From the NCBI RefSeq assembly GCF_900217235.1, contig NZ_LT907975.1:372001-436000 (forward strand): a DNA stretch of 64,000 nt, written 5' to 3'. Below are positions 1-64,000 of the stretch, piece by piece. This DNA comes from Pseudodesulfovibrio profundus (GTDB taxonomy: Bacteria; Desulfobacterota; Desulfovibrionia; Desulfovibrionales; Desulfovibrionaceae). The number at the start of each line of letters is the position of its first letter. Position 1 is the first letter of the stretch. The notes beneath the pieces were generated by a model. That model saw only the letters and a program-made list of their open reading frames with translations. It did no database searches and was not told the DNA's origin. A program made the translations under genes and the position numbers.

Positions 1-2
1 GG

Positions 3-533
3 CGTGATGCTGGTGTTTCAGCGCCACCGCGCAATACCCATCAACCACCTCGACAGCAACCAAAACGCCAACCAGAGCCAATGCAAGCGAACCAGGGTGG
101 GCCATTATCTACAGGCAAGGATGACAAAGACGATCGGTATTTTTTGAAATTTCCCATCCAATATCCGGATTATATCCCGGCGTTGGTGGAAAAAGGATTT
201 GCTAACATTCTCGTTACAGAGTGGGCTAAGGCATTCTGGGAAAAGCTAATAAATACGCAGCATGGTCAACTACTAGGCATGCTGAATCCTCAGGAAAAAA
301 GCTATTACATCAGATGCCGTGAAGAAATGCGTGACTCGATTTTGACAGGTCACGCTTTACTGGACGAATGGAAGCATATCTGCAATAAAATCGCGGATGG
401 ACAGCAAAAGCAAAGCAGGCGGCAACTCAAGCAGGCTTTACATGAAGCGCAGCTGAGTGGCGACCAACAGCGAATAAACGATTGTTTTCGGGCCTTGGAA
501 GAATCTCTCAGGAGGGACGATGAGCAACATTAA
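3..533 (+). CDS. dnaG: DNA primase, C-terminal part (5' end outside window)
   Basis: The reading frame is open from the left edge and ends in TAA at 531-533, so only the C-terminus is present. The first ~26 codons are rich in Pro/Gln/Arg and look like an interdomain linker. The rest (about 150 residues) is a charged helical region resembling the DnaB-binding C-terminal domain of bacterial primases. Family identity rests mainly on position: primase directly before rpoD is a common bacterial arrangement, and here the genes overlap by 14 bp. An internal ATG at 81 is not taken as a start because the frame continues upstream. Confidence 0.75.
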
Positions 534-2265
534 GGAAATCCAGCAACTCAAAACCCTTATTGCCAAAGGTAAAAAGAAAGGGTTCCTGACATACGACGAG
601 TTGAGCAAGGCCTTGCCTTCAGATTACAACTCTGCGGAGCAGATGGAAGAAATTCATGCCATCTTTGATCAAATGGGCATTGCACTCGTCGATGACGACG
701 GCAATGAAAAGAAGTTTGATCCTGATGACAAGAGTTTGAAGCTTGAAGAAAAAGATGATGATTCTGCCGATTACGCATCCCGGTCAACTGATCCCGTGCG
801 AATGTATCTTCGTGAAATGGGATCTGTGGCTCTTTTGGATCGCGAAGGTGAAGTTGTTATCGCCAAGAAAATTGAAAATGGCGAACTGGATGTTCTCTAC
901 TCTCTGATAGAGGTGCCGGTAGCTGTTGAAGAGCTTATTAGCGTTGGTGAAGATCTTGAAGAAGGTCGAGTCAAACTCAAGGATGTCGTCAAGACAATTG
1001 AGGAAGATGACCCGAGCGAAGATGAGATGAACCAACGCCAGCGGGTTATTCACCTGTTGGCTGAAGTCAAAAAGCTCTACAATAAGAAAAAGAAGATTTA
1101 CGAAAAGCTGGACTACTGTGCGCTGCCGGATAAGCGAGTGTACGGCGTACAGAAAGATATCCTCAACTATAAAGAGGAAATCGTAAACCGACTTCGTGAT
1201 ATCAAGTTGGAAAAGACGCTCATTGACCGCATTATTGAAACGGTCAACGATTACGTGCGTCAAATGCACAACTGCCAGCGCGACCTCTCTGCGTACGTCC
1301 TTTCCGTTGGACAGACAAAGAGCGAAATTGAAGAATTGTTCAAGCAAGTGGATGACAGAGAGATTAACCCTGTTGTTGCTGCAGATACACTTGGCATGAC
1401 AGTGGAGGAGTTCTTCTCTTTCAAGGAAATGCTCGCTGGTAAACTGGAGATCATGCATCGTCTTCAGGACAAGTGTTGTCACTCCGTTCATGACCTGGAA
1501 GAAGTTCTGTGGCGCATCAAGCGTGGTAACCAGACAGCCATGCGTGCCAAGCAGGAACTCATTCGTTCCAACTTGCGTCTTGTTGTTTCAATCGCCAAGA
1601 AATACACCAACCGTGGCTTGCAGTTCCTTGATCTGATTCAGGAAGGTAACATCGGTCTCATGAAGGCCGTTGACAAGTTTGAGTACCAGAGAGGGTACAA
1701 GTTCTCGACGTATGCAACATGGTGGATTCGCCAGGCCATTACTCGCGCAATTGCCGATCAGGCCAGAACAATTCGTATTCCTGTTCATATGATTGAAACC
1801 ATCAATAAATTGATCAGGACCTCTCGTTATCTGGTGCAGGAGCTGGGACGTGACCCGTCCCCCGAAGAAATTGCGGAGCGCATGGACTACCCACTTGAGA
1901 AAGTGAAGAAAGTGCTCAAGATCGCCAAGGAACCCATTTCTCTTGAGACACCGATTGGTGACGAGGAAGATTCCAGCCTCGGCGATTTCATTGAAGATAA
2001 GAAGGCAACCGCGCCTGCCGAAGAAGTCGTTTCGACAAAGCTCGGCGAGCAGATTGCTTCTGTCTTATCCGATCTTACACCGAGAGAAGAGCAGGTCCTT
2101 CGTAAGCGTTTCGGTATCGGCGAAAAATCTGACCACACGTTGGAAGAAGTTGGTAAACTCTTCAACGTTACACGTGAGCGTATTCGTCAGATCGAAGCCA
2201 AGGCACTACGCAAGTTGCGCCATCCCGTTCGGAGTGCGTTACTCAGATCGTACTTCGAAAACTAG
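520..2265 (+). CDS. rpoD: RNA polymerase primary sigma factor (sigma-70)
   Basis: 581 residues, the usual size for a primary sigma factor. It has an N-terminal acidic region 1.1, a long non-conserved insert, region 1.2 near '[13 protein letters not shown]', region 2 with '[13 protein letters not shown]' that melts and reads the -10 element, region 3, and a C-terminal helix-turn-helix with '[20 protein letters not shown]' that reads the -35 element. It directs core polymerase to housekeeping promoters. The ATG at 520 follows GGAGGGACG and overlaps the end of dnaG, so the two genes are co-transcribed. A strong terminator follows immediately. Confidence 0.97.
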
Positions 2266-2272
2266 GAATAAT

Positions 2273-2303
2273 GAGGCCGGGGGATTTCCTCCCGGCCTTT
2301 TTT
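2273..2303 (+). terminator. Intrinsic terminator after rpoD
   Basis: GGCCGGGGG and CCTCCCGGCC arms around a short loop, followed by a run of six T. It lies 7 bp after the rpoD stop and ends the dnaG-rpoD transcript. Confidence 0.9.
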
Positions 2304-2326
2304 CTGTGCATAAGTTGAGTTAGAAA

Positions 2327-3292
2327 ATGTCTGATGCGCTGATGATGTCAATTCTGATCCCTGTCATTGCCATCGTGCTTGATAGTGTGATTGGTGACCC
2401 CTACAATTTTCCACACCCTGTTCGTTATATAGGTAATGCCTTGGATTTTATTGAGTCCAAGGTACGTTTGCACTTGAGTAATCTGCGTTTGGCAGGTGTC
2501 TTTACTCTTCTGCTTTTATGCGCTCTCTCCTGGGGCGTCATCACATTGCTTGTGTCTATCCCGATCATTGGTATGCTGTTCGGCATCTATTTTTCCTACG
2601 CGGGTTTAGCACTTGGCTGTTTGCTCAAGGAAGGTCGTCATGTTGGGGATCTGGTGGAACGAGGAAGTTTAGAAGAAGCACGACGTGCTCTTTCGATGCT
2701 CGTGAGCCGTGATACTGCCAACATGAACGAAGATGAAATTCGTAGATCATTGGCTGAGACCATCAGTGAAAACCTCAATGATGGTTTTATAGCACCACTG
2801 TTTTATCTTGTTTTAACCGGGCCAGCAGGTCTTTGGGTATACAAAACAGTATCTACCATGGACTCCATGTGGGGCTATAAAAACGATCGGTTTGAGCAGT
2901 TAGGGTATGCTGGCGCAAAGATAGACGATGTCTTGGCCTTCATACCGGCGCGTCTTACTGCATGGGCAATGTATTTTGCAGGTAAGCTGATGAGCCTTGA
3001 CACACGTAATGCAAAAAAACACTTCAAGGTTGATGCGAGAAAAATGGAAAGCCCTAATGCCGGCTGGCCAATGTCAATGGCTGCTTGGCTGATAGGAGGG
3101 CAGATGGGCGGAGAAACAATGTATTTCGGAGAGGCGAAAAATAAGCCGATTTTAGGGCCGCTCAATGAAAAATGGCACTCATTCAAAATTAACCAGTTGA
3201 TCGATCTTTGTAGAAGAACAGCCCTGGTTGCTTCGATCGGCTTGATTCTCGCTAAAGTCGTTTTGAGTTTAGTCTTTTTTGATAACTACTGA
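2327..3292 (+). CDS. cbiB: Adenosylcobinamide-phosphate synthase (CbiB/CobD family)
   Basis: 321 residues, normal for this membrane enzyme family. The N-terminus has the family signature 'DSVIGDPYNFPHPVRYIG' (Asp, Gly-Asp-Pro, His-Pro-Val-Arg) within the first membrane helix region, and 'NLNDGFIAPLFY' and 'DSMWGYK' motifs follow. The enzyme attaches aminopropanol (phosphate) to adenosylcobyric acid late in cobalamin synthesis. The gene stands alone between the rpoD terminator and a convergent kinase gene. Its last 24 bp overlap the end of that gene on the other strand. No cobalamin riboswitch is visible in the 60 bp upstream. ATGs at 2342 and 2345 are alternative starts. Confidence 0.92.
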   Translation: MSDALMMSILIPVIAIVLDSVIGDPYNFPHPVRYIGNALDFIESKVRLHLSNLRLAGVFTLLLLCALSWGVITLLVSIPIIGMLFGIYFSYAGLALGCLLKEGRHVGDLVERGSLEEARRALSMLVSRDTANMNEDEIRRSLAETISENLNDGFIAPLFYLVLTGPAGLWVYKTVSTMDSMWGYKNDRFEQLGYAGAKIDDVLAFIPARLTAWAMYFAGKLMSLDTRNAKKHFKVDARKMESPNAGWPMSMAAWLIGGQMGGETMYFGEAKNKPILGPLNEKWHSFKINQLIDLCRRTALVASIGLILAKVVLSLVFFDNY

Positions 3293-4444
3293 TTTGGGAA
3301 GACGAATTGTGAACGTACTCCCTTGTCCAAGGGTTGATTCAACAGTAATTTCGCCATCGTAATGCTCTACTATCTCTTTACAGATAGGTAATCCGAGACC
3401 TGTTCCGATTTTTTTCCCACCCATGGGGTTCATGGATTTTTTGAAGAAATATTTATCAAACACACTACTGATATGTTCGGGAGGTATGCCGACCCCTTCA
3501 TCAGAAAGTGAAATGAATATTTCATCATCATTTTGGTGAGTTGTCAGATCGATGACCCCTTGATCCATGAACTTGACAGCATTGCTAATCAGGTTCACAA
3601 ATACTTGAATGAAAAGATCTTTATCTACATTGATTAATGGAAGATCATTGGGAATGCTGGTAGTGAAACGAATTTTTTCAGTATTTACCCAAAGCCCCTC
3701 AACCGCTGCGTAGGACTCTTGAACTATCTCGTGAATACTTACCTTCTGATTGTTCCAAATTACTTGGTTTGATTCGATTTTCTCTAAATCCAATACATTG
3801 TTGATAAGGCGCGTTAAGCGGCGGCATTCTATGCTGACGATCTCAAGATTATCCTGAAGCTGCTTTTGCTTGGCTTCAAAATTGCCGTTGTCTGGATCAA
3901 GTGCCAAGACCTGCTTATTCAGCAATTGTGCAAAACCATATATGGAAGTCAGGGGAGTCCGCAGCTCATGAGATACTTTAGCCAGGAAATCCGTTTTTAG
4001 CTGATCAGACTCTTGAGCTGCTATGCGTCCCTCAATTTCAGTTTTGAGTTGACGGTTGAGTTCGATTAACTGTTCTTGCTCGAACTGGAGTCTGTTATTG
4101 GAGTTGATTAAATTTAATCGATTTGTTTCCAGGTTTGCGAAAAGTCTGTTTTGAATATGAATACCGACCAGCACGAAGATTGCGCCAAAGAAGAAGATGA
4201 GTGAGACTAATAGAGAGCCGGGAATGTCAGAGACAGAAAAAATATATAATACGTAGAGATAGCTCAGAAAGAAAAAGCCCATAAATAAAAGGTGGGCCTT
4301 GATCATGGTGCAGATACGATTCGGAATATCTGTTGTTTGCTTTTGAATGCTTGTCAACGTTCGTCGATAATAGAACAGATTGAACAGCATGATGCTTGCT
4401 CCCAATGCTATAAAAACAATTGAAAGCGTAGATTGGATTGTCAT
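3269..4444 (-). CDS. Membrane sensor histidine kinase (orphan)
   Basis: 391 residues. Three hydrophobic segments lie near residues 6-24, 50-68 and 74-97. A coiled-coil (about 103-147) joins them to the HisKA domain with 'SHELRTPLTSIYGF' (phospho-accepting His159). An HATPase domain follows with N box 'NLISNAVKFMDQG', G1 'DEGVGIP' and G2 'GTGLGLPICKEI', so all catalytic motifs are present. There is no periplasmic sensing domain of any size, so the signal may be sensed in or near the membrane. No response regulator lies nearby. The 3' end overlaps cbiB by 24 bp on the opposite strand. Confidence 0.93.
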   Translation of the reverse strand: MTIQSTLSIVFIALGASIMLFNLFYYRRTLTSIQKQTTDIPNRICTMIKAHLLFMGFFFLSYLYVLYIFSVSDIPGSLLVSLIFFFGAIFVLVGIHIQNRLFANLETNRLNLINSNNRLQFEQEQLIELNRQLKTEIEGRIAAQESDQLKTDFLAKVSHELRTPLTSIYGFAQLLNKQVLALDPDNGNFEAKQKQLQDNLEIVSIECRRLTRLINNVLDLEKIESNQVIWNNQKVSIHEIVQESYAAVEGLWVNTEKIRFTTSIPNDLPLINVDKDLFIQVFVNLISNAVKFMDQGVIDLTTHQNDDEIFISLSDEGVGIPPEHISSVFDKYFFKKSMNPMGGKKIGTGLGLPICKEIVEHYDGEITVESTLGQGSTFTIRLPKSVVIKKD

Positions 4445-4492
4445 GTTGGAAATAGGATTGGTAATCTAATTTTAGGGGATTAAAGAATGAGA

Positions 4493-4516
4493 AAAGGGCT
4501 CCATTTGGAGCCCTTT
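4493..4516 (-). terminator. Intrinsic terminator after proC
   Basis: AAAGGGCTCC/GGAGCCCTTT stem with an ATTT loop, just beyond the proC stop. The stem is flanked by A and T runs, so it could work on both strands, but only proC ends here. Confidence 0.8.
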
Positions 4517-4519
4517 GAT

Positions 4520-5320
4520 TTATTTGCCTAGTTCGATGCTCCGCTTATACGACTCGAATACTGCATCGATAATATCGCCTTTCACAGCCTGTCTATCGAA
4601 GTGCATTAGAGCTCGAATAGTCGTTCCACCAGGGGAACTGACCATCTCGCGTAACTGAGTCACTGAGAACTCCGACTCACTGGCAAGCTTGGAAGAGCCA
4701 AGGAAAAGACCTTTGACCATTTCTGTGACTTGCTGTCGGGTGAGTCCTAATGCAACGCCAGCTTCAATCATGGATTCCATGAAGTAGTAGACGTATGCAG
4801 GGCCGGAGCCAATGACACCAGTAAAGGCATCGAATTGTTTTTCAGCCAGTATATGAACCTGGCCGATACCCTCAAAAATGGAAGGCACTGTTTCCTTCAT
4901 ATCATCCGTCAGATCTGAATCTTCCAGAGAGATGGCAAAAACACCTTCATTAACAAGGGCAGGGGTGTTCGGCATGACCCGTACAACCGGACTCTGGTGT
5001 TTTGTCCACTCCTTGAAATGGGCTGTTGTCAGCCCGGCACAAATGGAGATCAGGCATTTATCTGCGGTCAGCTCTCTGGAGATGTCCTTAACGACAGGCT
5101 CAGCATGCTGCGGTTTGACGGCAATAACGATATAGTCACATACCTTTGCCAAATCCTTAGCTGAATCCTGAGCTACAAGACCGCACTCTTTACCAAGTTT
5201 GGCCAATGCGACTCCGTGAAGGTCCACGCCATGAATTTCGACATCATCACGGGAAGCGAGTCCCTTGATAATGGCTGAGCCCATGTTGCCTACACCTATG
5301 AATCCGATTTTCTTTGTCAT
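4520..5320 (-). CDS. proC: Pyrroline-5-carboxylate reductase
   Basis: 266 residues, the typical ProC length. It starts with a dinucleotide-binding Rossmann motif 'GFIGVGNMGSAIIKGL' (about residues 6-21) and has the C-terminal dimer domain with 'GSGPAYVYYFMESM' and the family signature near 'LREMVSSPGGTTIRAL'. It catalyses the last step of proline synthesis, NAD(P)H-dependent reduction of 1-pyrroline-5-carboxylate. The start codon overlaps the ndk stop (TAATG), so it is translationally coupled to ndk. Confidence 0.96.
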   Translation of the reverse strand: MTKKIGFIGVGNMGSAIIKGLASRDDVEIHGVDLHGVALAKLGKECGLVAQDSAKDLAKVCDYIVIAVKPQHAEPVVKDISRELTADKCLISICAGLTTAHFKEWTKHQSPVVRVMPNTPALVNEGVFAISLEDSDLTDDMKETVPSIFEGIGQVHILAEKQFDAFTGVIGSGPAYVYYFMESMIEAGVALGLTRQQVTEMVKGLFLGSSKLASESEFSVTQLREMVSSPGGTTIRALMHFDRQAVKGDIIDAVFESYKRSIELGK

Positions 5321-5742
5321 TATCCCACCAGTTCGTCTTCGTTGAAGAAGTAAGCTACCTCGGTTTTAGCAGTGTCAGGTCCATCGGAGCCATGACAGGA
5401 GTTGTTCTGCAGGTTTACACCAAAGGCTTTGCGAATGGTTCCTTCTTCTGCTTCAGCCGGGTTGGTAGCGCCCATCAGCTTGCGGTAAGAGGCTATTGCA
5501 TCCTCTCCCTCAAGGCAAGAGACAACTACAGGACCGGAGATCATGTAATCAACCAGTTCTCCAAAGAAAGGGCGTTCCTTGTGAACGGCGTAAAAACCTT
5601 CAGCCTTGGCTTTGTCCATGTGCAGCATCTTCATGCCAACAATCTTCAAACCGGAATCGGTGATCATTTTAAGAATATCGGCAATAAGACCCCGCTCAAC
5701 GGCGTCTGGTTTGATGATGGAAAAAGTTCTTTCAATAGCCAT
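5320..5742 (-). CDS. ndk: Nucleoside diphosphate kinase
   Basis: 140 residues from the ATG at 5742, chosen because GGAGGC lies 5 bases upstream and the protein then begins '[15 protein letters not shown]' as NDKs do. A longer frame to 5766 would add eight unconserved residues. The catalytic His117 sits in '[10 protein letters not shown]'. It transfers the gamma phosphate from ATP to other NDPs through a phospho-histidine. First gene of an ndk-proC pair. Confidence 0.97.
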
Positions 5743-5823
5743 AGTTAGCCTCCAATTGCATGTCACGTATGCCGCAACGACATGGTTTTCAATTAATCCA
5801 AAAGACTGTCCGGAAAAACAGCC

Positions 5824-6618
5824 TTAACACAATAGCATTCTGTCGGAGATTTCCGCTTCACCACGCAGTTCGGAGAACCGCAGCAGAAGGTCTTCGACTT
5901 TGAGATTCTTCTTTTCCTCGCCAGCGATATCCATCACGATTTCACCCCGATGAAACATGATGAGTCTGTTGCCCATGGTAATGGCCTGATTCATATTGTG
6001 TGTGACCATAAGGGCGGTCAGTTGCTGGGACGAGACAATGTCTTCGGTAAGATCAAGGATCATGCCGGCTGTCTTGGGATCAAGAGCAGCAGTGTGTTCA
6101 TCGAGTAACAACAGCTTGGGTCTGACCAACGTGGCCATCAGCATTGTAAGCGCTTGTCGTTGCCCTCCAGACAAAAGACCTGTCAAAGTCTTGAGCCTAT
6201 CTTCCAATCCAAGATCGAGAATGGATAGTTTTTGTCGGAAAAAATCGCGATCCTTACTCTTGACTCCCAGCCCTAGTCCTCGCTTCATCCCTCGCTTGAT
6301 AGCCATGGCAAGATTCTGTTCAATGGTAGCTCCTGCACAGGTGCCAAGCAGGGGATCCTGGAAGACTCTACCAATAACTCCAGCCCGTTTGTATTCCGGC
6401 CACCTTCCAATATCATCGCTGTCCAAAACGATACTTCCGGAATCCAATGAAAATGAACCCGCTAAGGCGTTCAGGAATGTTGATTTACCAGCGCCGTTTG
6501 AGCCGATAATCGTGATAAAATCCCCGGCATTCACCTCAAGGCTGACATTGTTCAAAGCTTGTACTTCGTTGACGTCACCTCTATTGAAGGCTTTGGACAA
6601 ACTTTTGATGCTGATCAT
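5824..6618 (-). CDS. ABC importer, ATP-binding protein
   Basis: 264 residues. Walker A 'GSNGAGKSTFLN' is near residue 38, the ABC signature 'LSGGQRQALT' near 150, Walker B 'LLLLDEH' follows, and the switch His is in 'MVTHN'. It powers the importer formed with the permease and binding protein encoded upstream. The type (COG1101-like ATPase with a COG4120-like permease and COG2984-like binding protein) matches transporters proposed to take up aromatic amino acids or other small amino-acid-like substrates; the substrate here is unknown. GGGAG lies 7 bases before the ATG, and the permease gene ends 2 bp upstream. Confidence 0.9.
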   Translation of the reverse strand: MISIKSLSKAFNRGDVNEVQALNNVSLEVNAGDFITIIGSNGAGKSTFLNALAGSFSLDSGSIVLDSDDIGRWPEYKRAGVIGRVFQDPLLGTCAGATIEQNLAMAIKRGMKRGLGLGVKSKDRDFFRQKLSILDLGLEDRLKTLTGLLSGGQRQALTMLMATLVRPKLLLLDEHTAALDPKTAGMILDLTEDIVSSQQLTALMVTHNMNQAITMGNRLIMFHRGEIVMDIAGEEKKNLKVEDLLLRFSELRGEAEISDRMLLC

Positions 6619-6620
6619 TT

Positions 6621-7514
6621 CTATCTCCCAGCCATGAAGCGCTTTTTCATTTGGGGCATAACTAACGCTGTGACAACCAGAAGTGCCGTTATCAGATTCA
6701 AATCGCTTGGTGTGAAGCTGAAGTCACCGAGTTTAAGGCCGAGAGCAAGGGCAATGGCGACTCTGTACATGACAGACCCCAGAAGGGCGGCAATCAAGGC
6801 CCGAGCAATGGTTTTGTTCCCGAAAATTGTTTCGCCGATAATGACTGAGGCAAGGCCAGCGATAATGGTACCTACACCCATATTGACATCTGCAGCGCCC
6901 TGGTTCTGTGCAACAAGAGAGCCGGAGATAGCTACAAGTGCGTTGGAAAGCCCGACGCCAAATATGATTACATTATCGGTGTTTACTCCCTGACTAGTAA
7001 TCATCTGGACATTGTCGCCGGTTGCAAGAAATGCAAGTCCTTTTTCGGTGTGCAGAAACCAAATCAGTATAGCAACGGCTACAACACAGATAGAAAAAAA
7101 GAGGGCAGGGGTGGAAATGTGCGGCAGCCAGCCTGTTGCTGCCATAAACCAATCTACAACAGTATCTTTGCCCAGCAGACTCATATTGGGACGCCCCATG
7201 ACCCGAAGGTTGATGGAGTACAGAGCAATCATAGTCAGGATTGAAGCGAGCAGATGTAGAATCTTGAATTTGGTATTGAGTATGCCTGTGATGGCTCCAG
7301 CCAGAAAGCCGGCACATCCGGCAATAAAAATGGCCAGTACCGGTGAATAACCCGAGGTGATTGTTACCGCTGTAACAGCAGCTCCGAGTGGGAGGGTTCC
7401 ATCAACAGTAAGGTCAGGAAAATCAAGTATTCTAAAGGTTAAATATACACCAATAACCATGAGCCCATAAGCAAACCCCTGTTCTAAGGCTCCAAACAAT
7501 GCGTATGCTGTCAT
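6621..7514 (-). CDS. ABC importer, membrane permease
   Basis: 297 residues, almost wholly hydrophobic with about 8-9 membrane helices. It has the Gly-rich signatures of branched-chain-type ABC permeases such as 'FRILDFPDLTVDGTLPLGAA' and 'QGAADVNMGVGTIIAGLASV'. It forms the channel for the neighbouring ATPase and binding protein. It is downstream of the binding-protein gene, from which it is separated by a terminator-like hairpin, and 2 bp upstream of the ATPase gene. Confidence 0.9.
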   Translation of the reverse strand: MTAYALFGALEQGFAYGLMVIGVYLTFRILDFPDLTVDGTLPLGAAVTAVTITSGYSPVLAIFIAGCAGFLAGAITGILNTKFKILHLLASILTMIALYSINLRVMGRPNMSLLGKDTVVDWFMAATGWLPHISTPALFFSICVVAVAILIWFLHTEKGLAFLATGDNVQMITSQGVNTDNVIIFGVGLSNALVAISGSLVAQNQGAADVNMGVGTIIAGLASVIIGETIFGNKTIARALIAALLGSVMYRVAIALALGLKLGDFSFTPSDLNLITALLVVTALVMPQMKKRFMAGR

Positions 7515-7570
7515 ATTTTGGTCCCGTCGTTGGTATTGGTGGATATTTCAATTGTTCAGACTCAGGTCAA

Positions 7571-7607
7571 AACAAAAGAAAAAGGCGCGTTACAAACAAC
7601 GCGCCTT
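7571..7607 (-). terminator. Hairpin with T-tract between binding protein and permease genes
   Basis: Read on the minus strand, AAGGCGCGTT/AACGCGCCTT arms (7598-7607 and 7582-7591) are followed by a T-rich tract. It lies inside the importer operon and probably causes partial termination. That would give more binding protein than membrane subunits, a common pattern for ABC importers. Confidence 0.75.
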
Positions 7608-7647
7608 GTATACTTATTGCGGAAAATACGCAAATATCACATCGAAG

Positions 7648-8598
7648 CTATTCAATGACCTTAGCTGCACGATCTACGGTAGGCTGAGGCAGAGTCACCC
7701 CCATGGAAGCAGCAGCTTTTTTGTTCACATGCAGGTTGAGGTCATGGAGGAATTCAACCGGCATATCGCTCGGATTAACTCCATCTACAAGAATCTTATA
7801 GGCCATGTCTCCGGTTTGGAGTCCCATCTTGTAGTAGTCGACCGCAACAGCAGCTATGGCACCGCGAGCAACGGAATCAACATCGCCAACAATCAGGGGC
7901 AGACGGTTTTGGCGGCAGACCTTGACGGCGGATTCAATGGCGGAAACAACCGTGTTATCTGTCGGAATGTAAATGGCATTCACGCGCCCGATAAGGCTTT
8001 TTGCTGCCTGATACACTCCACTGGAGTTAGCGATGGTCGCTTCCTCAACGTTCAGGCCTGCTTTTGCCGCTTCTTCTTTGAGTTTCTCGACCAAGACAAC
8101 GGAGTTGGGTTCACCAGCGTTGTATATAACGCCAATTGATTCAGCGCCGGGAACGATCTCTTTAATCAGGCCCACATGTTTGTCCATTGGGCTGAAGTCA
8201 GACATACCGGTGATGTTCGTACCATCTGTGTTGTCCAGATTCTTAACAAGTCCGGCAGAAACAGGATCGGTAACACCTGTGAATAGAATAGGAATATTCT
8301 TGATCTTTTGAGCAGAGGCTTGAGCCCCAGGGGTGGCGATAGCCAGTACCAGATCAGGCTGTTCCCCCAACATCTGGCTGACGATCTGGGTATTGGTAGC
8401 CGGATTGCCTTGCGCAATATGAATATTGGCTTTGACCTCGACACCTTTCTCCTTCAACCTATCCAACACTCCATTACGAAGCGCATCGAGTGCAGGGTGT
8501 TCAACGATTTGGGTGACGCTGATCGTATATACTTTTCCAGCAAAGGCACTGGAGCACATGGCAACCAATGCGAACATAACAAGCAAAATCTTTTTCAT
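7648..8598 (-). CDS. ABC importer, periplasmic substrate-binding protein
   Basis: 316 residues with a classical signal peptide ('MKKILLVMFALVAMCSSAFA', cleavage expected after residue 20). The mature part resembles the COG2984/ABC_sub_bind family (type I periplasmic fold): 'VTQIVEHPALDALRNGVLD', 'GNPATNTQIVSQML' and 'DSVARGAIAAVAVDYYKMG'. It captures the substrate for the permease/ATPase pair. AGAGGAG lies 6 bases upstream of the ATG. The gene's upstream region is interrupted 42 bp before the start codon by an IS3-family element. Confidence 0.9.
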   Translation of the reverse strand: MKKILLVMFALVAMCSSAFAGKVYTISVTQIVEHPALDALRNGVLDRLKEKGVEVKANIHIAQGNPATNTQIVSQMLGEQPDLVLAIATPGAQASAQKIKNIPILFTGVTDPVSAGLVKNLDNTDGTNITGMSDFSPMDKHVGLIKEIVPGAESIGVIYNAGEPNSVVLVEKLKEEAAKAGLNVEEATIANSSGVYQAAKSLIGRVNAIYIPTDNTVVSAIESAVKVCRQNRLPLIVGDVDSVARGAIAAVAVDYYKMGLQTGDMAYKILVDGVNPSDMPVEFLHDLNLHVNKKAAASMGVTLPQPTVDRAAKVIE

Positions 8599-8629
8599 TT
8601 GGAACTCCTCTCTTTTTTAGTCGAAAAAT

Positions 8630-8635
8630 ATTGCA
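8630..8635 (-). promoter_or_regulatory. Possible -10 element of the ABC operon, cut off from its -35 by the IS
   Basis: Reading the minus strand with the IS and one copy of the TTG duplication removed gives TTGACT (9948-9953), a 16-bp spacer, then TGCAAT (8630-8635, 4 of 6 consensus). The element now separates the two halves by about 1.3 kb. The -35 match is good and the -10 is weak, so this is an inference. Confidence 0.4.
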
Positions 8636-8701
8636 TGTTGAGAAGTGGGTTCACTTCCTTGGACCAGTCAGCGGCGAATTTAAGGTGGACAGTTTCATAG
8701 G

Positions 8702-9583
8702 CTACGCCGCCTTGTGGGGCCAAGCCAGAGGGGGTACCCCCTCTGGCTTGGGGCCTTCCTGATATATCTCCATCGGCTTTCTGCCGTCAAACGCCTTGTG
8801 TGGGCGGCGGTTGTTGTAGAAATCGATCCACCAGGCCAGGGCCTGCCGCAACTCGCTTCCCGTTTCCAATTCCCGCAGATACACGCATTCGTATTTCAGT
8901 GATCGCCACAGGCGTTCGATCATGACGTTGTCCATCCAGCGGCCGCGGCCGTCCATGGAGATGCGGGCTCCGGCTTCCCGGAGCGTCCGTGTGAACTCGT
9001 AGCTCGTAAACTGCGAGCCTTGGTCCGTGTTGAAGATTTCGGGCACGCCGTAGCGGTTCAGGGCCTCCTCCAGGGCGGACACGCAGAAGTCCGCTTCCAT
9101 GGTGTTCGACAGCCGCCAGGAGAGCACCGCGCGGCTGTGCCAGTCCATGATCGCCACGAGGTACAGGAAGCCCCGCTTCATCGGGATGTACGTGATGTCG
9201 GCGCACCACACCTGGTTCGGCCTCGTGATCGCCTTGCCGCGCAGCAGATACGGATACGTCTTGTGCTGCGGATGAGGCTGGCTGGTTCGCGGCTTCTGAT
9301 AGACCGCCATCAACCCCATCTTGCGCATGAGCCGCCGGACGCGATTGCGCCCGAGTTGATGGCCCTCATCGCGCAGGATGTTGCGCATCTGCCGGGAGCC
9401 GAAGAACGGCAACTCCAGGAACAACTCGTCGATGCGCTTCATGAGCGCCAAGTTGGACGCGGACTCGCCGATCGGCTGGTAATAGTACGTTGAGCGGTGC
9501 AGCTTGAGGATTTCGCACTGCCGTCGAACACTGAGCATCGGATGCCCCTTGTCGACGATGTCTCGCCTTCGCTCGCAGCTCAT
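8702..9583 (-). CDS. IS3-family transposase OrfB (DDE integrase domain)
   Basis: 293 residues. It has an N-terminal HTH_21-like segment ('[17 protein letters not shown]'), then the rve integrase core with the catalytic triad in 'WCADITYIP' (D), '[11 protein letters not shown]' (D) and '[12 protein letters not shown]' (E, with the usual K). The ATG overlaps the orfA stop as ATGA, so expression is by coupling or by frameshifting into an OrfAB fusion. Confidence 0.93.
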
Positions 9584-9870
9584 ATCTTTGCGAAGGCTTG
9601 TTGCAAAAAATCCTTCTCCACCGTGAGCTGGCCGATCTTGGCGTGAAGCTCTTTTATCCGGGCCTCATCGCTTTGTTGGGTCTTTTGGGCCTTGCCCGCA
9701 AAGCCAGCTACGATCTGCTCCTTGGCCTGCTTCTTCCACTGGGAAACCTGGTTGGGATGCACGCCGTACCTGCTGGCGAGCTCGGACAGGGTGTGTTCGC
9801 CGGACAAGGCATCCAACGCGACACGGGTCTTGAATTCGGCGGTAAAGTTCCTTCTTTTCCTGGACATCAA
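9580..9870 (-). CDS. IS3-family transposase OrfA (helix-turn-helix)
   Basis: 96 residues with an N-terminal HTH ('TLSELASRYGVHPNQVSQWK') and a C-terminal leucine-zipper-like segment ('RIKELHAKIGQLTVEKDFLQ'), the normal build of IS3 OrfA. It binds the element ends and pairs with OrfB. Confidence 0.92.
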   Translation of the reverse strand: MMSRKRRNFTAEFKTRVALDALSGEHTLSELASRYGVHPNQVSQWKKQAKEQIVAGFAGKAQKTQQSDEARIKELHAKIGQLTVEKDFLQQAFAKI

Positions 9871-9976
9871 AAGCCTCCTTTGGGCTTCTTACGTCCACCT
9901 TAGCTCGTGGTCCAGTTTCCTGAACCCACTTCTTTGGGCACAATTAAAGTCAAGAGCATTTGACGTGAGAGAGCAT

Positions 9977-10008
9977 AAAAAAAAGGCCGCATAGTGCGGC
10001 CTTTTTTA
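9977..10008 (-). terminator. Intrinsic terminator after fliM
   Basis: GGCCGC-atagt-GCGGCC stem between a run of eight A and a run of six T, 11 bp past the fliM stop. It can function in both directions. Confidence 0.88.
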
Positions 10009-10018
10009 GGAGGCTTTA

Positions 10019-10996
10019 TTAATATCGTATCTCTTCTTCGGAGACGACCTGGAATGACTTATTGCCTTTGACTCGTCCAGGCAGTCCATGAAATTTTCTG
10101 ACCCCTTCAACTTCTGCTTCAAGCAACTCATCTTCGTCGGTATCCAACAAAATGATATCGCCTTCCTGCAAATAGAGTAACTGCCGACCGCTGATGGTTG
10201 TCTTGCCCAATCTGACGACCATTTCGACAGGTGTTTCCATCAAGCGTTCCTTGAAGCGGTTGATCCACACATGGTCCACTTCCAATCGTTCGGATTGAAA
10301 CGATGCATGCAGTTTGGAGCGGATTGGCTCCATGGTTGCGTAGGGGAGGCAGACAATCAATGAACCAATGGCATTCTCCAGTTCGACTTCAAAAGTTACG
10401 ACAATTACGACGTCGGACGGCGGGACAATGGCTGCAAACTGAGGGTTGACTTCTGTTCTGAGCATTTCCACATGCACTTCATGAACAGGCTTCCAGGATT
10501 CTTCCATATTGGTCAGGGCAATCTTAACAACCCGTTCCACGATCGCCTGTTCAATGGGAGTGAAGTCACGGCCTTCAACCTTGGGTTGACTACCGGCCCC
10601 ACCAAAAAAGTTCTCTACCAGTGCAAATACCAGTCTCGAGTCAACAACCAGAAGGGCATTGCCTCTGAGAGGGTCCATCTTGAAAATGGAAATGGAAGTC
10701 GGGACAGGCAGGGAACGCATGAAGTCTCCGAACTTGGACATATCAATTGAGATAGGGTTGATGTCGACCCGTTTGCGCATGGTATTCGCCAATGCGTTTG
10801 TACAGAGTCGTGCAAAGCGGTCATTGACGATTTCAAGAACAGGCATGCGACCACGAATGATTCGATCCTGATTGGCCAAATCAAACGCGACAACACCAGA
10901 ATCATCTTCTGGTATCTCGGTCTCCGTTTCGACATCCCCGCCTGACAACCCTCGGAGGAGGGCATCAACTTCATCTTGTTCGAGGATTTTGCTCAT
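10019..10996 (-). CDS. fliM: Flagellar motor switch protein FliM
   Basis: 325 residues, the normal FliM size. The N-terminus carries the CheY-P-binding segment 'LEQDEVDALLRGL' (residues 5-17). The middle domain follows ('FARLCTNALANTMRKRVDI'), and a C-terminal SpoA/FliN-like domain ('ETPVEMVVRLGKTTISGRQLLYLQEGDIILLD' region) closes the protein. It forms part of the rotor C-ring that sets rotation direction. It is a single-gene unit here, with no other flagellar gene in the window. The 260 bp upstream is AT-rich and holds its promoter region, but no convincing -35/-10 pair stands out. Confidence 0.95.
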   Translation of the reverse strand: MSKILEQDEVDALLRGLSGGDVETETEIPEDDSGVVAFDLANQDRIIRGRMPVLEIVNDRFARLCTNALANTMRKRVDINPISIDMSKFGDFMRSLPVPTSISIFKMDPLRGNALLVVDSRLVFALVENFFGGAGSQPKVEGRDFTPIEQAIVERVVKIALTNMEESWKPVHEVHVEMLRTEVNPQFAAIVPPSDVVIVVTFEVELENAIGSLIVCLPYATMEPIRSKLHASFQSERLEVDHVWINRFKERLMETPVEMVVRLGKTTISGRQLLYLQEGDIILLDTDEDELLEAEVEGVRKFHGLPGRVKGNKSFQVVSEEEIRY

Positions 10997-11222
10997 ATAA
11001 CAAAGCCTCTCTCATTTACCATATTACACGTCATGCTTTTGCCTGCGTCGTAAAATTGAACATAAAAAAACAGTTAGCAAAAAATGGGCCGACTTCAATT
11101 AGTCTATTCGACCATAAGACGCGATAACTTAAGAAAATGTTACACAGGGGAGGTCGTGAAAGCAATAGTTCGCCCCCTGTATAGGGAATAAGTTTGGTGA
11201 GTTTATTTAGAAACTCTCTAGT

Positions 11223-11258
11223 AAAAAGGTAACACGCTATAATAACATTACCTTTTTT
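11223..11258 (-). terminator. Intrinsic terminator after the deacetylase-like gene
   Basis: AAAAAGGTAA and TTACCTTTTT arms around a 15-base loop. On the minus strand the hairpin starts at the stop codon and ends in a T run. Confidence 0.75.
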
Positions 11259-12489
11259 ATTCAGGCTTCAAAGAAGACAAGGGGATGAGTTGAATGGAAT
11301 TGTTTCTATTTTTCGCCCATTTTTCAAGTGCATCGACGGTTTCTTTATAAGGATGGCCGATTGCAATGGAGTAGCCTTCCTTCATTGCAACATTTTCTGC
11401 CTTCTTGAGTTGATGCACTATGGCATTCACATCCTTGACGTTGTCGATGAAAATGTCGCGTTCATAAAAAGGAATGCCCACATTGGCCGCAGTCTGTCTG
11501 GCGACACTTTTGCCTGTAGTCAGACTATCGAGAAAAAAGAGCCCTTGCTTGTTAAACTCCTCAAGCGCGACCTTCATGCCCGCTGCATATCCCGTGAAGC
11601 GTGATCCCATATGGTTGTTGACGCCAATCGCTTCTGGAACCTGCGCGATGTTGGCAGCAACCTGTTTCCTGATGGCGTCGGCCGTCATATCCACGAACAA
11701 GGCATCTTCACCTGGATTGTAACGAGGGTACCCCTTGGGTTCCATCGGGAAGTGAATTATCAAATCCTGCTGTTTTTCTAGTATGATTTTCACTGACTTT
11801 CGAGTGTGCGTGGCGTGTGGCCAAACTGCATATGTCACTGGGAAATCAAGATTGATCAGGCCATTCAGAACTGCGAGGTTTTCACCAATATCGTCTATGA
11901 CGATTGCTAGTTTAGGACCTTTGTGTTCAGGAGTTGGAAGAGCCATGGGGATGGTCTTCAAGAGTATTCTATGAGTTGGAACCCCTGCAATGGATATGAG
12001 TAGTTCGTGATCTGCCTCGCTTTCAACTTCCGCCGTACATTCTCTTTGGGCCATTCGTGCTTTGAGGTTCTTGCGAAAGACACCATAGTCATTCATGGGA
12101 GGCATTTGGAGTACCTGGTAATGGTATCCTTCATTCTCATGACGACGTATTTCTACGTCCAAGAGTTCCAGCTTGTTCATCTCCAAGCCCATGTCGCGCA
12201 TGGTTTGTATTATGGAGAGATCGACCTTTTTAACTATATCTTCAAGGTGCGAACTCGTGTCTTCTTCATAAATGCGAGGAGCAGGAGTAGGGCTTTCGAC
12301 AATAGTCGTATCCGCAACGACCTTTGGCGGGGGAGTCTCTTCTGTGAGAAGAAAATACCCTAATGCCAGCAACCCCAAAAATATGACTGTGAAAAAGAAA
12401 ACCAACGGACCGGGTTGGTACAGCCTTGAGAGAAGGCTGTCCAATCCGGTCCTTTCTTGTTTGGTTTCTTCCTGCGAACGTTCGTCCAT
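11257..12489 (-). CDS. Divergent polysaccharide deacetylase family protein (YibQ-like)
   Basis: 410 residues: a cytoplasmic N-terminus, one membrane helix (about 28-46), a linker, and a C-terminal domain of about 220 residues. That domain has 'KLAIVIDDIGEN' (metal-binding-type Asp pair), 'HFPMEPKGYPRYNPG', 'GVNNHMGSRFT' and 'IAIGHPYKETVDAL'. These are signatures of the COG2861 family related to polysaccharide deacetylases. The catalytic activity of this family is not well established. It sits 18 bp after ctpA in an envC-ctpA-yibQ-like cluster, and E. coli also has envC next to yibQ, so a role in envelope maintenance or division is likely. Confidence 0.88.
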   Translation of the reverse strand: MDERSQEETKQERTGLDSLLSRLYQPGPLVFFFTVIFLGLLALGYFLLTEETPPPKVVADTTIVESPTPAPRIYEEDTSSHLEDIVKKVDLSIIQTMRDMGLEMNKLELLDVEIRRHENEGYHYQVLQMPPMNDYGVFRKNLKARMAQRECTAEVESEADHELLISIAGVPTHRILLKTIPMALPTPEHKGPKLAIVIDDIGENLAVLNGLINLDFPVTYAVWPHATHTRKSVKIILEKQQDLIIHFPMEPKGYPRYNPGEDALFVDMTADAIRKQVAANIAQVPEAIGVNNHMGSRFTGYAAGMKVALEEFNKQGLFFLDSLTTGKSVARQTAANVGIPFYERDIFIDNVKDVNAIVHQLKKAENVAMKEGYSIAIGHPYKETVDALEKWAKNRNNSIQLIPLSSLKPE

Positions 12490-12507
12490 GGAAGACTATT
12501 CCTGCTT

Positions 12508-13791
12508 TTAATTAATCTCTTTGAGCTTCGGGAGAGTCTTGACCAACTCCAAAGCCATTCTGAGCTGGTTGTCTTGTTCAAGGCGTTCCTTGGACAATTC
12601 AGCATCCTTGTCTTTCACCTTTTGAGGCTCACTGCCATTTTCAAGGTGTCGGCTCAGATCTTTTTCACGAACAGTGAATCGCTTACGCATTGCCTTGTCT
12701 TCGTCCGCAGTCGGAGCGAGGAACGGGATGCGCAAATCAGGCTCAATACCTTTTGCCTGAATGGATCGGCCGTTCGGAGTGTAGTAGAGCGCTGTGGTCA
12801 ATTTGATTCCAGAACCATCGGTCATGGGAATAATAGTCTGGACCGATCCCTTTCCGAAAGAGCGTTCACCCATAATCAGGGCTCGCTTGTGATCCTGAAG
12901 TGCGCCTGCCACGATTTCCGAAGCAGAAGCAGAGCCAGCATTGATCAGAACAACTACTGGAACCTTTACTTCGCTTGCATTCTTGGATGCATAGAAATCC
13001 TTGCGATTGGCAGAGTCTTTGCCTTGGATGTAGACGATTGTGCCGTCTTCAATGAAGGTATCAGCAACCGATACTGCCTGACCAAGTAAACCACCTGGGT
13101 TATTTCTCAAGTCAAGAACGATACCTTTAAGGGTGTGGTCTTTTTGGTAGTCCCTGATCTTTTCACGCATGTTTTTGGTGGTGGACTCTTTGAAACCTGT
13201 CAATCGAAGATACATGTAACCATCTTCAAGTGACTGAGACTTTACGCTGATAATGGGAATGGTGCCGCGAACAATGGGGACTTCGATAGGCTTGTTGGCT
13301 TCCTTATGGAGAATGAGGAGATCAACAGTGGTCCCTTTTTCGCCACGGATGCGTTTGACTGCATCCATCAAGGTCATGTCCTGGGTAGATTCACCATCAA
13401 TCTCAAGAATGAGGTCACCAGCAAGCAATCCAGCTTTGTAAGCCGGTGTGTCTTCGATCGGAGCGACAACAATGAGTCGTCCTTGTTCCATGCTGATCTC
13501 AATGCCAATTCCAGAGAATTTACCAGCGGTCTGCTCCTGCATATCCTTGTAATCTTCAGGAGTGAGGTAAGTGGAATGCGGGTCGAGCTCTTCGATCATC
13601 CCTTTAATGGAATTGTCGATGAGCTCTTTGCGTGAAATGGGTTGAACATAGTAGCTCTCAACCATATCAAGCACTTGCGAAAATCGTTTAAGCGCCTGGA
13701 AGTGATCATCCTTCGCGGCGATGGTAGGCCCGGGGGCAATCGCTAAGGTGAATAACAAGAGAAAAGAAACAATCCAGAGCGTTATACGCAT
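12508..13791 (-). CDS. ctpA: Carboxy-terminal processing protease (S41 family)
   Basis: 427 residues from the ATG at 13791, chosen for the GGGAGG before it and because the protein then begins with a signal peptide ('MRITLWIVSFLLLFTLAIA'). A PDZ domain (about 85-165) and S41 protease core follow. The core has 'LDLRNNPGGLL', the Ser motif 'AGSASASEIVAGALQDH' (about 285-301) and the general-base Lys in 'ERSFGKGSVQTI' (K314). It trims or degrades periplasmic proteins. The envC-like gene upstream and deacetylase-like gene downstream form one operon. The reading frame continues to 13824, but those 11 residues are unlike a signal peptide. Confidence 0.93.
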   Translation of the reverse strand: MRITLWIVSFLLLFTLAIAPGPTIAAKDDHFQALKRFSQVLDMVESYYVQPISRKELIDNSIKGMIEELDPHSTYLTPEDYKDMQEQTAGKFSGIGIEISMEQGRLIVVAPIEDTPAYKAGLLAGDLILEIDGESTQDMTLMDAVKRIRGEKGTTVDLLILHKEANKPIEVPIVRGTIPIISVKSQSLEDGYMYLRLTGFKESTTKNMREKIRDYQKDHTLKGIVLDLRNNPGGLLGQAVSVADTFIEDGTIVYIQGKDSANRKDFYASKNASEVKVPVVVLINAGSASASEIVAGALQDHKRALIMGERSFGKGSVQTIIPMTDGSGIKLTTALYYTPNGRSIQAKGIEPDLRIPFLAPTADEDKAMRKRFTVREKDLSRHLENGSEPQKVKDKDAELSKERLEQDNQLRMALELVKTLPKLKEIN

Positions 13792-13834
13792 ACGTCCTCC
13801 CGTGGAACGGAGTAGTGTTATCATCCAGGTCGAA

Positions 13835-14944
13835 TCAGCGTTTAGCTGTAGTCAACCAAAGCTTTGGGTTAATTGGTTTTTGGTGAAAACGCAATTCAAA
13901 ATACAGACCAGGGCCGCCTGTCTTGGGGTTGTATCCCACCACCCCCAAGGGTTCATTCTTTTCGACTTCCTGACCATTTCGGACAAAGGTTTCGGATAAG
14001 TATGCATAAAGGCTGTAGTAATCATAACCATTATACACAATGATAACATGTCCAAAACCGCGTAATGTGTCATTGTGTACTACCTTGCCCCAGAAAACCG
14101 ACTGGACATTAGCGGTGTCGTTTGCTGAGAGTACCCAACCTCGAACAGGTGGTTTGGCTTTGAGGTTGAACCCTGAAACAATACGACCATCCACCGGCCA
14201 TGGTAGACTTCGTTTATACATCCCAAACTGCTTGGTCTTTTGGGACTGCAATTGGTATTTAAGTTCCTGGATGGTATCCAGAATCTCACTCAGTTCCTTT
14301 TCTGTATTCTGACGTTCATTGCGAACAACTCGTAACCGTTTGCGTAAGGCCAGCTTGCTGTTCAGCAGTCGATCTTTGCTTTTGTTCACCTCGGTCAACT
14401 GAGCCTGAGCTTCTTCTTCAAGTAACCGTTGACGTTCAAGGTTGCGAGATATTTTCCCGGAATTGACACGTGCTTCTTTGAGCTTTTCGGTGGCGGCACC
14501 ATAAATATCTGACAACCAGTTGAAACGGCGATCAAACATATCCCAGCTTTCAGTGCCTTTGAACTTTGATTGAATGCTTTGCATGTGTACCGGCCACAGA
14601 GCCTGTAACAAGCTGCGCAATTCATTCATTATCTTCTTTTTTTCTTCTTCAAGGGCATAATGTGCCTTTCTTGCTTCCTGTTCATTCCCTCGTATAGCTG
14701 CAAGAGTACTTTCCTGATCATTGATTTTCTTTTGCAACAGTCTGATATCATGTTCAATGTCAGAAAGTTGTGTTGAAATTTTTCCCGCTTGTTTGGTTAG
14801 TTCTCGAACCCTGAGTTCTTTGTCGTCAGCTTCTTGATGTTGTCGTTGTAACGACTCATGTAATACTTCACCCTTATCCTCAGCAAAAGATGGGTAAGGG
14901 TGGAGTAAGAGAAGCAGGGTGCAGATCAGGAAAGGAATTTTCAT
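13835..14944 (-). CDS. EnvC-like murein hydrolase activator (degenerate LytM/M23 domain)
   Basis: 369 residues: signal peptide ('MKIPFLICTLLLLLHPYPSFA'), long coiled coil (about 25-235), and a C-terminal LytM-type domain (about 250-369). In active M23 peptidases the last domain contains an HxxxD and an HxH. Here the corresponding places read 'YAYLSE' and 'GLYFELRF', with no Zn-binding His. This matches EnvC, which activates amidases rather than cutting peptidoglycan itself. It is followed 43 bp later by ctpA. Confidence 0.88.
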   Translation of the reverse strand: MKIPFLICTLLLLLHPYPSFAEDKGEVLHESLQRQHQEADDKELRVRELTKQAGKISTQLSDIEHDIRLLQKKINDQESTLAAIRGNEQEARKAHYALEEEKKKIMNELRSLLQALWPVHMQSIQSKFKGTESWDMFDRRFNWLSDIYGAATEKLKEARVNSGKISRNLERQRLLEEEAQAQLTEVNKSKDRLLNSKLALRKRLRVVRNERQNTEKELSEILDTIQELKYQLQSQKTKQFGMYKRSLPWPVDGRIVSGFNLKAKPPVRGWVLSANDTANVQSVFWGKVVHNDTLRGFGHVIIVYNGYDYYSLYAYLSETFVRNGQEVEKNEPLGVVGYNPKTGGPGLYFELRFHQKPINPKLWLTTAKR

Positions 14945-14948
14945 CGAG

Positions 14949-15602
14949 TCAGTTGGTTAGATAGTCTTTTAGAGGACAGGTTTGGCACAGCGGGTTGCGT
15001 TTTTTACACCACTGTTTGCCTATACGCACTATCAGTGCATGACATTCATTGTAGGTTGCCACATCTTCAGGCAGAGCGTCCATGAAAAGCGTTTGAAGTT
15101 CATGATATTCCATCCCCTCAAAGACGAAGCCGTGTCTGGACATCATTCGAAATGTATACGCATCGATGACAAAGCTCGGCTTTTCCAAGGCGTAAAGAAG
15201 TATGGAGTCAGCCGTTTCCGGCCCAATGCCGTTTATAGACAACAACTTGGGACGTAGCGCATGAAGAGGATACTCTTTCAAGGCTTGTATGTCGTATGCA
15301 ACTTCATTTTTCAGGAAGTTGAGTAGATTTGCTAACCGTCTGGCTTTCACATTATAATAACCAGCGGGACGAATTAGTTTAGCTAAATCTTTGAGTGGCA
15401 ATTCCGCCATTTGAAAGGGCGCAAGAAGGTCATGCTCCTTGAGGTTGCTGATTGCCTTTTCCACATTACTCCAATTGGTATTCTGCGTCAGAATAGCTCC
15501 GACCATGACCTCAAACGGAGTATCCCCCGGCCACCAGTCACTGGGGCCGAGGGCGTCGAGCATTGCTTCATACATGGACCTTGTGGTAGCGGCTGAAGTC
15601 AT
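14949..15602 (-). CDS. HhH-GPD DNA glycosylase, endonuclease III-like (COG2231 type)
   Basis: 217 residues from the ATG at 15602, which overlaps the prmA stop as TAATG and has GGAGA just upstream. It has the helix-hairpin-helix 'LLSINGIGPETADSILLYAL' and the catalytic Asp in 'FVIDAYTFR'. Endonuclease III has a Lys in the hairpin for AP-lyase chemistry. Here the position is filled by 'GPET', so a monofunctional base-excision glycosylase is more likely. The C-terminus has 'CKKRNPLCQTC', part of an Fe-S-type Cys pattern without the usual last Cys. It probably removes damaged bases; the substrate is unknown. Confidence 0.85.
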   Translation of the reverse strand: MTSAATTRSMYEAMLDALGPSDWWPGDTPFEVMVGAILTQNTNWSNVEKAISNLKEHDLLAPFQMAELPLKDLAKLIRPAGYYNVKARRLANLLNFLKNEVAYDIQALKEYPLHALRPKLLSINGIGPETADSILLYALEKPSFVIDAYTFRMMSRHGFVFEGMEYHELQTLFMDALPEDVATYNECHALIVRIGKQWCKKRNPLCQTCPLKDYLTN

Positions 15603-16465
15603 TATTCTCCGACTTGTTCCCAGACAAGGCATTCCCACTCGCCCTGAACATAACGCTCGGGCTTGCCAATACCTTGCCGTTCGTAAACATCTGCTACGGT
15701 GTCTGCCTGATTACCCGCGAGTATGCCGGAAAGGATCAGGACACCACCGGGCTTGACGTGCGAAATGATATCTCTGGCCATTTCAATAAGTGGACCGGAC
15801 AGAATGTTAGCCACGACTACATCAAAAAGCTGACTCTTTTCAAGGCACTCAATGCTGCCAACGGCCAGGTCAATGTTTTGATCGACATGGTTCTTTTGGA
15901 CATTTTCGACAGCGCAAACAATGGCCTGCGGATCGATATCCAGGCCTGTTCCCTGTAATCCCAGCTTACACATTCCTATTCCAAGTATTCCGGAACCTGT
16001 GCCAAGATCGAGGAAAGTTTGGTTGGTCTTAATGATATCCTTTTGAGCCAGAGCACCGATTGTTTCCAAACAGAGAGCAGTGGTAGGGTGGTGTCCTGTA
16101 CCAAATGCCATTTTGGGTTCAATAACGATGTGCGTGGTGTTGTCGTCTTCACCGTTTTCGAGCCAGGGAGGAAGAATCCTGAAGGTTTCGCCGCAGTTGA
16201 CCGGATTGAAGAAATCCTTCCAAGCCATAGCCCAATCTTCAGATTCCTGCTCGGAATGCTTCACCTCAACAGTTGGGAATTCTTTCTTGAACTCGCTGAC
16301 AATCTCCATTCCCAGAGGATGATCTTCAAGATACATGGTCATGTGGCGGCCATTGTCGACGGGAGTTTCTTCCCAGCCATGAGGAACTTTAGAGGAAATG
16401 AAGAGACCTGCTTCATCAGCCATTTCTTCCGGGATCGTGAATTCTATTTTGAGCAATGTGGACAT
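15602..16465 (-). CDS. prmA: Ribosomal protein L11 methyltransferase
   Basis: 287 residues from the ATG at 16465 (GGAG six bases upstream; the protein starts 'MSTLLKIEFTIPEEM'). The AdoMet-binding domain shows 'TFLDLGTGSGILGIGMCKLG' and the family motif 'VVANILSGPLIEMA', preceded by 'MAFGTGHHPTT'. It trimethylates L11. It is translationally coupled to the glycosylase gene. The start codon is only 17 bp after a hairpin that looks like a terminator for the genes further upstream. Confidence 0.95.
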   Translation of the reverse strand: MSTLLKIEFTIPEEMADEAGLFISSKVPHGWEETPVDNGRHMTMYLEDHPLGMEIVSEFKKEFPTVEVKHSEQESEDWAMAWKDFFNPVNCGETFRILPPWLENGEDDNTTHIVIEPKMAFGTGHHPTTALCLETIGALAQKDIIKTNQTFLDLGTGSGILGIGMCKLGLQGTGLDIDPQAIVCAVENVQKNHVDQNIDLAVGSIECLEKSQLFDVVVANILSGPLIEMARDIISHVKPGGVLILSGILAGNQADTVADVYERQGIGKPERYVQGEWECLVWEQVGE

Positions 16466-16482
16466 GTAAACTCCATTGTTGG

Positions 16483-16515
16483 AAAAGATAAGGCCGGGAG
16501 CCTGTGCTCCCGGCC
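16483..16515 (-). terminator. Hairpin with short T-tract upstream of prmA
   Basis: GGCCGGGAGC-ctgt-GCTCCCGGCC, a perfect 10-bp stem, followed on the minus strand by TTATCTTTT. It probably ended the dut-argD-small gene transcript before IS1595 copy 1 landed between that gene and the hairpin. It is so close to prmA that prmA must use read-through or a promoter overlapping the hairpin. Confidence 0.75.
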
Positions 16516-16536
16516 GGTAATAACGCAATTCATTTA

Positions 16537-17245
16537 GGGGCTGTACCAGATAACTAGCCCATATGTCTTCTAACCCACTGTTTCAGTTGTTTAAACTGGC
16601 TTCGCGGATTGCTGTTATTAAAACGCCACTCGCATTCCTTTAAAAACAGAGAAAAATGCTTGGTTGGAATGCCGTTGAATTTCCTCATATGGCGTTTGGC
16701 CTGGTTCCAAAAATTCTCGATTCCATTGATGTGGTTGTGGCTATCTGCAAACAGCTTCGAGTGGTTGATTCGGAAGTGTTTGAACGCTGACACATCAAGG
16801 ACATTGTAGCCATACCAGCAGTCCGAGTAAACCACACTGTCTGGCTGGATTCTTTCCTGAATAATGGGAAGCAAGGTTTTACCTTTCGCATCAGGAATCA
16901 CCTGTGTATAGACCTTCCCGCCCCTTTTAAGGATTCCAAAAACAGGAACCTTACCAGCCGCCCCACGTCCTCTTTTGCCCTTTCGCTTGCCACCGAAGTA
17001 GCTCTCATCGACCTCAAATTCGCCAAAATCCATCCCTTCACAGGACTCTTCTACCGCTATGATTTCCCGGAGCCGGTGAAAGTAATAGGCGGCTGTTTTG
17101 ACGTTCACACCAACCAGATCGGCAGCGCAACGAGCTGTCGTGCCAGCCACAAAATGTTCGATTAAACGAAGCTGCTTGTCCTTGCTCAAACGACTTTTTC
17201 GCATTGCCATACCGATAACCCAAAGGAGTTATCTGGTACAGCCCC
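16537..17245 (-). mobile_element. IS1595-family insertion sequence, copy 1 (709 bp)
   Basis: The ends are GGGGCTGTACCAGATAACT and its inverse complement. A perfect 8-bp target duplication TTCATTTA flanks it (16529-16536 and 17246-17253), the size known for IS1595-type elements. It carries one intact transposase gene. It landed a few bases after the stop codon of a 70-codon gene and did not break a coding region. It has the same length as the copy at 55445-56153, which lies in the opposite orientation. Confidence 0.95.
16554..17210 (-). CDS. IS1595-family transposase
   Basis: 218 residues. It has an N-terminal HTH-like region ('CAADLVGVNVKTAAYYFHRL') and an ISXO2-like DDE domain with 'FEVDESYFGGKRKGKRG' (D), 'VVYSDCWYGYN' (D) and 'HINGIENFWNQAKRHM' (E). 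Complete and identical in protein sequence to the second copy in this window. Confidence 0.95.
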   Translation of the reverse strand: MAMRKSRLSKDKQLRLIEHFVAGTTARCAADLVGVNVKTAAYYFHRLREIIAVEESCEGMDFGEFEVDESYFGGKRKGKRGRGAAGKVPVFGILKRGGKVYTQVIPDAKGKTLLPIIQERIQPDSVVYSDCWYGYNVLDVSAFKHFRINHSKLFADSHNHINGIENFWNQAKRHMRKFNGIPTKHFSLFLKECEWRFNNSNPRSQFKQLKQWVRRHMG

Positions 17246-17256
17246 TTCATTTAATA

Positions 17257-17469
17257 CTAGAATACTTTGTCAATAAATGAGCCTTTCCCAGTATATTGAA
17301 AGGCTTGTATAGTGGTCTTTTGATCTTGTTGTTCCATATGGGCTTTCACTGGAGCTGCCTGGATTTGCTCCTTTGGCTCTTCTCTGACGGGTTCTACTTC
17401 ATCCCGTTTTTCTTCAAATCGATTTGGCGCATACTCGCTGATCGATTCCAGTGCTCCAATATCTGACAT
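17257..17469 (-). CDS. Small hypothetical protein (70 aa)
   Basis: AGAGGTT lies 6 bases before the ATG. The protein is hydrophilic and rich in Glu/Gln/Pro/Lys ('EEKRDEVEPVREEPKEQ'), with no membrane segment and no recognised domain. It is 45 bp downstream of the aminotransferase gene and on the same strand, so it is probably the last gene of a dut-argD operon. IS1595 copy 1 inserted just after its stop codon, separating it from the hairpin at 16483-16515. Function unknown. Confidence 0.6.
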   Translation of the reverse strand: MSDIGALESISEYAPNRFEEKRDEVEPVREEPKEQIQAAPVKAHMEQQDQKTTIQAFQYTGKGSFIDKVF

Positions 17470-17514
17470 CTCAGTAACCTCTAATTAAGAGAATACGTGC
17501 TTGCCTTCATGTGG

Positions 17515-18726
17515 TCAAGATGCGTCCACCTCACCAAGAATGCTGTCCAGTTCGTTTACAAACGTACGGATGTCGTCCTCTTCTATTGTAAGAGGAGGAA
17601 CAAGGCGCAGGATTGTCCCCTGGGTCAAATTACATATTATGCGCTTGGCAAGTAAACGCTTCCAGACTTCTGTTCCGTTAAACGCAAGCTCAATGCCGAA
17701 AAGAAGGCCCAATCCACGCGAGCCGACTATCTTGTCGGGGTGCTTGATACGAATGCGCTCAATCTCCTCTGTTGCGAGTTGCCCTAACGCAATAGCACGC
17801 TCTGCCAGGCGCTCTTCAAGCATAATATCAATTACTTTGGAAGCAACCGCTGAAACGACACCGCCACCACCGAAGGTCGTCGCATGAGAGCCCGGCTCAA
17901 AACCTTTGGCAACTTCATCTGAGCAGAGCACAGCGCCCATGGGGAGACCGTTGGCCAACGCCTTGGCGGAAGTGAAGATGTCCGGCTGTATACCGTAGTG
18001 CTGATGGGCCCAGAAACGTCCGGTACGACAAAGACCTGTCTGCACCTCATCAACTATGAGTAACAATCCGTTTTCCTTGCAAAGATCAACGATATCTCGA
18101 ACGTATTCAGTTGGGAGAGGGCGTACGCCACCTTCCCCCTGAACCATTTCGATCATGATCGCCGCCGTATTTTGACCAACAGCGCCTCGTAAAGCGTTCA
18201 TGTTACCAAATGGAACGGTGACAAAACCGTCTGGAAGGGGGGAGAAACCGTCTTTGATCGGTCCTTCCTGACCTGTTGCGGTCAGGGTTGACAGAGTTCG
18301 ACCATGGAACGATTTCTCTAAGGTGATAATTTCGTATCGATCAGTTTTTCTGACCTTGCGCATATATCGGCGGGCCAGTTTGATAGCCCCTTCGTTCGCC
18401 TCCGCACCAGAGTTACTGAAAAAGACCTTTCCCGCAGCACATGTCGAAAGCAATTTCTCAGCCAGTTCCAGTTGTGGCTCCTGATAGAACAAGTTGGAAA
18501 TATGTACCAGTTTTCGGGCTTGTTCAGACATGACGTCTGCAAGATCATCTCTCGAATGCCCAAGACTGCAAACAGCGATACCGGATAAAAAGTCGATATA
18601 CTCGTTGTTGTCCAGATCATACAAGCGAGAACCTTTGGCTTTGGATATGGCTATGGGGTAGCGGCCATAGGTATTGCAAAGAAGGTTGGATTCCCGCTCT
18701 TTTATTGCGTCAAATTTATTGCTCAT
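17515..18726 (-). CDS. argD: Acetylornithine aminotransferase family (class III PLP)
   Basis: 403 residues from the ATG at 18726; another in-frame ATG at 18738 overlaps the dut stop and would add four residues. Class III aminotransferase signatures are present: 'FFSNSGAEANEGAIKLARRY', 'SFHGRT', 'LLIVDEVQTGLCRTG' and the PLP lysine in 'FTSAKALANGLPMGAVL'. It most likely converts N-acetylornithine and 2-oxoglutarate to the semialdehyde and glutamate in arginine synthesis. Related omega-aminotransferases cannot be excluded. It follows dut directly. Confidence 0.88.
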   Translation of the reverse strand: MSNKFDAIKERESNLLCNTYGRYPIAISKAKGSRLYDLDNNEYIDFLSGIAVCSLGHSRDDLADVMSEQARKLVHISNLFYQEPQLELAEKLLSTCAAGKVFFSNSGAEANEGAIKLARRYMRKVRKTDRYEIITLEKSFHGRTLSTLTATGQEGPIKDGFSPLPDGFVTVPFGNMNALRGAVGQNTAAIMIEMVQGEGGVRPLPTEYVRDIVDLCKENGLLLIVDEVQTGLCRTGRFWAHQHYGIQPDIFTSAKALANGLPMGAVLCSDEVAKGFEPGSHATTFGGGGVVSAVASKVIDIMLEERLAERAIALGQLATEEIERIRIKHPDKIVGSRGLGLLFGIELAFNGTEVWKRLLAKRIICNLTQGTILRLVPPLTIEEDDIRTFVNELDSILGEVDAS

Positions 18727-18737
18727 AACATTTCCCA

Positions 18738-19196
18738 TTACAATTTCCCGGTTGACCCAAACCCGCCGACACCTCTGTCAGTTGATCCCAATTCTTCTAC
18801 AGGATTGATGATGCCTTGGAATATCGGCATAAAGACTAACTGAGCAATCCGCTGACCGCGTTGAATCTTTCGAACTTCATTTGATGTGTTCAGTAATGAA
18901 ACCTTGATTTCACCACGGTAATCAGGGTCGATGACGCCAACCCCCTGGCTGACGGTCAATCCTTCCTTTGTACCCAAGCCGCTTCGAGAAAAAATATAAC
19001 CCGCCATGCTAGGGTCACAGACTTCAATGGCAATACCTGCAGGAATGGTTGCACGTTCACCTGGGGAAATCTCCAGATCTTCTTCATCAATGCAAGCTCT
19101 CAAGTCGAGTCCGGCTGAATGAGGAGTCGCATATTCAAGAGTGTTTTCTTTCCAAACTTCATGAAGAAATTTAACATTTACATCAATTTTTCTCAT
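18738..19196 (-). CDS. dut: dUTP diphosphatase
   Basis: 152 residues, with the five trimeric dUTPase motifs in order: 'HSAGLDLRAC' (motif 1), 'SRSGLGTKEGL' (2), 'GVIDPDYRGEIKV' (3, catalytic Asp), 'RGQRIAQLVFMP' (4) and the C-terminal 'STDRGVGGFGSTG' (5). It hydrolyses dUTP to dUMP and PPi, keeping uracil out of DNA. It is first in an operon with the aminotransferase gene, whose start is at or within 12 bp of the dut stop. Confidence 0.96.
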   Translation of the reverse strand: MRKIDVNVKFLHEVWKENTLEYATPHSAGLDLRACIDEEDLEISPGERATIPAGIAIEVCDPSMAGYIFSRSGLGTKEGLTVSQGVGVIDPDYRGEIKVSLLNTSNEVRKIQRGQRIAQLVFMPIFQGIINPVEELGSTDRGVGGFGSTGKL

Positions 19197-19276
19197 TATC
19201 TTGATCCAATCCTTTTCGTTTGAGTTGAATTGTTATTGTCCTTCCAACCCCTAGCTGTCAAACACGGAATACAAAA

Positions 19277-19305
19277 GAACGCCGAATCTGAGTGATCCGG
19301 CGTTC
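19277..19305 (-). terminator. Intrinsic terminator after the symporter gene
   Basis: GAACGCCG and CGGCGTTC arms around a 13-base loop. On the minus strand a T-rich tail follows. It ends the symporter transcript before dut. Confidence 0.75.
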
Positions 19306-19331
19306 AAATTATTACGTTGCTTGAAGTGATA

Positions 19332-20936
19332 CTAGAAACCGGCCCAACAGGCTTTCAAGTGACTCTGCTTCAATCGTCGGGTCGCGAGACTGACTCCAAT
19401 GGCCAGGCACAGTGAGAAGGGAAGGGCAACAACATTGGGATCAACCCACTGAAGCAACCACATCCAAGACATTGGTGTGGCATCGGCGACGAGAGTCACC
19501 TTACCGGTCAAGGCTTCACAGAGACCGATGGGCTTGGCTTCCTTGAGGTGGATGAAAAGGAGCCAGAACATGGAAATAGCAAAGCCGCCGACCATGGAAA
19601 CCTTGGCTCCGGTTTTTGTCATTCCTTTCCAGTAAAGTCCCAAGACATAAATGGGGAGGAATGAAGCTGCGCACAAACCGAAGAAGAATGCAGTTGCACG
19701 AGCTATGACTCCGCCAGGAAGAAGCCATGCCCAAACCAGTGTCGCTACAACAGTGATAGTGACTCCCAGTCGGTTCAGCTTCATTGCAGAACCACTATTT
19801 CCAATCTTCACATGCTGCTCCAGGAAGTCGCGAGACAGTGATGTCCCACCAACGTGATATTGGGAACTCATGGTTGACATCGCGGCGGCAAACATGGCGA
19901 CGAGGAACAAACCAGAGAACCATCCGGGCATTATTTTGTCGATGTAGATTGGAATGATTTTATCAAAATTGCCTTCAGCTATTGCGATGGAGATCTTTCC
20001 GAACTCCTTGTAGAAGATGACGTTGGAAAGTGCACCAGTTACAAACGCAACTCCTGTGAGCAAAAGAATGAAGATGCCGCCAATTGCAACAGCTCGGTTC
20101 AGTTCACGATCAGAAGGTACGGTCATATAGCGAATGGCCAGTTGTGGCTGAGCAAGCACACCGATTCCAACACCATAAATAATCGTCGTATAAATTGTAA
20201 GGCCAATCGGGGATTTGACAGCAGGTCCTTCTGTCCACCCGGTAAGTCCGCCTTTAATCAGTTTCTCCGGGATAAGGTTGACCATATCCGTAAGAGCCTG
20301 ATGTGCTTCTGTGACACCTCCGAGCATTGAGTATGTTGTCACGACAAGGATTACCATCATGACAGCCATGATGCTGCCCTGAAAGGCATCAGTGTACATG
20401 ACTGCTTTCAATCCGCCTGTGATGACATACATGGCAACAAGGGCCGTAACGATAACCAGCCATGCTCCGTAGCTCACAGCCGGGAAAGCGACTTCAAGCA
20501 TACGGCAAATACCGATTAACACTGCAGCAGCATAGACGGGAATGAAGATGAAGATTATGCCGCCTGTGAACTGTTGGATGAACTTGGAATTGTATCGACG
20601 TCCGAGGAATTCGGGAAAAGTATGAGAATCCAGAGCCAGCCCCATTCGCCGGGTTCTTTTTCCGAAAAAGACCATGGCAATGAAGATGCCCACAAAAATT
20701 GTAAGAAAGGTCAACCAAAGCAGGGACATTCCAAACATGCCGGAAACCCCGCCAAAACCAACGATCGCTGAAGTGGAAACAAATGTCGCGCCATAGGACA
20801 TGGCTAATATGAATGGATTCATTTGTCGGCCTGCCAGCATGTAGTCTGTGGAGACTTTTGTTCGTTGCCATGCTTTGAGGCCAAGATAGAAAATAACGAT
20901 GAGATATAAAGCGATTCCAAGTAATTTGCCTTCCAT
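19332..20936 (-). CDS. Sodium/solute symporter (SSS family)
   Basis: 534 residues with about 13 membrane helices. The family features are clear: an unwound first helix region 'DYMLAGRQMNPFILAMSYGATFVS' (in part), 'PEFLGRRYNS', 'VITGGLKAVMYTDAFQG' and 'AAMSTMSSQYHVGGTSLSRD' near the sodium site. Substrate specificity cannot be read from the sequence; relatives take up proline, pantothenate or organic acids. The ATG follows immediately after the stop of the 44-residue gene upstream. The pair lies behind a probable RNA attenuator. Confidence 0.9.
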   Translation of the reverse strand: MEGKLLGIALYLIVIFYLGLKAWQRTKVSTDYMLAGRQMNPFILAMSYGATFVSTSAIVGFGGVSGMFGMSLLWLTFLTIFVGIFIAMVFFGKRTRRMGLALDSHTFPEFLGRRYNSKFIQQFTGGIIFIFIPVYAAAVLIGICRMLEVAFPAVSYGAWLVIVTALVAMYVITGGLKAVMYTDAFQGSIMAVMMVILVVTTYSMLGGVTEAHQALTDMVNLIPEKLIKGGLTGWTEGPAVKSPIGLTIYTTIIYGVGIGVLAQPQLAIRYMTVPSDRELNRAVAIGGIFILLLTGVAFVTGALSNVIFYKEFGKISIAIAEGNFDKIIPIYIDKIMPGWFSGLFLVAMFAAAMSTMSSQYHVGGTSLSRDFLEQHVKIGNSGSAMKLNRLGVTITVVATLVWAWLLPGGVIARATAFFFGLCAASFLPIYVLGLYWKGMTKTGAKVSMVGGFAISMFWLLFIHLKEAKPIGLCEALTGKVTLVADATPMSWMWLLQWVDPNVVALPFSLCLAIGVSLATRRLKQSHLKACWAGF

Positions 20937-21071
20937 TTACACATCCTCCCCGGAATCGCTTTTGCCTGTATTGTTCCAGTTCACAATTCCGTAAACAACA
21001 CACAGCAGGGCGGATGCTATACTCAACCAAAACGCCAATGCTATTTCGACGCTACCTAAACCCAACATCAT
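20937..21071 (-). CDS. Small membrane protein, symporter accessory type (44 aa)
   Basis: The ATG at 21071 follows GAGAGG and AAGG; a longer frame to 21122 is unlikely. The protein is one membrane helix ('EIALAFWLSIASALLCVVYG') with a short polar tail ('NWNNTGKSDSGEDV'). Its stop is directly next to the symporter ATG (TAA-ATG), so the two are translationally coupled. Such tiny proteins are often found directly before SSS-family genes and are thought to be transporter subunits, although their function is unproven. Confidence 0.75.
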   Translation of the reverse strand: MMLGLGSVEIALAFWLSIASALLCVVYGIVNWNNTGKSDSGEDV

Positions 21072-21101
21072 AATCCTTACCTCTCTCTTTGTGGGGCGAG
21101 T

Positions 21102-21258
21102 CGTCAAGCCGGCGTAGGGCAAAGAAAAAGGGTCGCCGGCTTAACGCCTGCGACCCTTGTTGATTATGTACTTTAATTATTGATTATGCACACACACCAA
21201 GACCGCAGGCGCTTCTAAAAAAGCGAAAGCTAAAAAAGGAAAAGAAGCTAAAGCGGTC
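21102..21258 (-). promoter_or_regulatory. Candidate RNA attenuator in the symporter operon leader
   Basis: On the minus strand three structures compete. First is a 58-base hairpin closed by GACCGC/GCGGTC (21201-21258) with an inner GCTTCT/AGAAGC helix. Second is a strong terminator, AAGGGTCGC/GCGACCCTT plus T-tract (21121-21158), ending about 50 bp before the 44-aa gene. Third are alternative pairings. The 3' side of the first hairpin (CGCCTGCG, 21204-21211) pairs perfectly with CGCAGGCG in the terminator 5' half (21145-21152). Downstream, 21102-21114 pairs 13 of 13 (one G-U) with 21134-21146. This layout is typical of transcription attenuation. No known riboswitch class was recognised. Confidence 0.55.
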
Positions 21259-21686
21259 AAAATTGTTATGCATGTGTTGTTACTTATTGATAGAACCCCA
21301 AAGAGTCAAGCACAAATACTCAGGCACGCAATGCTCTTTCATTATCATTAATAAGAGACTTCCCATAAAAAACATTTTAGTCAGTGAGCAAGATACATAA
21401 ATGTAGGCTGAAATAGCGATGCGATCGAGTGTGAATTGTAGAGTTGTAGCTGTAATGTTCGCTGTATGACTTGATATAGACCTGTTTTCCTCTTTTGACA
21501 AATGTGATTATGTCATTGTTTGCAGTGGTTTAACATGGCTCTTGACATAAACTGGATAGATGTGGTTTGTTGTTAATCCGTCAAGGGTGGGTATTTTTAC
21601 TCTAAATGTGAAAAACACCAAAAGCCGTCAGAGGTCTTAGTTGCTAAGATTACTTTTTTGGCAAAACGCAAAGAAGGAAACCCGTC
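21259..21686. other. Non-coding region between divergent symporter and glutamate synthase operons
   Basis: AT-rich DNA without a credible gene. It must hold the promoters of both operons. TTGACT on the minus strand near 21307-21312 and TTGACA on the plus strand at 21495-21500 and 21542-21547 are -35-like, but each lacks a good -10 at the right distance, so no promoter is called. Confidence 0.6.
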
Positions 21687-23213
21687 TTGTTGTTTCAATC
21701 CATCAATAAAAACTACCATGAGTTTTGCATTGACCGAGACGAGAAGCTCTGCATCAACTGCAAGGTTTGTGTCCGACAATGTTCGTATGATGCCCACTAT
21801 TGGGATGAGGCCCGCGAAAAAGTAGAGCATGACAATACAAAATGTATTGGCTGCCATCGCTGTGAAGCTCTTTGTCCCACTGCAGCATTGAATATCCGAA
21901 ATAAACCCTCGGATTTCAGAACTAACAATCTGTGGCGCCCTGTATTTCTCCAGAATATTTACAAACAGGCAGACACTGGTGGTGTCCTGCTTGCTGGCAT
22001 GGGATCCCCCGTTGATATTCCTGTATACTGGGATCGCATTCTGTTGGATGCAAGCCAGGTGACAAATCCATCAATTGACCCTCTTCGTGAGCCAATGGAG
22101 TTGAAGACATTCTTGGGAGCAAAGCCCAAAAAGGTCAACATCACCACTGGTGCCAATGGAAAGCCTGAGCTTAAGACAAAGTTGACCCCGCAGATCGAAC
22201 TTGATGTTCCCATCATGTTTGCTGCTATGAGTTTTGGTGCGATCAACTTCAACCTTCATCGGGCTATGGCCAGGGCCGCAACTGCAACGGGAACGGCCTA
22301 CAACACTGGTGAAGGTGGTCTGCATAAGTCTCTTTACAAATATGGAAAGAACACCATCGTTCAGGTCGCTTCAGGGCGTTTCGGCGTGCACAGAGACTAC
22401 CTCAAAGCAGGAGTCGGAATTGAGATTAAAGTAGGGCAGGGAGCAAAGCCAGGTATTGGCGGACACTTGCCTGGTGAGAAAATCAACGACAAGGTTTCTG
22501 AAACCAGAATGGTGCCTATCGGGTCCGATGCTATTTCGCCTGCTCCGCATCACGATATCTACTCGATCGAAGACCTGTTGCAGCTCATTTATGCTCTGAA
22601 AGAAGCTTCCGAGTACAAAGCTCCGGTCTCCGTTAAGATCGCTGCCGTACACAATGTCGCAGCCATTGCTTCAGGTATAGCTCGAGCCGGTGCGGACATC
22701 ATCACAGTTGATGGTATGCGCGGCGGTACAGGCGCAGCACCGGCCATGATTCGTGACAACGTGGGTATCCCGCTTGAGTTGGCATTGGCACAGGTTGACC
22801 AGCGCCTCCGTGACGAAGGGATCAGAAACAACGTTTCGATCGTCGCAGCAGGCGGTATTCGTTGTTCTGGTGATGTCATCAAGGCGATCGCTCTGGGAGC
22901 TGACGCTGTTTACATTGGAACCGCGACGCTTATCGCTGTCGGATGTACAATTTGTGGACGCTGTTACACTGGTAAGTGTCCATGGGGCATCGCTACAAAT
23001 GATCCCAAGCTTTCCAAGCGTCAGAACCCTGATATCGCAGCGAAGAAGCTGACCAACCTCATCAATGCGTGGGGACATGAAATCGAAGAGATGTTGGGCG
23101 GAATGGGGCTGAACTCCATTGAGTCCCTGAGAGGCAATCGCGACAAACTGCGCGGTGTCGGTTTGTCTGATACTGAACTTGATATTCTCGGCATCAAGCA
23201 CGCCGGGCGTTAA
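21687..23213 (+). CDS. Glutamate synthase FMN domain protein with N-terminal ferredoxin clusters
   Basis: 508 residues starting at TTG (GAAGG nine bases upstream; no ATG fits the conserved N-terminus). It has two [4Fe-4S] motifs at residues 22-32 and 53-63, then the FMN-binding synthase barrel with 'MSFGAINFNLHRAMARAA', 'ITVDGMRGGTGAAP' and 'SIVAAGGIRCSGDVIKAI'. The 'CTICGRCYTGKCPWGIA' region provides Cys ligands for the cluster beside FMN. It makes glutamate from 2-oxoglutarate and ammonia delivered by the glutaminase subunit. It is the first gene of a five-gene operon holding all parts of glutamate synthase as separate proteins. Confidence 0.92.
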   Translation: MLFQSINKNYHEFCIDRDEKLCINCKVCVRQCSYDAHYWDEAREKVEHDNTKCIGCHRCEALCPTAALNIRNKPSDFRTNNLWRPVFLQNIYKQADTGGVLLAGMGSPVDIPVYWDRILLDASQVTNPSIDPLREPMELKTFLGAKPKKVNITTGANGKPELKTKLTPQIELDVPIMFAAMSFGAINFNLHRAMARAATATGTAYNTGEGGLHKSLYKYGKNTIVQVASGRFGVHRDYLKAGVGIEIKVGQGAKPGIGGHLPGEKINDKVSETRMVPIGSDAISPAPHHDIYSIEDLLQLIYALKEASEYKAPVSVKIAAVHNVAAIASGIARAGADIITVDGMRGGTGAAPAMIRDNVGIPLELALAQVDQRLRDEGIRNNVSIVAAGGIRCSGDVIKAIALGADAVYIGTATLIAVGCTICGRCYTGKCPWGIATNDPKLSKRQNPDIAAKKLTNLINAWGHEIEEMLGGMGLNSIESLRGNRDKLRGVGLSDTELDILGIKHAGR

Positions 23214-23225
23214 GCGGAGGACCAC

Positions 23226-23675
23226 ATGAAACGAGTCTATCCGGACAAAGAATATTGCATTGGTTGCCATCTCTGCGAGTTGGCCTGCATCACAGCTCAC
23301 TCAAAATCAAAAGATTTGATCATAGCTTACCGTGAAGAACGTGGAAAAGACGGACTGTCTGCATGCAAACGTGTCTTTGAAAAAGGCGATACGTGTGTAG
23401 CGATCAGTTGTCGGCACTGCGACGAACCCTCCTGTGTGGCAGCCTGCATTTCTGGCGGACTGCATAAAGACCCTGAAACAGGTCGCACGGTCTATGACAG
23501 GGAAAAGTGTGTTGGGTGCTGGTCGTGCCTTATGGCATGTCCCTACGGAGCCATCAGAAGACACCCAACAGAAGGCAAAATTGTCAAATGTGATCTGTGC
23601 GAAGGGAGAGAGGAAGGTCCTGCCTGTGTTTCGGCCTGTCCCAACGCTGCTTTGAAATACGAAGAGAGAGATTAG
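23226..23675 (+). CDS. 4Fe-4S ferredoxin-type electron transfer subunit
   Basis: 149 residues with four cysteine groups: 'CIGCHLCELAC', 'CRHCDEPSCVAAC', 'CVGCWSCLMACPYG' and 'CDLCEGREEGPACVSACP'. This is the four-cluster pattern of HycB/DmsB-type subunits. It probably carries electrons between the FAD protein encoded next and the FMN/Fe-S synthase subunit. It is 12 bp after the synthase gene. Confidence 0.9.
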   Translation: MKRVYPDKEYCIGCHLCELACITAHSKSKDLIIAYREERGKDGLSACKRVFEKGDTCVAISCRHCDEPSCVAACISGGLHKDPETGRTVYDREKCVGCWSCLMACPYGAIRRHPTEGKIVKCDLCEGREEGPACVSACPNAALKYEERD

Positions 23676-23683
23676 GATTTGCC

Positions 23684-24970
23684 ATGAAATATGTAATTAT
23701 CGGCAACGGTATCGCCTCTATCGGCGCCATTGAAGGCTTCCGCAAAGTCGACACCGAAAACGAAATACTGGTTATCGGTTCTGAAGATTCTCCTGCATAC
23801 GGACGCCCACTGATTTCCTACCTGTTGGCAGGCAAGATTGGGCCAGAACGTTTGTCTCTTCGTCCCAAGGAGTTTTACGAAAAATCTAATGTGACGCTTA
23901 AGCTTGGCACGACAGTGACCGGGATCGATACGAGCGCCAAGACTGTCTCGACTGATAAAGGTGAATCCATTGGCTTCGATAACCTGCTCATAGCAACAGG
24001 TGGCATCCCTTTCACACCGCCGATTCCTGGCTCGGATGGCGTTGATGTGTATAACTTCACTAACCTTGATCACGCTCAGCAGCTTATATCTAAAGCGAAG
24101 GACATAAAAAGGGCAGTGGTCATCGGTGGTGGACTCATCGGCCTGAAAGCTGGCGAATCCCTTTTCGACAGGGGAGTGGACGTGACCATTCTTGAGCTAT
24201 CTCCTCGAATCCTGAGTCTGGCATTCGATGAAAATGCAGCTTCTCTCGCTGGAGCACGCCTCGAAGAAGTTGGACTCAATGTTCGATGTGGAGTGAGCGC
24301 CAAGGAGATTCAACGCGATTCTGATGGCAACCTTAAAGGTGTTCACCTGACTGACGGAGATTTTCTCCAGGCAGATGCGGTTGTTATCGCGATCGGTGTC
24401 GTTCCCAACTACAATTTGGCCAAAGACTCCGGCATTGAAGTGGACCGAGGTATCAAAGTCGACGACAACATGTGCACCAGCGCTGAAGGCGTTTTTGCCG
24501 CAGGCGACGTTGCACAAGCCAAGGACCTGCTGTTCGGCGATGATCGAGTAATTCCCATCTGGACTAATGCGTATAATCAAGGATTCTGCGCAGGTAAAAA
24601 CATGGCAGGCTCCTGTATTGAATTTACTGGCTCCCTCGCCATGAATTCTATTTCATTTTACGGCTTGCCAACAATTTCCGTCGGTACCGTTAACCCTCCC
24701 GAAAATGATGCCTCATACGAAGTGGCTACTTCTTTGGATCAAAAGAAAAAAAGCTACCGCAAATTGGTTTTCAAAAATGATCGGATGGTTGGATATGTGC
24801 TGGTTGGGGATATTGACATGGCTGGAATGTACACAGCGTTCGTCAAGTTCCAGATGGCTGTTCCAGAAGATGCCAAGAAACAGATTCTGGCCGGTGAACC
24901 GGATGTTCTTATGTGGCCCGATGATTTCTTCAAGGAAACCTGGAATCCGGGTTGGGAAGAGCAGGACTAG
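23684..24970 (+). CDS. FAD-dependent pyridine nucleotide-disulfide-type oxidoreductase
   Basis: 428 residues from the ATG at 23684 (AGGA seven bases upstream). FAD-binding 'YVIIGNGIASIGAIEGF' is at the N-terminus, the NAD(P)H-binding 'AVVIGGGLIGLKAGESL' in the middle, and the second FAD contact 'GVFAAGDVAQAKDL' towards the C-terminus. It resembles NADH:rubredoxin or ferredoxin reductases. In this operon it probably feeds NAD(P)H electrons through the ferredoxin subunit to glutamate synthase, replacing the GltD subunit of the bacterial enzyme. Confidence 0.88.
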   Translation: MKYVIIGNGIASIGAIEGFRKVDTENEILVIGSEDSPAYGRPLISYLLAGKIGPERLSLRPKEFYEKSNVTLKLGTTVTGIDTSAKTVSTDKGESIGFDNLLIATGGIPFTPPIPGSDGVDVYNFTNLDHAQQLISKAKDIKRAVVIGGGLIGLKAGESLFDRGVDVTILELSPRILSLAFDENAASLAGARLEEVGLNVRCGVSAKEIQRDSDGNLKGVHLTDGDFLQADAVVIAIGVVPNYNLAKDSGIEVDRGIKVDDNMCTSAEGVFAAGDVAQAKDLLFGDDRVIPIWTNAYNQGFCAGKNMAGSCIEFTGSLAMNSISFYGLPTISVGTVNPPENDASYEVATSLDQKKKSYRKLVFKNDRMVGYVLVGDIDMAGMYTAFVKFQMAVPEDAKKQILAGEPDVLMWPDDFFKETWNPGWEEQD

Positions 24971-24982
24971 AGAGAGGAATAC

Positions 24983-26080
24983 ATGAAAGCGCCTGATAGA
25001 TATTACGACTTTGAAAAAGACATTTCCGGATGTGGCATATTCGGAGTGATTAATAAAAAGCGAGGCTTGATTCCCGGCGACATGCCGATTCAAGCCATGA
25101 CGTGCATGCACGATAGAGGTAACGGCCTTGGTGGCGGATTTGCTGCTTATGGAATCTATCCAGATCACGCGGATCACTACTGTTTCCACATGATGTATGA
25201 CAATAGTTCGGCAATTCCGGCTTCCGAAGAGTTGCTGCGAAAGTACTTTGACATGCATCATTACGAGCCGATTCCTACACGCAAGACACTGGCAATCCCA
25301 AATCCTCCCGAGTTCAATAGGTATTTCGTCACTGTCCCCGAAAGGCCGGATAACGAATTCGCTGAATTGGGTGAGGAAGACTATGTTGTTGCTGTTGTCA
25401 TGAAAATCAACACATCCATTCCCGGAGCATTTGTTGTATCGAGCGGCAAAAATATGGGAGCATTCAAGGGTGTTGGCTTTCCTGAAGAGATAGCCGAACT
25501 TTTTCGACTTGAAGAGTACAAGGCGTACATCTGGACTGGTCATAACCGCTTTCCGACGAACACCCCCGGTTGGTGGGGTGGAGCGCATCCGTTCACCATT
25601 CTTAACTGGTCAATCGTGCATAATGGTGAGATCTCATCCTACGGTATCAACAGACGTTACCTTTGCGAGCATGACTATCTCTGCACCATGATGACGGATA
25701 CCGAAGTTGTTGCCTATGAGCTTGACTTGCTTATTCGTAAACATGGTCTGTCGTGGGAGCTGGCAGCCAAGTGTTTTGCTCCTCCGTTCTGGGATGAAAT
25801 TGAGAAGATGGATGATCAGGACAAGGAATTGTACACAACTCTCAGAGCCACCTATGGCCCGGGGATGCTGAATGGTCCCTTTGCTATTCTGGTTGCAGAC
25901 AACAATCGTCTGATGGGGCTAAACGATCGCATTAAGCTGCGCCCGCTTCTGGTTGCAGAAAAAGATGACATGATTTTCATGTCCAGTGAAGAGTCTGCAG
26001 TCAGAGATGTATGTCCAGAACTTGACAGGGTGTGGATGCCCAAGGCCGGTGAACCAGTCATCGTGGATATGGAGGATTAG
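24983..26080 (+). CDS. Glutamine amidotransferase (class II) subunit of glutamate synthase
   Basis: 365 residues. Class II amidotransferases use an N-terminal Cys exposed by cleavage of the leader. Here Cys17 in 'DISGCGIFGVINKK' fits, implying removal of a 16-residue propeptide. Further hallmarks are 'WTGHNRFPTNTPGWWGGAHPF', 'WSIVHNGEISSYG' and 'TDTEVVAYELDLL'. It hydrolyses glutamine and passes ammonia to the synthase domain. RBS GAGAGG is upstream. Its stop abuts the next start codon (TAG-ATG). Confidence 0.92.
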   Translation: MKAPDRYYDFEKDISGCGIFGVINKKRGLIPGDMPIQAMTCMHDRGNGLGGGFAAYGIYPDHADHYCFHMMYDNSSAIPASEELLRKYFDMHHYEPIPTRKTLAIPNPPEFNRYFVTVPERPDNEFAELGEEDYVVAVVMKINTSIPGAFVVSSGKNMGAFKGVGFPEEIAELFRLEEYKAYIWTGHNRFPTNTPGWWGGAHPFTILNWSIVHNGEISSYGINRRYLCEHDYLCTMMTDTEVVAYELDLLIRKHGLSWELAAKCFAPPFWDEIEKMDDQDKELYTTLRATYGPGMLNGPFAILVADNNRLMGLNDRIKLRPLLVAEKDDMIFMSSEESAVRDVCPELDRVWMPKAGEPVIVDMED

Positions 26081-26842
26081 ATGGTCACCAAAAGAAAACA
26101 GAAAACCCTGACCGCAGGGCGTACATATTATAAGCAGTTCAATGAAGAAATCCGAGCCTGCATCGAAGATGGTGTGAACCACTTCATCCTTAAGGATTGC
26201 AACGGTCAACGGTATATTGGGACTGCCCTTGAAGGTGATATAAAATTCGACATTTATGGTGTGCCAGGCCAGGATTTGGCAGCTTTTATGCGCGGTCCCT
26301 ATATCCGCATTCATAACAATGCGCAGGATGGGGTCGGAAACACCATGGACGGAGGTCGAATTGTCATCGAAGGACTTGCTGGCGATGTCATTGGTTACGC
26401 AATGCGCGGTGGTGATATTTTTATCCAGGGTGACGTAGGGTATAGGGTCGGAATACATATGAAAGCCTACCTTGATCATCAGCCTAAAATTGTCGTGGGC
26501 GGCAAGGCTGGCGACTTCCTCGGTGAATATATGGCTGGCGGAATTATTTTGCTCTTGGGTATGTTTTCTGATAAGCCTGATGCGCCTGTTGCGGGACGAA
26601 GTCTCGGAACAGGGATGCATGGCGGCGTAATTTATGTCCGCGGCGAGGTGCCTGAATATCAACTGGGGCCCGGTTTGCAAGCGCAGCCGGTTGACTCGGA
26701 TGATCTTGAAATAATTAAGGAACTTGTCGAAGACTACGCCAAAGAACTGAAGCTGGACAGTAAAGAAATTATGGATGAGAGCTTCGTAAAGATACGACCT
26801 TTCTCTCATCGTCCTTACGGCAACTTGTACGTTGCGTGTTAA
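26081..26842 (+). CDS. GXGXG-domain protein, C-terminal part of split glutamate synthase
   Basis: 253 residues forming a right-handed beta-helix with repeated Gly-x-x-Gly-x-x-Gly turns: 'EGLAGDVIGYAMRGGDIFIQ' and 'GGKAGDFLGEYMAGG' among them. In canonical GltB this domain is the C-terminus of the large chain; here it is separate. It probably has a structural role, holding the glutaminase and synthase parts together. Last gene of the five-gene operon. Confidence 0.9.
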   Translation: MVTKRKQKTLTAGRTYYKQFNEEIRACIEDGVNHFILKDCNGQRYIGTALEGDIKFDIYGVPGQDLAAFMRGPYIRIHNNAQDGVGNTMDGGRIVIEGLAGDVIGYAMRGGDIFIQGDVGYRVGIHMKAYLDHQPKIVVGGKAGDFLGEYMAGGIILLLGMFSDKPDAPVAGRSLGTGMHGGVIYVRGEVPEYQLGPGLQAQPVDSDDLEIIKELVEDYAKELKLDSKEIMDESFVKIRPFSHRPYGNLYVAC

Positions 26843-26885
26843 CAGCTTTAAGTTGATGAACTTTATTACCCTGTTTGGAGGAACT

Positions 26886-27242
26886 ATGTTCTTCGATTCC
26901 GTAGCCTACGCAATGGCTCCGCCTGCTGGTGGTGGAGGCGCGCCCGGTGGACTGGCTGGTATTCTTGGTGGTCCGCTGCCGATGCTGGTTTTGATGTTCG
27001 CTATCTTTTACTTCCTGCTCATCCGCCCGCAGCAAAAGAAGCAAAAACAGCACAAAGCCATGCTGGACGCCCTGAAGAAGGGTGACAAGGTCTGGACCAA
27101 TGGCGGCATCCTCGGCACTATTTCCGAAATTGACGGTGACAACCTCACTATCGAAATTGCCCAGGGAGTCAATGTTGTCATTAAGCGTGGTTTCGTCGCC
27201 GACAAAGACGGCAAGCCCGCTGCAGACGAAAAGAAGAAGTAG
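26886..27242 (+). CDS. yajC: Sec translocon accessory protein YajC
   Basis: 118 residues from the ATG at 26886 (GGAGG five bases upstream). A Gly/Pro-rich N-terminus precedes a single membrane helix ('PMLVLMFAIFYFLLIRPQQKKQKQ', in part) with the conserved 'LIRPQQKK' end, then the cytoplasmic 'LKKGDKVWTNGGILGTI' domain. It associates with SecDF-YidC. It precedes secD and secF, as in most bacteria. An upstream in-frame start at 26832 would overlap the previous gene and is not preferred. Confidence 0.95.
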   Translation: MFFDSVAYAMAPPAGGGGAPGGLAGILGGPLPMLVLMFAIFYFLLIRPQQKKQKQHKAMLDALKKGDKVWTNGGILGTISEIDGDNLTIEIAQGVNVVIKRGFVADKDGKPAADEKKK

Positions 27243-27269
27243 GCTTGACAACCGGAAATGGACTTCCGT

Positions 27270-27304
27270 GCGGACCGGACCACTGTAAAAGTGGCCTGGT
27301 CCGC
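27270..27304 (+). other. Hairpin without T-tract between yajC and secD
   Basis: GCGGACCGGACCAC and GTGGCCTGGTCCGC form a 14-bp stem with two mismatches and a 7-base loop. No T run follows, so it is not a normal terminator. It may stabilise or process the yajC-secDF mRNA. Confidence 0.5.
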
Positions 27305-27364
27305 GCTTATGTTTGATGAAGTTTAGAAATCCGGTTGTAACTTGTTCGTATTAAGGGAGAATTC

Positions 27365-28960
27365 ATGCAGAGTCTGCGCATAAGAATCATCACAACCCTG
27401 ATCGTACTGGCGATTGGACTTGGCTACATGTTGCCTTCCATTCCCGGCGTTGCAGGGTCGTCGCTCGCAAACATACTACCTGGCGACGCGGTCAATCTCG
27501 GTCTGGACCTGAAGGGTGGTATCCACCTGACTCTTGGTGTCGATATGGACACTGCCATGCAAAACAATCTTGCTCGCCTCGGTGATGATCTCAAGGCAAC
27601 TGCAAGGGACGAAGAAGTTTTTGTCTTACGTCCAACTGTTTTGTCCGACAGTCGGATTGAAATGACCCTACTCAAAGGTGACCAAAAAGATCAGTTTGAA
27701 AGTGCTGTAAACGATTACAGCCCCTTCAACGTTGAATCGACCGAGTCACTGGACGGTGGAAAAATTAAGTATATTTTAGCCGTTTCTCCCCAATACAAAG
27801 AAGAAATGACTAAGCTGACCCTGGATCAAGCCATCAAGACTATCCGTAACCGAATAGATCAATTCGGCGTGGCTGAACCAGATATCCGCAAGCAGCAGGG
27901 GAATCGTATTCAGATTCAGTTGCCTGGACTGCAGGACCCGGAAAGAGCCATTAATATCATTGGTCAGACCGCACACCTCGAGTTCAAGATGGTGGACGAT
28001 GCTGCTGATATTGAAAAAGCTCTCAAAGGGATTGTGGCTCCTGGGCGTGAGCTTTCCGTTCTCATGAACAAACTCCCTGATGGTTCTTACTCTGAAACAC
28101 CGATCGTCGTTAAGAAGGATGCCGTGTTGACAGGTGAGTACATCTCGGACGCCAAGGTCCAGTTGGACACCTGGAATCAGCCTTACGTATCCATTACATT
28201 TAATGCTCGCGGTGGAACTATTTTTGCCAACCTGACAGGTGATAACGTAAACAAGCGTATGGCCATTGTGCTGGATGGTAAAGTTTACTCAGCACCGGTC
28301 ATTCAGGAAAAGATCTCCGGCGGCCGCGCATCCATCACCGGCAACTTCACTCGTGATGAAGCCCGTGATCTCGCTGTCGTGCTTCGAGCCGGTTCTTTGC
28401 CTGCTCCTGTTGACATCCTTGAGCAGCGCTCTGTTGGCCCGTCTCTTGGACAGGAATCTATTGATAAAGGTATCATGTCCGCCATGCTTGGCATGGGTAT
28501 GGTCCTCATTTTCATGGTCATTTACTACGGCTTTGCCGGATTTGTGGCAGACGTTGTACTTTGCTTGAATATCATGTTGATTCTTGGTGGCCTCGCAGCC
28601 TTTGGAGCAACACTCACTCTGCCTGGTATTGCAGGTATCATCCTGACTATCGGTATGGCTGTTGACGCTAACGTCATTATCTTTGAACGTATCCGTGAGG
28701 AACTACGTCGAGGATTGACTGCTAGAGCCGCCATTGCCGAAGGGTACAGCAAAGCAACCCTGACCATCCTGGATGCTAACGTAACCACTGTTATTGCGGC
28801 CATTATCCTTTACCAATTCGGTACAGGCCCGGTTCGTGGTTTTGCGGTAACGCTTACGCTTGGCATTATTACATCCATGTTTACGGCTATTTTTGTGTCT
28901 CGAATCCTTTTCGATCTGTACACAAAAGGCCGTTCCGAAACCGACAAGCTGAGCATTTAA
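27365..28960 (+). CDS. secD: Protein translocase subunit SecD
   Basis: 531 residues. First membrane helix at about 7-24, 'LGLDLKGGIHLTLGVD' motif at the start of the periplasmic region, 'TIRNRIDQFGVAEPDIRKQ' in P1, then six-helix RND-like membrane part with 'RAGSLPAPVDILEQRSVGPSLGQ' (in part) and 'GMAVDANVIIFERIREELRRG'. It uses proton motive force to help complete secretion. GGGAGA precedes the ATG. secF follows 10 bp later. Confidence 0.96.
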   Translation: MQSLRIRIITTLIVLAIGLGYMLPSIPGVAGSSLANILPGDAVNLGLDLKGGIHLTLGVDMDTAMQNNLARLGDDLKATARDEEVFVLRPTVLSDSRIEMTLLKGDQKDQFESAVNDYSPFNVESTESLDGGKIKYILAVSPQYKEEMTKLTLDQAIKTIRNRIDQFGVAEPDIRKQQGNRIQIQLPGLQDPERAINIIGQTAHLEFKMVDDAADIEKALKGIVAPGRELSVLMNKLPDGSYSETPIVVKKDAVLTGEYISDAKVQLDTWNQPYVSITFNARGGTIFANLTGDNVNKRMAIVLDGKVYSAPVIQEKISGGRASITGNFTRDEARDLAVVLRAGSLPAPVDILEQRSVGPSLGQESIDKGIMSAMLGMGMVLIFMVIYYGFAGFVADVVLCLNIMLILGGLAAFGATLTLPGIAGIILTIGMAVDANVIIFERIREELRRGLTARAAIAEGYSKATLTILDANVTTVIAAIILYQFGTGPVRGFAVTLTLGIITSMFTAIFVSRILFDLYTKGRSETDKLSI

Positions 28961-28970
28961 GGGGACGATC

Positions 28971-30044
28971 ATGGGACTTCAATTAATCAAATCAAATACG
29001 CAAGTCGATTTTATCGGCTTGAAGAAGATCGCGTTCGTTGTTTCAGCGATTGTCATTTTGGCAGGCCTAGGGTCACTTCTCATTAAAGGTGGCCCCAAAT
29101 ACGGTATCGACTTTGCCGGTGGTATGATTGTTCAAGTCAAGGCTGATAAGGCCAACGATGTAAACGTCATAAAAGAAGCCATGAATGATGTGGATCTTCC
29201 CGGAATGGTCGTACAGACATTGGGCCTCGAGGGTGATCATGAATACCTGATTCGTACATCAAGCTCTAATATCTCTTCTCAGGAAGTCAGAACGAAAGTT
29301 TCTGACGCTCTGACCGGAGATCTGGGAGCCGATGGCTTCGAGATTCAACGCCTGGAAATGGTCGGCCCCAAGGTCGGTGCAGACCTCAGAGCTAAAGCCC
29401 TTGAGGCTTTGTTCTACGCTGTACTGATCATTGCCGTGTACATCTCAGGCCGCTTTGAACAGCGTTGGACTGCTGCTGGAATTATGGCTGCTGCACTTGG
29501 TGGAACCATTTATGGTGTCGGTCTGACCGGTTTGGATATGGGCTGGCTCATCGTCGTTGCCATGGCTGTCACCATCGGCCTTTGTTGGTATCTCAAGCTC
29601 AATTATGCGCTCGGTGCCGTCGCCGCTTTAATTCATGATGTGACTATCACAGTTGGTATCTTCTCGATTCTTGGAAAAGAGTTCGATTTGACCATTATTG
29701 CGGCGTTGCTGACGATTATTGGTTACTCGCTCAACGATACCATCATCGTATTTGATCGTATCCGCGAAAACAACCTCGCCCGAAAGAACACCGAGTCCTT
29801 CGGTGCTGTCATCAACCGCTCAATCAACCAGACCCTGTCGCGTACAATCATGACTTCATTGACGACATTGCTTGTTGTCGCTTGTCTGTACGTACTTGGT
29901 GGAGCCGTTATTCACGACTTCGCTCTGGCACTTCTGATTGGTGTATTTGTTGGTACTTATTCTTCAATCTTTGTCGCGAGCCCGATCCTCTTGGGATTTG
30001 GCCCCAGCGCCATGCCAGAAGAAGAGGAAGCCGTCGAAGCGTAA
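28971..30044 (+). CDS. secF: Protein translocase subunit SecF
   Basis: 357 residues. 'YGIDFAGGMIVQVK' follows the first membrane helix, and the C-terminal membrane part has 'IGYSLNDTIIVFDRIRENN' and 'SRTIMTSLTTLLVV', the SecF signatures. It forms a complex with SecD. One feature is longer than usual: an apparent extra hydrophobic stretch (about 140-210) between the periplasmic part and the conserved helices, with 'FEQRWTAAGIMAAALGG' and 'LKLNYALGAVAALIHDVTITVG'. Confidence 0.95.
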   Translation: MGLQLIKSNTQVDFIGLKKIAFVVSAIVILAGLGSLLIKGGPKYGIDFAGGMIVQVKADKANDVNVIKEAMNDVDLPGMVVQTLGLEGDHEYLIRTSSSNISSQEVRTKVSDALTGDLGADGFEIQRLEMVGPKVGADLRAKALEALFYAVLIIAVYISGRFEQRWTAAGIMAAALGGTIYGVGLTGLDMGWLIVVAMAVTIGLCWYLKLNYALGAVAALIHDVTITVGIFSILGKEFDLTIIAALLTIIGYSLNDTIIVFDRIRENNLARKNTESFGAVINRSINQTLSRTIMTSLTTLLVVACLYVLGGAVIHDFALALLIGVFVGTYSSIFVASPILLGFGPSAMPEEEEAVEA

Positions 30045-30064
30045 CCGATTAGAAACTAAAATAA

Positions 30065-30103
30065 TAAAAAAGGGGAAGGACTAGCTGTCCTTCCCCTTTT
30101 TTT
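30065..30103 (+). terminator. Intrinsic terminator after secF
   Basis: AAAAAGGGGAAGGAC/GTCCTTCCCCTTTTT, a perfect 15-bp stem with a 5-base loop and seven T at the end. Confidence 0.92.
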
Positions 30104-30117
30104 GTTAAGTAGCCATC

Positions 30118-30789
30118 ATGAAACATTCAATTACTGCTTTGTTGGTTATGGTCTTCATTACAGGTGCTGGTTGTGCATCTCGTTCAACAACTGATGTGCA
30201 ATATCCTGTTAATTTGCAGGAAAATCTTTTTAATGTTGCTCGATATTACGAAAAGGGCGCTTACATGAGGGATGTGAAATTAGTTGCTGCAGAAGCAGAT
30301 GATTATATTGCCAGATCCCTTAAAAATAAAAAGTATATCCGGCCAGCTATTATTTTCGATATTGATGAGACTCTTTTGAATAATCAACCCATGTATCAAA
30401 AGACAGGCTATAGATTTATTCCAAGCGTATGGAAGAGATGGGTTGATTCTGCCGAAATCCCCGCTGTTGAACCGATACTGAAGTTGTATTTGAAATACGT
30501 TGATGGTGTGGATATCTTTATTGTCACTGGCAGAAATGTTTTTCAACGAGCTCAGACCATGCGCAACCTCGAAAAAAGAGGCATACATGGAGCAACAATG
30601 GTTTTCTTCAAAGAAGCCTGGGATAAGGATTTGACAGCGCTTGAGCACAAAACCAAAGTAGTTCAGCAATTGGTTGAGAAAGAAGGGTATGAGGTGATAG
30701 CCAATATAGGAGATCAAAGCTCTGACTTCGGCGCTACTATCCAGGGAGCTAATTTTAAGCTCCCTAACTATCTATACATATCAAGATAG
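30118..30789 (+). CDS. HAD-superfamily class B/IIIB acid phosphatase, secreted
   Basis: 223 residues. The N-terminus is a signal sequence ending 'ITGAGCASRS'; the Cys suggests a lipoprotein, although the -3 residue is Gly rather than the usual Leu. HAD motifs: 'AIIFDIDETLLNNQPMY' (nucleophile Asp in DxDET), 'IFIVTGRN' (motif II Thr), a Lys in the 'EHKTKVVQQL' region, and 'IGDQSSDFGA' (acidic motif). Relatives (e(P4)/class B acid phosphatases) remove phosphate from nucleotides outside the cytoplasm. It stands alone between the secF terminator and the convergent adk. Confidence 0.85.
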   Translation: MKHSITALLVMVFITGAGCASRSTTDVQYPVNLQENLFNVARYYEKGAYMRDVKLVAAEADDYIARSLKNKKYIRPAIIFDIDETLLNNQPMYQKTGYRFIPSVWKRWVDSAEIPAVEPILKLYLKYVDGVDIFIVTGRNVFQRAQTMRNLEKRGIHGATMVFFKEAWDKDLTALEHKTKVVQQLVEKEGYEVIANIGDQSSDFGATIQGANFKLPNYLYISR

Positions 30790-30798
30790 TAGACACAC

Positions 30799-30835
30799 AA
30801 AAAAAAGCCCTGCCAACAGATGTCGGCAGGGCTGT
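30799..30835 (-). terminator. Intrinsic terminator after adk
   Basis: AGCCCTGCC and GGCAGGGCT arms around a 10-base loop, with eight T on the minus strand. It may also slow plus-strand transcription from the phosphatase gene, but that side has no T run. Confidence 0.85.
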
Positions 30836-30856
30836 ATCATTCTCTACTGAGAAATA

Positions 30857-31522
30857 CTAATCAAGCTGGCTGATCAGGTATTCCTTGATGGTGTCGATGG
30901 AATCTTCGCCATTCAGTTCGATGAATTTGTATTCTGCGCCTTCCATGTTCTTGTAGAAGTTGCAGGCAGCCATGGTGCCGGTTTCCTCATCGTAGTAGAT
31001 GTCGTGGCGCTTGTTGATGGCTTCTTCGTCCTGGTCATCTTCACGTGCGGACAGTTCTCCACCACATACGCGGCACTTGTCACCGTCAGGTGCGATAACC
31101 GGGATACCAACGTTGTTGGGGTGGTTCGGGTTGTTGGCGCAGAGGCGGCGACCCATGATGCGAGCCTTGGCGATTTCGCGAGGCAGCTTGATCTCGATGA
31201 CGTAGTCGAGCTTTACGCCGTCTTTCTGAAGGGCTTCCCACAGCTTTTCACCCTGAACGAGGGAACGGGGGAAACCGTCGAGCAGCCAACCTTCATTGGA
31301 GCCGGAGAGGACATCAAGAACCATGGGAATGGTGATATCGTCAGGAACGAGCTCGCCCTTGTTGATGAATTCTTTGGCCTTCAGACCAAGTTCGGTACCG
31401 CCGCCGATGTGTTTGCGGAAGATAGCACCGGACTCAATGTGATCCAGATTGTACTTGTCCTTGGCGATGTCGCCTTGGGTGCCTTTACCGGAGCCGTTGG
31501 GGCCAAAAATAAGAATATTCAT
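30857..31522 (-). CDS. adk: Adenylate kinase
   Basis: 221 residues. P-loop 'IFGPNGSGKGTQ' at residues 5-16, AMP-binding 'ESGAIFRKHI' and 'LLDGFPRSLVQGEKL', and a LID segment. The LID is longer than usual, with 'CRVCGG' and an additional upstream Cys ('RRLCANNPNHPN'), perhaps binding a metal. It balances ATP, ADP and AMP. The ATG has AGGAGG upstream. tilS lies upstream on the same strand with a 94-bp gap. Confidence 0.94.
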   Translation of the reverse strand: MNILIFGPNGSGKGTQGDIAKDKYNLDHIESGAIFRKHIGGGTELGLKAKEFINKGELVPDDITIPMVLDVLSGSNEGWLLDGFPRSLVQGEKLWEALQKDGVKLDYVIEIKLPREIAKARIMGRRLCANNPNHPNNVGIPVIAPDGDKCRVCGGELSAREDDQDEEAINKRHDIYYDEETGTMAACNFYKNMEGAEYKFIELNGEDSIDTIKEYLISQLD

Positions 31523-31617
31523 AATACTCCTCCTGATGATATGAGTGAAACACCATACGGATGTTTCGGCACATTGTGCAAAAGATCACATGCTCTTATA
31601 ACGGCACGTTGAGGAAG

Positions 31618-32628
31618 TCAATGCTTGGTAGAGAAAAGGACACCAGAATGGGTAATAGTCGCTGTTTTTTCACCTGGGAACTGGAAAACTGCGCCTGTCT
31701 TCTTTTCAATCCATGCTTCATCAAGCTTGAAAAGGGTATGCGCCAACGCCTGACCAGGACCTAAATCATCGAGAGAGCGCTTGTATAAGCGTAGGCGCAG
31801 AGCTAGATGGCTATCTTTCAAGAGATCATTACTCAACTCCTGATCTGCTTCAGAAGTTTTAACAGTCCAATAATCCTGCTCAATTTGACCAATCTTCCAA
31901 AGTCGTGCGACAGACTCTCTAAAATTGGGATTTTCGTTGAGCACCAATGGCATCAAGTTATTTCGCACACGATTGCGAGTCCAGGATGTGTCCTGATTGG
32001 TTTCGTCTTCACACCACGAGATCGTGAGGTACTTCACAAATGCGATCAGGGTTGATTTCGGAAGAGTCAGGAAAGGGCGAATAATCTGACGCTTGGGATC
32101 ATAGCCTGTCATTCCAGATAATCCTGGCCAGCCAGTTCCCCTGATAAGACGCATGAGTACATCTTCTGATAGGTCATCGAGATGATGGCCCAAGGCTACA
32201 TAATTAGCACCTTCAGAGGTTCTTACGTTCTCAAAAAGCGTATATCGTGCAAGCCTTCCTGCTTCCTCAATACCAATACTATTTTCTTGCGCCAAGCGAG
32301 AAACATTTTCTGATTTGACGATGCACGGTACTTTCAGGTGTGAAGATAATTTATCGACCCAAGCAGCATCATGGGCTGCACTATCGCGCAGCTCATGATT
32401 TAGATGGACAGTAGTGACCTCAAAGTTGTTACGGGAAGAAAGATAATGAAGAGCGAGTAGCAAGGCTGTCGAATCAACACCACCAGAGACACCGACTACA
32501 AGCCGCTTGCCTTCAAGTGTGACCCCCAACTCACGTGATATGAAGCGCTCTACATAAAGGCAGAAATGTGCCCATTTAGGCAAAAGGTCTTGCAGGGAAG
32601 GGGGAATATCATCGAAAGTCGCTTTCAT
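31618..32628 (-). CDS. tilS: tRNA(Ile)-lysidine synthase
   Basis: 336 residues from the ATG at 32628, which lies 1 bp after the previous stop; the frame extends upstream to 32676 but that part overlaps the neighbour. The PP-loop ATP site 'GVSGGVDSTALLLAL' (residues 46-60), 'LNHELRDSAAHD' and 'LGHHLDDLSEDVLMRLIRGTG' are TilS signatures. It modifies C34 of the CAU-anticodon isoleucine tRNA to lysidine. It is shorter than E. coli TilS and lacks most of the C-terminal domains, as in many bacteria. Confidence 0.92.
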   Translation of the reverse strand: MKATFDDIPPSLQDLLPKWAHFCLYVERFISRELGVTLEGKRLVVGVSGGVDSTALLLALHYLSSRNNFEVTTVHLNHELRDSAAHDAAWVDKLSSHLKVPCIVKSENVSRLAQENSIGIEEAGRLARYTLFENVRTSEGANYVALGHHLDDLSEDVLMRLIRGTGWPGLSGMTGYDPKRQIIRPFLTLPKSTLIAFVKYLTISWCEDETNQDTSWTRNRVRNNLMPLVLNENPNFRESVARLWKIGQIEQDYWTVKTSEADQELSNDLLKDSHLALRLRLYKRSLDDLGPGQALAHTLFKLDEAWIEKKTGAVFQFPGEKTATITHSGVLFSTKH

Positions 32629-32629
32629 T

Positions 32630-32986
32630 CTAAATGGAAATTTCCAGCTCATCCAGGAACTGGTCCAAATATTCAATCATATGCTTACGCTGTTCAGGAG
32701 TTGCATAATTGACGCAAGAACACCGGATTTTATTTCTGGCACGTGTCAAAAGCTCTAGTTTGAGTTGAAACTCGGACATCTCAGAAGCACCATCAACCAC
32801 TTCGAGAGCCATGAAATATGGACCACATTCGTCCTTGTGATCAATCTGTTCTTTCTGGAGAAGATCATCAGGCAAAGGAAGGTAATAGATACCTTCAAGA
32901 GGTCCTCTCAGCTCCATATCATCGAAGGCTTTTTTTACTTTTTGAACGTCAGCTTCCACCAAGTCTTCAATAAGATACGATCGCAT
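32630..32986 (-). CDS. Conserved hypothetical protein (118 aa)
   Basis: Soluble protein with no signal or membrane segment. The first half reads 'MRSYLIEDLVEADVQKVKKA', the second has a Cys pair in 'NKIRCSCVNYATPEQRKHM'. No family was recognised. It is translationally coupled on the upstream side with hemA (TAATG overlap), and tilS starts 1 bp after its stop, so it is a real operon member. A role linked to tRNA or tetrapyrrole metabolism is only suggested by position. Confidence 0.75.
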   Translation of the reverse strand: MRSYLIEDLVEADVQKVKKAFDDMELRGPLEGIYYLPLPDDLLQKEQIDHKDECGPYFMALEVVDGASEMSEFQLKLELLTRARNKIRCSCVNYATPEQRKHMIEYLDQFLDELEISI

Positions 32987-34359
32987 TATTGTTCCTTATT
33001 CTTAGATACGTCTATTAGACTGTCGATGTCTTCAGGGCTACAGGTCTTCATTTTTCTGTCGATATGCGCGGTGCTGGGAACGTCTTCATCATCAAGGTTG
33101 AACATCCTTCGCGCCAAGTCGATAAAACGTTCCGCAGAGCCTTCTTCCTGTGTGCGTCGCTTCAAGAAGCATATGGGCTCATGAAGACATTTTCTTCCAA
33201 CCGATAAAACAAGTGTCTCCAGGGCTTTGTGTGTTCGATCATCTACCGGCCCTATCTTCTTGAGAGTTTTGGCCAACTCTCTCATGGCGACTTCTTCGTT
33301 CTTGTCAACCAAATCGACAATTGTTGGTTGTAATTCGAGAGAGTTCAACCAGTTGCTGAAAGTGCCTGTTTCGGCTTCAACTACCGCCCGAGCTTTTGCA
33401 GCTTCTTCCTGTCGTTGAGCCATGTTGTCCTCTACGACTTCTTTTAAGTCATCAATATCGTAGAGGTAAACGTTATCAAGTTGGTTGATATTCGGATCTA
33501 TGTCTCGGGGAACGGCAATATCGATAAAAAACATAGGCTTATTCTTCCTACGTTTAAGAACGGCTTTGACGTCTTTAGCCTTGATAACAGAAACAGGGGA
33601 ACCGGTAGAGCTGATCACGATATCAACTTCATGCAGCCGGTCAGCCATGTTTTCTATCTGAATGGGTTCACCATTCAAGGATTTGGCTAATTCCTTGGCT
33701 CTGGAAAGCGTTCTATTCGCTATGATGATATCCTGAACGCCATTCTGTAACAGGTGAGTAGCTGCCAATTCAGCCATTTCACCAGCCCCGACGAGCATCG
33801 CTTTCGTTCCCTCAAGGTTACCAAAAATCTTTTTAGCGAGTTCGACAGCAGCAAAACTGATCGAAACTGCGCTTGAAGCGATCGCAGTTTCAGTACGCAC
33901 ACGTTTGGCAACCGAAAACGACTTGTGCAGCATTCGATTAATGATTGTTTTTGCTGCGCCTTCTTCGACAGCCTTTCTGTATGCATCTTTAAGCTGACCA
34001 AGGATTTGCGGCTCACCCATAACCATGGAATCCAAGCTGCACGCAACTGTGAAAAGATGTTTAACAGCATCCAGGTCAGTGTACTGGTATGTATTTTCGA
34101 CCAGCAGGGAAGGAGAGCCCCCACAAATCCCAGCCCAATACTCTATGATCGAGTCCAGAGCCTCACGCTCGGAAACGCGTTTGGCAATGGCGATAATTTC
34201 CACGCGATTACATGTTGAAAGGCACAGACATTCCACTACTGGACAGTGTGCAAGGAGTCCTTTTTCAACGCTTTCAACATCGGTAAGCGCAAATTTTTCG
34301 CGAACATCAACGCCTGCAGTTCGATGGTTGAGTCCTATAAGTATAATTTTTCTGTTCAT
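32986..34359 (-). CDS. hemA: Glutamyl-tRNA reductase
   Basis: 457 residues from the ATG at 34359, which overlaps the upstream stop as ATGA. 'LIGLNHRTAGVDVREKF' opens the catalytic domain, with the nucleophile Cys50 in 'CLSTCNRVEI', then 'MVMGEPQILGQLKDAY', the NADPH-binding 'AMLVGAGEMAELAATHL' and the C-terminal dimerisation helices. It makes glutamate-1-semialdehyde from glutamyl-tRNA, the first committed step in tetrapyrrole synthesis. It lies in one operon with the dehydrogenase and CcsA-like genes. Confidence 0.96.
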   Translation of the reverse strand: MNRKIILIGLNHRTAGVDVREKFALTDVESVEKGLLAHCPVVECLCLSTCNRVEIIAIAKRVSEREALDSIIEYWAGICGGSPSLLVENTYQYTDLDAVKHLFTVACSLDSMVMGEPQILGQLKDAYRKAVEEGAAKTIINRMLHKSFSVAKRVRTETAIASSAVSISFAAVELAKKIFGNLEGTKAMLVGAGEMAELAATHLLQNGVQDIIIANRTLSRAKELAKSLNGEPIQIENMADRLHEVDIVISSTGSPVSVIKAKDVKAVLKRRKNKPMFFIDIAVPRDIDPNINQLDNVYLYDIDDLKEVVEDNMAQRQEEAAKARAVVEAETGTFSNWLNSLELQPTIVDLVDKNEEVAMRELAKTLKKIGPVDDRTHKALETLVLSVGRKCLHEPICFLKRRTQEEGSAERFIDLARRMFNLDDEDVPSTAHIDRKMKTCSPEDIDSLIDVSKNKEQ

Positions 34360-35168
34360 GGCAGAGCCTTGAAAGTAATCGTGTGGTGAATAAGAGAAAT
34401 ACACATACCGATGAAGACCCATATGGTCAGTATCGCCGGCTTACGGCCTCTCCAGCCGATGACAAGCCGCTGGTGAAAGAGAAAAGCGAAAAGGAACCAG
34501 ACTGCCAGGGAGACTATCTTCATGGCATCCCATGCATACGTCTTGTCAGGAGCAATCCAGTACCAGAAGATTGTTGAGAAAAGTCCCAGTGTATACAATG
34601 GGAATCCATATGATACAGCCAGGCTATTGACTCTATCGAATTTATCCAACGATGGGATATCCTTCCCCATGCTCGCTAATCCGGCCTTAGTCTTGAGCTT
34701 TCTGTTGTAATGGAGAAATGCAGCGCCAGCACCAAAGGCCATGATCAGCATTCCCATTGTGATGATGAGCGTTCCGATATGCAGCCCAAAGAACAATGCT
34801 GTCAGTTCAGGCGGCATGATGACGACAATGCCGTCCAGTGCCATGGATGTAACAAAAAGGAGCAGCGCCAAAGGAAGGGCGGTTATAGCCAGAAATTCCA
34901 GACGCAATCGCCACCAGAGGAAAAAGTATACACCCAGCACAGCCCAGGCGAGGATGTTGAAATAGAACTTTCCTGAAAGAATGGCTGCCGAATCTGTCAA
35001 AAGAATCGCAGCAAGATCTACAGTATTGAGGGTGAAACCGGCAACAGCTACCCAGACAGCAATCTTTTTCAATCGATCATTGGCTGTGCAGACACCTGTC
35101 AAAAACAACAACGTGCCTAAGCTGTAAATCATTATGATGAGGATGTGCATAATCTCAAATAAGCCCAT
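34356..35168 (-). CDS. Cytochrome c assembly/HemX-like membrane protein (CcsA family)
   Basis: 270 residues, about eight membrane helices with little outside. The family features are 'WWRLRLEFLAITALPLALLL', 'FFGLHIGTLIITMGMLIMAFGAG' (in part) and 'YAWDAMKIVSLAVWFLFAFL'. His residues on the outer side ('LHIGT', 'FLFHQRL') could bind heme. It is the hemA partner often called HemX; its job is either stabilising HemA or heme handling for c-type cytochromes, and the sequence cannot decide. It overlaps hemA by 4 bp and the upstream gene by 14 bp. Confidence 0.85.
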   Translation of the reverse strand: MGLFEIMHILIIMIYSLGTLLFLTGVCTANDRLKKIAVWVAVAGFTLNTVDLAAILLTDSAAILSGKFYFNILAWAVLGVYFFLWWRLRLEFLAITALPLALLLFVTSMALDGIVVIMPPELTALFFGLHIGTLIITMGMLIMAFGAGAAFLHYNRKLKTKAGLASMGKDIPSLDKFDRVNSLAVSYGFPLYTLGLFSTIFWYWIAPDKTYAWDAMKIVSLAVWFLFAFLFHQRLVIGWRGRKPAILTIWVFIGMCISLIHHTITFKALP

Positions 35169-35832
35169 CGAGTAACTCCGGAATGTTTACATATAAAGAC
35201 TGCGGCAAAGATTCTTCAAGTATTTCCCGGGCGGCGTCAAGGTCATGTTTACCTAGAGCCTGCAGAAGATTGGAATTGACCAATTCTCGAAATACAGTGG
35301 TGTTATCCTGCGTATCCATTCCCAATTCAAGTAGAAGGGGACGAATTCTCCCCATAAGTGTGAGCATCTGGGCGTATTCATCACCGAATTTCTCCTGCAA
35401 CTCACGACGTATGCGACGCGCCATGGCCGGGCTTTTTCCTGCCGTGGACATGGCCATGGTTAAATCACCGCGCTTGAAGGTAGCCGGAACTATAAAGCTG
35501 CTTTTCTCAGGCTGATCAGCAATATTGCATAGAATTTCACGGTCTTCACATAGCTGGCTGATCCAGCCGTTGACTTGCTGATTAGAAGTACAAGCCATTA
35601 CTAAAAACTTACCATCAAGGTCGCTTTCTTTAAATTCACGACTTTCGAACTGTACATTCCCCATATCCAGGATGGATTTTAATCCAGAAACTGCTGCGCT
35701 GGTATCAAGAATTAAGACGGATTTTGCTCCGGCTTCAAGGAGGGATTGACTCTTACGTTTTCCAACCTCACCAGCCCCAACGACCAAGCAGTCCTTATTT
35801 TTCAGATTTACGAAAATCGGGTAATAACGCAT
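35155..35832 (-). CDS. Precorrin-2 dehydrogenase/sirohydrochlorin ferrochelatase (siroheme synthase N-domain)
   Basis: 225 residues. 'YPIFVNLKNKDCLVVGAGEVGKRK' (in part) gives the NAD-binding Rossmann motif (residues about 16-27), and 'ATFKRGDLTMAMSTAGKSPAMARRIRRELQ' (in part) is the family signature of the CysG N-domain (Ser-Thr-x-Gly-x-x-Pro). There is no methyltransferase domain. It converts precorrin-2 to sirohydrochlorin and possibly siroheme. In sulfate reducers siroheme serves dissimilatory sulfite reductase and the siroheme-based heme route, which fits its operon with hemA. Confidence 0.92.
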   Translation of the reverse strand: MRYYPIFVNLKNKDCLVVGAGEVGKRKSQSLLEAGAKSVLILDTSAAVSGLKSILDMGNVQFESREFKESDLDGKFLVMACTSNQQVNGWISQLCEDREILCNIADQPEKSSFIVPATFKRGDLTMAMSTAGKSPAMARRIRRELQEKFGDEYAQMLTLMGRIRPLLLELGMDTQDNTTVFRELVNSNLLQALGKHDLDAAREILEESLPQSLYVNIPELLDGLI

Positions 35833-35937
35833 GCCTCTTGATACCGGATGAATAGGCGCATGTAAAACATGAATTGCCTACTTCTTGCAATATCATCCAG
35901 ACTTGCGTTAACTAATTGACATCAACACCGAATCCAA

Positions 35938-37185
35938 ATGAAACGTTACTTAATTATTCAACTTGCCAGATTTGGCGACCTCATCCAAACCAAACGGTTG
36001 GTAAAGTCTCTTGTTAACCGCGAAGGTAGTGAGGTGCACCTCTGTGTAGATCATTCGCTTGCTGCACTGGCAAGCATCGTCTACCCGGAGACAAAGGTAC
36101 ATTCTATCGCTGCCCACGGAAAAGAGAAAAGCAGCCACGCATCAATGGATGTTTTGCTTGAGAACATATCAAGTTTTCAGGCACTTCGTGAGCAGAATTT
36201 TTCCGAGGTATTCAATCTCAATTTTTCTCCGATAAACTTTCGGGTTGCAGCGCTATTTTCTGATTTGCCTGTTCATGGTTATTTTTGGAAAAATGGTCAG
36301 GAGCAAATCGGCACATGGCCGGCAATGGCGATGCGATGGTCCCGCTACAGGAGGCTGGGGATCAATCTGATGGATTTTTGGGCCGGCTATTGCCCGGATA
36401 TGATTTCACCAGCACAGGTCAATCCGCAAGCAACCCCCAAAGGGGGAGGAGTTGGCGTTGTCCTTTCAGGTCGTGAATCCCGTCGCTCACTTCCGGTAGA
36501 GACTCTCTCAAGGATCCTAACGACAAAGGCTTCAAGTTTGAAAACACCGGCAATATGCCTTCTTGGGAGTAAAGGGGAAGTGGATGCCGGGAAAAAAGTC
36601 GTTAAAAGTCTGCCCAGGCACCTTCAAGACAAAACAGTGAACCTTGCAGGGAAAACGAATTGGAAGGAGCTTGTGGAGGTAGTAGCCGATCTCGATTTGC
36701 TCATTACACCGGACACAGGCACCATGCATTTGGCAGCCCATTTGGGTACGCCAACACTCGCATTTTTCCTTTCTTCTGCCTGGTGTTTCGAAACAGGACC
36801 TTACGGCTTGGGGCATACCGTTTTTCAAGCTGATACGTCATGCCTTCCATGTCTGGAAAGCGAGCCATGCCCATATGACGTGAAATGTCTTGATTGCTTT
36901 AATAAGCCAGAATTTCATAGGTTTTTGGTAACCCAAAAAGGGACACACGCTCCGGATAATCTTCTTACCTTCATCAGTAACTTTGATGAATTGGGTCTTG
37001 TTTTTGAATCTACTTCCGGTGAAGATTCCCATGCTGAAGATAGAAAGATTTTTCGAAGCATAATTCATCAATTCCTTACGGGACAGAACGTTCACGCTTC
37101 AGAAATGGAAACTCCCTTTATCCGCAAACTGTATCAAGACAAAGACTGGTCAACTCTCGTTCCCTTTGGAACCATCATGGAGTGA
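35938..37185 (+). CDS. Glycosyltransferase family 9 (heptosyltransferase-like)
   Basis: 415 residues. N-terminal 'IIQLARFGDLIQTKRLVKSL' is the GT9 acceptor-domain start, and 'LLITPDTGTMHLAAHLGTPTLAFF' (in part) is the sugar-nucleotide site. After it comes a Cys-rich stretch ('CLPCLESEPCPYDVKCLDC') typical of this family. It is a GT-B enzyme, probably adding a sugar to LPS or a protein. The gene following it overlaps or nearly touches (4 bp gap) and is also a glycosyltransferase. Divergent from the siroheme gene. The ribosome-binding site is weak. Confidence 0.88.
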   Translation: MKRYLIIQLARFGDLIQTKRLVKSLVNREGSEVHLCVDHSLAALASIVYPETKVHSIAAHGKEKSSHASMDVLLENISSFQALREQNFSEVFNLNFSPINFRVAALFSDLPVHGYFWKNGQEQIGTWPAMAMRWSRYRRLGINLMDFWAGYCPDMISPAQVNPQATPKGGGVGVVLSGRESRRSLPVETLSRILTTKASSLKTPAICLLGSKGEVDAGKKVVKSLPRHLQDKTVNLAGKTNWKELVEVVADLDLLITPDTGTMHLAAHLGTPTLAFFLSSAWCFETGPYGLGHTVFQADTSCLPCLESEPCPYDVKCLDCFNKPEFHRFLVTQKGTHAPDNLLTFISNFDELGLVFESTSGEDSHAEDRKIFRSIIHQFLTGQNVHASEMETPFIRKLYQDKDWSTLVPFGTIME

Positions 37186-37189
37186 TAAA

Positions 37190-38452
37190 ATGAAACAATT
37201 ACGTATTCTTGTTGTATTGCCACTCTATGGAGGCTCACTTCCTATCGGACGGTATGTCGCCACTGCATTGGCCCAGGAAGGGCATCTGGTAGAAGTCTTT
37301 GAAGCACCAGAATTCAATGGCGCGTATAATGCGTTGAGTAATCTGAAGGTCACCACAGACAGATTGAGTTACCTGCAAAACAGCTATCTCAATGTGATAA
37401 GCCAATCAATACTCGCCAAAGTCGATACTTTTGAACCAGATATGGTGTTGGCTTTAGCTCAAGCTCCACTCAATCAGCAGGCATTGAAACGACTCCGTCG
37501 CGATGGAGTGACCACGGCAATGTGGTTTGTGGAGGATTATAAGCTATTTACCTACTGGAAAGCTTTTGCCCCTCTTTACGATATTTTTGCAGTCATTCAA
37601 AAGCAGCCGTTTATTGATGAGCTAAAAAACATTGGTCAACCTAATGGTCTGTATCTTCCTCTTGCCGCCCAGCCTGATTTCCATAAGCCGATGTCTCTGT
37701 CTTCCACTGAACAGCGTAAATTCGGTTCCACTATCTCATTCATGGGAGCCGGGTATCCAAACCGTCGTATAGCGTTTCGGAAACTGGTACATGTTGATTT
37801 TAAAATCTGGGGAACCGAATGGGATGGAGATCATGTCCTGGAACCATTAGTTCAGTTGAATGGTGCCCGAGTCTCTCCTGAAGAATGTGTGAAGATATTC
37901 AATGCAACAAAGATCAATCTGAACCTTCACTCAAGTGTGCAAGCGCAAAATCTGGTCACAGGGGGCGACTTCATAAATCCACGTACTTTCGAGCTTGCGG
38001 CTTGCGGCGCATTCCAACTCGTTGATAAGCGAAGCCTGATGGATGAAGCTTTCAATGAAGATGAATTGGCAACATTCAATTCCATGGAAGAGCTGATAGA
38101 AAAAATAGATTTCTTCAAAAATAACCCAGATAAACGAGAAGAATATACATCCAAGGCCCGTAAAAGGGTGCTTGAAGACCATACCTATCGGTCGCGAATG
38201 CAGTCTTTGTTGCAATTCACTGAACAAGTCACGAAAGGGTGGCCGCAACGAAATGATGCAGACGTAGTTCTGTCAGATTTACCTGAACATTTAGCATCAG
38301 AGATTACTGCATTGACCGATAGACTTGGGCTGCCCAGGGATGTCGCATTCAAAGATCTTGTTTGGGCTATCCGCCAACAGCAGGGCGCGCTTTCAGAACT
38401 GGATACGGCGATCCTGTTCCTTGATGAGTGGAAAAAGCTGTATTCAAACTAA
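37190..38452 (+). CDS. Glycosyltransferase with CgeB/glycosyl transferase group 1-like C-domain
   Basis: 420 residues from the ATG at 37190 (GGAG upstream); a frame start at 37166 would overlap the preceding gene. N-terminal Rossmann-like half ('LRILVVLPLYGGSLPIGRYV'), then 'ATKINLNLHSS' and 'NPRTFELAACGAFQLVDKR', the pattern of the glycosyl_trans_1_2/CgeB group. The C-terminal ~60 residues are a helical extension. It acts with the GT9 enzyme encoded upstream. Such pairs in desulfovibrios may glycosylate flagellin or surface sugars; the target cannot be told. Confidence 0.82.
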   Translation: MKQLRILVVLPLYGGSLPIGRYVATALAQEGHLVEVFEAPEFNGAYNALSNLKVTTDRLSYLQNSYLNVISQSILAKVDTFEPDMVLALAQAPLNQQALKRLRRDGVTTAMWFVEDYKLFTYWKAFAPLYDIFAVIQKQPFIDELKNIGQPNGLYLPLAAQPDFHKPMSLSSTEQRKFGSTISFMGAGYPNRRIAFRKLVHVDFKIWGTEWDGDHVLEPLVQLNGARVSPEECVKIFNATKINLNLHSSVQAQNLVTGGDFINPRTFELAACGAFQLVDKRSLMDEAFNEDELATFNSMEELIEKIDFFKNNPDKREEYTSKARKRVLEDHTYRSRMQSLLQFTEQVTKGWPQRNDADVVLSDLPEHLASEITALTDRLGLPRDVAFKDLVWAIRQQQGALSELDTAILFLDEWKKLYSN

Positions 38453-38470
38453 CAACATAGGCTTTGTTTG

Positions 38471-39697
38471 CTACTTGTTGGAACGCTTGAACTGTCGCAA
38501 CCATGAATTCAACCTTGATTCATCTCCCTGATCCTTGGCGTGGTAGAAACGTCTGCCGATCAACTCATTGGGGAGGTAATCCTGGTCAGCCCATGATTTT
38601 GGAAAGTTGTGCGGATAGAGGTAGCCTCGTCCATACCCCCACTCTCTTTGGAGAGCAGAAGTGGCATTGCGCAGATGCAAGGGAACCGGTTTGGCTCCAT
38701 TGTCACGAACCTCTTTTTGCGCAGTCCTGTATGCAGCATAGGTGGAATTGCTTTTAGGGGCCAAAGCGAGATAAACCGCTGTCTGAGCCATGGGGATGAA
38801 TCCTTCGGGCATACCAATGGTTTCAACTGCCTGATGGCATGACATGGCATGCGTCAGTGCGTGCGGATCTCCCAATCCAATGTCTTCTGAAGCTGAAATA
38901 ATTAGACGGCGTGTAACAAATCGCGGATCTTCGCCACTTTCAAGCAAGCACGCCAAGTAGTAAAGAGCGGCGTCGGGGTCACTTCCCCGAATGGATTTAA
39001 TCAGTGCGGAAGCAAGTTCATAATGTGAATCCCCGTCACGGTCTCCACGAACAACGATTTCCGGCAGCGATTCTCGCAAGGCTTTAGCCGTTCTCTTGTC
39101 TTTAGGAAGCTCGGCGGTGTACTCGATCAGATTGAGCAACGTGCGAGCATCCCCCCCAGCCATAGCGGCCAAGAGTTTGTGACTCTCTTCTTCAAGCTCA
39201 AGGCTGAGTTCTTCGGCTCCACGTTGTGCAACTCGTTCAAGCTCTTCTCGGCTAAGAGTCCTCAGTCGCAATACATGCAGACGAGAAAGCAATTGTCGCG
39301 TCACACTGAAAGAGGGGTTTTCCGTGGTGGTAGCCAGCAGGGTTATCTCACCGGATTCCAGTATGGGGAGGAAAAAATCCTGTTGAGCTTTTGAAAATCG
39401 GTGCAGCTCATCAAGTATCAGAATATCATGCCCCGGCAACTTTTTTCTCAACGCCGTCAGTCCGGCTTCAGGGGCACTGACACGCAAGTATTTCTTACCA
39501 GTCAATTTCGCAAGGAGTAGGGCGAGGGTCGATTTCCCACAACCAGGAGGGCCAAACAACAAAAGGCTTGGCAATCTCTTGGACTGAGTAAATGCTTCAA
39601 TTCTATTACGGATGTGCCCCTGGCCAACAAAATCATCCAGACTTTGGGGACGAATTCTGTCTGCCAATGGTTGTGATTCTGCAATTTCCAGCTTCAT
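38471..39697 (-). CDS. rarA: Replication-associated recombination protein A (AAA ATPase)
   Basis: 408 residues. 'ADRIRPQSLDDFVGQGHI' starts the AAA domain, Walker A 'FGPPGCGKST' lies at 48-57, Walker B 'DILILDELHRFSKAQQD', sensor 1 'LATTTENPSFSV'. C-terminal 'ASALIKSIRGSDPDAALYYLA', 'EDIGLGDPHAL' and 'PHNFPKSWADQDYLP' are the MgsA/RarA signatures. It acts at stalled forks. It overlaps the end of rsmE (ATGA). Confidence 0.95.
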   Translation of the reverse strand: MKLEIAESQPLADRIRPQSLDDFVGQGHIRNRIEAFTQSKRLPSLLLFGPPGCGKSTLALLLAKLTGKKYLRVSAPEAGLTALRKKLPGHDILILDELHRFSKAQQDFFLPILESGEITLLATTTENPSFSVTRQLLSRLHVLRLRTLSREELERVAQRGAEELSLELEEESHKLLAAMAGGDARTLLNLIEYTAELPKDKRTAKALRESLPEIVVRGDRDGDSHYELASALIKSIRGSDPDAALYYLACLLESGEDPRFVTRRLIISASEDIGLGDPHALTHAMSCHQAVETIGMPEGFIPMAQTAVYLALAPKSNSTYAAYRTAQKEVRDNGAKPVPLHLRNATSALQREWGYGRGYLYPHNFPKSWADQDYLPNELIGRRFYHAKDQGDESRLNSWLRQFKRSNK

Positions 39698-40431
39698 GAT
39701 CTATCCTGTTTGGCATAGTAGCCAAGGCTCAAACAATATGTTGCTGCTGTTTCCCATCTGAGAATGGAATTTCCCAATGTGACCGGAGTAAATCCAAAAG
39801 ATATGATTTTGTCAGCCTCTTGATTGTCGAAGCCGCCTTCAGGACCAATAACGATGAGCGTTTTCCCCGAAGTCAGGTGCGACGGGCAAAGCTGACTGTG
39901 ATCATCTCCCGATTCCCATGCCAGATAACAGCGCTCGAAACGGGATGTCAGCTCTTTCAAATCGTTAATACTACTCAAGACTCCCAGTTGGGGTAAAAAA
40001 ACATTTCCACACTGTTTTGCAGCTTGGATGCATTTATCCTCCCATGAGTCCTTGGGATGGACAGGAGGAGTACCTTGACTTCTGGCAGCTGGCCAAAAAA
40101 TGATACCATCACCTTGAAGTTCAACAGTCTTTTCAAATAGATAATTCCTACGCTTCGATTTCCCCCAACCAATAGCCAGTGTGACGCCATTATCATGAGA
40201 GGAGCTAGTGTTGACTTCTATTGCTTTGAGAATCGCACGCTTTTTCCCTGCTTCCACCAGCGAGAACAACCCAACTTTCCCGGCTCCGTCAATGAGTCGG
40301 ACAGTATCTCCAGCCTCTGTACGAAGAACAGTTAAGAGATGACGCGCTTCAGGACCTTCGAGATACGCCAATCCATCCGGCTCGTTAGGCCATGCGGTAG
40401 AATCAAGGTAGAATGTATTAAGTCGTGCCAT
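39694..40431 (-). CDS. rsmE: 16S rRNA (uracil(1498)-N3)-methyltransferase
   Basis: 245 residues. N-terminal PUA-like domain ('HLLTVLRTEAGDTVRLIDGAG') and C-terminal SPOUT domain with 'LIVIGPEGGFDNQEADKI' and 'VTLGNSILRWETAATYCL' (AdoMet knot). It methylates U1498 of 16S rRNA. No Shine-Dalgarno is seen before the ATG, which lies only 11 bp after the T-tract of the lysA terminator hairpin. It is coupled to rarA downstream. Confidence 0.95.
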   Translation of the reverse strand: MARLNTFYLDSTAWPNEPDGLAYLEGPEARHLLTVLRTEAGDTVRLIDGAGKVGLFSLVEAGKKRAILKAIEVNTSSSHDNGVTLAIGWGKSKRRNYLFEKTVELQGDGIIFWPAARSQGTPPVHPKDSWEDKCIQAAKQCGNVFLPQLGVLSSINDLKELTSRFERCYLAWESGDDHSQLCPSHLTSGKTLIVIGPEGGFDNQEADKIISFGFTPVTLGNSILRWETAATYCLSLGYYAKQDRS

Positions 40432-40442
40432 ACTGATTTTAA

Positions 40443-40468
40443 ATAAAAAAGGCCGGGAAGCCCCGGCC
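40443..40468 (-). terminator. Intrinsic terminator after lysA
   Basis: GGCCGGG and CCCGGCC arms with a short loop and TTTTTTATTT on the minus strand. It closes the HIT-lapAB-mutS-lysA operon, but the next gene, rsmE, begins only 11 bp further on. Confidence 0.85.
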
Positions 40469-40476
40469 TGTTATAG

Positions 40477-41715
40477 CTAGAGTTCGTTTGCTATGAGGTC
40501 CTCGTAGGTCTCACGCTTTCGAGCAACGGAAACAGTGTCGCCATCAACAATCAGCTCACAAGCCCGAGGACGGGTATTGTAGTTGGATGCCATGGTGAAT
40601 CCGTACGCACCAGCAGAGAAGAGCGCAATTCGTTCACCCTGTTCGACTGCAGGAAGCTCCCTGTCGCGAGCAAGAAAATCGCCGGATTCACAAATGGGAC
40701 CAACGACATCATATTCCTTGGCATCTCGACCATTTTGCTCCACCTCGGCAATTCGGTGGTATGAACCGTAAAGGCTGGGACGGATAAGGTCGTTCATGGC
40801 GCCGTCAACTATGAGGAAGTTCTTGGTCGGGTTGGACTTGGTGTACACAACTTCTGTAACCATAATACCGGCATTACCGGCAATGACGCGACCTGGTTCC
40901 AAAATAACCTTGAGGGGAACATCTTTCAACCGGGCAGCCAAAGCTTCACCAAACTCAGTGGGGTGCGGTGGCTGTTCATCATCGTAGGAGATACCAAGCC
41001 CACCACCGAGATCAAGGTATTTGATCTCAAGTCCCATCTCCTTGAGCTTTTCATAGAACTTCAGCAACTTATCCAAAGCTTCAAGGAATGGATCAATATT
41101 CGTCAACTGGGAACCAATGTGGCAGTCCATACCTACAGGTTCGATATTATCGAGCTCCATAGCTATTTTATAAGCCTCCAATGAATGCTCAATATCCAAA
41201 CCAAATTTGTTCTTTTTCATTCCCGTTGAAATGTACGGGTGCGTCTGCGGATCGACATCTGGATTAATGCGGATGCTTATGCGTGCTGTTTTACCCAGTT
41301 CACCAGCAACTTCATCAATCTTGTGCAGCTCGGCAAGGGATTCCACATTGAACATCAGGATGCCGGCTTCGAGCGCCTGACGTATTTCTTCCGCACGTTT
41401 GCCAACACCGGAATAGACGATTTTCTCGGCAGGGACTCCAGCCTTGAGAGCTCGGAACAACTCTCCGCCAGAAACAACATCCATACCTGCTCCCATATCA
41501 GCAAGAAGCTTGAGAACAGAAAGGTTGGAATTGGCTTTAACTGAGTAACATGTCAGGTGATCAAGCCCCTTGAAGGCAGAATCGAACGCCTCAAAATGAC
41601 GTCTGAATGTTGCAGCAGAGTAGATATACAAAGGGGTTCCGTACGTTTCAGCAAGTTCAGTTACGCTGACTTCTTCGGCAAACAGTTTGCCATCACGGTA
41701 GTCAAAGTGATGCAT
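40477..41715 (-). CDS. lysA: Diaminopimelate decarboxylase
   Basis: 412 residues. PLP Lys60 in 'TCYSVKANSNLSVL', 'SGGELFRALKAGVPAEKIVY', 'LDLGGGLGISYDDEQPP' and 'GPICESGDFLARDRELP' (active-site Cys) are the group IV decarboxylase signatures. It makes lysine from meso-diaminopimelate. dapL (LL-diaminopimelate aminotransferase) of the same pathway is in this window at 50.8 kb. It lies at the end of the mutS operon, 30 bp after the lipoprotein gene. Confidence 0.96.
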   Translation of the reverse strand: MHHFDYRDGKLFAEEVSVTELAETYGTPLYIYSAATFRRHFEAFDSAFKGLDHLTCYSVKANSNLSVLKLLADMGAGMDVVSGGELFRALKAGVPAEKIVYSGVGKRAEEIRQALEAGILMFNVESLAELHKIDEVAGELGKTARISIRINPDVDPQTHPYISTGMKKNKFGLDIEHSLEAYKIAMELDNIEPVGMDCHIGSQLTNIDPFLEALDKLLKFYEKLKEMGLEIKYLDLGGGLGISYDDEQPPHPTEFGEALAARLKDVPLKVILEPGRVIAGNAGIMVTEVVYTKSNPTKNFLIVDGAMNDLIRPSLYGSYHRIAEVEQNGRDAKEYDVVGPICESGDFLARDRELPAVEQGERIALFSAGAYGFTMASNYNTRPRACELIVDGDTVSVARKRETYEDLIANEL

Positions 41716-41745
41716 TTGGACTCTCTCCTTCCCATTATGCAGTTA

Positions 41746-42186
41746 TTAATGAGTAGTGATGTATACGTCTGTGTATACAATGGGACTGGTGGACAATTCG
41801 CTTTTCCCTGCTATGCGGAAGCGGTAATCATGCTCTGGCGACAGATTGCATAACCCCAGGCTTAATGTGTTGTTTTCCAAACTGAATTCAGCCTGACCGC
41901 GGACAAGATGTTTTGCCTTTCGCGGTACAAAAGGGCATTCCTCGCAGCCGCCTCCAGGGCCACCAACCTGCTCATAGAGAATACTTGCTCTATACAGGCG
42001 ATGGACTGCGCCGGATACAGCAACGGTAACCGCGAGACATTCATCCGTTCGAGTTGCAGACAGTAATTCAAGTGAAAACCTATCTTCGCTTTTTATCGCA
42101 CTAGGCCATTCTTTTTTACCAAGGGCGCACCCTGTAAAAAAGATGGTTACAACGAGCAGAAGGCAGGGCAGTTTGATCTTTCTCAT
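41746..42186 (-). CDS. Putative lipoprotein (146 aa)
   Basis: Signal sequence 'MRKIKLPCLLLVVTIFFTGCALGKK' with a lipobox-like FTGC (Cys20; Phe at -3 is unusual). The mature part is about 126 residues with a beta-rich look and several Cys ('GGGCEECPF'). No family was recognised. It lies 3 bp after mutS and 30 bp before lysA, so it is expressed with them. Probably anchored to the outer membrane; function unknown. Confidence 0.72.
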   Translation of the reverse strand: MRKIKLPCLLLVVTIFFTGCALGKKEWPSAIKSEDRFSLELLSATRTDECLAVTVAVSGAVHRLYRASILYEQVGGPGGGCEECPFVPRKAKHLVRGQAEFSLENNTLSLGLCNLSPEHDYRFRIAGKSELSTSPIVYTDVYITTH

Positions 42187-42189
42187 ATA

Positions 42190-44820
42190 TCACCCTTTAA
42201 TCATATCTTTCCACTGGTTCAACAGCATCAAGGCCTGAATGGGAGTCATGCCGTCGACGTCCAGCTCAGTCAATTGCGTGATGACAGGGTGTTCCACCAG
42301 TTCTTCCTTAATTTCAATCGGGGGAGCTCCAAAACCTGGTAATAAGGTTTGTGAAGCGCGTTCAACCGCCCCCTTGGATCGACTATCGTGCGATTTTTCT
42401 TCAAGTTTCGCAAGAATTTCTCTCGCACGGTCTACGACACCCCGAGGAACTCCGGCTAATTTGGCAACTTCGATACCATAACTTCTATCCGCGGGTCCGG
42501 GAACAAGTCGCCGTAAAAACACGATATCGCCTTTCCATTCCTTGACAGCTATATTGAGATTCCTCAATCCATCGATCTTACCTTCCAACGAAGTAAGCTC
42601 ATGATAATGGGTGGCAAACAGGGTGCGGATTCCACCTCGAGCACGAGTCGAAAGTTCTTCTACGACAGCCCATGCGAGAGATAGTCCATCGTAGGTGCTT
42701 GTTCCACGTCCAATTTCGTCGAGTATAACCAAGCTTCGCTTGGTTGCCTGACGCAGAATACGTGCTGTTTCTGTCATTTCAACCATAAAGGTTGAATGAC
42801 CCTGGGCAAGGTTGTCAGAAGCGCCGACTCGGGAGAAAACTCTATCAGCTACCCCTAAACGGGCAAATTTTGCAGGAACAAAGGATCCTATCTGGGCCAT
42901 GATCGTTAAAATGGCAACCTGGCGCAGTACTGTCGATTTACCAGCCATGTTGGGGCCAGTGATGAGAAGAATACGTCGTTGCGGATCCATTTTCAGATCG
43001 CCGGGAATATAGTTGGCTCTTCCCATGGCATCTTCAACAACTGGATGGCGACCGGCTTCGATCTCAATCTCCATCCCATCATGGACATCTGGACTGCACC
43101 ATTCATTGATTCGCGCAGCCTCTGCCAAGCCTTGCCAGTAGTCCAAGGAGGCTATGACGTCCGCCATAAAAAGGAAACGGCTGCGCACAGCAGACAACTG
43201 CTCGCGAAGCACCTGGAAGAGCTTATATTCGAGTACCTTTCTCTCCTCAGAGGCCGATACTATTTTGTCTTCAAGTTCTTTGAGGTCAGGCGTGATGTAT
43301 CGCTCACTGTTAACCAGTGTTTGCCGCCTGATGAAATGATCTGGCACCTGGCCCTTGAAAGCCTTGGAGACCTCGAAGTAGTAGCCAAATACCTTGTTGA
43401 ACCCTAATTTCAGTTTAGGGATGTCGTTTGCTGCCACTTCTTTTTCGTGCAGCTTCTTCAAGAGGTCTTCCCCGTGTTCATTCAAGTCAATCAACTCATC
43501 AAGTTGACTGTCGTATCCCTTTTTAAACAAGCCGCCATCAGTAATGACAGGGGGAGGGGAGTCCACAAGAGAAGAATCAAGTAGTGATGCGATATCATCC
43601 ATGGCATCCCACTTTTTCGCGATGCTATTCAACTCTTTGGCACTGGTAAAATCTTCATTTGTGAGGAGAGCGTGCAGACGTGGGAGCATTCTAAGGCTTT
43701 GCCTTAACGAAATGAAATCTTTAGGATTTGCCCTTCCCAAGAAAATACGGGTCGATAACCGTTCCAGGTCATATACAGAGTCAAGAGCACTTCGAAGATC
43801 AGCCCTAAGAGGGTCTCGATCGAAGAGATATCGTACGCATTCGAGATTTTTTTGAATGGGATTGATGTCTCTCCAAGGCTGGCGCAATCGCGCTTCCAGC
43901 AGGCGCCCACCCATTGGAGTCATTGTTCTGTCGAGCACTTTCCACAAAGTGCCAGTCCCACTTTTTCCATCGAGGCGTTTGAAAATTTCCAGATTGCGCT
44001 CTGTAACTTCATCCAGAAGGAGATGCTTGCCAAGATTAAGAGGCTTGAATTCGCCAATATGACCCAGTTGGCTCTTCTGCGTATTCTCGGCATACGTCAA
44101 CAAAGCTCCGCATGCTCGAACCAACTCAGGCTTGTCACCAAGATCAAGGATATCAAGGTCAACGGTGCCTTGAACTTCTTTAACCTTGTTTGTCGATGAT
44201 GATAAATCGAAGTAGGCGGCAGGAGCAACCGGGGTAACCTGGCCGCTCAATTCATTATACTGTGGCGGAACACTGGCTCCTTGAGGCAACAGGAGTTCAC
44301 TCGGATCTATTTTGACGAGCCACTGCCATAATTCTGGTTCTTTTTTGCTCGAAAACCCAGACCATTGCCCGGTGGAAAAGTCCAACCAGGCCACACCGCC
44401 GCATCCTTTTTTCGAGTCCCAGTATAGTGAGCCAAGGTAGTTATTAGCCTTGGATTTGAGGTTGGAATCCTCAACAACCGTCCCAGGGGTTAGAACACGA
44501 GTAACATCCCGCTTTACCAATCCCTTGGCTTCCTTGGGATCTTCTACTTGATCGCAGATGGCAATTTTGTACCCTTTTTCAAGCAACTGGCTCAAATAAG
44601 GTTCGACAGCATGATGGGGCATGCCACACATAGGGATCGGTGTTTCGTCATTTGGATTGCGACTGGTCAATGCAATCTGGACGGCACGAGCCACTATTTC
44701 GGCATCTTCAAAAAATAATTCGTAAAAATCGCCCATGCGAAAAAACAGCAGACTACCCGGGTAGTCCTCCTTGAACCGGAGGTACTGCTCGAGCATGGGA
44801 GTGAGCTTTCTTTTTGCCAC
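42190..44820 (-). CDS. mutS: DNA mismatch repair protein MutS
   Basis: 876 residues starting at GTG (44818-44820); no ATG or strong RBS is available, but the conserved N-terminus 'LTPMLEQYLRFKEDYPGSLL' requires this start. Mismatch-reading 'FFRMGDFYELFFEDA' (Phe-x-Glu), connector, lever, clamp, then the ATPase with Walker A 'LITGPNMAGKSTVLRQ', 'GHSTFMVEMTETARILR' and 'LVILDEIGRGTSTYDG', and a C-terminal tail of 100 residues. It recognises mismatches together with MutL (not in the window). It follows lapB by 21 bp. Confidence 0.97.
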   Translation of the reverse strand: MAKRKLTPMLEQYLRFKEDYPGSLLFFRMGDFYELFFEDAEIVARAVQIALTSRNPNDETPIPMCGMPHHAVEPYLSQLLEKGYKIAICDQVEDPKEAKGLVKRDVTRVLTPGTVVEDSNLKSKANNYLGSLYWDSKKGCGGVAWLDFSTGQWSGFSSKKEPELWQWLVKIDPSELLLPQGASVPPQYNELSGQVTPVAPAAYFDLSSSTNKVKEVQGTVDLDILDLGDKPELVRACGALLTYAENTQKSQLGHIGEFKPLNLGKHLLLDEVTERNLEIFKRLDGKSGTGTLWKVLDRTMTPMGGRLLEARLRQPWRDINPIQKNLECVRYLFDRDPLRADLRSALDSVYDLERLSTRIFLGRANPKDFISLRQSLRMLPRLHALLTNEDFTSAKELNSIAKKWDAMDDIASLLDSSLVDSPPPVITDGGLFKKGYDSQLDELIDLNEHGEDLLKKLHEKEVAANDIPKLKLGFNKVFGYYFEVSKAFKGQVPDHFIRRQTLVNSERYITPDLKELEDKIVSASEERKVLEYKLFQVLREQLSAVRSRFLFMADVIASLDYWQGLAEAARINEWCSPDVHDGMEIEIEAGRHPVVEDAMGRANYIPGDLKMDPQRRILLITGPNMAGKSTVLRQVAILTIMAQIGSFVPAKFARLGVADRVFSRVGASDNLAQGHSTFMVEMTETARILRQATKRSLVILDEIGRGTSTYDGLSLAWAVVEELSTRARGGIRTLFATHYHELTSLEGKIDGLRNLNIAVKEWKGDIVFLRRLVPGPADRSYGIEVAKLAGVPRGVVDRAREILAKLEEKSHDSRSKGAVERASQTLLPGFGAPPIEIKEELVEHPVITQLTELDVDGMTPIQALMLLNQWKDMIKG

Positions 44821-44841
44821 GTGATAAACTATCTAATTGTT

Positions 44842-45993
44842 TTATTGGGAAAAGTCAGTTCTATACGCAATAGAGTGCCAACTGCGACATCTGGGACAGT
44901 TGAAAAAGATTTGATCTCGCTTGAGACCGCAGCGACGACAATAAAACCGTCGAACATTTCTGGCATGTCCCATGAAGAAGTCCAACTGCTCTTTGAAGAA
45001 GGGCGTCAAAGTTTGATCAACTTTGGACAGTTCAAACAGTTCAAGGCGCGCCAGCCAGAAGCCGGGCTGGAGAACGAGTGCTTTTTCAAGCCAATCTTTA
45101 GCCTCTTCACGTTTACCAACTCGCAGGAAAAATACAGCACCGTAATAAAGGAGAAGTACATCCGGCTCCTGCCCCTCAAGGGTTGATGCCACTACAGTGG
45201 CCACATCTTTGTCAGGGGCTGCGCGTTCCCACTCAGTGTGATCAGCCAAAGGCTGACTGATACTCTTTTCGGCTCGGTTCATTTCTTGAACCAATCCTTC
45301 AAGAAGTACGAATCTGAGCTCTGGAGCTACTTTGCTTAAAGCATCTTTTAAAATATCGCCAAGCCGACGAGTGTTTCCAGCCTTATATGCCTGGATAAGT
45401 TGCTCCAGCCACGCTTCAATAGCTCCAGGGTATGCTCGAATGGCATGCCGAAGCGATCTATGGGCCTGAGACTCTTTGCCCTCACTAAAATATTCTTTAG
45501 CCAAGCGTACGAGATTATTGGCTTGTGGCAAAGGAAGACCCAGCTTTCCATAAGCGTCGGCTGCTTTTTCGTACCCACCGCGCTCAGCGGCCAGACGTGC
45601 CATTTCACTCTGGATAGGTGCGGAATCGTAACCACTTGAAGAGGCATCCTCAAACGCCTTTTCTGCCCTGTCGAGAAATCCGCCGCGACGAAAGTCCCGA
45701 CCAAGTTCAAAGAGGGCGCGGGCCTTGAATTTACGATCAAGGCCCGGCCGCACTATAAGACTATTTCTAATCTGAATGGCCCGTTCAATCTCCCCTTGGG
45801 AACGGTACAAGTTTCCAAGAGCAAGATAGATCTCTACAGCCTCTGGGTCGTTTTTAACAACCTGGCTGAGTTCTTCAATGGCTGCACGAGTATCCTGAGC
45901 CGGAAGCAGTTCCCCGCCTCCGGCCTCTCTGGCAGCCTTGACGTTTTCCTCGTAACCAGTGTTTTTTTTGCGACTGAAGATTTTCCAGGCCAT
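44842..45993 (-). CDS. lapB: LapB-like TPR protein with C-terminal zinc ribbon
   Basis: 383 residues. TPR-like repeats (about 45-330: 'EIYLALGNLYRSQGEIERAI', 'ALFELGRDFRRGGFLDRAEK') and a C-terminal rubredoxin-like ribbon 'YCRRCGLKRDQIFFNCPRC'. This is the build of E. coli LapB (YciM), which controls LpxC and thus lipopolysaccharide amounts, and lapA precedes it as in E. coli. E. coli LapB starts with a membrane helix. Here the N-terminus ('MAWKIFSRKKNTGYEENVKA') is polar and no helix is seen. Confidence 0.85.
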   Translation of the reverse strand: MAWKIFSRKKNTGYEENVKAAREAGGGELLPAQDTRAAIEELSQVVKNDPEAVEIYLALGNLYRSQGEIERAIQIRNSLIVRPGLDRKFKARALFELGRDFRRGGFLDRAEKAFEDASSSGYDSAPIQSEMARLAAERGGYEKAADAYGKLGLPLPQANNLVRLAKEYFSEGKESQAHRSLRHAIRAYPGAIEAWLEQLIQAYKAGNTRRLGDILKDALSKVAPELRFVLLEGLVQEMNRAEKSISQPLADHTEWERAAPDKDVATVVASTLEGQEPDVLLLYYGAVFFLRVGKREEAKDWLEKALVLQPGFWLARLELFELSKVDQTLTPFFKEQLDFFMGHARNVRRFYCRRCGLKRDQIFFNCPRCRSWHSIAYRTDFSQ

Positions 45994-45998
45994 CGGAA

Positions 45999-46361
45999 CT
46001 ACGCTGTTTCCTCTTCTTTCTTCTCTTCAACTGCAGCATATGGCTGGTCTTCGCTGATGGGCATGTTGCGAAGAGAGTTCAACTCCTGCTCGAGGCTGGC
46101 CATGCGGGTTTTGCATTCTTTCAGCTTGGAAGCAGAGCGGATTTTGTCTGCAGCAAAGTAAACCATGGTCAGCAAAGAGCCGGCCACGAAAGAAGCAAGA
46201 ACGATCACGCCGAAGGGCAGGGGAATGGAATGGAGTGTCAATGCGTAGGGAATTTCAAGCTTGAACTGGAAAGCCTGAAGAAGAACGTCGTTGTTCTGCG
46301 AAAAGAACAGAATGGAGAAGACGAACAGAAACAGTAAAAATAACACTTTGATAAAACGCAT
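45999..46361 (-). CDS. lapA: LapA family membrane protein (DUF1049)
   Basis: 120 residues with two membrane helices (about 4-20 and 48-70: 'PFGVIVLASFVAGSLLTMVY') and a coiled coil ('KLKECKTRMASLEQELNSLR'), then an acidic tail. This matches lipopolysaccharide assembly protein A. It lies 5 bp before lapB. LapA may be the membrane anchor for the soluble-looking LapB here. Confidence 0.88.
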   Translation of the reverse strand: MRFIKVLFLLFLFVFSILFFSQNNDVLLQAFQFKLEIPYALTLHSIPLPFGVIVLASFVAGSLLTMVYFAADKIRSASKLKECKTRMASLEQELNSLRNMPISEDQPYAAVEEKKEEETA

Positions 46362-46373
46362 GAAACAAACTCC

Positions 46374-46862
46374 TTAAGATGTGATTTCATCAAACAGCGG
46401 TTTGAGCCTGCTGTAGGTTGAAGACAGATGTTCCGGAATGACGGAAGTTTCTCCGAAAACCGCCATAAACGAAGCGTCTCCGTTCCACCGAGGAACGATC
46501 TGAAAATGCAGATGTTGCGCAATTCCTGCACCTGCAGCTTCTCCCAAGTTCAACCCCATATTGATTCCTTGAGGCGAAAACGCTTTTTCCAAAATAGATG
46601 TACAATGTCTAAGCCACAACATGCAATCATTGGATTCTTCCAAAGACAAATCCGTGAGATTGCTGACATGACGGTACGGGGTCACCATAAGATGACCATT
46701 ATTATAAGGAAATTTGTTCATGATGACAAAACAGTGTTCTCCACGTGCAAGAACATATCTTTCCTCATCTTCCGATGTATCACTCGGAATACAAAAAACG
46801 CACTCGTCAGGCTTAGGCCCCAGTATATAGTCAAGACGCCATGGCGCCCATAAGACATCCAT
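46374..46862 (-). CDS. HIT-family protein, Ap4A phosphorylase/hydrolase-like
   Basis: 162 residues. 'LWAPWRLDYI' start, 'CVFC' (Zn-type Cys pair), 'PYNNGHLMVTPYRHV' and the active-site 'GAGIAQHLHFQIVPRW'. The triad reads His-x-His-x-Gln instead of His-x-His-x-His. The Gln form is seen in GalT and in Ap4A phosphorylases such as the mycobacterial enzyme, so nucleotidyl transfer to phosphate is as likely as hydrolysis. It is the first gene of the lapA-lapB-mutS-lysA operon. Confidence 0.87.
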   Translation of the reverse strand: MDVLWAPWRLDYILGPKPDECVFCIPSDTSEDEERYVLARGEHCFVIMNKFPYNNGHLMVTPYRHVSNLTDLSLEESNDCMLWLRHCTSILEKAFSPQGINMGLNLGEAAGAGIAQHLHFQIVPRWNGDASFMAVFGETSVIPEHLSSTYSRLKPLFDEITS

Positions 46863-46981
46863 TTTTTCAATCCATTTTCAATTCAGAAATAAACTCAATA
46901 CCGTAGCTATGCGGCACCACGCCATCAACAGCCTGATTTTTCTACACGGCTTGTGCAATCAGGGCAAGTCTGAAACATTCA

Positions 46982-49672
46982 TCAGGTCTCACTTTCATCA
47001 TTATTATTATCAAGATCGATACTCAAACGTTTGGCGAGCTTGAGTTGTTGCTTCTTTGTATCCGCTCTGCCGTCTATCTTGGCTTCCATGAGTTTTGTTA
47101 GAATTTTAGTGTAAATAGGGCCAGGTTCGATACCCAACTCTCTAAGATCATTGCCCGTAACTTCAATTTTAGTATAGCGAAGCCCGGAAAGATACTGAGA
47201 GATGTTTCTCCGAATATACTCCTTCCTGCTGCGCGCCATAAGAAAAAGCACGCCTTCAATAGGAATGGGATGCAGTATGAAATAGAGCTTGCTGAGTTTG
47301 GATTTTCCTTCTTTCCACCCCATAAGTTTCATGAGCGCCTCACCAATCATGTCCCGAAGAACTAAGAACTCTCGTTCTTCTCGTTTAGTGAAGTGCAAAC
47401 GCTCGGTAACCTGTGGAACCTGCTCCCGTTTTACCCCCATTGTTATACCCAGAATAAAAACCTTCCAAGGCTCAGCTTTGGGTTCAAGGTAGAGTAATTT
47501 GTACCAATTATATACCTTAACCAACTCAATAAGAACCTGAATCCGGTCTTTCGTAAGTTCAAGTAAAGGATGAATGGCTTTCATGATGCCGAGTTCCTGC
47601 ATCCGATTTAAGCATGAGAGAGGATCTTGTTCATTCATTATCCACTGAAGCTCATGCATCACTCGCGTTCCAGACAACTTGCTAAACAATTCCAATTGAA
47701 TGGCATTTTTTATCAGACGCATGGTCTGACCACCAATCTGAAAGCCAAAACGACGCTCAAATCGGATTGCGCGAAGGATGCGGGTCGGGTCCTCCACAAA
47801 GCTCAAAGAGTGGAGTACGCGGATTGTCTTATTACGAATGTCACGCTCAGCGCCAAAGAAGTCGACCAACTGACCAAAACGACCGGGATTGAGTCGCAAA
47901 GCCAGCGCGTTGATCGTAAAGTCACGCCGGTACAAATCCATTTTGATTGAGGACAGTTCTACGGTCGGGAGAGCAGCAGGGTACTCATAGTATTCCAGTC
48001 TTGCCGTGGCTACATCAACACGCTGCCCATCATCCAGTATCGCTACAGCGGTCTTGAATTTGGTATGTGCCTTGACTCTTCCGCCAAGCTCATCAACGAG
48101 TTTTTTCGCAAATTCGATACCGTCTCCCTCGACGACGAGGTCAAGATCAAGATTTGGCCGTCCAAGCAGGATGTCGCGGACAAACCCGCCCACAGCGTAG
48201 ACTTCGGTGTCCATTTCGCTGGCGAGCTTTCCTGCCACTTTGAGGAGGTCAATCATGGATTGCGGCAATCTGTTGTTGACCGTAGAAGCTATATTTCGCT
48301 CTCGGCGACGCTCTGGCAACAATGATTTTGGAATTCGTGCCGGTTCTTCGATAAGCATGTGTGTCAAATCAGTTCTGGTGATGACACCAACAATATCTTC
48401 TCCATTGACGACGGGGAGCATGCGCTGTCTGTGGCTCAGGATGATTTCCATAACATTATAGAGACCAGTATCAACATTCACAGTCTCAAATTTACGTGTC
48501 ATGTACTCACTTAAAGCCATGTCACCAAGTCCATGCGAAACCGCCTTGTCCGCAGTCACATGCCCCATGATTCCAACGCATTTCATAGTATCTTTTTGAA
48601 CTACAGGAACATCTTTGAGGCCATACCGTGTCATGACCTCAACAGCGTCACTGAGAGATTTGTCATCTTCAATAGTGACAGGCGGACTGGACATAAGACC
48701 CTTAACCACGATCTGGGGGTTGATCTGAGAGTAGAGGTGAACAAACAGATCATCACGAACTTCAGCAAGAGTTTTGTCTTTAATTGTAGCAGAAGCTGCT
48801 GCCGCATGACCGCCGCCTCCCATTGCAGCACATATGGCACCAACGTTTACGTCGGCGTTCTTGGAACGTGCAATGACATGAATACGATCTCCCATTCGCC
48901 CTAATGCATAGACAACCTGTATGTCTTCCATATCCATGAGTTTATGAACAAGAAGAGCGAAATCAGGCACAAATTTATCCGTTGATATCTCAGTAAAGAC
49001 AATATCAATGCCATGGATGTCATGGTTTGTTGCATTTTGGAGCAGTTCACCCAGGTTGGTGATCTGTTCGGCAGAAAGCTCATGCGACAAAAGGTCTTTA
49101 ATGACCTCGATGTCCATCCCAAACCCTTTTAACCATCCAGCTGCCTGAAAATCTTCCGGGGTGGTTGTGTTGAACCCGAATGATCCAGTATCTTCGTAAA
49201 TCCCCAAGCCTAGGAGAGTTGCCTCTTCAGAGGTCAATTCAGTGCCATTCTCCATCAGCATGTGAGATATTATGGTAGTTGTTGATCCCCAATTTTTATG
49301 AATGCATTGCTCTGCTTCAAGGTCATCATCCGTATCTGGGTGATGATCAAAGAGGTGGATACGAAGACCTGGATTATCCAAGAGTGGGGCGACATGTGAA
49401 ATTCGCCCTCTCTGTCTCGTGTCACATACAACCAGTAACTCCACAGACTCAGGCTCAATGTCCTTGAATGATTTGAAGTTAAACAAATAGGTTGTGCTTT
49501 GAATGAAAAAATTCCGAAGATTTTTTTCCTGACTGCCTGGAAAAACCAAAGTTGCATCAGGGTACAGCTTGCTGGCCGCAACCATGCTGGCCAACGCGTC
49601 AAAATCGGAATTGGCGTGAGCTGTGATAACTGTTTTAGTTCGTATTTTGGGTTTCTTTTGCTGCTGTGACAT
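46982..49672 (-). CDS. DHH-CBS-tRNA nucleotidyltransferase fusion (A-adding/CCA-type)
   Basis: 896 residues. An N-terminal DHH/DHHA1 phosphoesterase (about 12-310; 'ANSDFDALASM', 'LFDHHPDTDDD', 'AMGGGGHAAAASA') is followed by two CBS domains (about 315-435; 'MSSPPVTIEDDKSLSDAVEVM', in part). The C-terminus is a class II nucleotidyltransferase (about 465-880) with 'YAVGGFVRDILLGRPNLDLD' and 'RRDFTINALALRL'. Such fusions add A (or CCA) to tRNA 3' ends, and the DHH part may degrade short RNAs. It is followed downstream by a 120-bp gap and the HIT gene. xerD-type gene lies 18 bp upstream. Confidence 0.93.
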   Translation of the reverse strand: MSQQQKKPKIRTKTVITAHANSDFDALASMVAASKLYPDATLVFPGSQEKNLRNFFIQSTTYLFNFKSFKDIEPESVELLVVCDTRQRGRISHVAPLLDNPGLRIHLFDHHPDTDDDLEAEQCIHKNWGSTTTIISHMLMENGTELTSEEATLLGLGIYEDTGSFGFNTTTPEDFQAAGWLKGFGMDIEVIKDLLSHELSAEQITNLGELLQNATNHDIHGIDIVFTEISTDKFVPDFALLVHKLMDMEDIQVVYALGRMGDRIHVIARSKNADVNVGAICAAMGGGGHAAAASATIKDKTLAEVRDDLFVHLYSQINPQIVVKGLMSSPPVTIEDDKSLSDAVEVMTRYGLKDVPVVQKDTMKCVGIMGHVTADKAVSHGLGDMALSEYMTRKFETVNVDTGLYNVMEIILSHRQRMLPVVNGEDIVGVITRTDLTHMLIEEPARIPKSLLPERRRERNIASTVNNRLPQSMIDLLKVAGKLASEMDTEVYAVGGFVRDILLGRPNLDLDLVVEGDGIEFAKKLVDELGGRVKAHTKFKTAVAILDDGQRVDVATARLEYYEYPAALPTVELSSIKMDLYRRDFTINALALRLNPGRFGQLVDFFGAERDIRNKTIRVLHSLSFVEDPTRILRAIRFERRFGFQIGGQTMRLIKNAIQLELFSKLSGTRVMHELQWIMNEQDPLSCLNRMQELGIMKAIHPLLELTKDRIQVLIELVKVYNWYKLLYLEPKAEPWKVFILGITMGVKREQVPQVTERLHFTKREEREFLVLRDMIGEALMKLMGWKEGKSKLSKLYFILHPIPIEGVLFLMARSRKEYIRRNISQYLSGLRYTKIEVTGNDLRELGIEPGPIYTKILTKLMEAKIDGRADTKKQQLKLAKRLSIDLDNNNDESET

Positions 49673-49690
49673 GCTTTTTACTTCACTCCA

Positions 49691-50611
49691 CTACATACCC
49701 GAGCGAGGATGGTATTTATTATGTATCGATTTAAGACGTTGTGATTGAATGTGTGTGTAGATTTCCGTAGCAGAAATATCCGCATGTCCCAACAAAAGCT
49801 GAACAGTTCTGAGGTCTGCGCCACCTTCCAGCAGGTGAGTTGCAAAAGAATGCCGGAAAGAATGCGGAGAAATGCTTCGTTTAATTCCCGCCTGTGCTGC
49901 GTACTTCTTAATGAGCTTCCACACGCCCTGTCTGGAGAGTCCTTTACCTGATCTGTTCAGGAACATGAAATCGGATTGCGGCTTAAATAAAGGACGTGTT
50001 GCTTCAATATAGGTACTCAGGATTTCTTGAGCTGTATAATGTATCGGAACAAGACGTTCTTTCGATCCTTTACCGAAAACTCTCAGTATCCCTGTCTGGG
50101 GATCAAAGTCGAGAACCTTAATACTGATAAGCTCAGAAACCCTGAGACCTGCAGCGTACAGTAGCTCCAGCATGGCTACATCACGTATGCCAAGCTTGGA
50201 GTCAGTGTTCGGTTGCTTCAAAAAACGAGATATTTCATCTCGTGATAAAAATTCTGGAAGCTTTTTAGGTAGTTTAGGATTCTCCAAAAGCTGCCCAGGG
50301 TCTTCTTTGAACCACTTTTCCTCGACAGCGAAAGTAAAAAAGCCGCGCAGAGAGGACAAGTGTCGGGCCAAGGAACGACTTTTCAGCCCTTTGGCCCGTA
50401 ACTGGGTGAGATAGAGAAACAAGACCTTGTCGTCCAAATCTTCAAGACGAAATGATTTATCATTTAAAAACGACAGAAGGGAAGTCAGGTCCTGAGAATA
50501 GCACGCTAAACTATTCTCAGAGAGTCCTTTTTCTATGAGCACGTACTCTAGATACCTATCCACCCATCGGTGAGTTGGCAGAGAAGGGGAGACTTGTTCT
50601 TTTTTACTCAT
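49691..50611 (-). CDS. xerD: Tyrosine recombinase XerC/XerD-like
   Basis: 306 residues from the ATG at 50611; a TTG at 50644 is an alternative. N-terminal SAM-like domain ('YLEYVLIEKGLSENSLACYS'), then the catalytic domain with Arg in 'YAAGLRVSELI', Lys in 'VFGKGSKERLVP', 'SPHSFRHSFATHLLEGG' (HxxR) and the nucleophile Tyr in 'HADISATEIYTHI'. It resolves chromosome dimers at dif. XerC and XerD cannot be told apart with certainty. No attachment site nearby suggests a mobile element. Confidence 0.9.
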   Translation of the reverse strand: MSKKEQVSPSLPTHRWVDRYLEYVLIEKGLSENSLACYSQDLTSLLSFLNDKSFRLEDLDDKVLFLYLTQLRAKGLKSRSLARHLSSLRGFFTFAVEEKWFKEDPGQLLENPKLPKKLPEFLSRDEISRFLKQPNTDSKLGIRDVAMLELLYAAGLRVSELISIKVLDFDPQTGILRVFGKGSKERLVPIHYTAQEILSTYIEATRPLFKPQSDFMFLNRSGKGLSRQGVWKLIKKYAAQAGIKRSISPHSFRHSFATHLLEGGADLRTVQLLLGHADISATEIYTHIQSQRLKSIHNKYHPRSGM

Positions 50612-50811
50612 TTTTATTACGTCGACCTTTTGATTGATATCCAAAACGAATTAGACAAGATAGTAATATCATGTTCATGTTATCAATCAAAATTTTGACC
50701 GGCTTGGTAAGAGCTATCAAGCCACAGCCCAAAGAGCAACGCCGCATTGACAGGTAGTCTGTGCATATTTATTAAATTGCTCATCAGTTTTTTATAAGGA
50801 GAGCCTCAAAG

Positions 50812-51978
50812 ATGTCAGATTTCAAACTTGCAGATCGTTTGTCGACCCTTCCCCCATATCTTTTTGCAGCCATTGATAAAGCTAAAGCTGAAGTTGCAGC
50901 TCAAGGTATGGATATCATCAGTCTTGGCATTGGTGATCCGGATCTTCCGACACCAGAGTTCATCATCGATGCTCTGCACGAAGGAGCCAAAAAGCCGGTA
51001 AACCACCAGTATCCTTCATATGTAGGCATGCTGGCTTACCGTCAGGCCGTAGCAGACTGGTACAAGGAACGTTTTAATGTTGATCTTGATGCAGAAACCG
51101 AAGTTGTGTCTCTGATTGGCTCCAAAGAGGGCATTGCCCACTTCCCACTGGCATACATCAATCCCGGTGACCTTGCACTGGTCGCGACTCCCAACTACCC
51201 GGTATATGGAATCGCTACCAGCTTTGCCGGTGGAGAAGTCGAATATCTGCCTTTGCTGGAAGAGAATGACTTCCTCGTGGATTTGGACGCTGTTTCCAAT
51301 GACACCTGGGCTAAAGCAAAAATGATTTTCGTCTGTTACCCCAATAACCCCACAGCTGCGACCGCTACCAAGGAATTCTATGAGCGCCTCATTGAAAAGG
51401 CCAAAGAATTCAACGTAATCGTCGTATCTGACGCTGCTTATACTGAAATTTACTACGATCCAACCAACAAACCCATCTCCATTTTGGAATGCGAAGGCGC
51501 CAAGGACGTGTGCATTGAGTTCCATTCACTGTCCAAGACGTACAACATGACAGGCTGGCGTGTTGGAATGGCCGTCGGCAACAAAGACCTCGTTGCCGGC
51601 CTTGGCAAGATCAAGGAAAACGTCGACTCTGGCATTTTCCAGGCTGTCCAGGAAGCTGGTATCGCAGCACTCAAGGAAGGGGAGCCTTACGCAGAGAAGT
51701 TCCGCGCCATCTACAAAGAGCGCCGTGACGTTGTTTCCGCAGCTCTTACAAAGGCTGGAATCAAGCATCGTATCCCTGAAGCATCATTTTACTTGTGGTG
51801 TAATACACCAAAAGGCTTCACTTCTTCCGAATTTGTCACTAATGTCCTCAAGCAAACAGGTGTCGTGCTGACACCCGGGCAAGGTTTCGGAACACCCGGC
51901 GAAGGGTATTTCCGCATTTCCCTTACCGTCAACAATGAAAGACTTGAGGAGGCAGTATCCAGGATATCGAAACTGTAA
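50812..51978 (+). CDS. dapL: LL-diaminopimelate aminotransferase
   Basis: 388 residues. Class I PLP fold with 'GIGDPDLPTPEFIIDALHEG', 'NHQYPSYVGMLAYRQAVADWY' (in part), 'CYPNNPTAATATKEFYERL', 'DAAYTEIYYD' and PLP lysine in 'HSLSKTYNMTGWRVGMAVG'. It makes LL-diaminopimelate directly from tetrahydrodipicolinate, a shortcut found in several bacteria and in plants. An AAGGAG lies 9 bases before the ATG. Its 3' end overlaps the putative start of folK, so the two are coupled. Confidence 0.93.
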   Translation: MSDFKLADRLSTLPPYLFAAIDKAKAEVAAQGMDIISLGIGDPDLPTPEFIIDALHEGAKKPVNHQYPSYVGMLAYRQAVADWYKERFNVDLDAETEVVSLIGSKEGIAHFPLAYINPGDLALVATPNYPVYGIATSFAGGEVEYLPLLEENDFLVDLDAVSNDTWAKAKMIFVCYPNNPTAATATKEFYERLIEKAKEFNVIVVSDAAYTEIYYDPTNKPISILECEGAKDVCIEFHSLSKTYNMTGWRVGMAVGNKDLVAGLGKIKENVDSGIFQAVQEAGIAALKEGEPYAEKFRAIYKERRDVVSAALTKAGIKHRIPEASFYLWCNTPKGFTSSEFVTNVLKQTGVVLTPGQGFGTPGEGYFRISLTVNNERLEEAVSRISKL

Positions 51979-52475
51979 TCTGCTACGTCAGCCTCGGCTC
52001 CAATCAAGGTGAGCCTGAGGAAAATCTCAACTATGCGCTGACGTTGCTTGAAACATATGGTGATGAAATATCTCTGAAAGCTTTTTCGAACACCTACCTG
52101 ACAGAACCGCAGGGTGAAATTAAAGATCAACCTTGGTTCACTAATCAGGTAATTAAGCTCGAAATAGATGCTGAGATATGGGCTCCTTCCGGCTTCTTGT
52201 CCACATGCACTGCCATTGAAGCTCAAATGGGAAGGGAACGACAAGAACCAGGCGGACCTCGCCCCATCGACATGGACATCATTGCCTGGGGTGATATGGT
52301 CATGGAAAGTGATTTTCTCACTTTGCCACATCCAAGGGCCAAGGACAGGGCTTTTGTACTTGTTCCTCTGAAGGAAATTGAGCCTAATTACGTCTTCCCG
52401 GATGGAACAACCATCGATGAAGCACTCAATAGCATTGAGTACACCATTGAAGGCAACAAGATCTGGCAAGACTAA
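51957..52475 (+). CDS. folK: HPPK (6-hydroxymethyl-7,8-dihydropterin pyrophosphokinase), non-ATG start
   Basis: The family core is complete: 'CYVSLGSNQGEPEENLNYAL' at the N-terminus, 'FSNTYLTEPQG', 'QPWFTNQVIKL' and the ATP/pterin-binding 'PGGPRPIDMDIIAWGD'. Between the in-frame TGA at 51945-51947 and the conserved 'YVSLGSN' no ATG, GTG or TTG exists. ATC at 51957, four bases after GGAGG, is the best start (172 residues) and lies inside the end of dapL. The first standard codon, TTG at 52044, would delete the essential N-terminal strand. It makes the pyrophosphorylated pterin for folate. Confidence 0.8.
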   Translation: MQDIETVICYVSLGSNQGEPEENLNYALTLLETYGDEISLKAFSNTYLTEPQGEIKDQPWFTNQVIKLEIDAEIWAPSGFLSTCTAIEAQMGRERQEPGGPRPIDMDIIAWGDMVMESDFLTLPHPRAKDRAFVLVPLKEIEPNYVFPDGTTIDEALNSIEYTIEGNKIWQD

Positions 52476-52497
52476 CGTTTCATAGACGGAGCGCTTC

Positions 52498-52773
52498 ATG
52501 CTGAAATTCATCGTTATCGGCGTAGCACTGTTTCTTGTTTACAAGCTCTTCATAGGCGACAAGAAAAAGAAAGAAATGGATGAGAAGAAGGTCCAGAAGG
52601 ACAAAGTTGCTTCTGGGGAGATGGTTAAAGATCCGATTTGCGGAACATATGTTGACCGAGAAGGATCAATACGAGTCAAAGAAGGGGAGAAAGTTCACAC
52701 TTTTTGCTCTTATGAATGTCGTGATAAGTATCTGAAACAACTCAACGCGACAACGGTGAATGACGACGAGTAA
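52498..52773 (+). CDS. Membrane-anchored YHS-like domain protein (91 aa)
   Basis: One N-terminal membrane helix ('MLKFIVIGVALFLVYKLFIG'), a very basic segment ('DKKKKEMDEKKVQKDK'), then a YHS/TRASH-like domain 'MVKDPICGTYVD' and 'HTFCSYECRDKYLKQL' with three Cys likely to bind a metal. It is 22 bp after folK and ends at a terminator. It probably handles or senses metal at the membrane; the partner is unknown. Confidence 0.78.
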   Translation: MLKFIVIGVALFLVYKLFIGDKKKKEMDEKKVQKDKVASGEMVKDPICGTYVDREGSIRVKEGEKVHTFCSYECRDKYLKQLNATTVNDDE

Positions 52774-52795
52774 AGTCTCTATACATATCTAGTTA

Positions 52796-52830
52796 AAGCC
52801 CTCAGCTACAATAGCTGAGGGCTTTTTTTA
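52796..52830 (+). terminator. Intrinsic terminator after the dapL-folK-YHS operon
   Basis: AAGCCCTCAGCTA and TAGCTGAGGGCTT arms, 13 bp, with a 3-4 base loop and seven T. Confidence 0.92.
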
Positions 52831-53228
52831 TCCCAATAAACCTTTCATAAAACGAGCACAGGCAGCTAATAACGCATTTTTGGCTTACCGATGAATCAAT
52901 GTTCATGAAAAATATTTTAAGGGCTTATTTAGAACATTTCGAGAGTTAGCATCTTATTACTCAAACCGAATTTTGCTGTCAGAATCTAACTTTAACTATT
53001 TTATGCATAAATAATAGGCACATAGACAGTTGTCTCATAATGTAAATTATGTAAACTTTTAACAAAGTGTGGCTGAAATCGTTTCAACAAATTTGCCCTT
53101 TCGTGTTTTCATGCCTCATCATTAGACACTGACTGAACGCTTACCGATTGTGTGTCATTGATGGATGCTTTGCTAACTGCTATGAAACGCATAGTCATTG
53201 ATCCCAAACATCTTACCTCGACGATTCT
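52831..53228. other. AT-rich non-coding region upstream of the TPR gene
   Basis: No open reading frame of interest. A palindrome TGAAATCGTTTCA (53074-53086) resembles operators of LacI-type regulators. No good -35/-10 pair was seen, and the TPR gene downstream lacks a Shine-Dalgarno. A leader RNA could exist but none was recognised. Confidence 0.5.
53074..53086. promoter_or_regulatory. Palindromic possible operator
   Basis: TGAAA-tcg-TTTCA, a perfect 5+5 palindrome in the non-coding region 143 bp before the TPR gene. No matching regulator gene lies in the window. Confidence 0.3.
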
Positions 53229-55328
53229 ATGAAAATTTATACACATCTACAGACAACATGTTTTGCAGTCATAGTTGCTTCATTGATTGCAGCTCCATCT
53301 ATCGGATTGGCCGCCTCCAAAAAAAGCTACGAAGAATGGCTTCGTCAATATGGTGCGTGGGACCAATTAGATAAAGAATTTGCTCGGGAAAGCACTGGCG
53401 ACTCTCCTGAAACACTGCTCAAACGAGCAAATGTCTACCTTAACCTCAACTCCCCTAAGCAAGCACTCGAAATATTGGAAATGAGCTCTGCATTCGAGGA
53501 CAATACGCACGAAGCGCAAAGGCTTTGGCTTGGAGGTCAAGCACACAGAGCTATGGGTAATTTAACTAAAGCCGTGCTTTGGTTCACTCAATCCGCTGAA
53601 CAGCTCAATGATCCCAAATCGATAAAACGTGCTTTCAAAGATGAAGATGACTTGGAATACATTTGGATGGATGTGTGGAAAAAGCTCTACTGGGCATATG
53701 GTGACAAGTATTCGATATCACAAGAGGTTCAACAAACTGCCCTGAAAAGAATCGCCAATGTGGGTGCACAAGTCTGGGATACTGAGTACTGGAAGCAAGC
53801 GCGCGAGCTACTGGGGCTTACGACTTCAGAAAAGAATCAGCCAGCCAAGAGCAATGATTCCAACCCAGAACCAATAATGCTTTCTGAGGTAGACAAGGAG
53901 CTCATAGTCAAATCCTTCAGTCTGATATCATTAGAAAAATTTGATGCAGCCCAAGCTGAAATCAATAAAATTGAACATCAAGCTGTACGATTTTTTTGGA
54001 CTACCCTCATTACATCTATAGAAACTGGCCAAATGCCGAACGACCTCAGTCCACTGGAAGATGGTAATTATTTAAAGGCAAATGCCTTCTGGCAGGGAAA
54101 TATTGCCTCTGTTGTATCTCAGGGCAAATCAGCATGGGTTTTAGGCAATCCAGATTCTGCCCCGTGGACTCGATTCAGAAACAACTTATTGGGAATGCCT
54201 GCTGATGAGGCCATCGTAGCCATAGATAAAGAACTCGATTCCATGCTTATCTCCAAAGAGTACTCGTCCTTGCTCAAAAGCGTTAAGCTCGCTCTCTCTT
54301 TATCGAATGGTAACCTCTCGCTTGCATCCTCCACATGGGAGTCTGTAGACAAAAATGAACTTCCCCTTTCACTGCTTTTTGCCGGTACGCTGTCCTTTAA
54401 TAAAGACTTTAACAACGCACTCCCTGATAGCATAACGAGCAACGATCAGCTTCGATCTGTATTCACCACGTTGGCTGAATCCACAGGCCATGCTTCACTT
54501 AAGAGTGAAGCACCCTTCTGGGTTGTCTCGCCTGACGAAAAACTACAAACACTTTCTGAAAAGACTTATCCTATGGATAAGCTGCTGCAACTCGCATATT
54601 GGAAAACACGTTTTCAGGATAAACCCACATTGGCACATGCCAAACGTGCAGCCTATCTATTCGACAATACATCCTTTGGGACTCAGGCAACTCTTTATCT
54701 TGCTGATCAAGCTGTAGAAATCAAAGATTTGCAGTTAGCAGCTTTTTATCTGAACAGAATTGACCAACAGACGCTGAGTGAAAATCAGAAAATGGAATGG
54801 TACGATGTAAAGATAAAAATTGAACTTGAATCTGGCCACAACGAGAAGGCTCTGAGAACGTATAACCTGATGACTGATTTACAGGCAGAGATTCCTGTGA
54901 TGACAGTTTTGAGGATGTCACTGCTTTTTCAGCAGCTCCGAAAATATGAAGTTGCTCGAGAGCAATTACTCTCTCTTTGGAATAAGCGAGACACCCTGCC
55001 CTCTTCTTTGCAAGCTGAAACGCTATTTTGGTTAGGTGAGGGGGAACAAGGTTTGCGCAATGCGGAAAAGGCCCTGGATTATTACCTCCTCTTAGCCTGG
55101 CAGTATCCACAAGAAAACATCTGGGCATTGACTGCGATGTATCGAGCATCGCTCATATATGAAAAACGTGGGAAATATGAAACGGCCAAGCGCCTTCTGA
55201 CGACAGTTGTCAAGCGTGCCGACCGCAAAGAGCAGCGAGAAGCAGCTAAAGCTCGCATTAATGCTATCGACAATAAAATGGGGAAATCATCGAAAAACGA
55301 GGCGAGCACTCTTAAATATCCATTCTAA
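53229..55328 (+). CDS. Secreted TPR-repeat protein (699 aa)
   Basis: Signal peptide ('VIVASLIAAPSIGLAASKKS', cleavage after Ala near 29). The mature protein is almost all helical, with TPR-like repeats early ('ETLLKRANVYLNLNSPKQAL', residues about 55-130) and late ('YDVKIKIELESGHNEKALRT' to the end). 'QAETLFWLGEGEQGLRNAEK' is typical of TPR helices. No enzymatic domain was recognised. It probably scaffolds periplasmic protein contacts. It stands alone, with no obvious Shine-Dalgarno and a hairpin after the stop. Confidence 0.8.
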   Translation: MKIYTHLQTTCFAVIVASLIAAPSIGLAASKKSYEEWLRQYGAWDQLDKEFARESTGDSPETLLKRANVYLNLNSPKQALEILEMSSAFEDNTHEAQRLWLGGQAHRAMGNLTKAVLWFTQSAEQLNDPKSIKRAFKDEDDLEYIWMDVWKKLYWAYGDKYSISQEVQQTALKRIANVGAQVWDTEYWKQARELLGLTTSEKNQPAKSNDSNPEPIMLSEVDKELIVKSFSLISLEKFDAAQAEINKIEHQAVRFFWTTLITSIETGQMPNDLSPLEDGNYLKANAFWQGNIASVVSQGKSAWVLGNPDSAPWTRFRNNLLGMPADEAIVAIDKELDSMLISKEYSSLLKSVKLALSLSNGNLSLASSTWESVDKNELPLSLLFAGTLSFNKDFNNALPDSITSNDQLRSVFTTLAESTGHASLKSEAPFWVVSPDEKLQTLSEKTYPMDKLLQLAYWKTRFQDKPTLAHAKRAAYLFDNTSFGTQATLYLADQAVEIKDLQLAAFYLNRIDQQTLSENQKMEWYDVKIKIELESGHNEKALRTYNLMTDLQAEIPVMTVLRMSLLFQQLRKYEVAREQLLSLWNKRDTLPSSLQAETLFWLGEGEQGLRNAEKALDYYLLLAWQYPQENIWALTAMYRASLIYEKRGKYETAKRLLTTVVKRADRKEQREAAKARINAIDNKMGKSSKNEASTLKYPF

Positions 55329-55331
55329 AAT

Positions 55332-55365
55332 AAAAGCCGGCTCAACAAATTTTGGGCCGGCTTTA
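55332..55365 (+). terminator. Hairpin after the TPR gene
   Basis: AAAGCCGG and CCGGCTTT arms (with one extra GC pair) around a 16-base loop; a short T run follows within the stem end. A modest terminator. Confidence 0.6.
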
Positions 55366-55444
55366 AATAAACCAAACACTATAGACTATGATTATTTTTA
55401 CGGATATACACCTCGTTGAGGTGCATAATGAACGAAAATAAGTA

Positions 55445-56153
55445 GGGGCTGTACCAGATAACTCCTTTGGGTTATCGGTATGGCAATGCGAAAAAGTCGT
55501 TTGAGCAAGGACAAGCAGCTTCGTTTAATCGAACATTTTGTGGCTGGCACGACAGCTCGTTGCGCTGCCGATCTGGTTGGTGTGAACGTCAAAACAGCCG
55601 CCTATTACTTTCACCGGCTCCGGGAAATCATAGCGGTAGAAGAGTCCTGTGAAGGGATGGATTTTGGCGAATTTGAGGTCGATGAGAGCTACTTCGGTGG
55701 CAAGCGAAAGGGCAAAAGAGGACGTGGGGCGGCTGGTAAGGTTCCTGTTTTTGGAATCCTTAAAAGGGGCGGGAAGGTCTATACACAGGTGATTCCTGAT
55801 GCGAAAGGTAAAACCTTGCTTCCCATTATTCAGGAAAGAATCCAGCCAGACAGTGTGGTTTACTCGGACTGCTGGTATGGCTACAATGTCCTTGATGTGT
55901 CAGCGTTCAAACACTTCCGAATCAACCACTCGAAGCTGTTTGCAGATAGCCACAACCACATCAATGGAATCGAGAATTTTTGGAACCAGGCCAAACGCCA
56001 TATGAGGAAATTCAACGGCATTCCAACCAAGCATTTTTCTCTGTTTTTAAAGGAATGCGAGTGGCGTTTTAATAACAGCAATCCGCGAAGCCAGTTTAAA
56101 CAACTGAAACAGTGGGTTAGAAGACATATGGGCTAGTTATCTGGTACAGCCCC
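55445..56153 (+). mobile_element. IS1595-family insertion sequence, copy 2 (709 bp)
   Basis: Same length, ends and transposase as the copy at 16537-17245, inverted relative to it. Perfect 8-bp target duplication AATAAGTA (55437-55444 and 56154-56161). The translated sequences also match in alternative frames, so the DNA is essentially identical. Confidence 0.95.
55480..56136 (+). CDS. IS1595-family transposase (copy 2)
   Basis: 218 residues, identical in protein sequence to copy 1, with all three catalytic acidic motifs ('VDESYFGG', 'YSDCWYG', 'GIENFWNQ'). Intact. Confidence 0.95.
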   Translation: MAMRKSRLSKDKQLRLIEHFVAGTTARCAADLVGVNVKTAAYYFHRLREIIAVEESCEGMDFGEFEVDESYFGGKRKGKRGRGAAGKVPVFGILKRGGKVYTQVIPDAKGKTLLPIIQERIQPDSVVYSDCWYGYNVLDVSAFKHFRINHSKLFADSHNHINGIENFWNQAKRHMRKFNGIPTKHFSLFLKECEWRFNNSNPRSQFKQLKQWVRRHMG

Positions 56154-56413
56154 AATAAGTATTGTAATCGCTGTGGAGAACCTATCCAAGATTCTGGAAG
56201 CCTATGTGGCGAGTGCGGCCACTTGCTTTGTAAAGACTGTACATATGAACTGAGTGTGAGCATGGGGCAATACTGTCCTGGATGTCACTCTGTTATACCT
56301 ATGGATGGAGATGAAGAGATTCATCCGAGTAGTTAATAAACAACCACTTCTTTATATTTCAATTTCACCAACCAACTTAGTTGCTCAGCCTTTTTGTCAC
56401 TTCTTAGCTGCCA

Positions 56414-56448
56414 CAAATAAAAAAGGGAGCCACCATGATGGCTCCCTT
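56414..56448 (-). terminator. Intrinsic terminator after the 275-aa gene
   Basis: AAGGGAGCCA/TGGCTCCCTT stem with a 6-base loop; T-rich tail on the minus strand. It ends the ECF-sigma-linked operon. Confidence 0.85.
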
Positions 56449-56469
56449 GATGCTTACAATTACAGGGTG

Positions 56470-57297
56470 CTACTTTTTACCGCCGCCCTTTCCTTTGCCG
56501 CCACCCTTTCCATTGCCACCGGCATTACTGCCACCAGCCTTTCCAGAGCTCTTAGAGCTCTTGTCTGACTGAGCGTTTCCATTGTTACCACGGGAACCGC
56601 CTGGAGTTTTGGCTCTGCCGGTTTTCACATCACGCTTGGTAGAGCGAGACTTGGCCATGGACTTATTCATGCTCTTATTATTCTTTTGAGCACGAGCCTG
56701 CGTCTGCTTTTCCTTCTGCTTCATGTGGCCGAGTCCAAGAACACTCGGATGGACGCCCAGTTCATGAGCTATTTCACCCCAGCCCATACCAGACTCACGC
56801 ATTGAAGAGATTTCACTTGTATCGACAGATGCAGCATTGGCGATTGTTTGGTCAGCCTCCTCCTGGACGCTCTCCAGGTTGGCTACGGCTGCATCCAGTG
56901 CTTCTTGGGCAGCAGCCTGCTCTTCTTCAGTTGCATCTTCAGGGAGGCCATCAAGAGCTTCCTGAGCTTCAGTTACAGATTGCTCAGCCTCTGCAACGTC
57001 GGCTTCAGCCGCGTCAATTGCGGCCTGGTTTTCTTCTGCAGAAGCTTCGGCAGCTGCTGCTGCAAGATTTTCTGCCTTGGCAGCCTGAGCAGGGTTAGCA
57101 AATGAAGATTCTTCTCCAGTATCTTCACCCTCTTCCCCTTCTGTAGTCTCACCAGTACCCGGATCTGCTGGATCAGTCACTTGTGTGTCATCACCGACAG
57201 TCCCATCATCCGTTTGCGCGGAAGCAGATGGTACAATTATCAGACCTGCCAAAAGCAGGCAGCTCACCATGTATGTAACTTTTTTTATAATGTTCAT
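56470..57297 (-). CDS. Secreted low-complexity protein with acidic and basic halves (275 aa)
   Basis: Signal peptide ('MVSCLLLAGLIIVPSASAQ'). The first mature part is acidic (Asp/Glu/Thr/Gly), then an Ala/Glu coiled coil (about 75-155), then a short folded-looking motif 'SGMGWGEIAHELGVHPSVLG' (about 173-192). The end is basic, Ser/Lys/Gly-rich, closing with GGGKGKGGGKK. The 'GMGWGEIAHELGVHPS' motif recurs in secreted proteins of many proteobacteria. Function unknown. It is 19 bp after the TPR/OmpA-like lipoprotein gene and transcribed with it. Confidence 0.75.
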   Translation of the reverse strand: MNIIKKVTYMVSCLLLAGLIIVPSASAQTDDGTVGDDTQVTDPADPGTGETTEGEEGEDTGEESSFANPAQAAKAENLAAAAAEASAEENQAAIDAAEADVAEAEQSVTEAQEALDGLPEDATEEEQAAAQEALDAAVANLESVQEEADQTIANAASVDTSEISSMRESGMGWGEIAHELGVHPSVLGLGHMKQKEKQTQARAQKNNKSMNKSMAKSRSTKRDVKTGRAKTPGGSRGNNGNAQSDKSSKSSGKAGGSNAGGNGKGGGKGKGGGKK

Positions 57298-57316
57298 CGA
57301 GTGTACCTCACTCTCA

Positions 57317-58273
57317 TCACTTAACTACTGTGATGAATTGTACTGATTGATCTACAGTCTGCGACTTCCCATCAACCGTTATTATTTCTGACGAACCAAA
57401 CCAACTCAAAGGCAGTCTTTTTTCTGAAGGAGCAGGATGACCATTTACAAGGTAATCACGAACTGCTTCTGAACGTGCTTTTGCCAATGACTTATTACCT
57501 TTAACATAAGTGACGATGTGCAGAGCCAGTTTGTCGTTGGTATTCATCATGGTTTTCAGCACTTGTAGCGAGTTCTTGCTTTCCGCTTTCAGATCAACAC
57601 TCCCCTCTTCAAAATTAATGCTTCGCAAAGGAACATTGCGCTCCCCGATGATGAAGTTCCGGTAGGTAAAATCACCAAGTACATTTAAACTTTGTGTAGC
57701 CTGAATAGCCAGACTTCCGTCCGGATAATACTCAAGGAACTTCTTCCAGGACTTCTTTGCCTCTACGCTTTTTCCCAGCTTGTTAAGGACTAACCCTTCA
57801 TTGAAAAGCGCTTCAGGATTATAAGGATCAATTTGAATCACCTTACGGTAACGAATAAGAGCTTGTTCCCATTTGCCTTTATCAAGGTAGCTATGTCCTA
57901 GATAGAGATTTGCTGAAACGTGATTTGGGTCAAGTGATATGGCTTTCTGGTACGCAGCACGCTCTTGCGGATAGTCAGCAAGCGCCCAATGGGCCACACC
58001 CTGCCAAAAAACATAGTCGGCGTTATCTGAATCCAAAGCCACAGCCTTATCCAAAAACTGCAATCCCTGGGCGGGTTTGTTCATCCCCAGATAATACCTG
58101 CCGATAAAGTATGCAGCAGAGGCATCATCCGGGTTTTCCTGAAGTTGCTCTCCCAAGACTTCAATGCCTTCAGCATATTTTTCCTGGTTGAGATAGTACG
58201 GTCCAACAACTTTAGAGCATCCTGTCAAAAAAAGAGCTCCCAGTACCATTGCCGATAATAAAACGCGTTTCAC
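57317..58273 (-). CDS. TPR lipoprotein with C-terminal OmpA-like domain
   Basis: 318 residues from GTG at 58273, chosen because GGAG lies 7 bases upstream and the protein then begins with a perfect lipoprotein signal ('VKRVLLSAMVLGALFLTGCS', Cys19). An ATG at 58363 would put 30 polar residues in front of it. TPR repeats span about 45-185 ('SAAYFIGRYYLGMNKPAQGL', 'HVSANLYLGHSYLDKGKWEQ'). The last ~110 residues ('INFEEGSVDLKAESKNSL', 'SLAKARSEAVRDYLV') resemble an OmpA-type peptidoglycan-binding domain, but degenerate. It has its own promoter-like element, the same as that upstream of the ECF sigma gene. Confidence 0.82.
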   Translation of the reverse strand: MKRVLLSAMVLGALFLTGCSKVVGPYYLNQEKYAEGIEVLGEQLQENPDDASAAYFIGRYYLGMNKPAQGLQFLDKAVALDSDNADYVFWQGVAHWALADYPQERAAYQKAISLDPNHVSANLYLGHSYLDKGKWEQALIRYRKVIQIDPYNPEALFNEGLVLNKLGKSVEAKKSWKKFLEYYPDGSLAIQATQSLNVLGDFTYRNFIIGERNVPLRSINFEEGSVDLKAESKNSLQVLKTMMNTNDKLALHIVTYVKGNKSLAKARSEAVRDYLVNGHPAPSEKRLPLSWFGSSEIITVDGKSQTVDQSVQFITVVK

Positions 58274-58317
58274 AGACCGACTCCATTTTCTATCTGTAGT
58301 TGTCGCTCTTATTTTAA

Positions 58318-58345
58318 TATACGAAGCCAACAACCAACAGGTCAC
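58318..58345 (-). promoter_or_regulatory. Predicted ECF-sigma promoter of the lipoprotein gene
   Basis: On the minus strand: AAAAATGTGACCT (-35; GTGACC at 58340-58345), exactly 16 bp, then CGTATA (58318-58323). The same pair with identical spacing lies before the ECF sigma gene. Spacing of 16 with a CGTA -10 is what many ECF sigma factors use. The start codon is 45 bp downstream. Confidence 0.7.
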
Positions 58346-58366
58346 ATTTTTTAATACATCCATCCG

Positions 58367-59119
58367 TTATTTGCTTTGCCCTCGCATGTTGCGAAGAGTA
58401 AAGCCAAGTAAAGATGCCACATCATTGGGGCTACCTGAATTTTGAAGCCCTTTGATCGCCGCATCTTTGATTGCGAGATCGGAGATTCCCCTTTCTCTGG
58501 CAACAATAACAACCCGTATAAAGTAACGCCAGGACGGGGGTATTTGGGAAGCAATAGAGTATGAATCTACAATATCATTCACATACGATTGATTAAATCC
58601 ATATTGAACCAGATATGAAGCCATTTCCAACCCTATTGAAAATCGTGGTGCCTGAAGATCTTTGTGGCGATCAATGAAAGTCGAGAAAAACTCACCAGAG
58701 ACACCATTAACCAGGCCATCCCCTACAATTGTTAATAATTCAGGATCATCGTTATCTGTTCCAGCCTCAAGAATACTTTGCGCTTCAATATATTTTAAAC
58801 GCATCCGATCCATCACAACCACGATTTTTGAAGGGTGCACCTGCTTGCTCAACCCCTCAGTCAACTTCAACTCAAAAGGCCTTACAGGTAATCCATGGTT
58901 GCAGGCGTTAATTAGGGAAGCAAGCAAAGCTACCTTGTACTGTTCTTCTACTTCTGCATGTCCCTCGGATAATTTCAACTGCTCTATCAGATAGGGGGAA
59001 ATACCACATTCCAAAGCTTTTTCAGTTACTTCTCCAACCCATACATCGTCTGCCAATGCCAAGTTGGCAGGCATAAGGATGGAAAGCGAAAAGAATATCA
59101 ATTTAAAGATGTTGCTCAT
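58367..59119 (-). CDS. Secreted hypothetical protein in the ECF-sigma operon
   Basis: 250 residues from the ATG at 59119; a GTG at 59128 is the alternative. Signal peptide ('IFKLIFFSLSILMPANLALA'). The mature protein is helical, without metal- or cofactor-binding motifs ('KALECGISPYLIEQLKLSEG', 'FSTFIDRHKDLQAPRFSIGL'). No family recognised. Its start lies within the end of the anti-sigma-like gene, so they are translated together. Between it and the lipoprotein gene lies the internal promoter. Confidence 0.75.
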   Translation of the reverse strand: MSNIFKLIFFSLSILMPANLALADDVWVGEVTEKALECGISPYLIEQLKLSEGHAEVEEQYKVALLASLINACNHGLPVRPFELKLTEGLSKQVHPSKIVVVMDRMRLKYIEAQSILEAGTDNDDPELLTIVGDGLVNGVSGEFFSTFIDRHKDLQAPRFSIGLEMASYLVQYGFNQSYVNDIVDSYSIASQIPPSWRYFIRVVIVARERGISDLAIKDAAIKGLQNSGSPNDVASLLGFTLRNMRGQSK

Positions 59120-59669
59120 TACTATCACTTACAAGAATCATAGAATTTCGATTGCCGAACCCGTCATCACGAATCATTGGGGCACGTGGATCAAGCTGAA
59201 TTTTCTTTCCATCAATAAGGAAGCTGTACTCGTGATTACCGGGAGGTAACGATGATTCAAGAATCCAATAGCCAGCTTCCGCATCGTATCGCATGGACCC
59301 CCCTTCTGGTTTCCAATTATTGAATGAGCCAATAACAGAAACAGATCGAGCCTCCTTGGCTGGATCATTCATGATGAAACGTATGGCCGAAGACTGATCA
59401 TTTTTTGTACTATCTGCTCCCCAAATAAAACCAACCATAATTAGTATGACAGCAGCAGTTAAGCCTCCGGCTACTTTGGCAGGACTGAAGGAAACCGATA
59501 CAGGGTTGGTAAACCAACTTAATAGCTTCCGCCAAAAAGGAACCTTTTTCGGGGCCAGCTGCTGCATGACAGAACGGGTAAAATCAATTGGTGGCTCGGA
59601 TTCTGGCACTGACTTGATATAGTTTATTAATTCTGAATCATGAATATGATCATTGTGCTTATTGCTCAT
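59103..59669 (-). CDS. Membrane anti-sigma-like protein with C-terminal CBM48/E-set domain
   Basis: 188 residues from ATG 59669, six bases after GGAGG; the ATG at 59672 is only three bases away from it. Cytoplasmic N-terminus of ~65 residues ('SELINYIKSVPESEPPIDFT'), without the Zn-binding HxxxCxxC, one membrane helix (about 68-86: 'VAGGLTAAVILIMVGFIWG'), then a periplasmic domain of about 85 residues. 'VSVIGSFNNWKPEGGSMRYD' and 'YWILESSLPPGNHEYSFLID' are hallmarks of the glycogen-binding (AMPK-type/CBM48) E-set. Its gene overlaps that of the ECF sigma factor. An anti-sigma role is inferred from topology and context. Confidence 0.78.
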   Translation of the reverse strand: MSNKHNDHIHDSELINYIKSVPESEPPIDFTRSVMQQLAPKKVPFWRKLLSWFTNPVSVSFSPAKVAGGLTAAVILIMVGFIWGADSTKNDQSSAIRFIMNDPAKEARSVSVIGSFNNWKPEGGSMRYDAEAGYWILESSLPPGNHEYSFLIDGKKIQLDPRAPMIRDDGFGNRNSMILVSDSNEQHL

Positions 59670-60219
59670 CATTATCCTCCATCAGGCTGTCCTTTACCAT
59701 GTCTAACCCTCTGCGAACTCGCATTTTGGCACCGCTCAAACTAATCTCAAGTGTTGAAGCTACTTCTTTGAATGAGAAGCCATACTTAAACCTAAGGATT
59801 AACGCCTCCCTGTACTTGTGACCCAATCCCATAATTGTATCGAATGCCTTTGCGCCATCAAGCTGCTTGTCTGTTTGAGACTGACTAGTGCTGTCATCCG
59901 GGTGATAATTTATATCCATAGACTCAGGCACAATGACTTTTTGCTCTCTTCCTCTTTTACGAATCCAATCTCGTGCAATATTGAGAGCCAATGTATAGAG
60001 CCATGGGAAGAATCGCTTACTTTTATCAAATGATTCAAGCTTACCATATGCCTTGATGAATGCTTCCTGAGCAAGGTCTGAAGCCTCATCTGCATTTCCC
60101 GTGTACCGAAGCATTAGACTGTAAATAGCTCGCTGATGTTCGCGCACGAGTACACCAAAAGGGTCAGGATCCCCTTTTAGTACCTTGTTGATTATATCTT
60201 TTTCCCGATCCGAATTCAT
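59659..60219 (-). CDS. ECF-type RNA polymerase sigma factor (RpoE-like)
   Basis: 186 residues. Region 2 'YSLMLRYTGNADEASDLAQE' and 'FIKAYGKLESFDKSKRFFPW' (-10 recognition), and region 4 'RFKYGFSFKEVASTLEISLS' with 'AKMRVRRGLDMV' (-35 recognition). It lacks regions 1 and 3 as ECF factors do. Its 3' end overlaps the start of the anti-sigma-like gene. A promoter-like element 37-64 bp upstream of the start codon matches one before the lipoprotein gene, suggesting autoregulation. Confidence 0.93.
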   Translation of the reverse strand: MNSDREKDIINKVLKGDPDPFGVLVREHQRAIYSLMLRYTGNADEASDLAQEAFIKAYGKLESFDKSKRFFPWLYTLALNIARDWIRKRGREQKVIVPESMDINYHPDDSTSQSQTDKQLDGAKAFDTIMGLGHKYREALILRFKYGFSFKEVASTLEISLSGAKMRVRRGLDMVKDSLMEDNDEQ

Positions 60220-60255
60220 GAATCGATCTGCTTAGTGCTCATGGTTCTATTTAAT

Positions 60256-60283
60256 TATACGAACCAGAAGAAAAATAGGTCAC
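60256..60283 (-). promoter_or_regulatory. Predicted autoregulated promoter of the ECF sigma operon
   Basis: On the minus strand: AAAAATGTGACCT with GTGACC at 60278-60283, exactly 16 bp, then CGTATA at 60256-60261. It matches the element at 58318-58345 in both boxes and in spacing, while the spacer sequences differ, so it is not a recent duplication. Confidence 0.7.
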
Positions 60284-60516
60284 ATTTTTCATGCAGACAT
60301 TACTTAATGCTTGGAGGCTGGTTCTCGACTTTTAGCACAGCGATGGTCATATCATCCTTCTGTGGCGATACTCCACGGAAGTCTACAAGTTGACCTTTCA
60401 ATTTTTCAATGATTTCCTCTGCGCCCAGTCCTGCATTCTCTCTTATGAAGGCCACCAGACGTTCTTTCCCAAATAACTCACCATTCTCTGTGTAAAGTCC
60501 CCTTTCATAGGGCCAG

Positions 60517-61365
60517 TTAACGGTAGAGACTCCCGGCAGTTTTCGGGGGGTTGCCCAGAGGGTAGGGGGTACCCCCTGCCCTTTGGGCAGCAAAATTTAT
60601 CGGCGACATATTCCCCAGGGATTCATGAGGACGTTCCTCGTTGTACTCACGGATAAAGTCCTCCGTAATGGCCCGAACTTCGCTCAGGCTGTTGAACACG
60701 TACAAATCAAGCACTTCTTCTCTGTAGGTTCGGTTGAACCGCTCGATGTATGAGTTCTGGGTGGGTTTGCCAGGCTGAATGAACTCCAGATTCACGCCAT
60801 GCGATTCGGCCCAGGCCGCCATGACAGTCCCCGAGAACTCTGGACCATTGTCCATTCGCAACCTCTCGGGATAGCCGCCACGCTCTTCGGCTACCCGATC
60901 CAGCACCCTTACCACTCGTCCTGCTGGCATATTGGTATCGATCTCCACGGCCAAGGCCTCACGGTTGTAATCATCTACAGCGTTGAAAGTCCTGAAGACG
61001 CGACCGCTGTAAAGCGTGTCCCGCATGAAATCTATCGACCAGCAATAGTTTGGCGCAAGCGGTTGGGCCACTGCCGTCCGAGAGGCTTGCGGAAGCCGCT
61101 TCTTGGCCTTGCGCTTCAGGTTCATTTTCAAGAGGCAGTAAACCCTCCAGACCTTCTTGTGGTTCCAGGGCTTGTCCTGCTGTCGAAGGACGTTGAAAAG
61201 CTTACTGAAGCCCCATGTAGGCTTTTTCTCGGCCAGTTCAGTCAAGGCTGCGATGACATCGCTGTCGTCCCGCGGATGCGGCTTGTAGGCGTAGTAGCTC
61301 CTACTGATGCCCATGGCCGCGCATGCCTTGCGCAAGCTCAACTCAAACGCGTTGACCATGTGCAT
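60517..61365 (-). CDS. IS3-family transposase OrfB
   Basis: 282 residues with the integrase core: 'CWSIDFMRDTLYSG' (D), 'RLRMDNGPEFSGTV' (D) and 'NSYIERFNRTYREEVLD' (E). It is in the -1 frame relative to OrfA. The frame is open upstream of the ATG through 'TLRPVQRKEFVMHM', linking it to the slippery site. Confidence 0.95.
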   Translation of the reverse strand: MHMVNAFELSLRKACAAMGISRSYYAYKPHPRDDSDVIAALTELAEKKPTWGFSKLFNVLRQQDKPWNHKKVWRVYCLLKMNLKRKAKKRLPQASRTAVAQPLAPNYCWSIDFMRDTLYSGRVFRTFNAVDDYNREALAVEIDTNMPAGRVVRVLDRVAEERGGYPERLRMDNGPEFSGTVMAAWAESHGVNLEFIQPGKPTQNSYIERFNRTYREEVLDLYVFNSLSEVRAITEDFIREYNEERPHESLGNMSPINFAAQRAGGTPYPLGNPPKTAGSLYR

Positions 61366-61391
61366 GACAAATTCCTTGCGTTGAACTGGCC

Positions 61392-61703
61392 TCAGAGTTT
61401 TTTTTCGATCACATCCTTGAGCGCCATGTTTTCCAGGCTGAGGTCGGCGAACATCTGCTTGAGCTTACGGTTCTCCGTTTCGAGATCCTTCATCCGTTGG
61501 ATATCGGATGCCTCCATGCCGCCATACTTTGACTTCCACTTGTAGTACGTGGCGCTGCTCACGCCGTGCTCGCGGCAGACATCGACGACAGTTCGTCCGC
61601 CTTCCACTGCCTTCAGGATCTTGACGATCTGGTACTCGCTGAACTTCGATTTACGCATGCAAAACTCCTGTCCCATTTTGGGCCAGAAGTCTCTACTTGG
61701 CAA
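61392..61703 (-). CDS. IS3-family transposase OrfA with programmed frameshift site
   Basis: 103 residues: HTH ('TVVDVCREHGVSSATYYKWK') and leucine zipper ('RMKDLETENRKLKQMFADLS'). The gene ends GAA AAA AAA CTC TGA on the minus strand: a run of eight A (61398-61405) just before the stop allows a -1 shift into OrfB and production of the OrfAB transposase. Confidence 0.94.
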   Translation of the reverse strand: MPSRDFWPKMGQEFCMRKSKFSEYQIVKILKAVEGGRTVVDVCREHGVSSATYYKWKSKYGGMEASDIQRMKDLETENRKLKQMFADLSLENMALKDVIEKKL

Positions 61704-63648
61704 TGGACCTACTTTACGGGGACTTTACATCTGAAGTGGATTCCCAAATGCCGTCTGTGCCTATAATGATGATTTGCCCAGGCTTAAAACCACTGATTGC
61801 ACCAGATTCATAGTCTCCACCAGAGAGAACTCCCAGTGGCAGCCCCTGACCAGTCAGTTCATCAAATTGATCGGTTTGAGGATCATAGAGTAATGCCGGA
61901 TCATGTCCTGCACGCACCCAGTTGGCTGAACCATCTTCAAACAACTCAAGGGCAAACAACGTCATAAATCGCCCGGTTTCATCCAAATCTTCAGCCATGA
62001 GATCGTTAACGGCCGTTACAGCCTCTGCGAGAGGTTTGCCGCTCGTTATCTGGCTCCGTAAATAGGCACGAGCCGAAGCCATCATCAGTGCAGCCTGAAA
62101 ACCATGACCGCTGACATCTCCAACTCCAACAACCAATGACTTGGTCCCATTCATGGTACGGGGTATGAACCCATAATAGTCGCCACCGGTTTCATCGCAG
62201 TACGAACTTGAAGCTGCAATATCCAAAGAGAAAAATGTGGGATTTTCTGAGGGAAGCAAGTTCTGTTGAACCTCTTGGGCAACCTCAAGATGATTCTTCA
62301 TTGCCACACGTTCCTGGAGCTCGGGAACCATCTTGTTTACTGCGGCTGCAAGTTGGCCAATCTCATCAGAAGATCGAACTTGTGCTCTGACCAAAAAATT
62401 TCCTTTGGCAACACTCTTAACTGTATCAACGAGAATACTGATATTTTGAGTAAACAGTTTTGCAAGCAGCATGGAAATCAAAACGACGAAAATAGCGACA
62501 CCGAAGACTATTAAACTAATTTTTCCATTATGCTCATCTACCTGAGAAACAACATATTCTCGTGCAGTCTGGGCCTCACTGACAATATCCTGCCTAGGAA
62601 CCACCAATAATAAAGAAAGCCCATTCTCCTGAATAGGAGCATAAGCCCAAAGAGCGTCCCCTGAACTGTCAGGCATTCCGACGACACCGGCTCTTCCCTT
62701 TTCAATATTATTTACCATTATAGAGTACTGTTCCATATCGGTAGGATTGAGCCATTGCTCGCGATCAGACATCTGCCAATGCCGCATCTCATCACTTTGA
62801 GCTAATTGTTGAGCAACAATACGTAAGCTGTTGTTTTGTTGGCTTTGATTAGCAGCCGGACGAACCAAATACGACTGAAAGCCTTCTGAGTACATCTGCA
62901 CATGGGAGTTCTTGTGCAAAACTGCGTCTACGGGGATTACTATTGAAAGCCTCCCCTGCACTTCGCCCATTTCATTCCTTATCAATGACGTAAAACGAAA
63001 ACTCATCTTTCCTGTAAAAGAGTCAACTTCCGACAGTGTCCATCCTAATGCGTTATTAGACACATTTGCCCCCGATCGCATCCTCGACTGTCGCATCATC
63101 CGCTTGGATTGCAATTTCGGATACGAGATATCAGTCCCCTCCTGGAGTGACATTTCGATCCATAAGATCAGTTTTGGGTAATTTGTTTTCACATCCCTGA
63201 AAATTGAAGCGAGATTCTCTGCCATGTCAGGTTGTATGGTCCCTTTATCAAGGGTAATATCATTGAAATCCACATGTAAAAGCTGCTGGCGCCCCCCCAT
63301 ATGCATAAACGAGTAATCCGCCAACATTTCCTTGCTAAGCACTTCATTCAAGTCCAACGAGTCGTTGTCCACAATGTGTGAATGTCCATACAACACCCCC
63401 TCGACCTTTGACGCCATTAGTAGAGAAATTGATTCCAGGAGCTGCCGTTCACGCCCAAGTACTCGCGCATAATCCTCAACTATACGCTGCAAACTGTTAC
63501 TTGCTTTGTGAACTAGAACATTTTCGCTTCTCTCGGCTAACTTATCCCCCATATTGAGGATATCCCTTTCCACAACTGCACGAACCAACAATAGCGGGAT
63601 TAGAGAGATAAACATTAACAAAACAAGTAATTTAAATCTAAAAAGCAT

Positions 63649-63949
63649 TAAAGCTCCTGTATTTTAATCCATTTTAGGCGCACATCATGTTTTTAACTTG
63701 CAGGGAGTATTCCAATGCGCCAGGACCGATTAATAATATGATTATTATCCATAATTATATGATAATACTAGGCACAAATGACCGCACTCAGTGCGCATTT
63801 TTTTGCACATGCACATGCAACTATATTCACTAAACCTGACAAAAACAGTCTGGATTGTTTTTGAAAAAATGGCTAACGAACTAAAATACAAGGACAAGCC
63901 TGTATTGGCATAGTCATTGTTAGGAATATGCAAACTTCATGGAGTAATA
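63649..63949. other. AT-rich non-coding region between divergent genes
   Basis: It should hold the promoters of the phosphatase gene and of the gene beginning at 63950. It contains a GCACT-c-AGTGC inverted repeat near 63784-63794 and two GCACAT direct repeats just after it. No strong promoter was found. A 62-codon minus-strand frame inside it has no sign of being a gene. Confidence 0.5.
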
Positions 63950-64000
63950 ATGCACGTCAGTAAAATAGTATTGTCAGGAGTAATCCTCACACTAACCCTG
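63950..64000 (+). CDS. Start of a secreted protein gene (3' end outside window)
   Basis: The ATG at 63950 follows GGAG by five bases. The first 17 codons read 'MHVSKIVLSGVILTLTL', the beginning of a signal peptide or membrane anchor. Nothing more of the protein is in the window. Confidence 0.6.
   Translation, partial: MHVSKIVLSGVILTLTL

Follow-up and report, generated by a model that had tools for sequence, protein, structure and literature searches.

Two conserved, probably ECF-type promoters in the operon of an ECF sigma factor from Pseudodesulfovibrio profundus and its relatives

The operon of an ECF sigma factor in Pseudodesulfovibrio profundus contains two matching pairs of boxes, one before the sigma factor gene (P1) and the other inside the operon (P2), which are very probably promoters of the ECF type, recognised by the sigma factor whose gene directly follows P1, so that the operon would be self-activating. 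The boxes themselves, strictly conserved around free spacers and placed ahead of gene starts, and the kept gene order can be read from the sequences of this organism and its relatives, and it is the comparison with the relatives that is decisive for regarding both places as putative promoters. The initial annotation of the analysed stretch of DNA (64,000 nucleotides, hereafter the window) had proposed that the sigma factor drives its own operon and, from an internal site, the genes at its end; the P1 and P2 elements conserved in relatives support this proposal, while the strictly defined regulon of this genome is limited to the one operon.

The two box pairs and the operon of P. profundus

The string AAAAATGTGACCT is found at both the P1 and the P2 place on the minus strand, and direct reading of the coordinates (Table 1) agrees with the earlier claim that GTGACC is followed by CGTATA after exactly 16 nt at two places. 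Within the window, GTGACC-N15-17-CGTA occurs twice, against 0.10 occurrences expected, and none of 100 shuffles of the window contained two or more. In the whole genome (4,217,908 bases, 3 contigs) the exact pattern GTGACC-N16-CGTATA occurs only twice, both times in the operon, and the reversed control pattern has no occurrence in the three contigs. The genome-wide search recommended by the initial annotation thus recovers both operon sites and adds no further gene: by strict criteria, this operon is the whole regulon of the genome. No wider strict regulon was found, and the single place with one mismatch lies inside an ORF (L219); a search with two mismatches is uninformative, because the reversed control gives more matches than the motif (72 vs 44).

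Table 1. Features of the operon in window coordinates
Feature	Positions	Strand	Details
P1, putative ECF-type promoter	60256..60283	-	-35 GTGACC 60283-60278, 16-nt spacer, -10 CGTATA 60261-60256
ECF sigma factor, 186 aa	59659..60219	-	Sigma70_r2 3.9e-19, Sigma70_r4_2 5.3e-07; sigma70-ECF 84.2 bits vs cut-off 42.9
Presumed anti-sigma factor	59103..59672	-	AMPK1_CBM 8.1e-11; helical N-terminal part, hydrophobic helix ~64-85, C-terminal AMPK/CBM48-like beta domain
P3 protein, unknown family	58367..59128	-	Signal-like N-terminus; all-helical model
P2, putative internal ECF-type promoter	58318..58345	-	-35 GTGACC 58345-58340, 16-nt spacer, -10 CGTATA 58323-58318
TPR/OmpA-like lipoprotein, 318 aa from GTG 58273	57317..58273	-	TPR families and OmpA 1.4e-06
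Low-complexity, signal-bearing protein	56470..57297	-	Conserved MRxxGMGWGxIAxxLGVHP block; same-operon orthologues
Terminator-like hairpin and T run after last gene	56423..56448	-	11 pairs

P1 precedes the sigma factor gene, and P2 is located between the third gene and the probable start of the lipoprotein gene. In the ORF list the TPR/OmpA gene begins at ATG 58363, on the upstream side of P2; the true start is very probably GTG 58273, 44 nt past the P2 -10 box, which has GGAG in front of it, at which a lipoprotein-like signal (VKRVLLSAMVLGALFLTGC) with a lipobox begins, and from which the product has the length called for many orthologues. With this start, P2 is therefore intergenic. The sigma factor consists of sigma2 and sigma4 domains only, which is the ECF domain layout, at a size close to the typical one of about 190 aa. 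Its best NCBIfam scores, for SigW (106.9 bits) and SigY (99 bits), are below the cut-offs of these families (209 and 194, respectively), and its nearest PDB chain is SigW 5wuq (4.6e-22). No Pfam or NCBIfam family was found for the P3 protein, nor was any Pfam match consistent among 28 of its orthologues; its model is confident (pLDDT 89.4), and no PDB fold matches it with E < 0.001. The low-complexity protein matches no Pfam or NCBIfam family over the cut-off. The hairpin listed after the last gene is one of five terminator-like sites in the region, where 3.5 are expected from shuffles.

As to the surroundings of the operon, a gene for a HAMP/SpoIIE-type phosphatase just upstream of P1 is interrupted, with its body at 61714-63648 and its SpoIIE tail at 60300-60593 (minus strand; window 60300-63648), and we take the frames that split it to be an IS3-type element. 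The genome also encodes dsrA (599 bits vs a cut-off of 392.85).

Conservation of the promoters at orthologous operons

Matches to the membrane protein encoded by the second gene were found in 40 of 98 related genomes, including that of the window and 28 of the 35 other members of the genus, and 36 neighbourhoods outside the window's genome were compared, giving 37 loci with the window. All five operon genes are present in 34 of the 36 relatives' loci. Two loci (L067 and L068) are without the fourth and fifth genes, one (L061) has the fifth gene upstream, and two others (L057 and L060) have the final two genes in exchanged order, the inner site still preceding the first of them. The two-box score of P1 is at least 11/12 in 36 of the 37 loci, the exception being L061 (7/12), and P2 reaches the same level in 32 of the 35 loci where a next gene could be tested; it falls short at L038 (10/12), L061 (9/12) and L064 (7/12 within the region tested, though a perfect site is present 18 nt inside the called gene start). 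When only the genus is counted, P1 reaches 11/12 or more in all 29 operon-bearing members, and P2 does so in 28 of 29. None of 60 shuffles per region reached the observed score, save at P1 of L061 and at P2 of L038, L061 and L064. The initial annotation had staked its reading on the presence of the motif upstream of orthologous operons, and this is indeed where the motif stands.

In the footprint of P1 (26 genus sequences), the -35 box has 1.96, the -10 box 1.88 and the spacer 0.40 bits per column; in that of P2 (25 genus sequences), the corresponding values are 2.00, 1.66 and 0.29. The boxes are near-invariant and the spacers close to free, as anticipated by the earlier suggestion that selection keeps the boxes alike while the spacers differ. 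Coding constraint was rejected as the source of this conservation, since P2 sits past the stop of the P3 gene and before the probable lipoprotein start. A T precedes GTGACC in 25 of 26 P1 and in all 25 P2 sequences, and a T after GTATA is kept at P2 in 24 of 25. CGTATA begins with C in 24 of 26 P1 sequences, but its first position is free at P2 (12 G, 6 C, 4 A and 3 T). The core shared by the two putative promoters is TGTGACC-N17-GTATA. The element as first described has to be trimmed accordingly: the AAAAA run is not conserved among the relatives, the trailing T falls outside the shared core, and of CGTATA as the common -10 box only GTATA holds for P1 and P2 alike, the C being free at P2.

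Two other explanations were weighed. P1 and P2 could be ordinary sigma-70 promoters of the forms GTGACC-N18-TATAAT and GTGACC-N18-TATATT that resemble each other by chance, and a scan with the sigma-70 consensus does pick up the two of them in P. profundus (10/12 and 9/12). However, only 8 of 29 P1 and 12 of 29 P2 loci of the genus pass in the same register, a T ends the sigma-70 hexamer in 8/29 P1 and 12/29 P2, and the letters that are kept are GTGACC and GTATA rather than the TTGACA and TATAAT of sigma-70, which makes this explanation very unlikely, although some basal use of P1 and P2 by sigma-70 may occur in this genome. TTGTGA resembles a half site of CRP-type regulators. GTGACC might in this way belong to one half of a CRP/FNR (HcpR-type) operator, TTGTGA-N6-TCACAA, and HcpR is predicted in Desulfovibrio in the portion of the report available to us (PMC545781); yet a right half with at least 5/6 matches at N4-N8 is seen at none of the 29 P1 and none of the 29 P2 loci, and the palindrome would leave the fixed GTATA at 17 nt unexplained, so that we give the operator hardly any credence. 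Both the sigma-70 and the CRP/HcpR explanations were rejected on these counts in the relatives.

If P1 is read as an ECF-type promoter, transcription would be expected to start ~7-8 nt past its -10 box. In most genus loci, GCAGATGAGT or a near variant is found at this distance, where the start is expected. Examples of such P1 leaders are L036:5390-5449 and L039:5350-5411. The tetramer GCAG occurs within 62 nt in 27 of 29 genus loci, and the GCAG of the P1 leader is located further downstream in this genome than in most genus loci. No consensus RNA structure was found in either leader alignment; among single leaders, 8 of 22 have z < -1.

Matches elsewhere in the genus and beyond

The core TGTGACC-N17-GTATA has 63 matches in 36 genomes of the genus, against none for the reversed control. 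Manual comparison with the operon positions assigns 51 of them to P1 or P2 (28 genomes) and 12 to other places. The form TGTGACC-N15-17-CGTATA gave 32 matches, and 2 control matches, in 37 relatives. Five of the 12 outside sites precede the gene of an NtrC-type response regulator that is divergent from TadE-like genes (G009, G014, G018, G019 and G031), and a 10/11 near-match stands at the same Tad-side offset in seven more genomes (G022, G024, G025, G028, G032, G034 and G035), in a scan covering 30 of the 35 genomes in which TadE is matched. If scores from 10/11 upwards and the exact sites of G009 and G031 are counted, 11 of the 27 operon-bearing genomes examined have a Tad-side site, compared with 1 of 5 lacking the operon. 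The NtrC/Tad locus of the present genome (L230) is without a proper motif match. A second block, TCTATTTTTTGTGGAT or a near variant, is seen in the TadE/NtrC intergenic region of 23 of 30 loci, ~183-209 nt from the TadE match (L222-L251). Of the remaining seven outside sites, three are in G022, where they precede a paralogue of the operon's last gene, another ORF and a short frame that resembles a lipoprotein by eye; one each precedes a response-regulator-like frame read by eye (G006) and a PA2779-family protein (G026; 2.6e-39), and no clear gene was found behind the sites of G016 and G020. Distant paralogues of the last gene share the block GMGWGxIAxxxGVHP (L298, at G000:C1:1283125-1283244, and L299-L302). 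Among them only the G022 copy (L300) carries the motif; none was found upstream of the paralogue in this genome.

In the seven genus genomes without the operon, no match to the membrane protein was found and lipoprotein matches are at most 38.4 bits; G009 and G016 carry a motif site though the operon was not found there. With 10 outside sites in 29 genomes with the operon and 2 in 7 without it, the idea that these sites track the operon was rejected; they are no commoner where it is present, and therefore are by themselves no proof that this sigma factor reads them. The sites in the two operon-free genomes and the near-equal frequencies would also fit an arrangement in which P1 and P2 serve another ECF-type sigma factor or some other regulator, the neighbouring sigma factor reading something else, and this genome has one more ECF-sized gene (L316) as well as two 212-aa sigma-like frames. 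But the motif stands before this sigma factor gene in 36 of 37 loci, and the six other sigma-type genes of this genome score 7-8 of 11 at best in the 450 nt tested, compared with 11 for this one (with the large factors L312-L314 this stretch overlaps the gene in part or in full, so that for them only the whole-genome exact search counts), and we consider such an arrangement unlikely. The two 212-residue frames (L317, G000:C1:558269-558775; L318, G000:C1:470109-470624) are near-identical and are perhaps carried on duplicated mobile elements.

Recognition of both promoters by the sigma factor encoded after P1 thus remains the preferred reading, and the motif can be followed outside the genus. 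In a survey of the phylum, the membrane-protein profile finds matches in 103 of 395 genomes at E ≤1e-10, many of these matches covering the CBM part only. We examined 29 further loci; 17 of them, in other families, have a sigma factor match and a usable upstream region, the upstream scores of L265 and L266 being left out because they are artefacts of a locus edge. The upstream score is 11/11 in G155 and 10/11 in G147, G468, G393, G373 and G341, six loci at which 0-3 of 100 shuffles reach the score, and it is only 6-9 of 11 at the other 11 loci. From these proportions (6/17 vs 11/17), the predicted promoter is found outside the order as well, though relatives of the domain do not all have it. 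A second CBM-type frame is present just upstream of the sigma factor gene promoter in four genomes of other families (L307, L309, L310 and L311).

The membrane protein and the proposed circuit

In the model of the second gene product (pLDDT 82.3, pTM 0.51), a helical N-terminal part is followed by a single long hydrophobic helix and then by a beta domain. The next-gene position, the cytoplasmic part, the single hydrophobic helix (read in the sequence and the model) and the outer domain are the layout of membrane anti-sigma factors, and we presume that the protein acts as one. No Pfam anti-sigma family was recognised in 26 members at E up to 1, and the anti-sigma role therefore rests on position and layout. 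AMPK1_CBM is matched by all 26 members, and the beta domain matches AMPK beta by fold and by sequence. Trp120 and Asn176 are invariant in the 26 members and are aligned with a W and an N of AMPK beta, presumably residues that stack against sugar in the AMPK domain; opposite the second Trp of AMPK, the alignment shows no Trp. A glycan is a possible signal for this AMPK/CBM48-like, periplasmic domain.

The circuit that we infer, including the binding of the sigma factor, the start sites, the anti-sigma action and the signal, would be as follows. At rest, the second gene product, as a single-pass membrane protein, would hold the sigma factor, which a signal at the periplasmic domain would release. 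The free sigma factor would then act on P1, resulting in more sigma factor, anti-sigma factor and P3 protein and hence in positive feedback, and on P2, resulting in extra transcripts that run to the terminator and encode the TPR/OmpA lipoprotein and the low-complexity protein.

Several known systems share parts of this arrangement. The SigW promoter is TGAAAC-N16-CGTA. In systems of the RpoE/SigW type, the sigma factor and its anti-sigma factor share one operon, as the sigma factor and the anti-sigma candidate do here; the present operon differs from them in its -35 box (GTGACC), in the AMPK/CBM48-like sensor domain and in the second conserved promoter inside the operon. Clostridial anti-sigma factors of the RsgI type bear carbohydrate-binding modules, and SigI is not an ECF factor. 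According to the available part of one report (PMC12203970), RsgI proteins are, like the candidate here, single-pass anti-sigma factors, which sense outside substrates and whose sigma factor is freed after proteolysis; unlike it, they have other outer modules and belong to Gram-positive bacteria, and sugar binding is only a candidate property here. Since about 55% of ECF factors are autoregulated, as given in the accessible text of a review (PMC8103513), the logic of self-activation is ordinary. In the accessible portions of two sources, AAC in the -35 box and CGT in the -10 box are typical of ECF promoters but not universal (PMC3426412, PMC8103513); P1 and P2 have GAC, not AAC, in the -35 box, and CGT is present in the -10 box of P1, its C being free at P2. 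Among the literature examined, the nearest published promoter type is that of ECF41, given as TGTCACA-N16-CGTC in the portion at hand (PMC3426412), which likewise combines a -35 box without AAC, a 16 ± 1 nt spacer and a CGT-type -10 box, and which is described there as serving a single target transcript, with promoter copies before the sigma factor gene and the target gene. ECF41 differs in the letters of both boxes, in a fused C-terminal regulatory extension and in its metabolic-type partner genes; in the present operon the sigma factor gene is followed by a membrane anti-sigma candidate and by envelope genes. One TGTGACC with a different -10 box appears in a Streptomyces SigE target, in the excerpt available (PMC6767563). 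No paper was found in a literature search for anti-sigma factors that carry a domain of the glycogen-binding or isoamylase type, and the group of this sigma factor may already be part of the 2021 ECF classification.

A further, tentative idea, to which we attach rather low confidence, is that this Gram-negative system corresponds to the glycan-sensing sigma systems of clostridia: its AMPK-type domain would read a periplasmic polysaccharide, and its two-promoter loop would raise the lipoprotein and the surface or matrix protein more strongly than the regulator, reaching the Tad pilus region in some relatives. None of the papers listed in the literature searches is a dedicated study of such an ECF system, for which the core described here would provide a sharp promoter code. 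The operon would also connect a probable sigma switch with an AMPK/CBM48-like domain, and the -35 box without AAC is an extra case for the sigma4 recognition code. Finally, the 51 operon sites in 28 genomes, together with the gains at other genes, may serve as a natural series for the growth of an ECF regulon.
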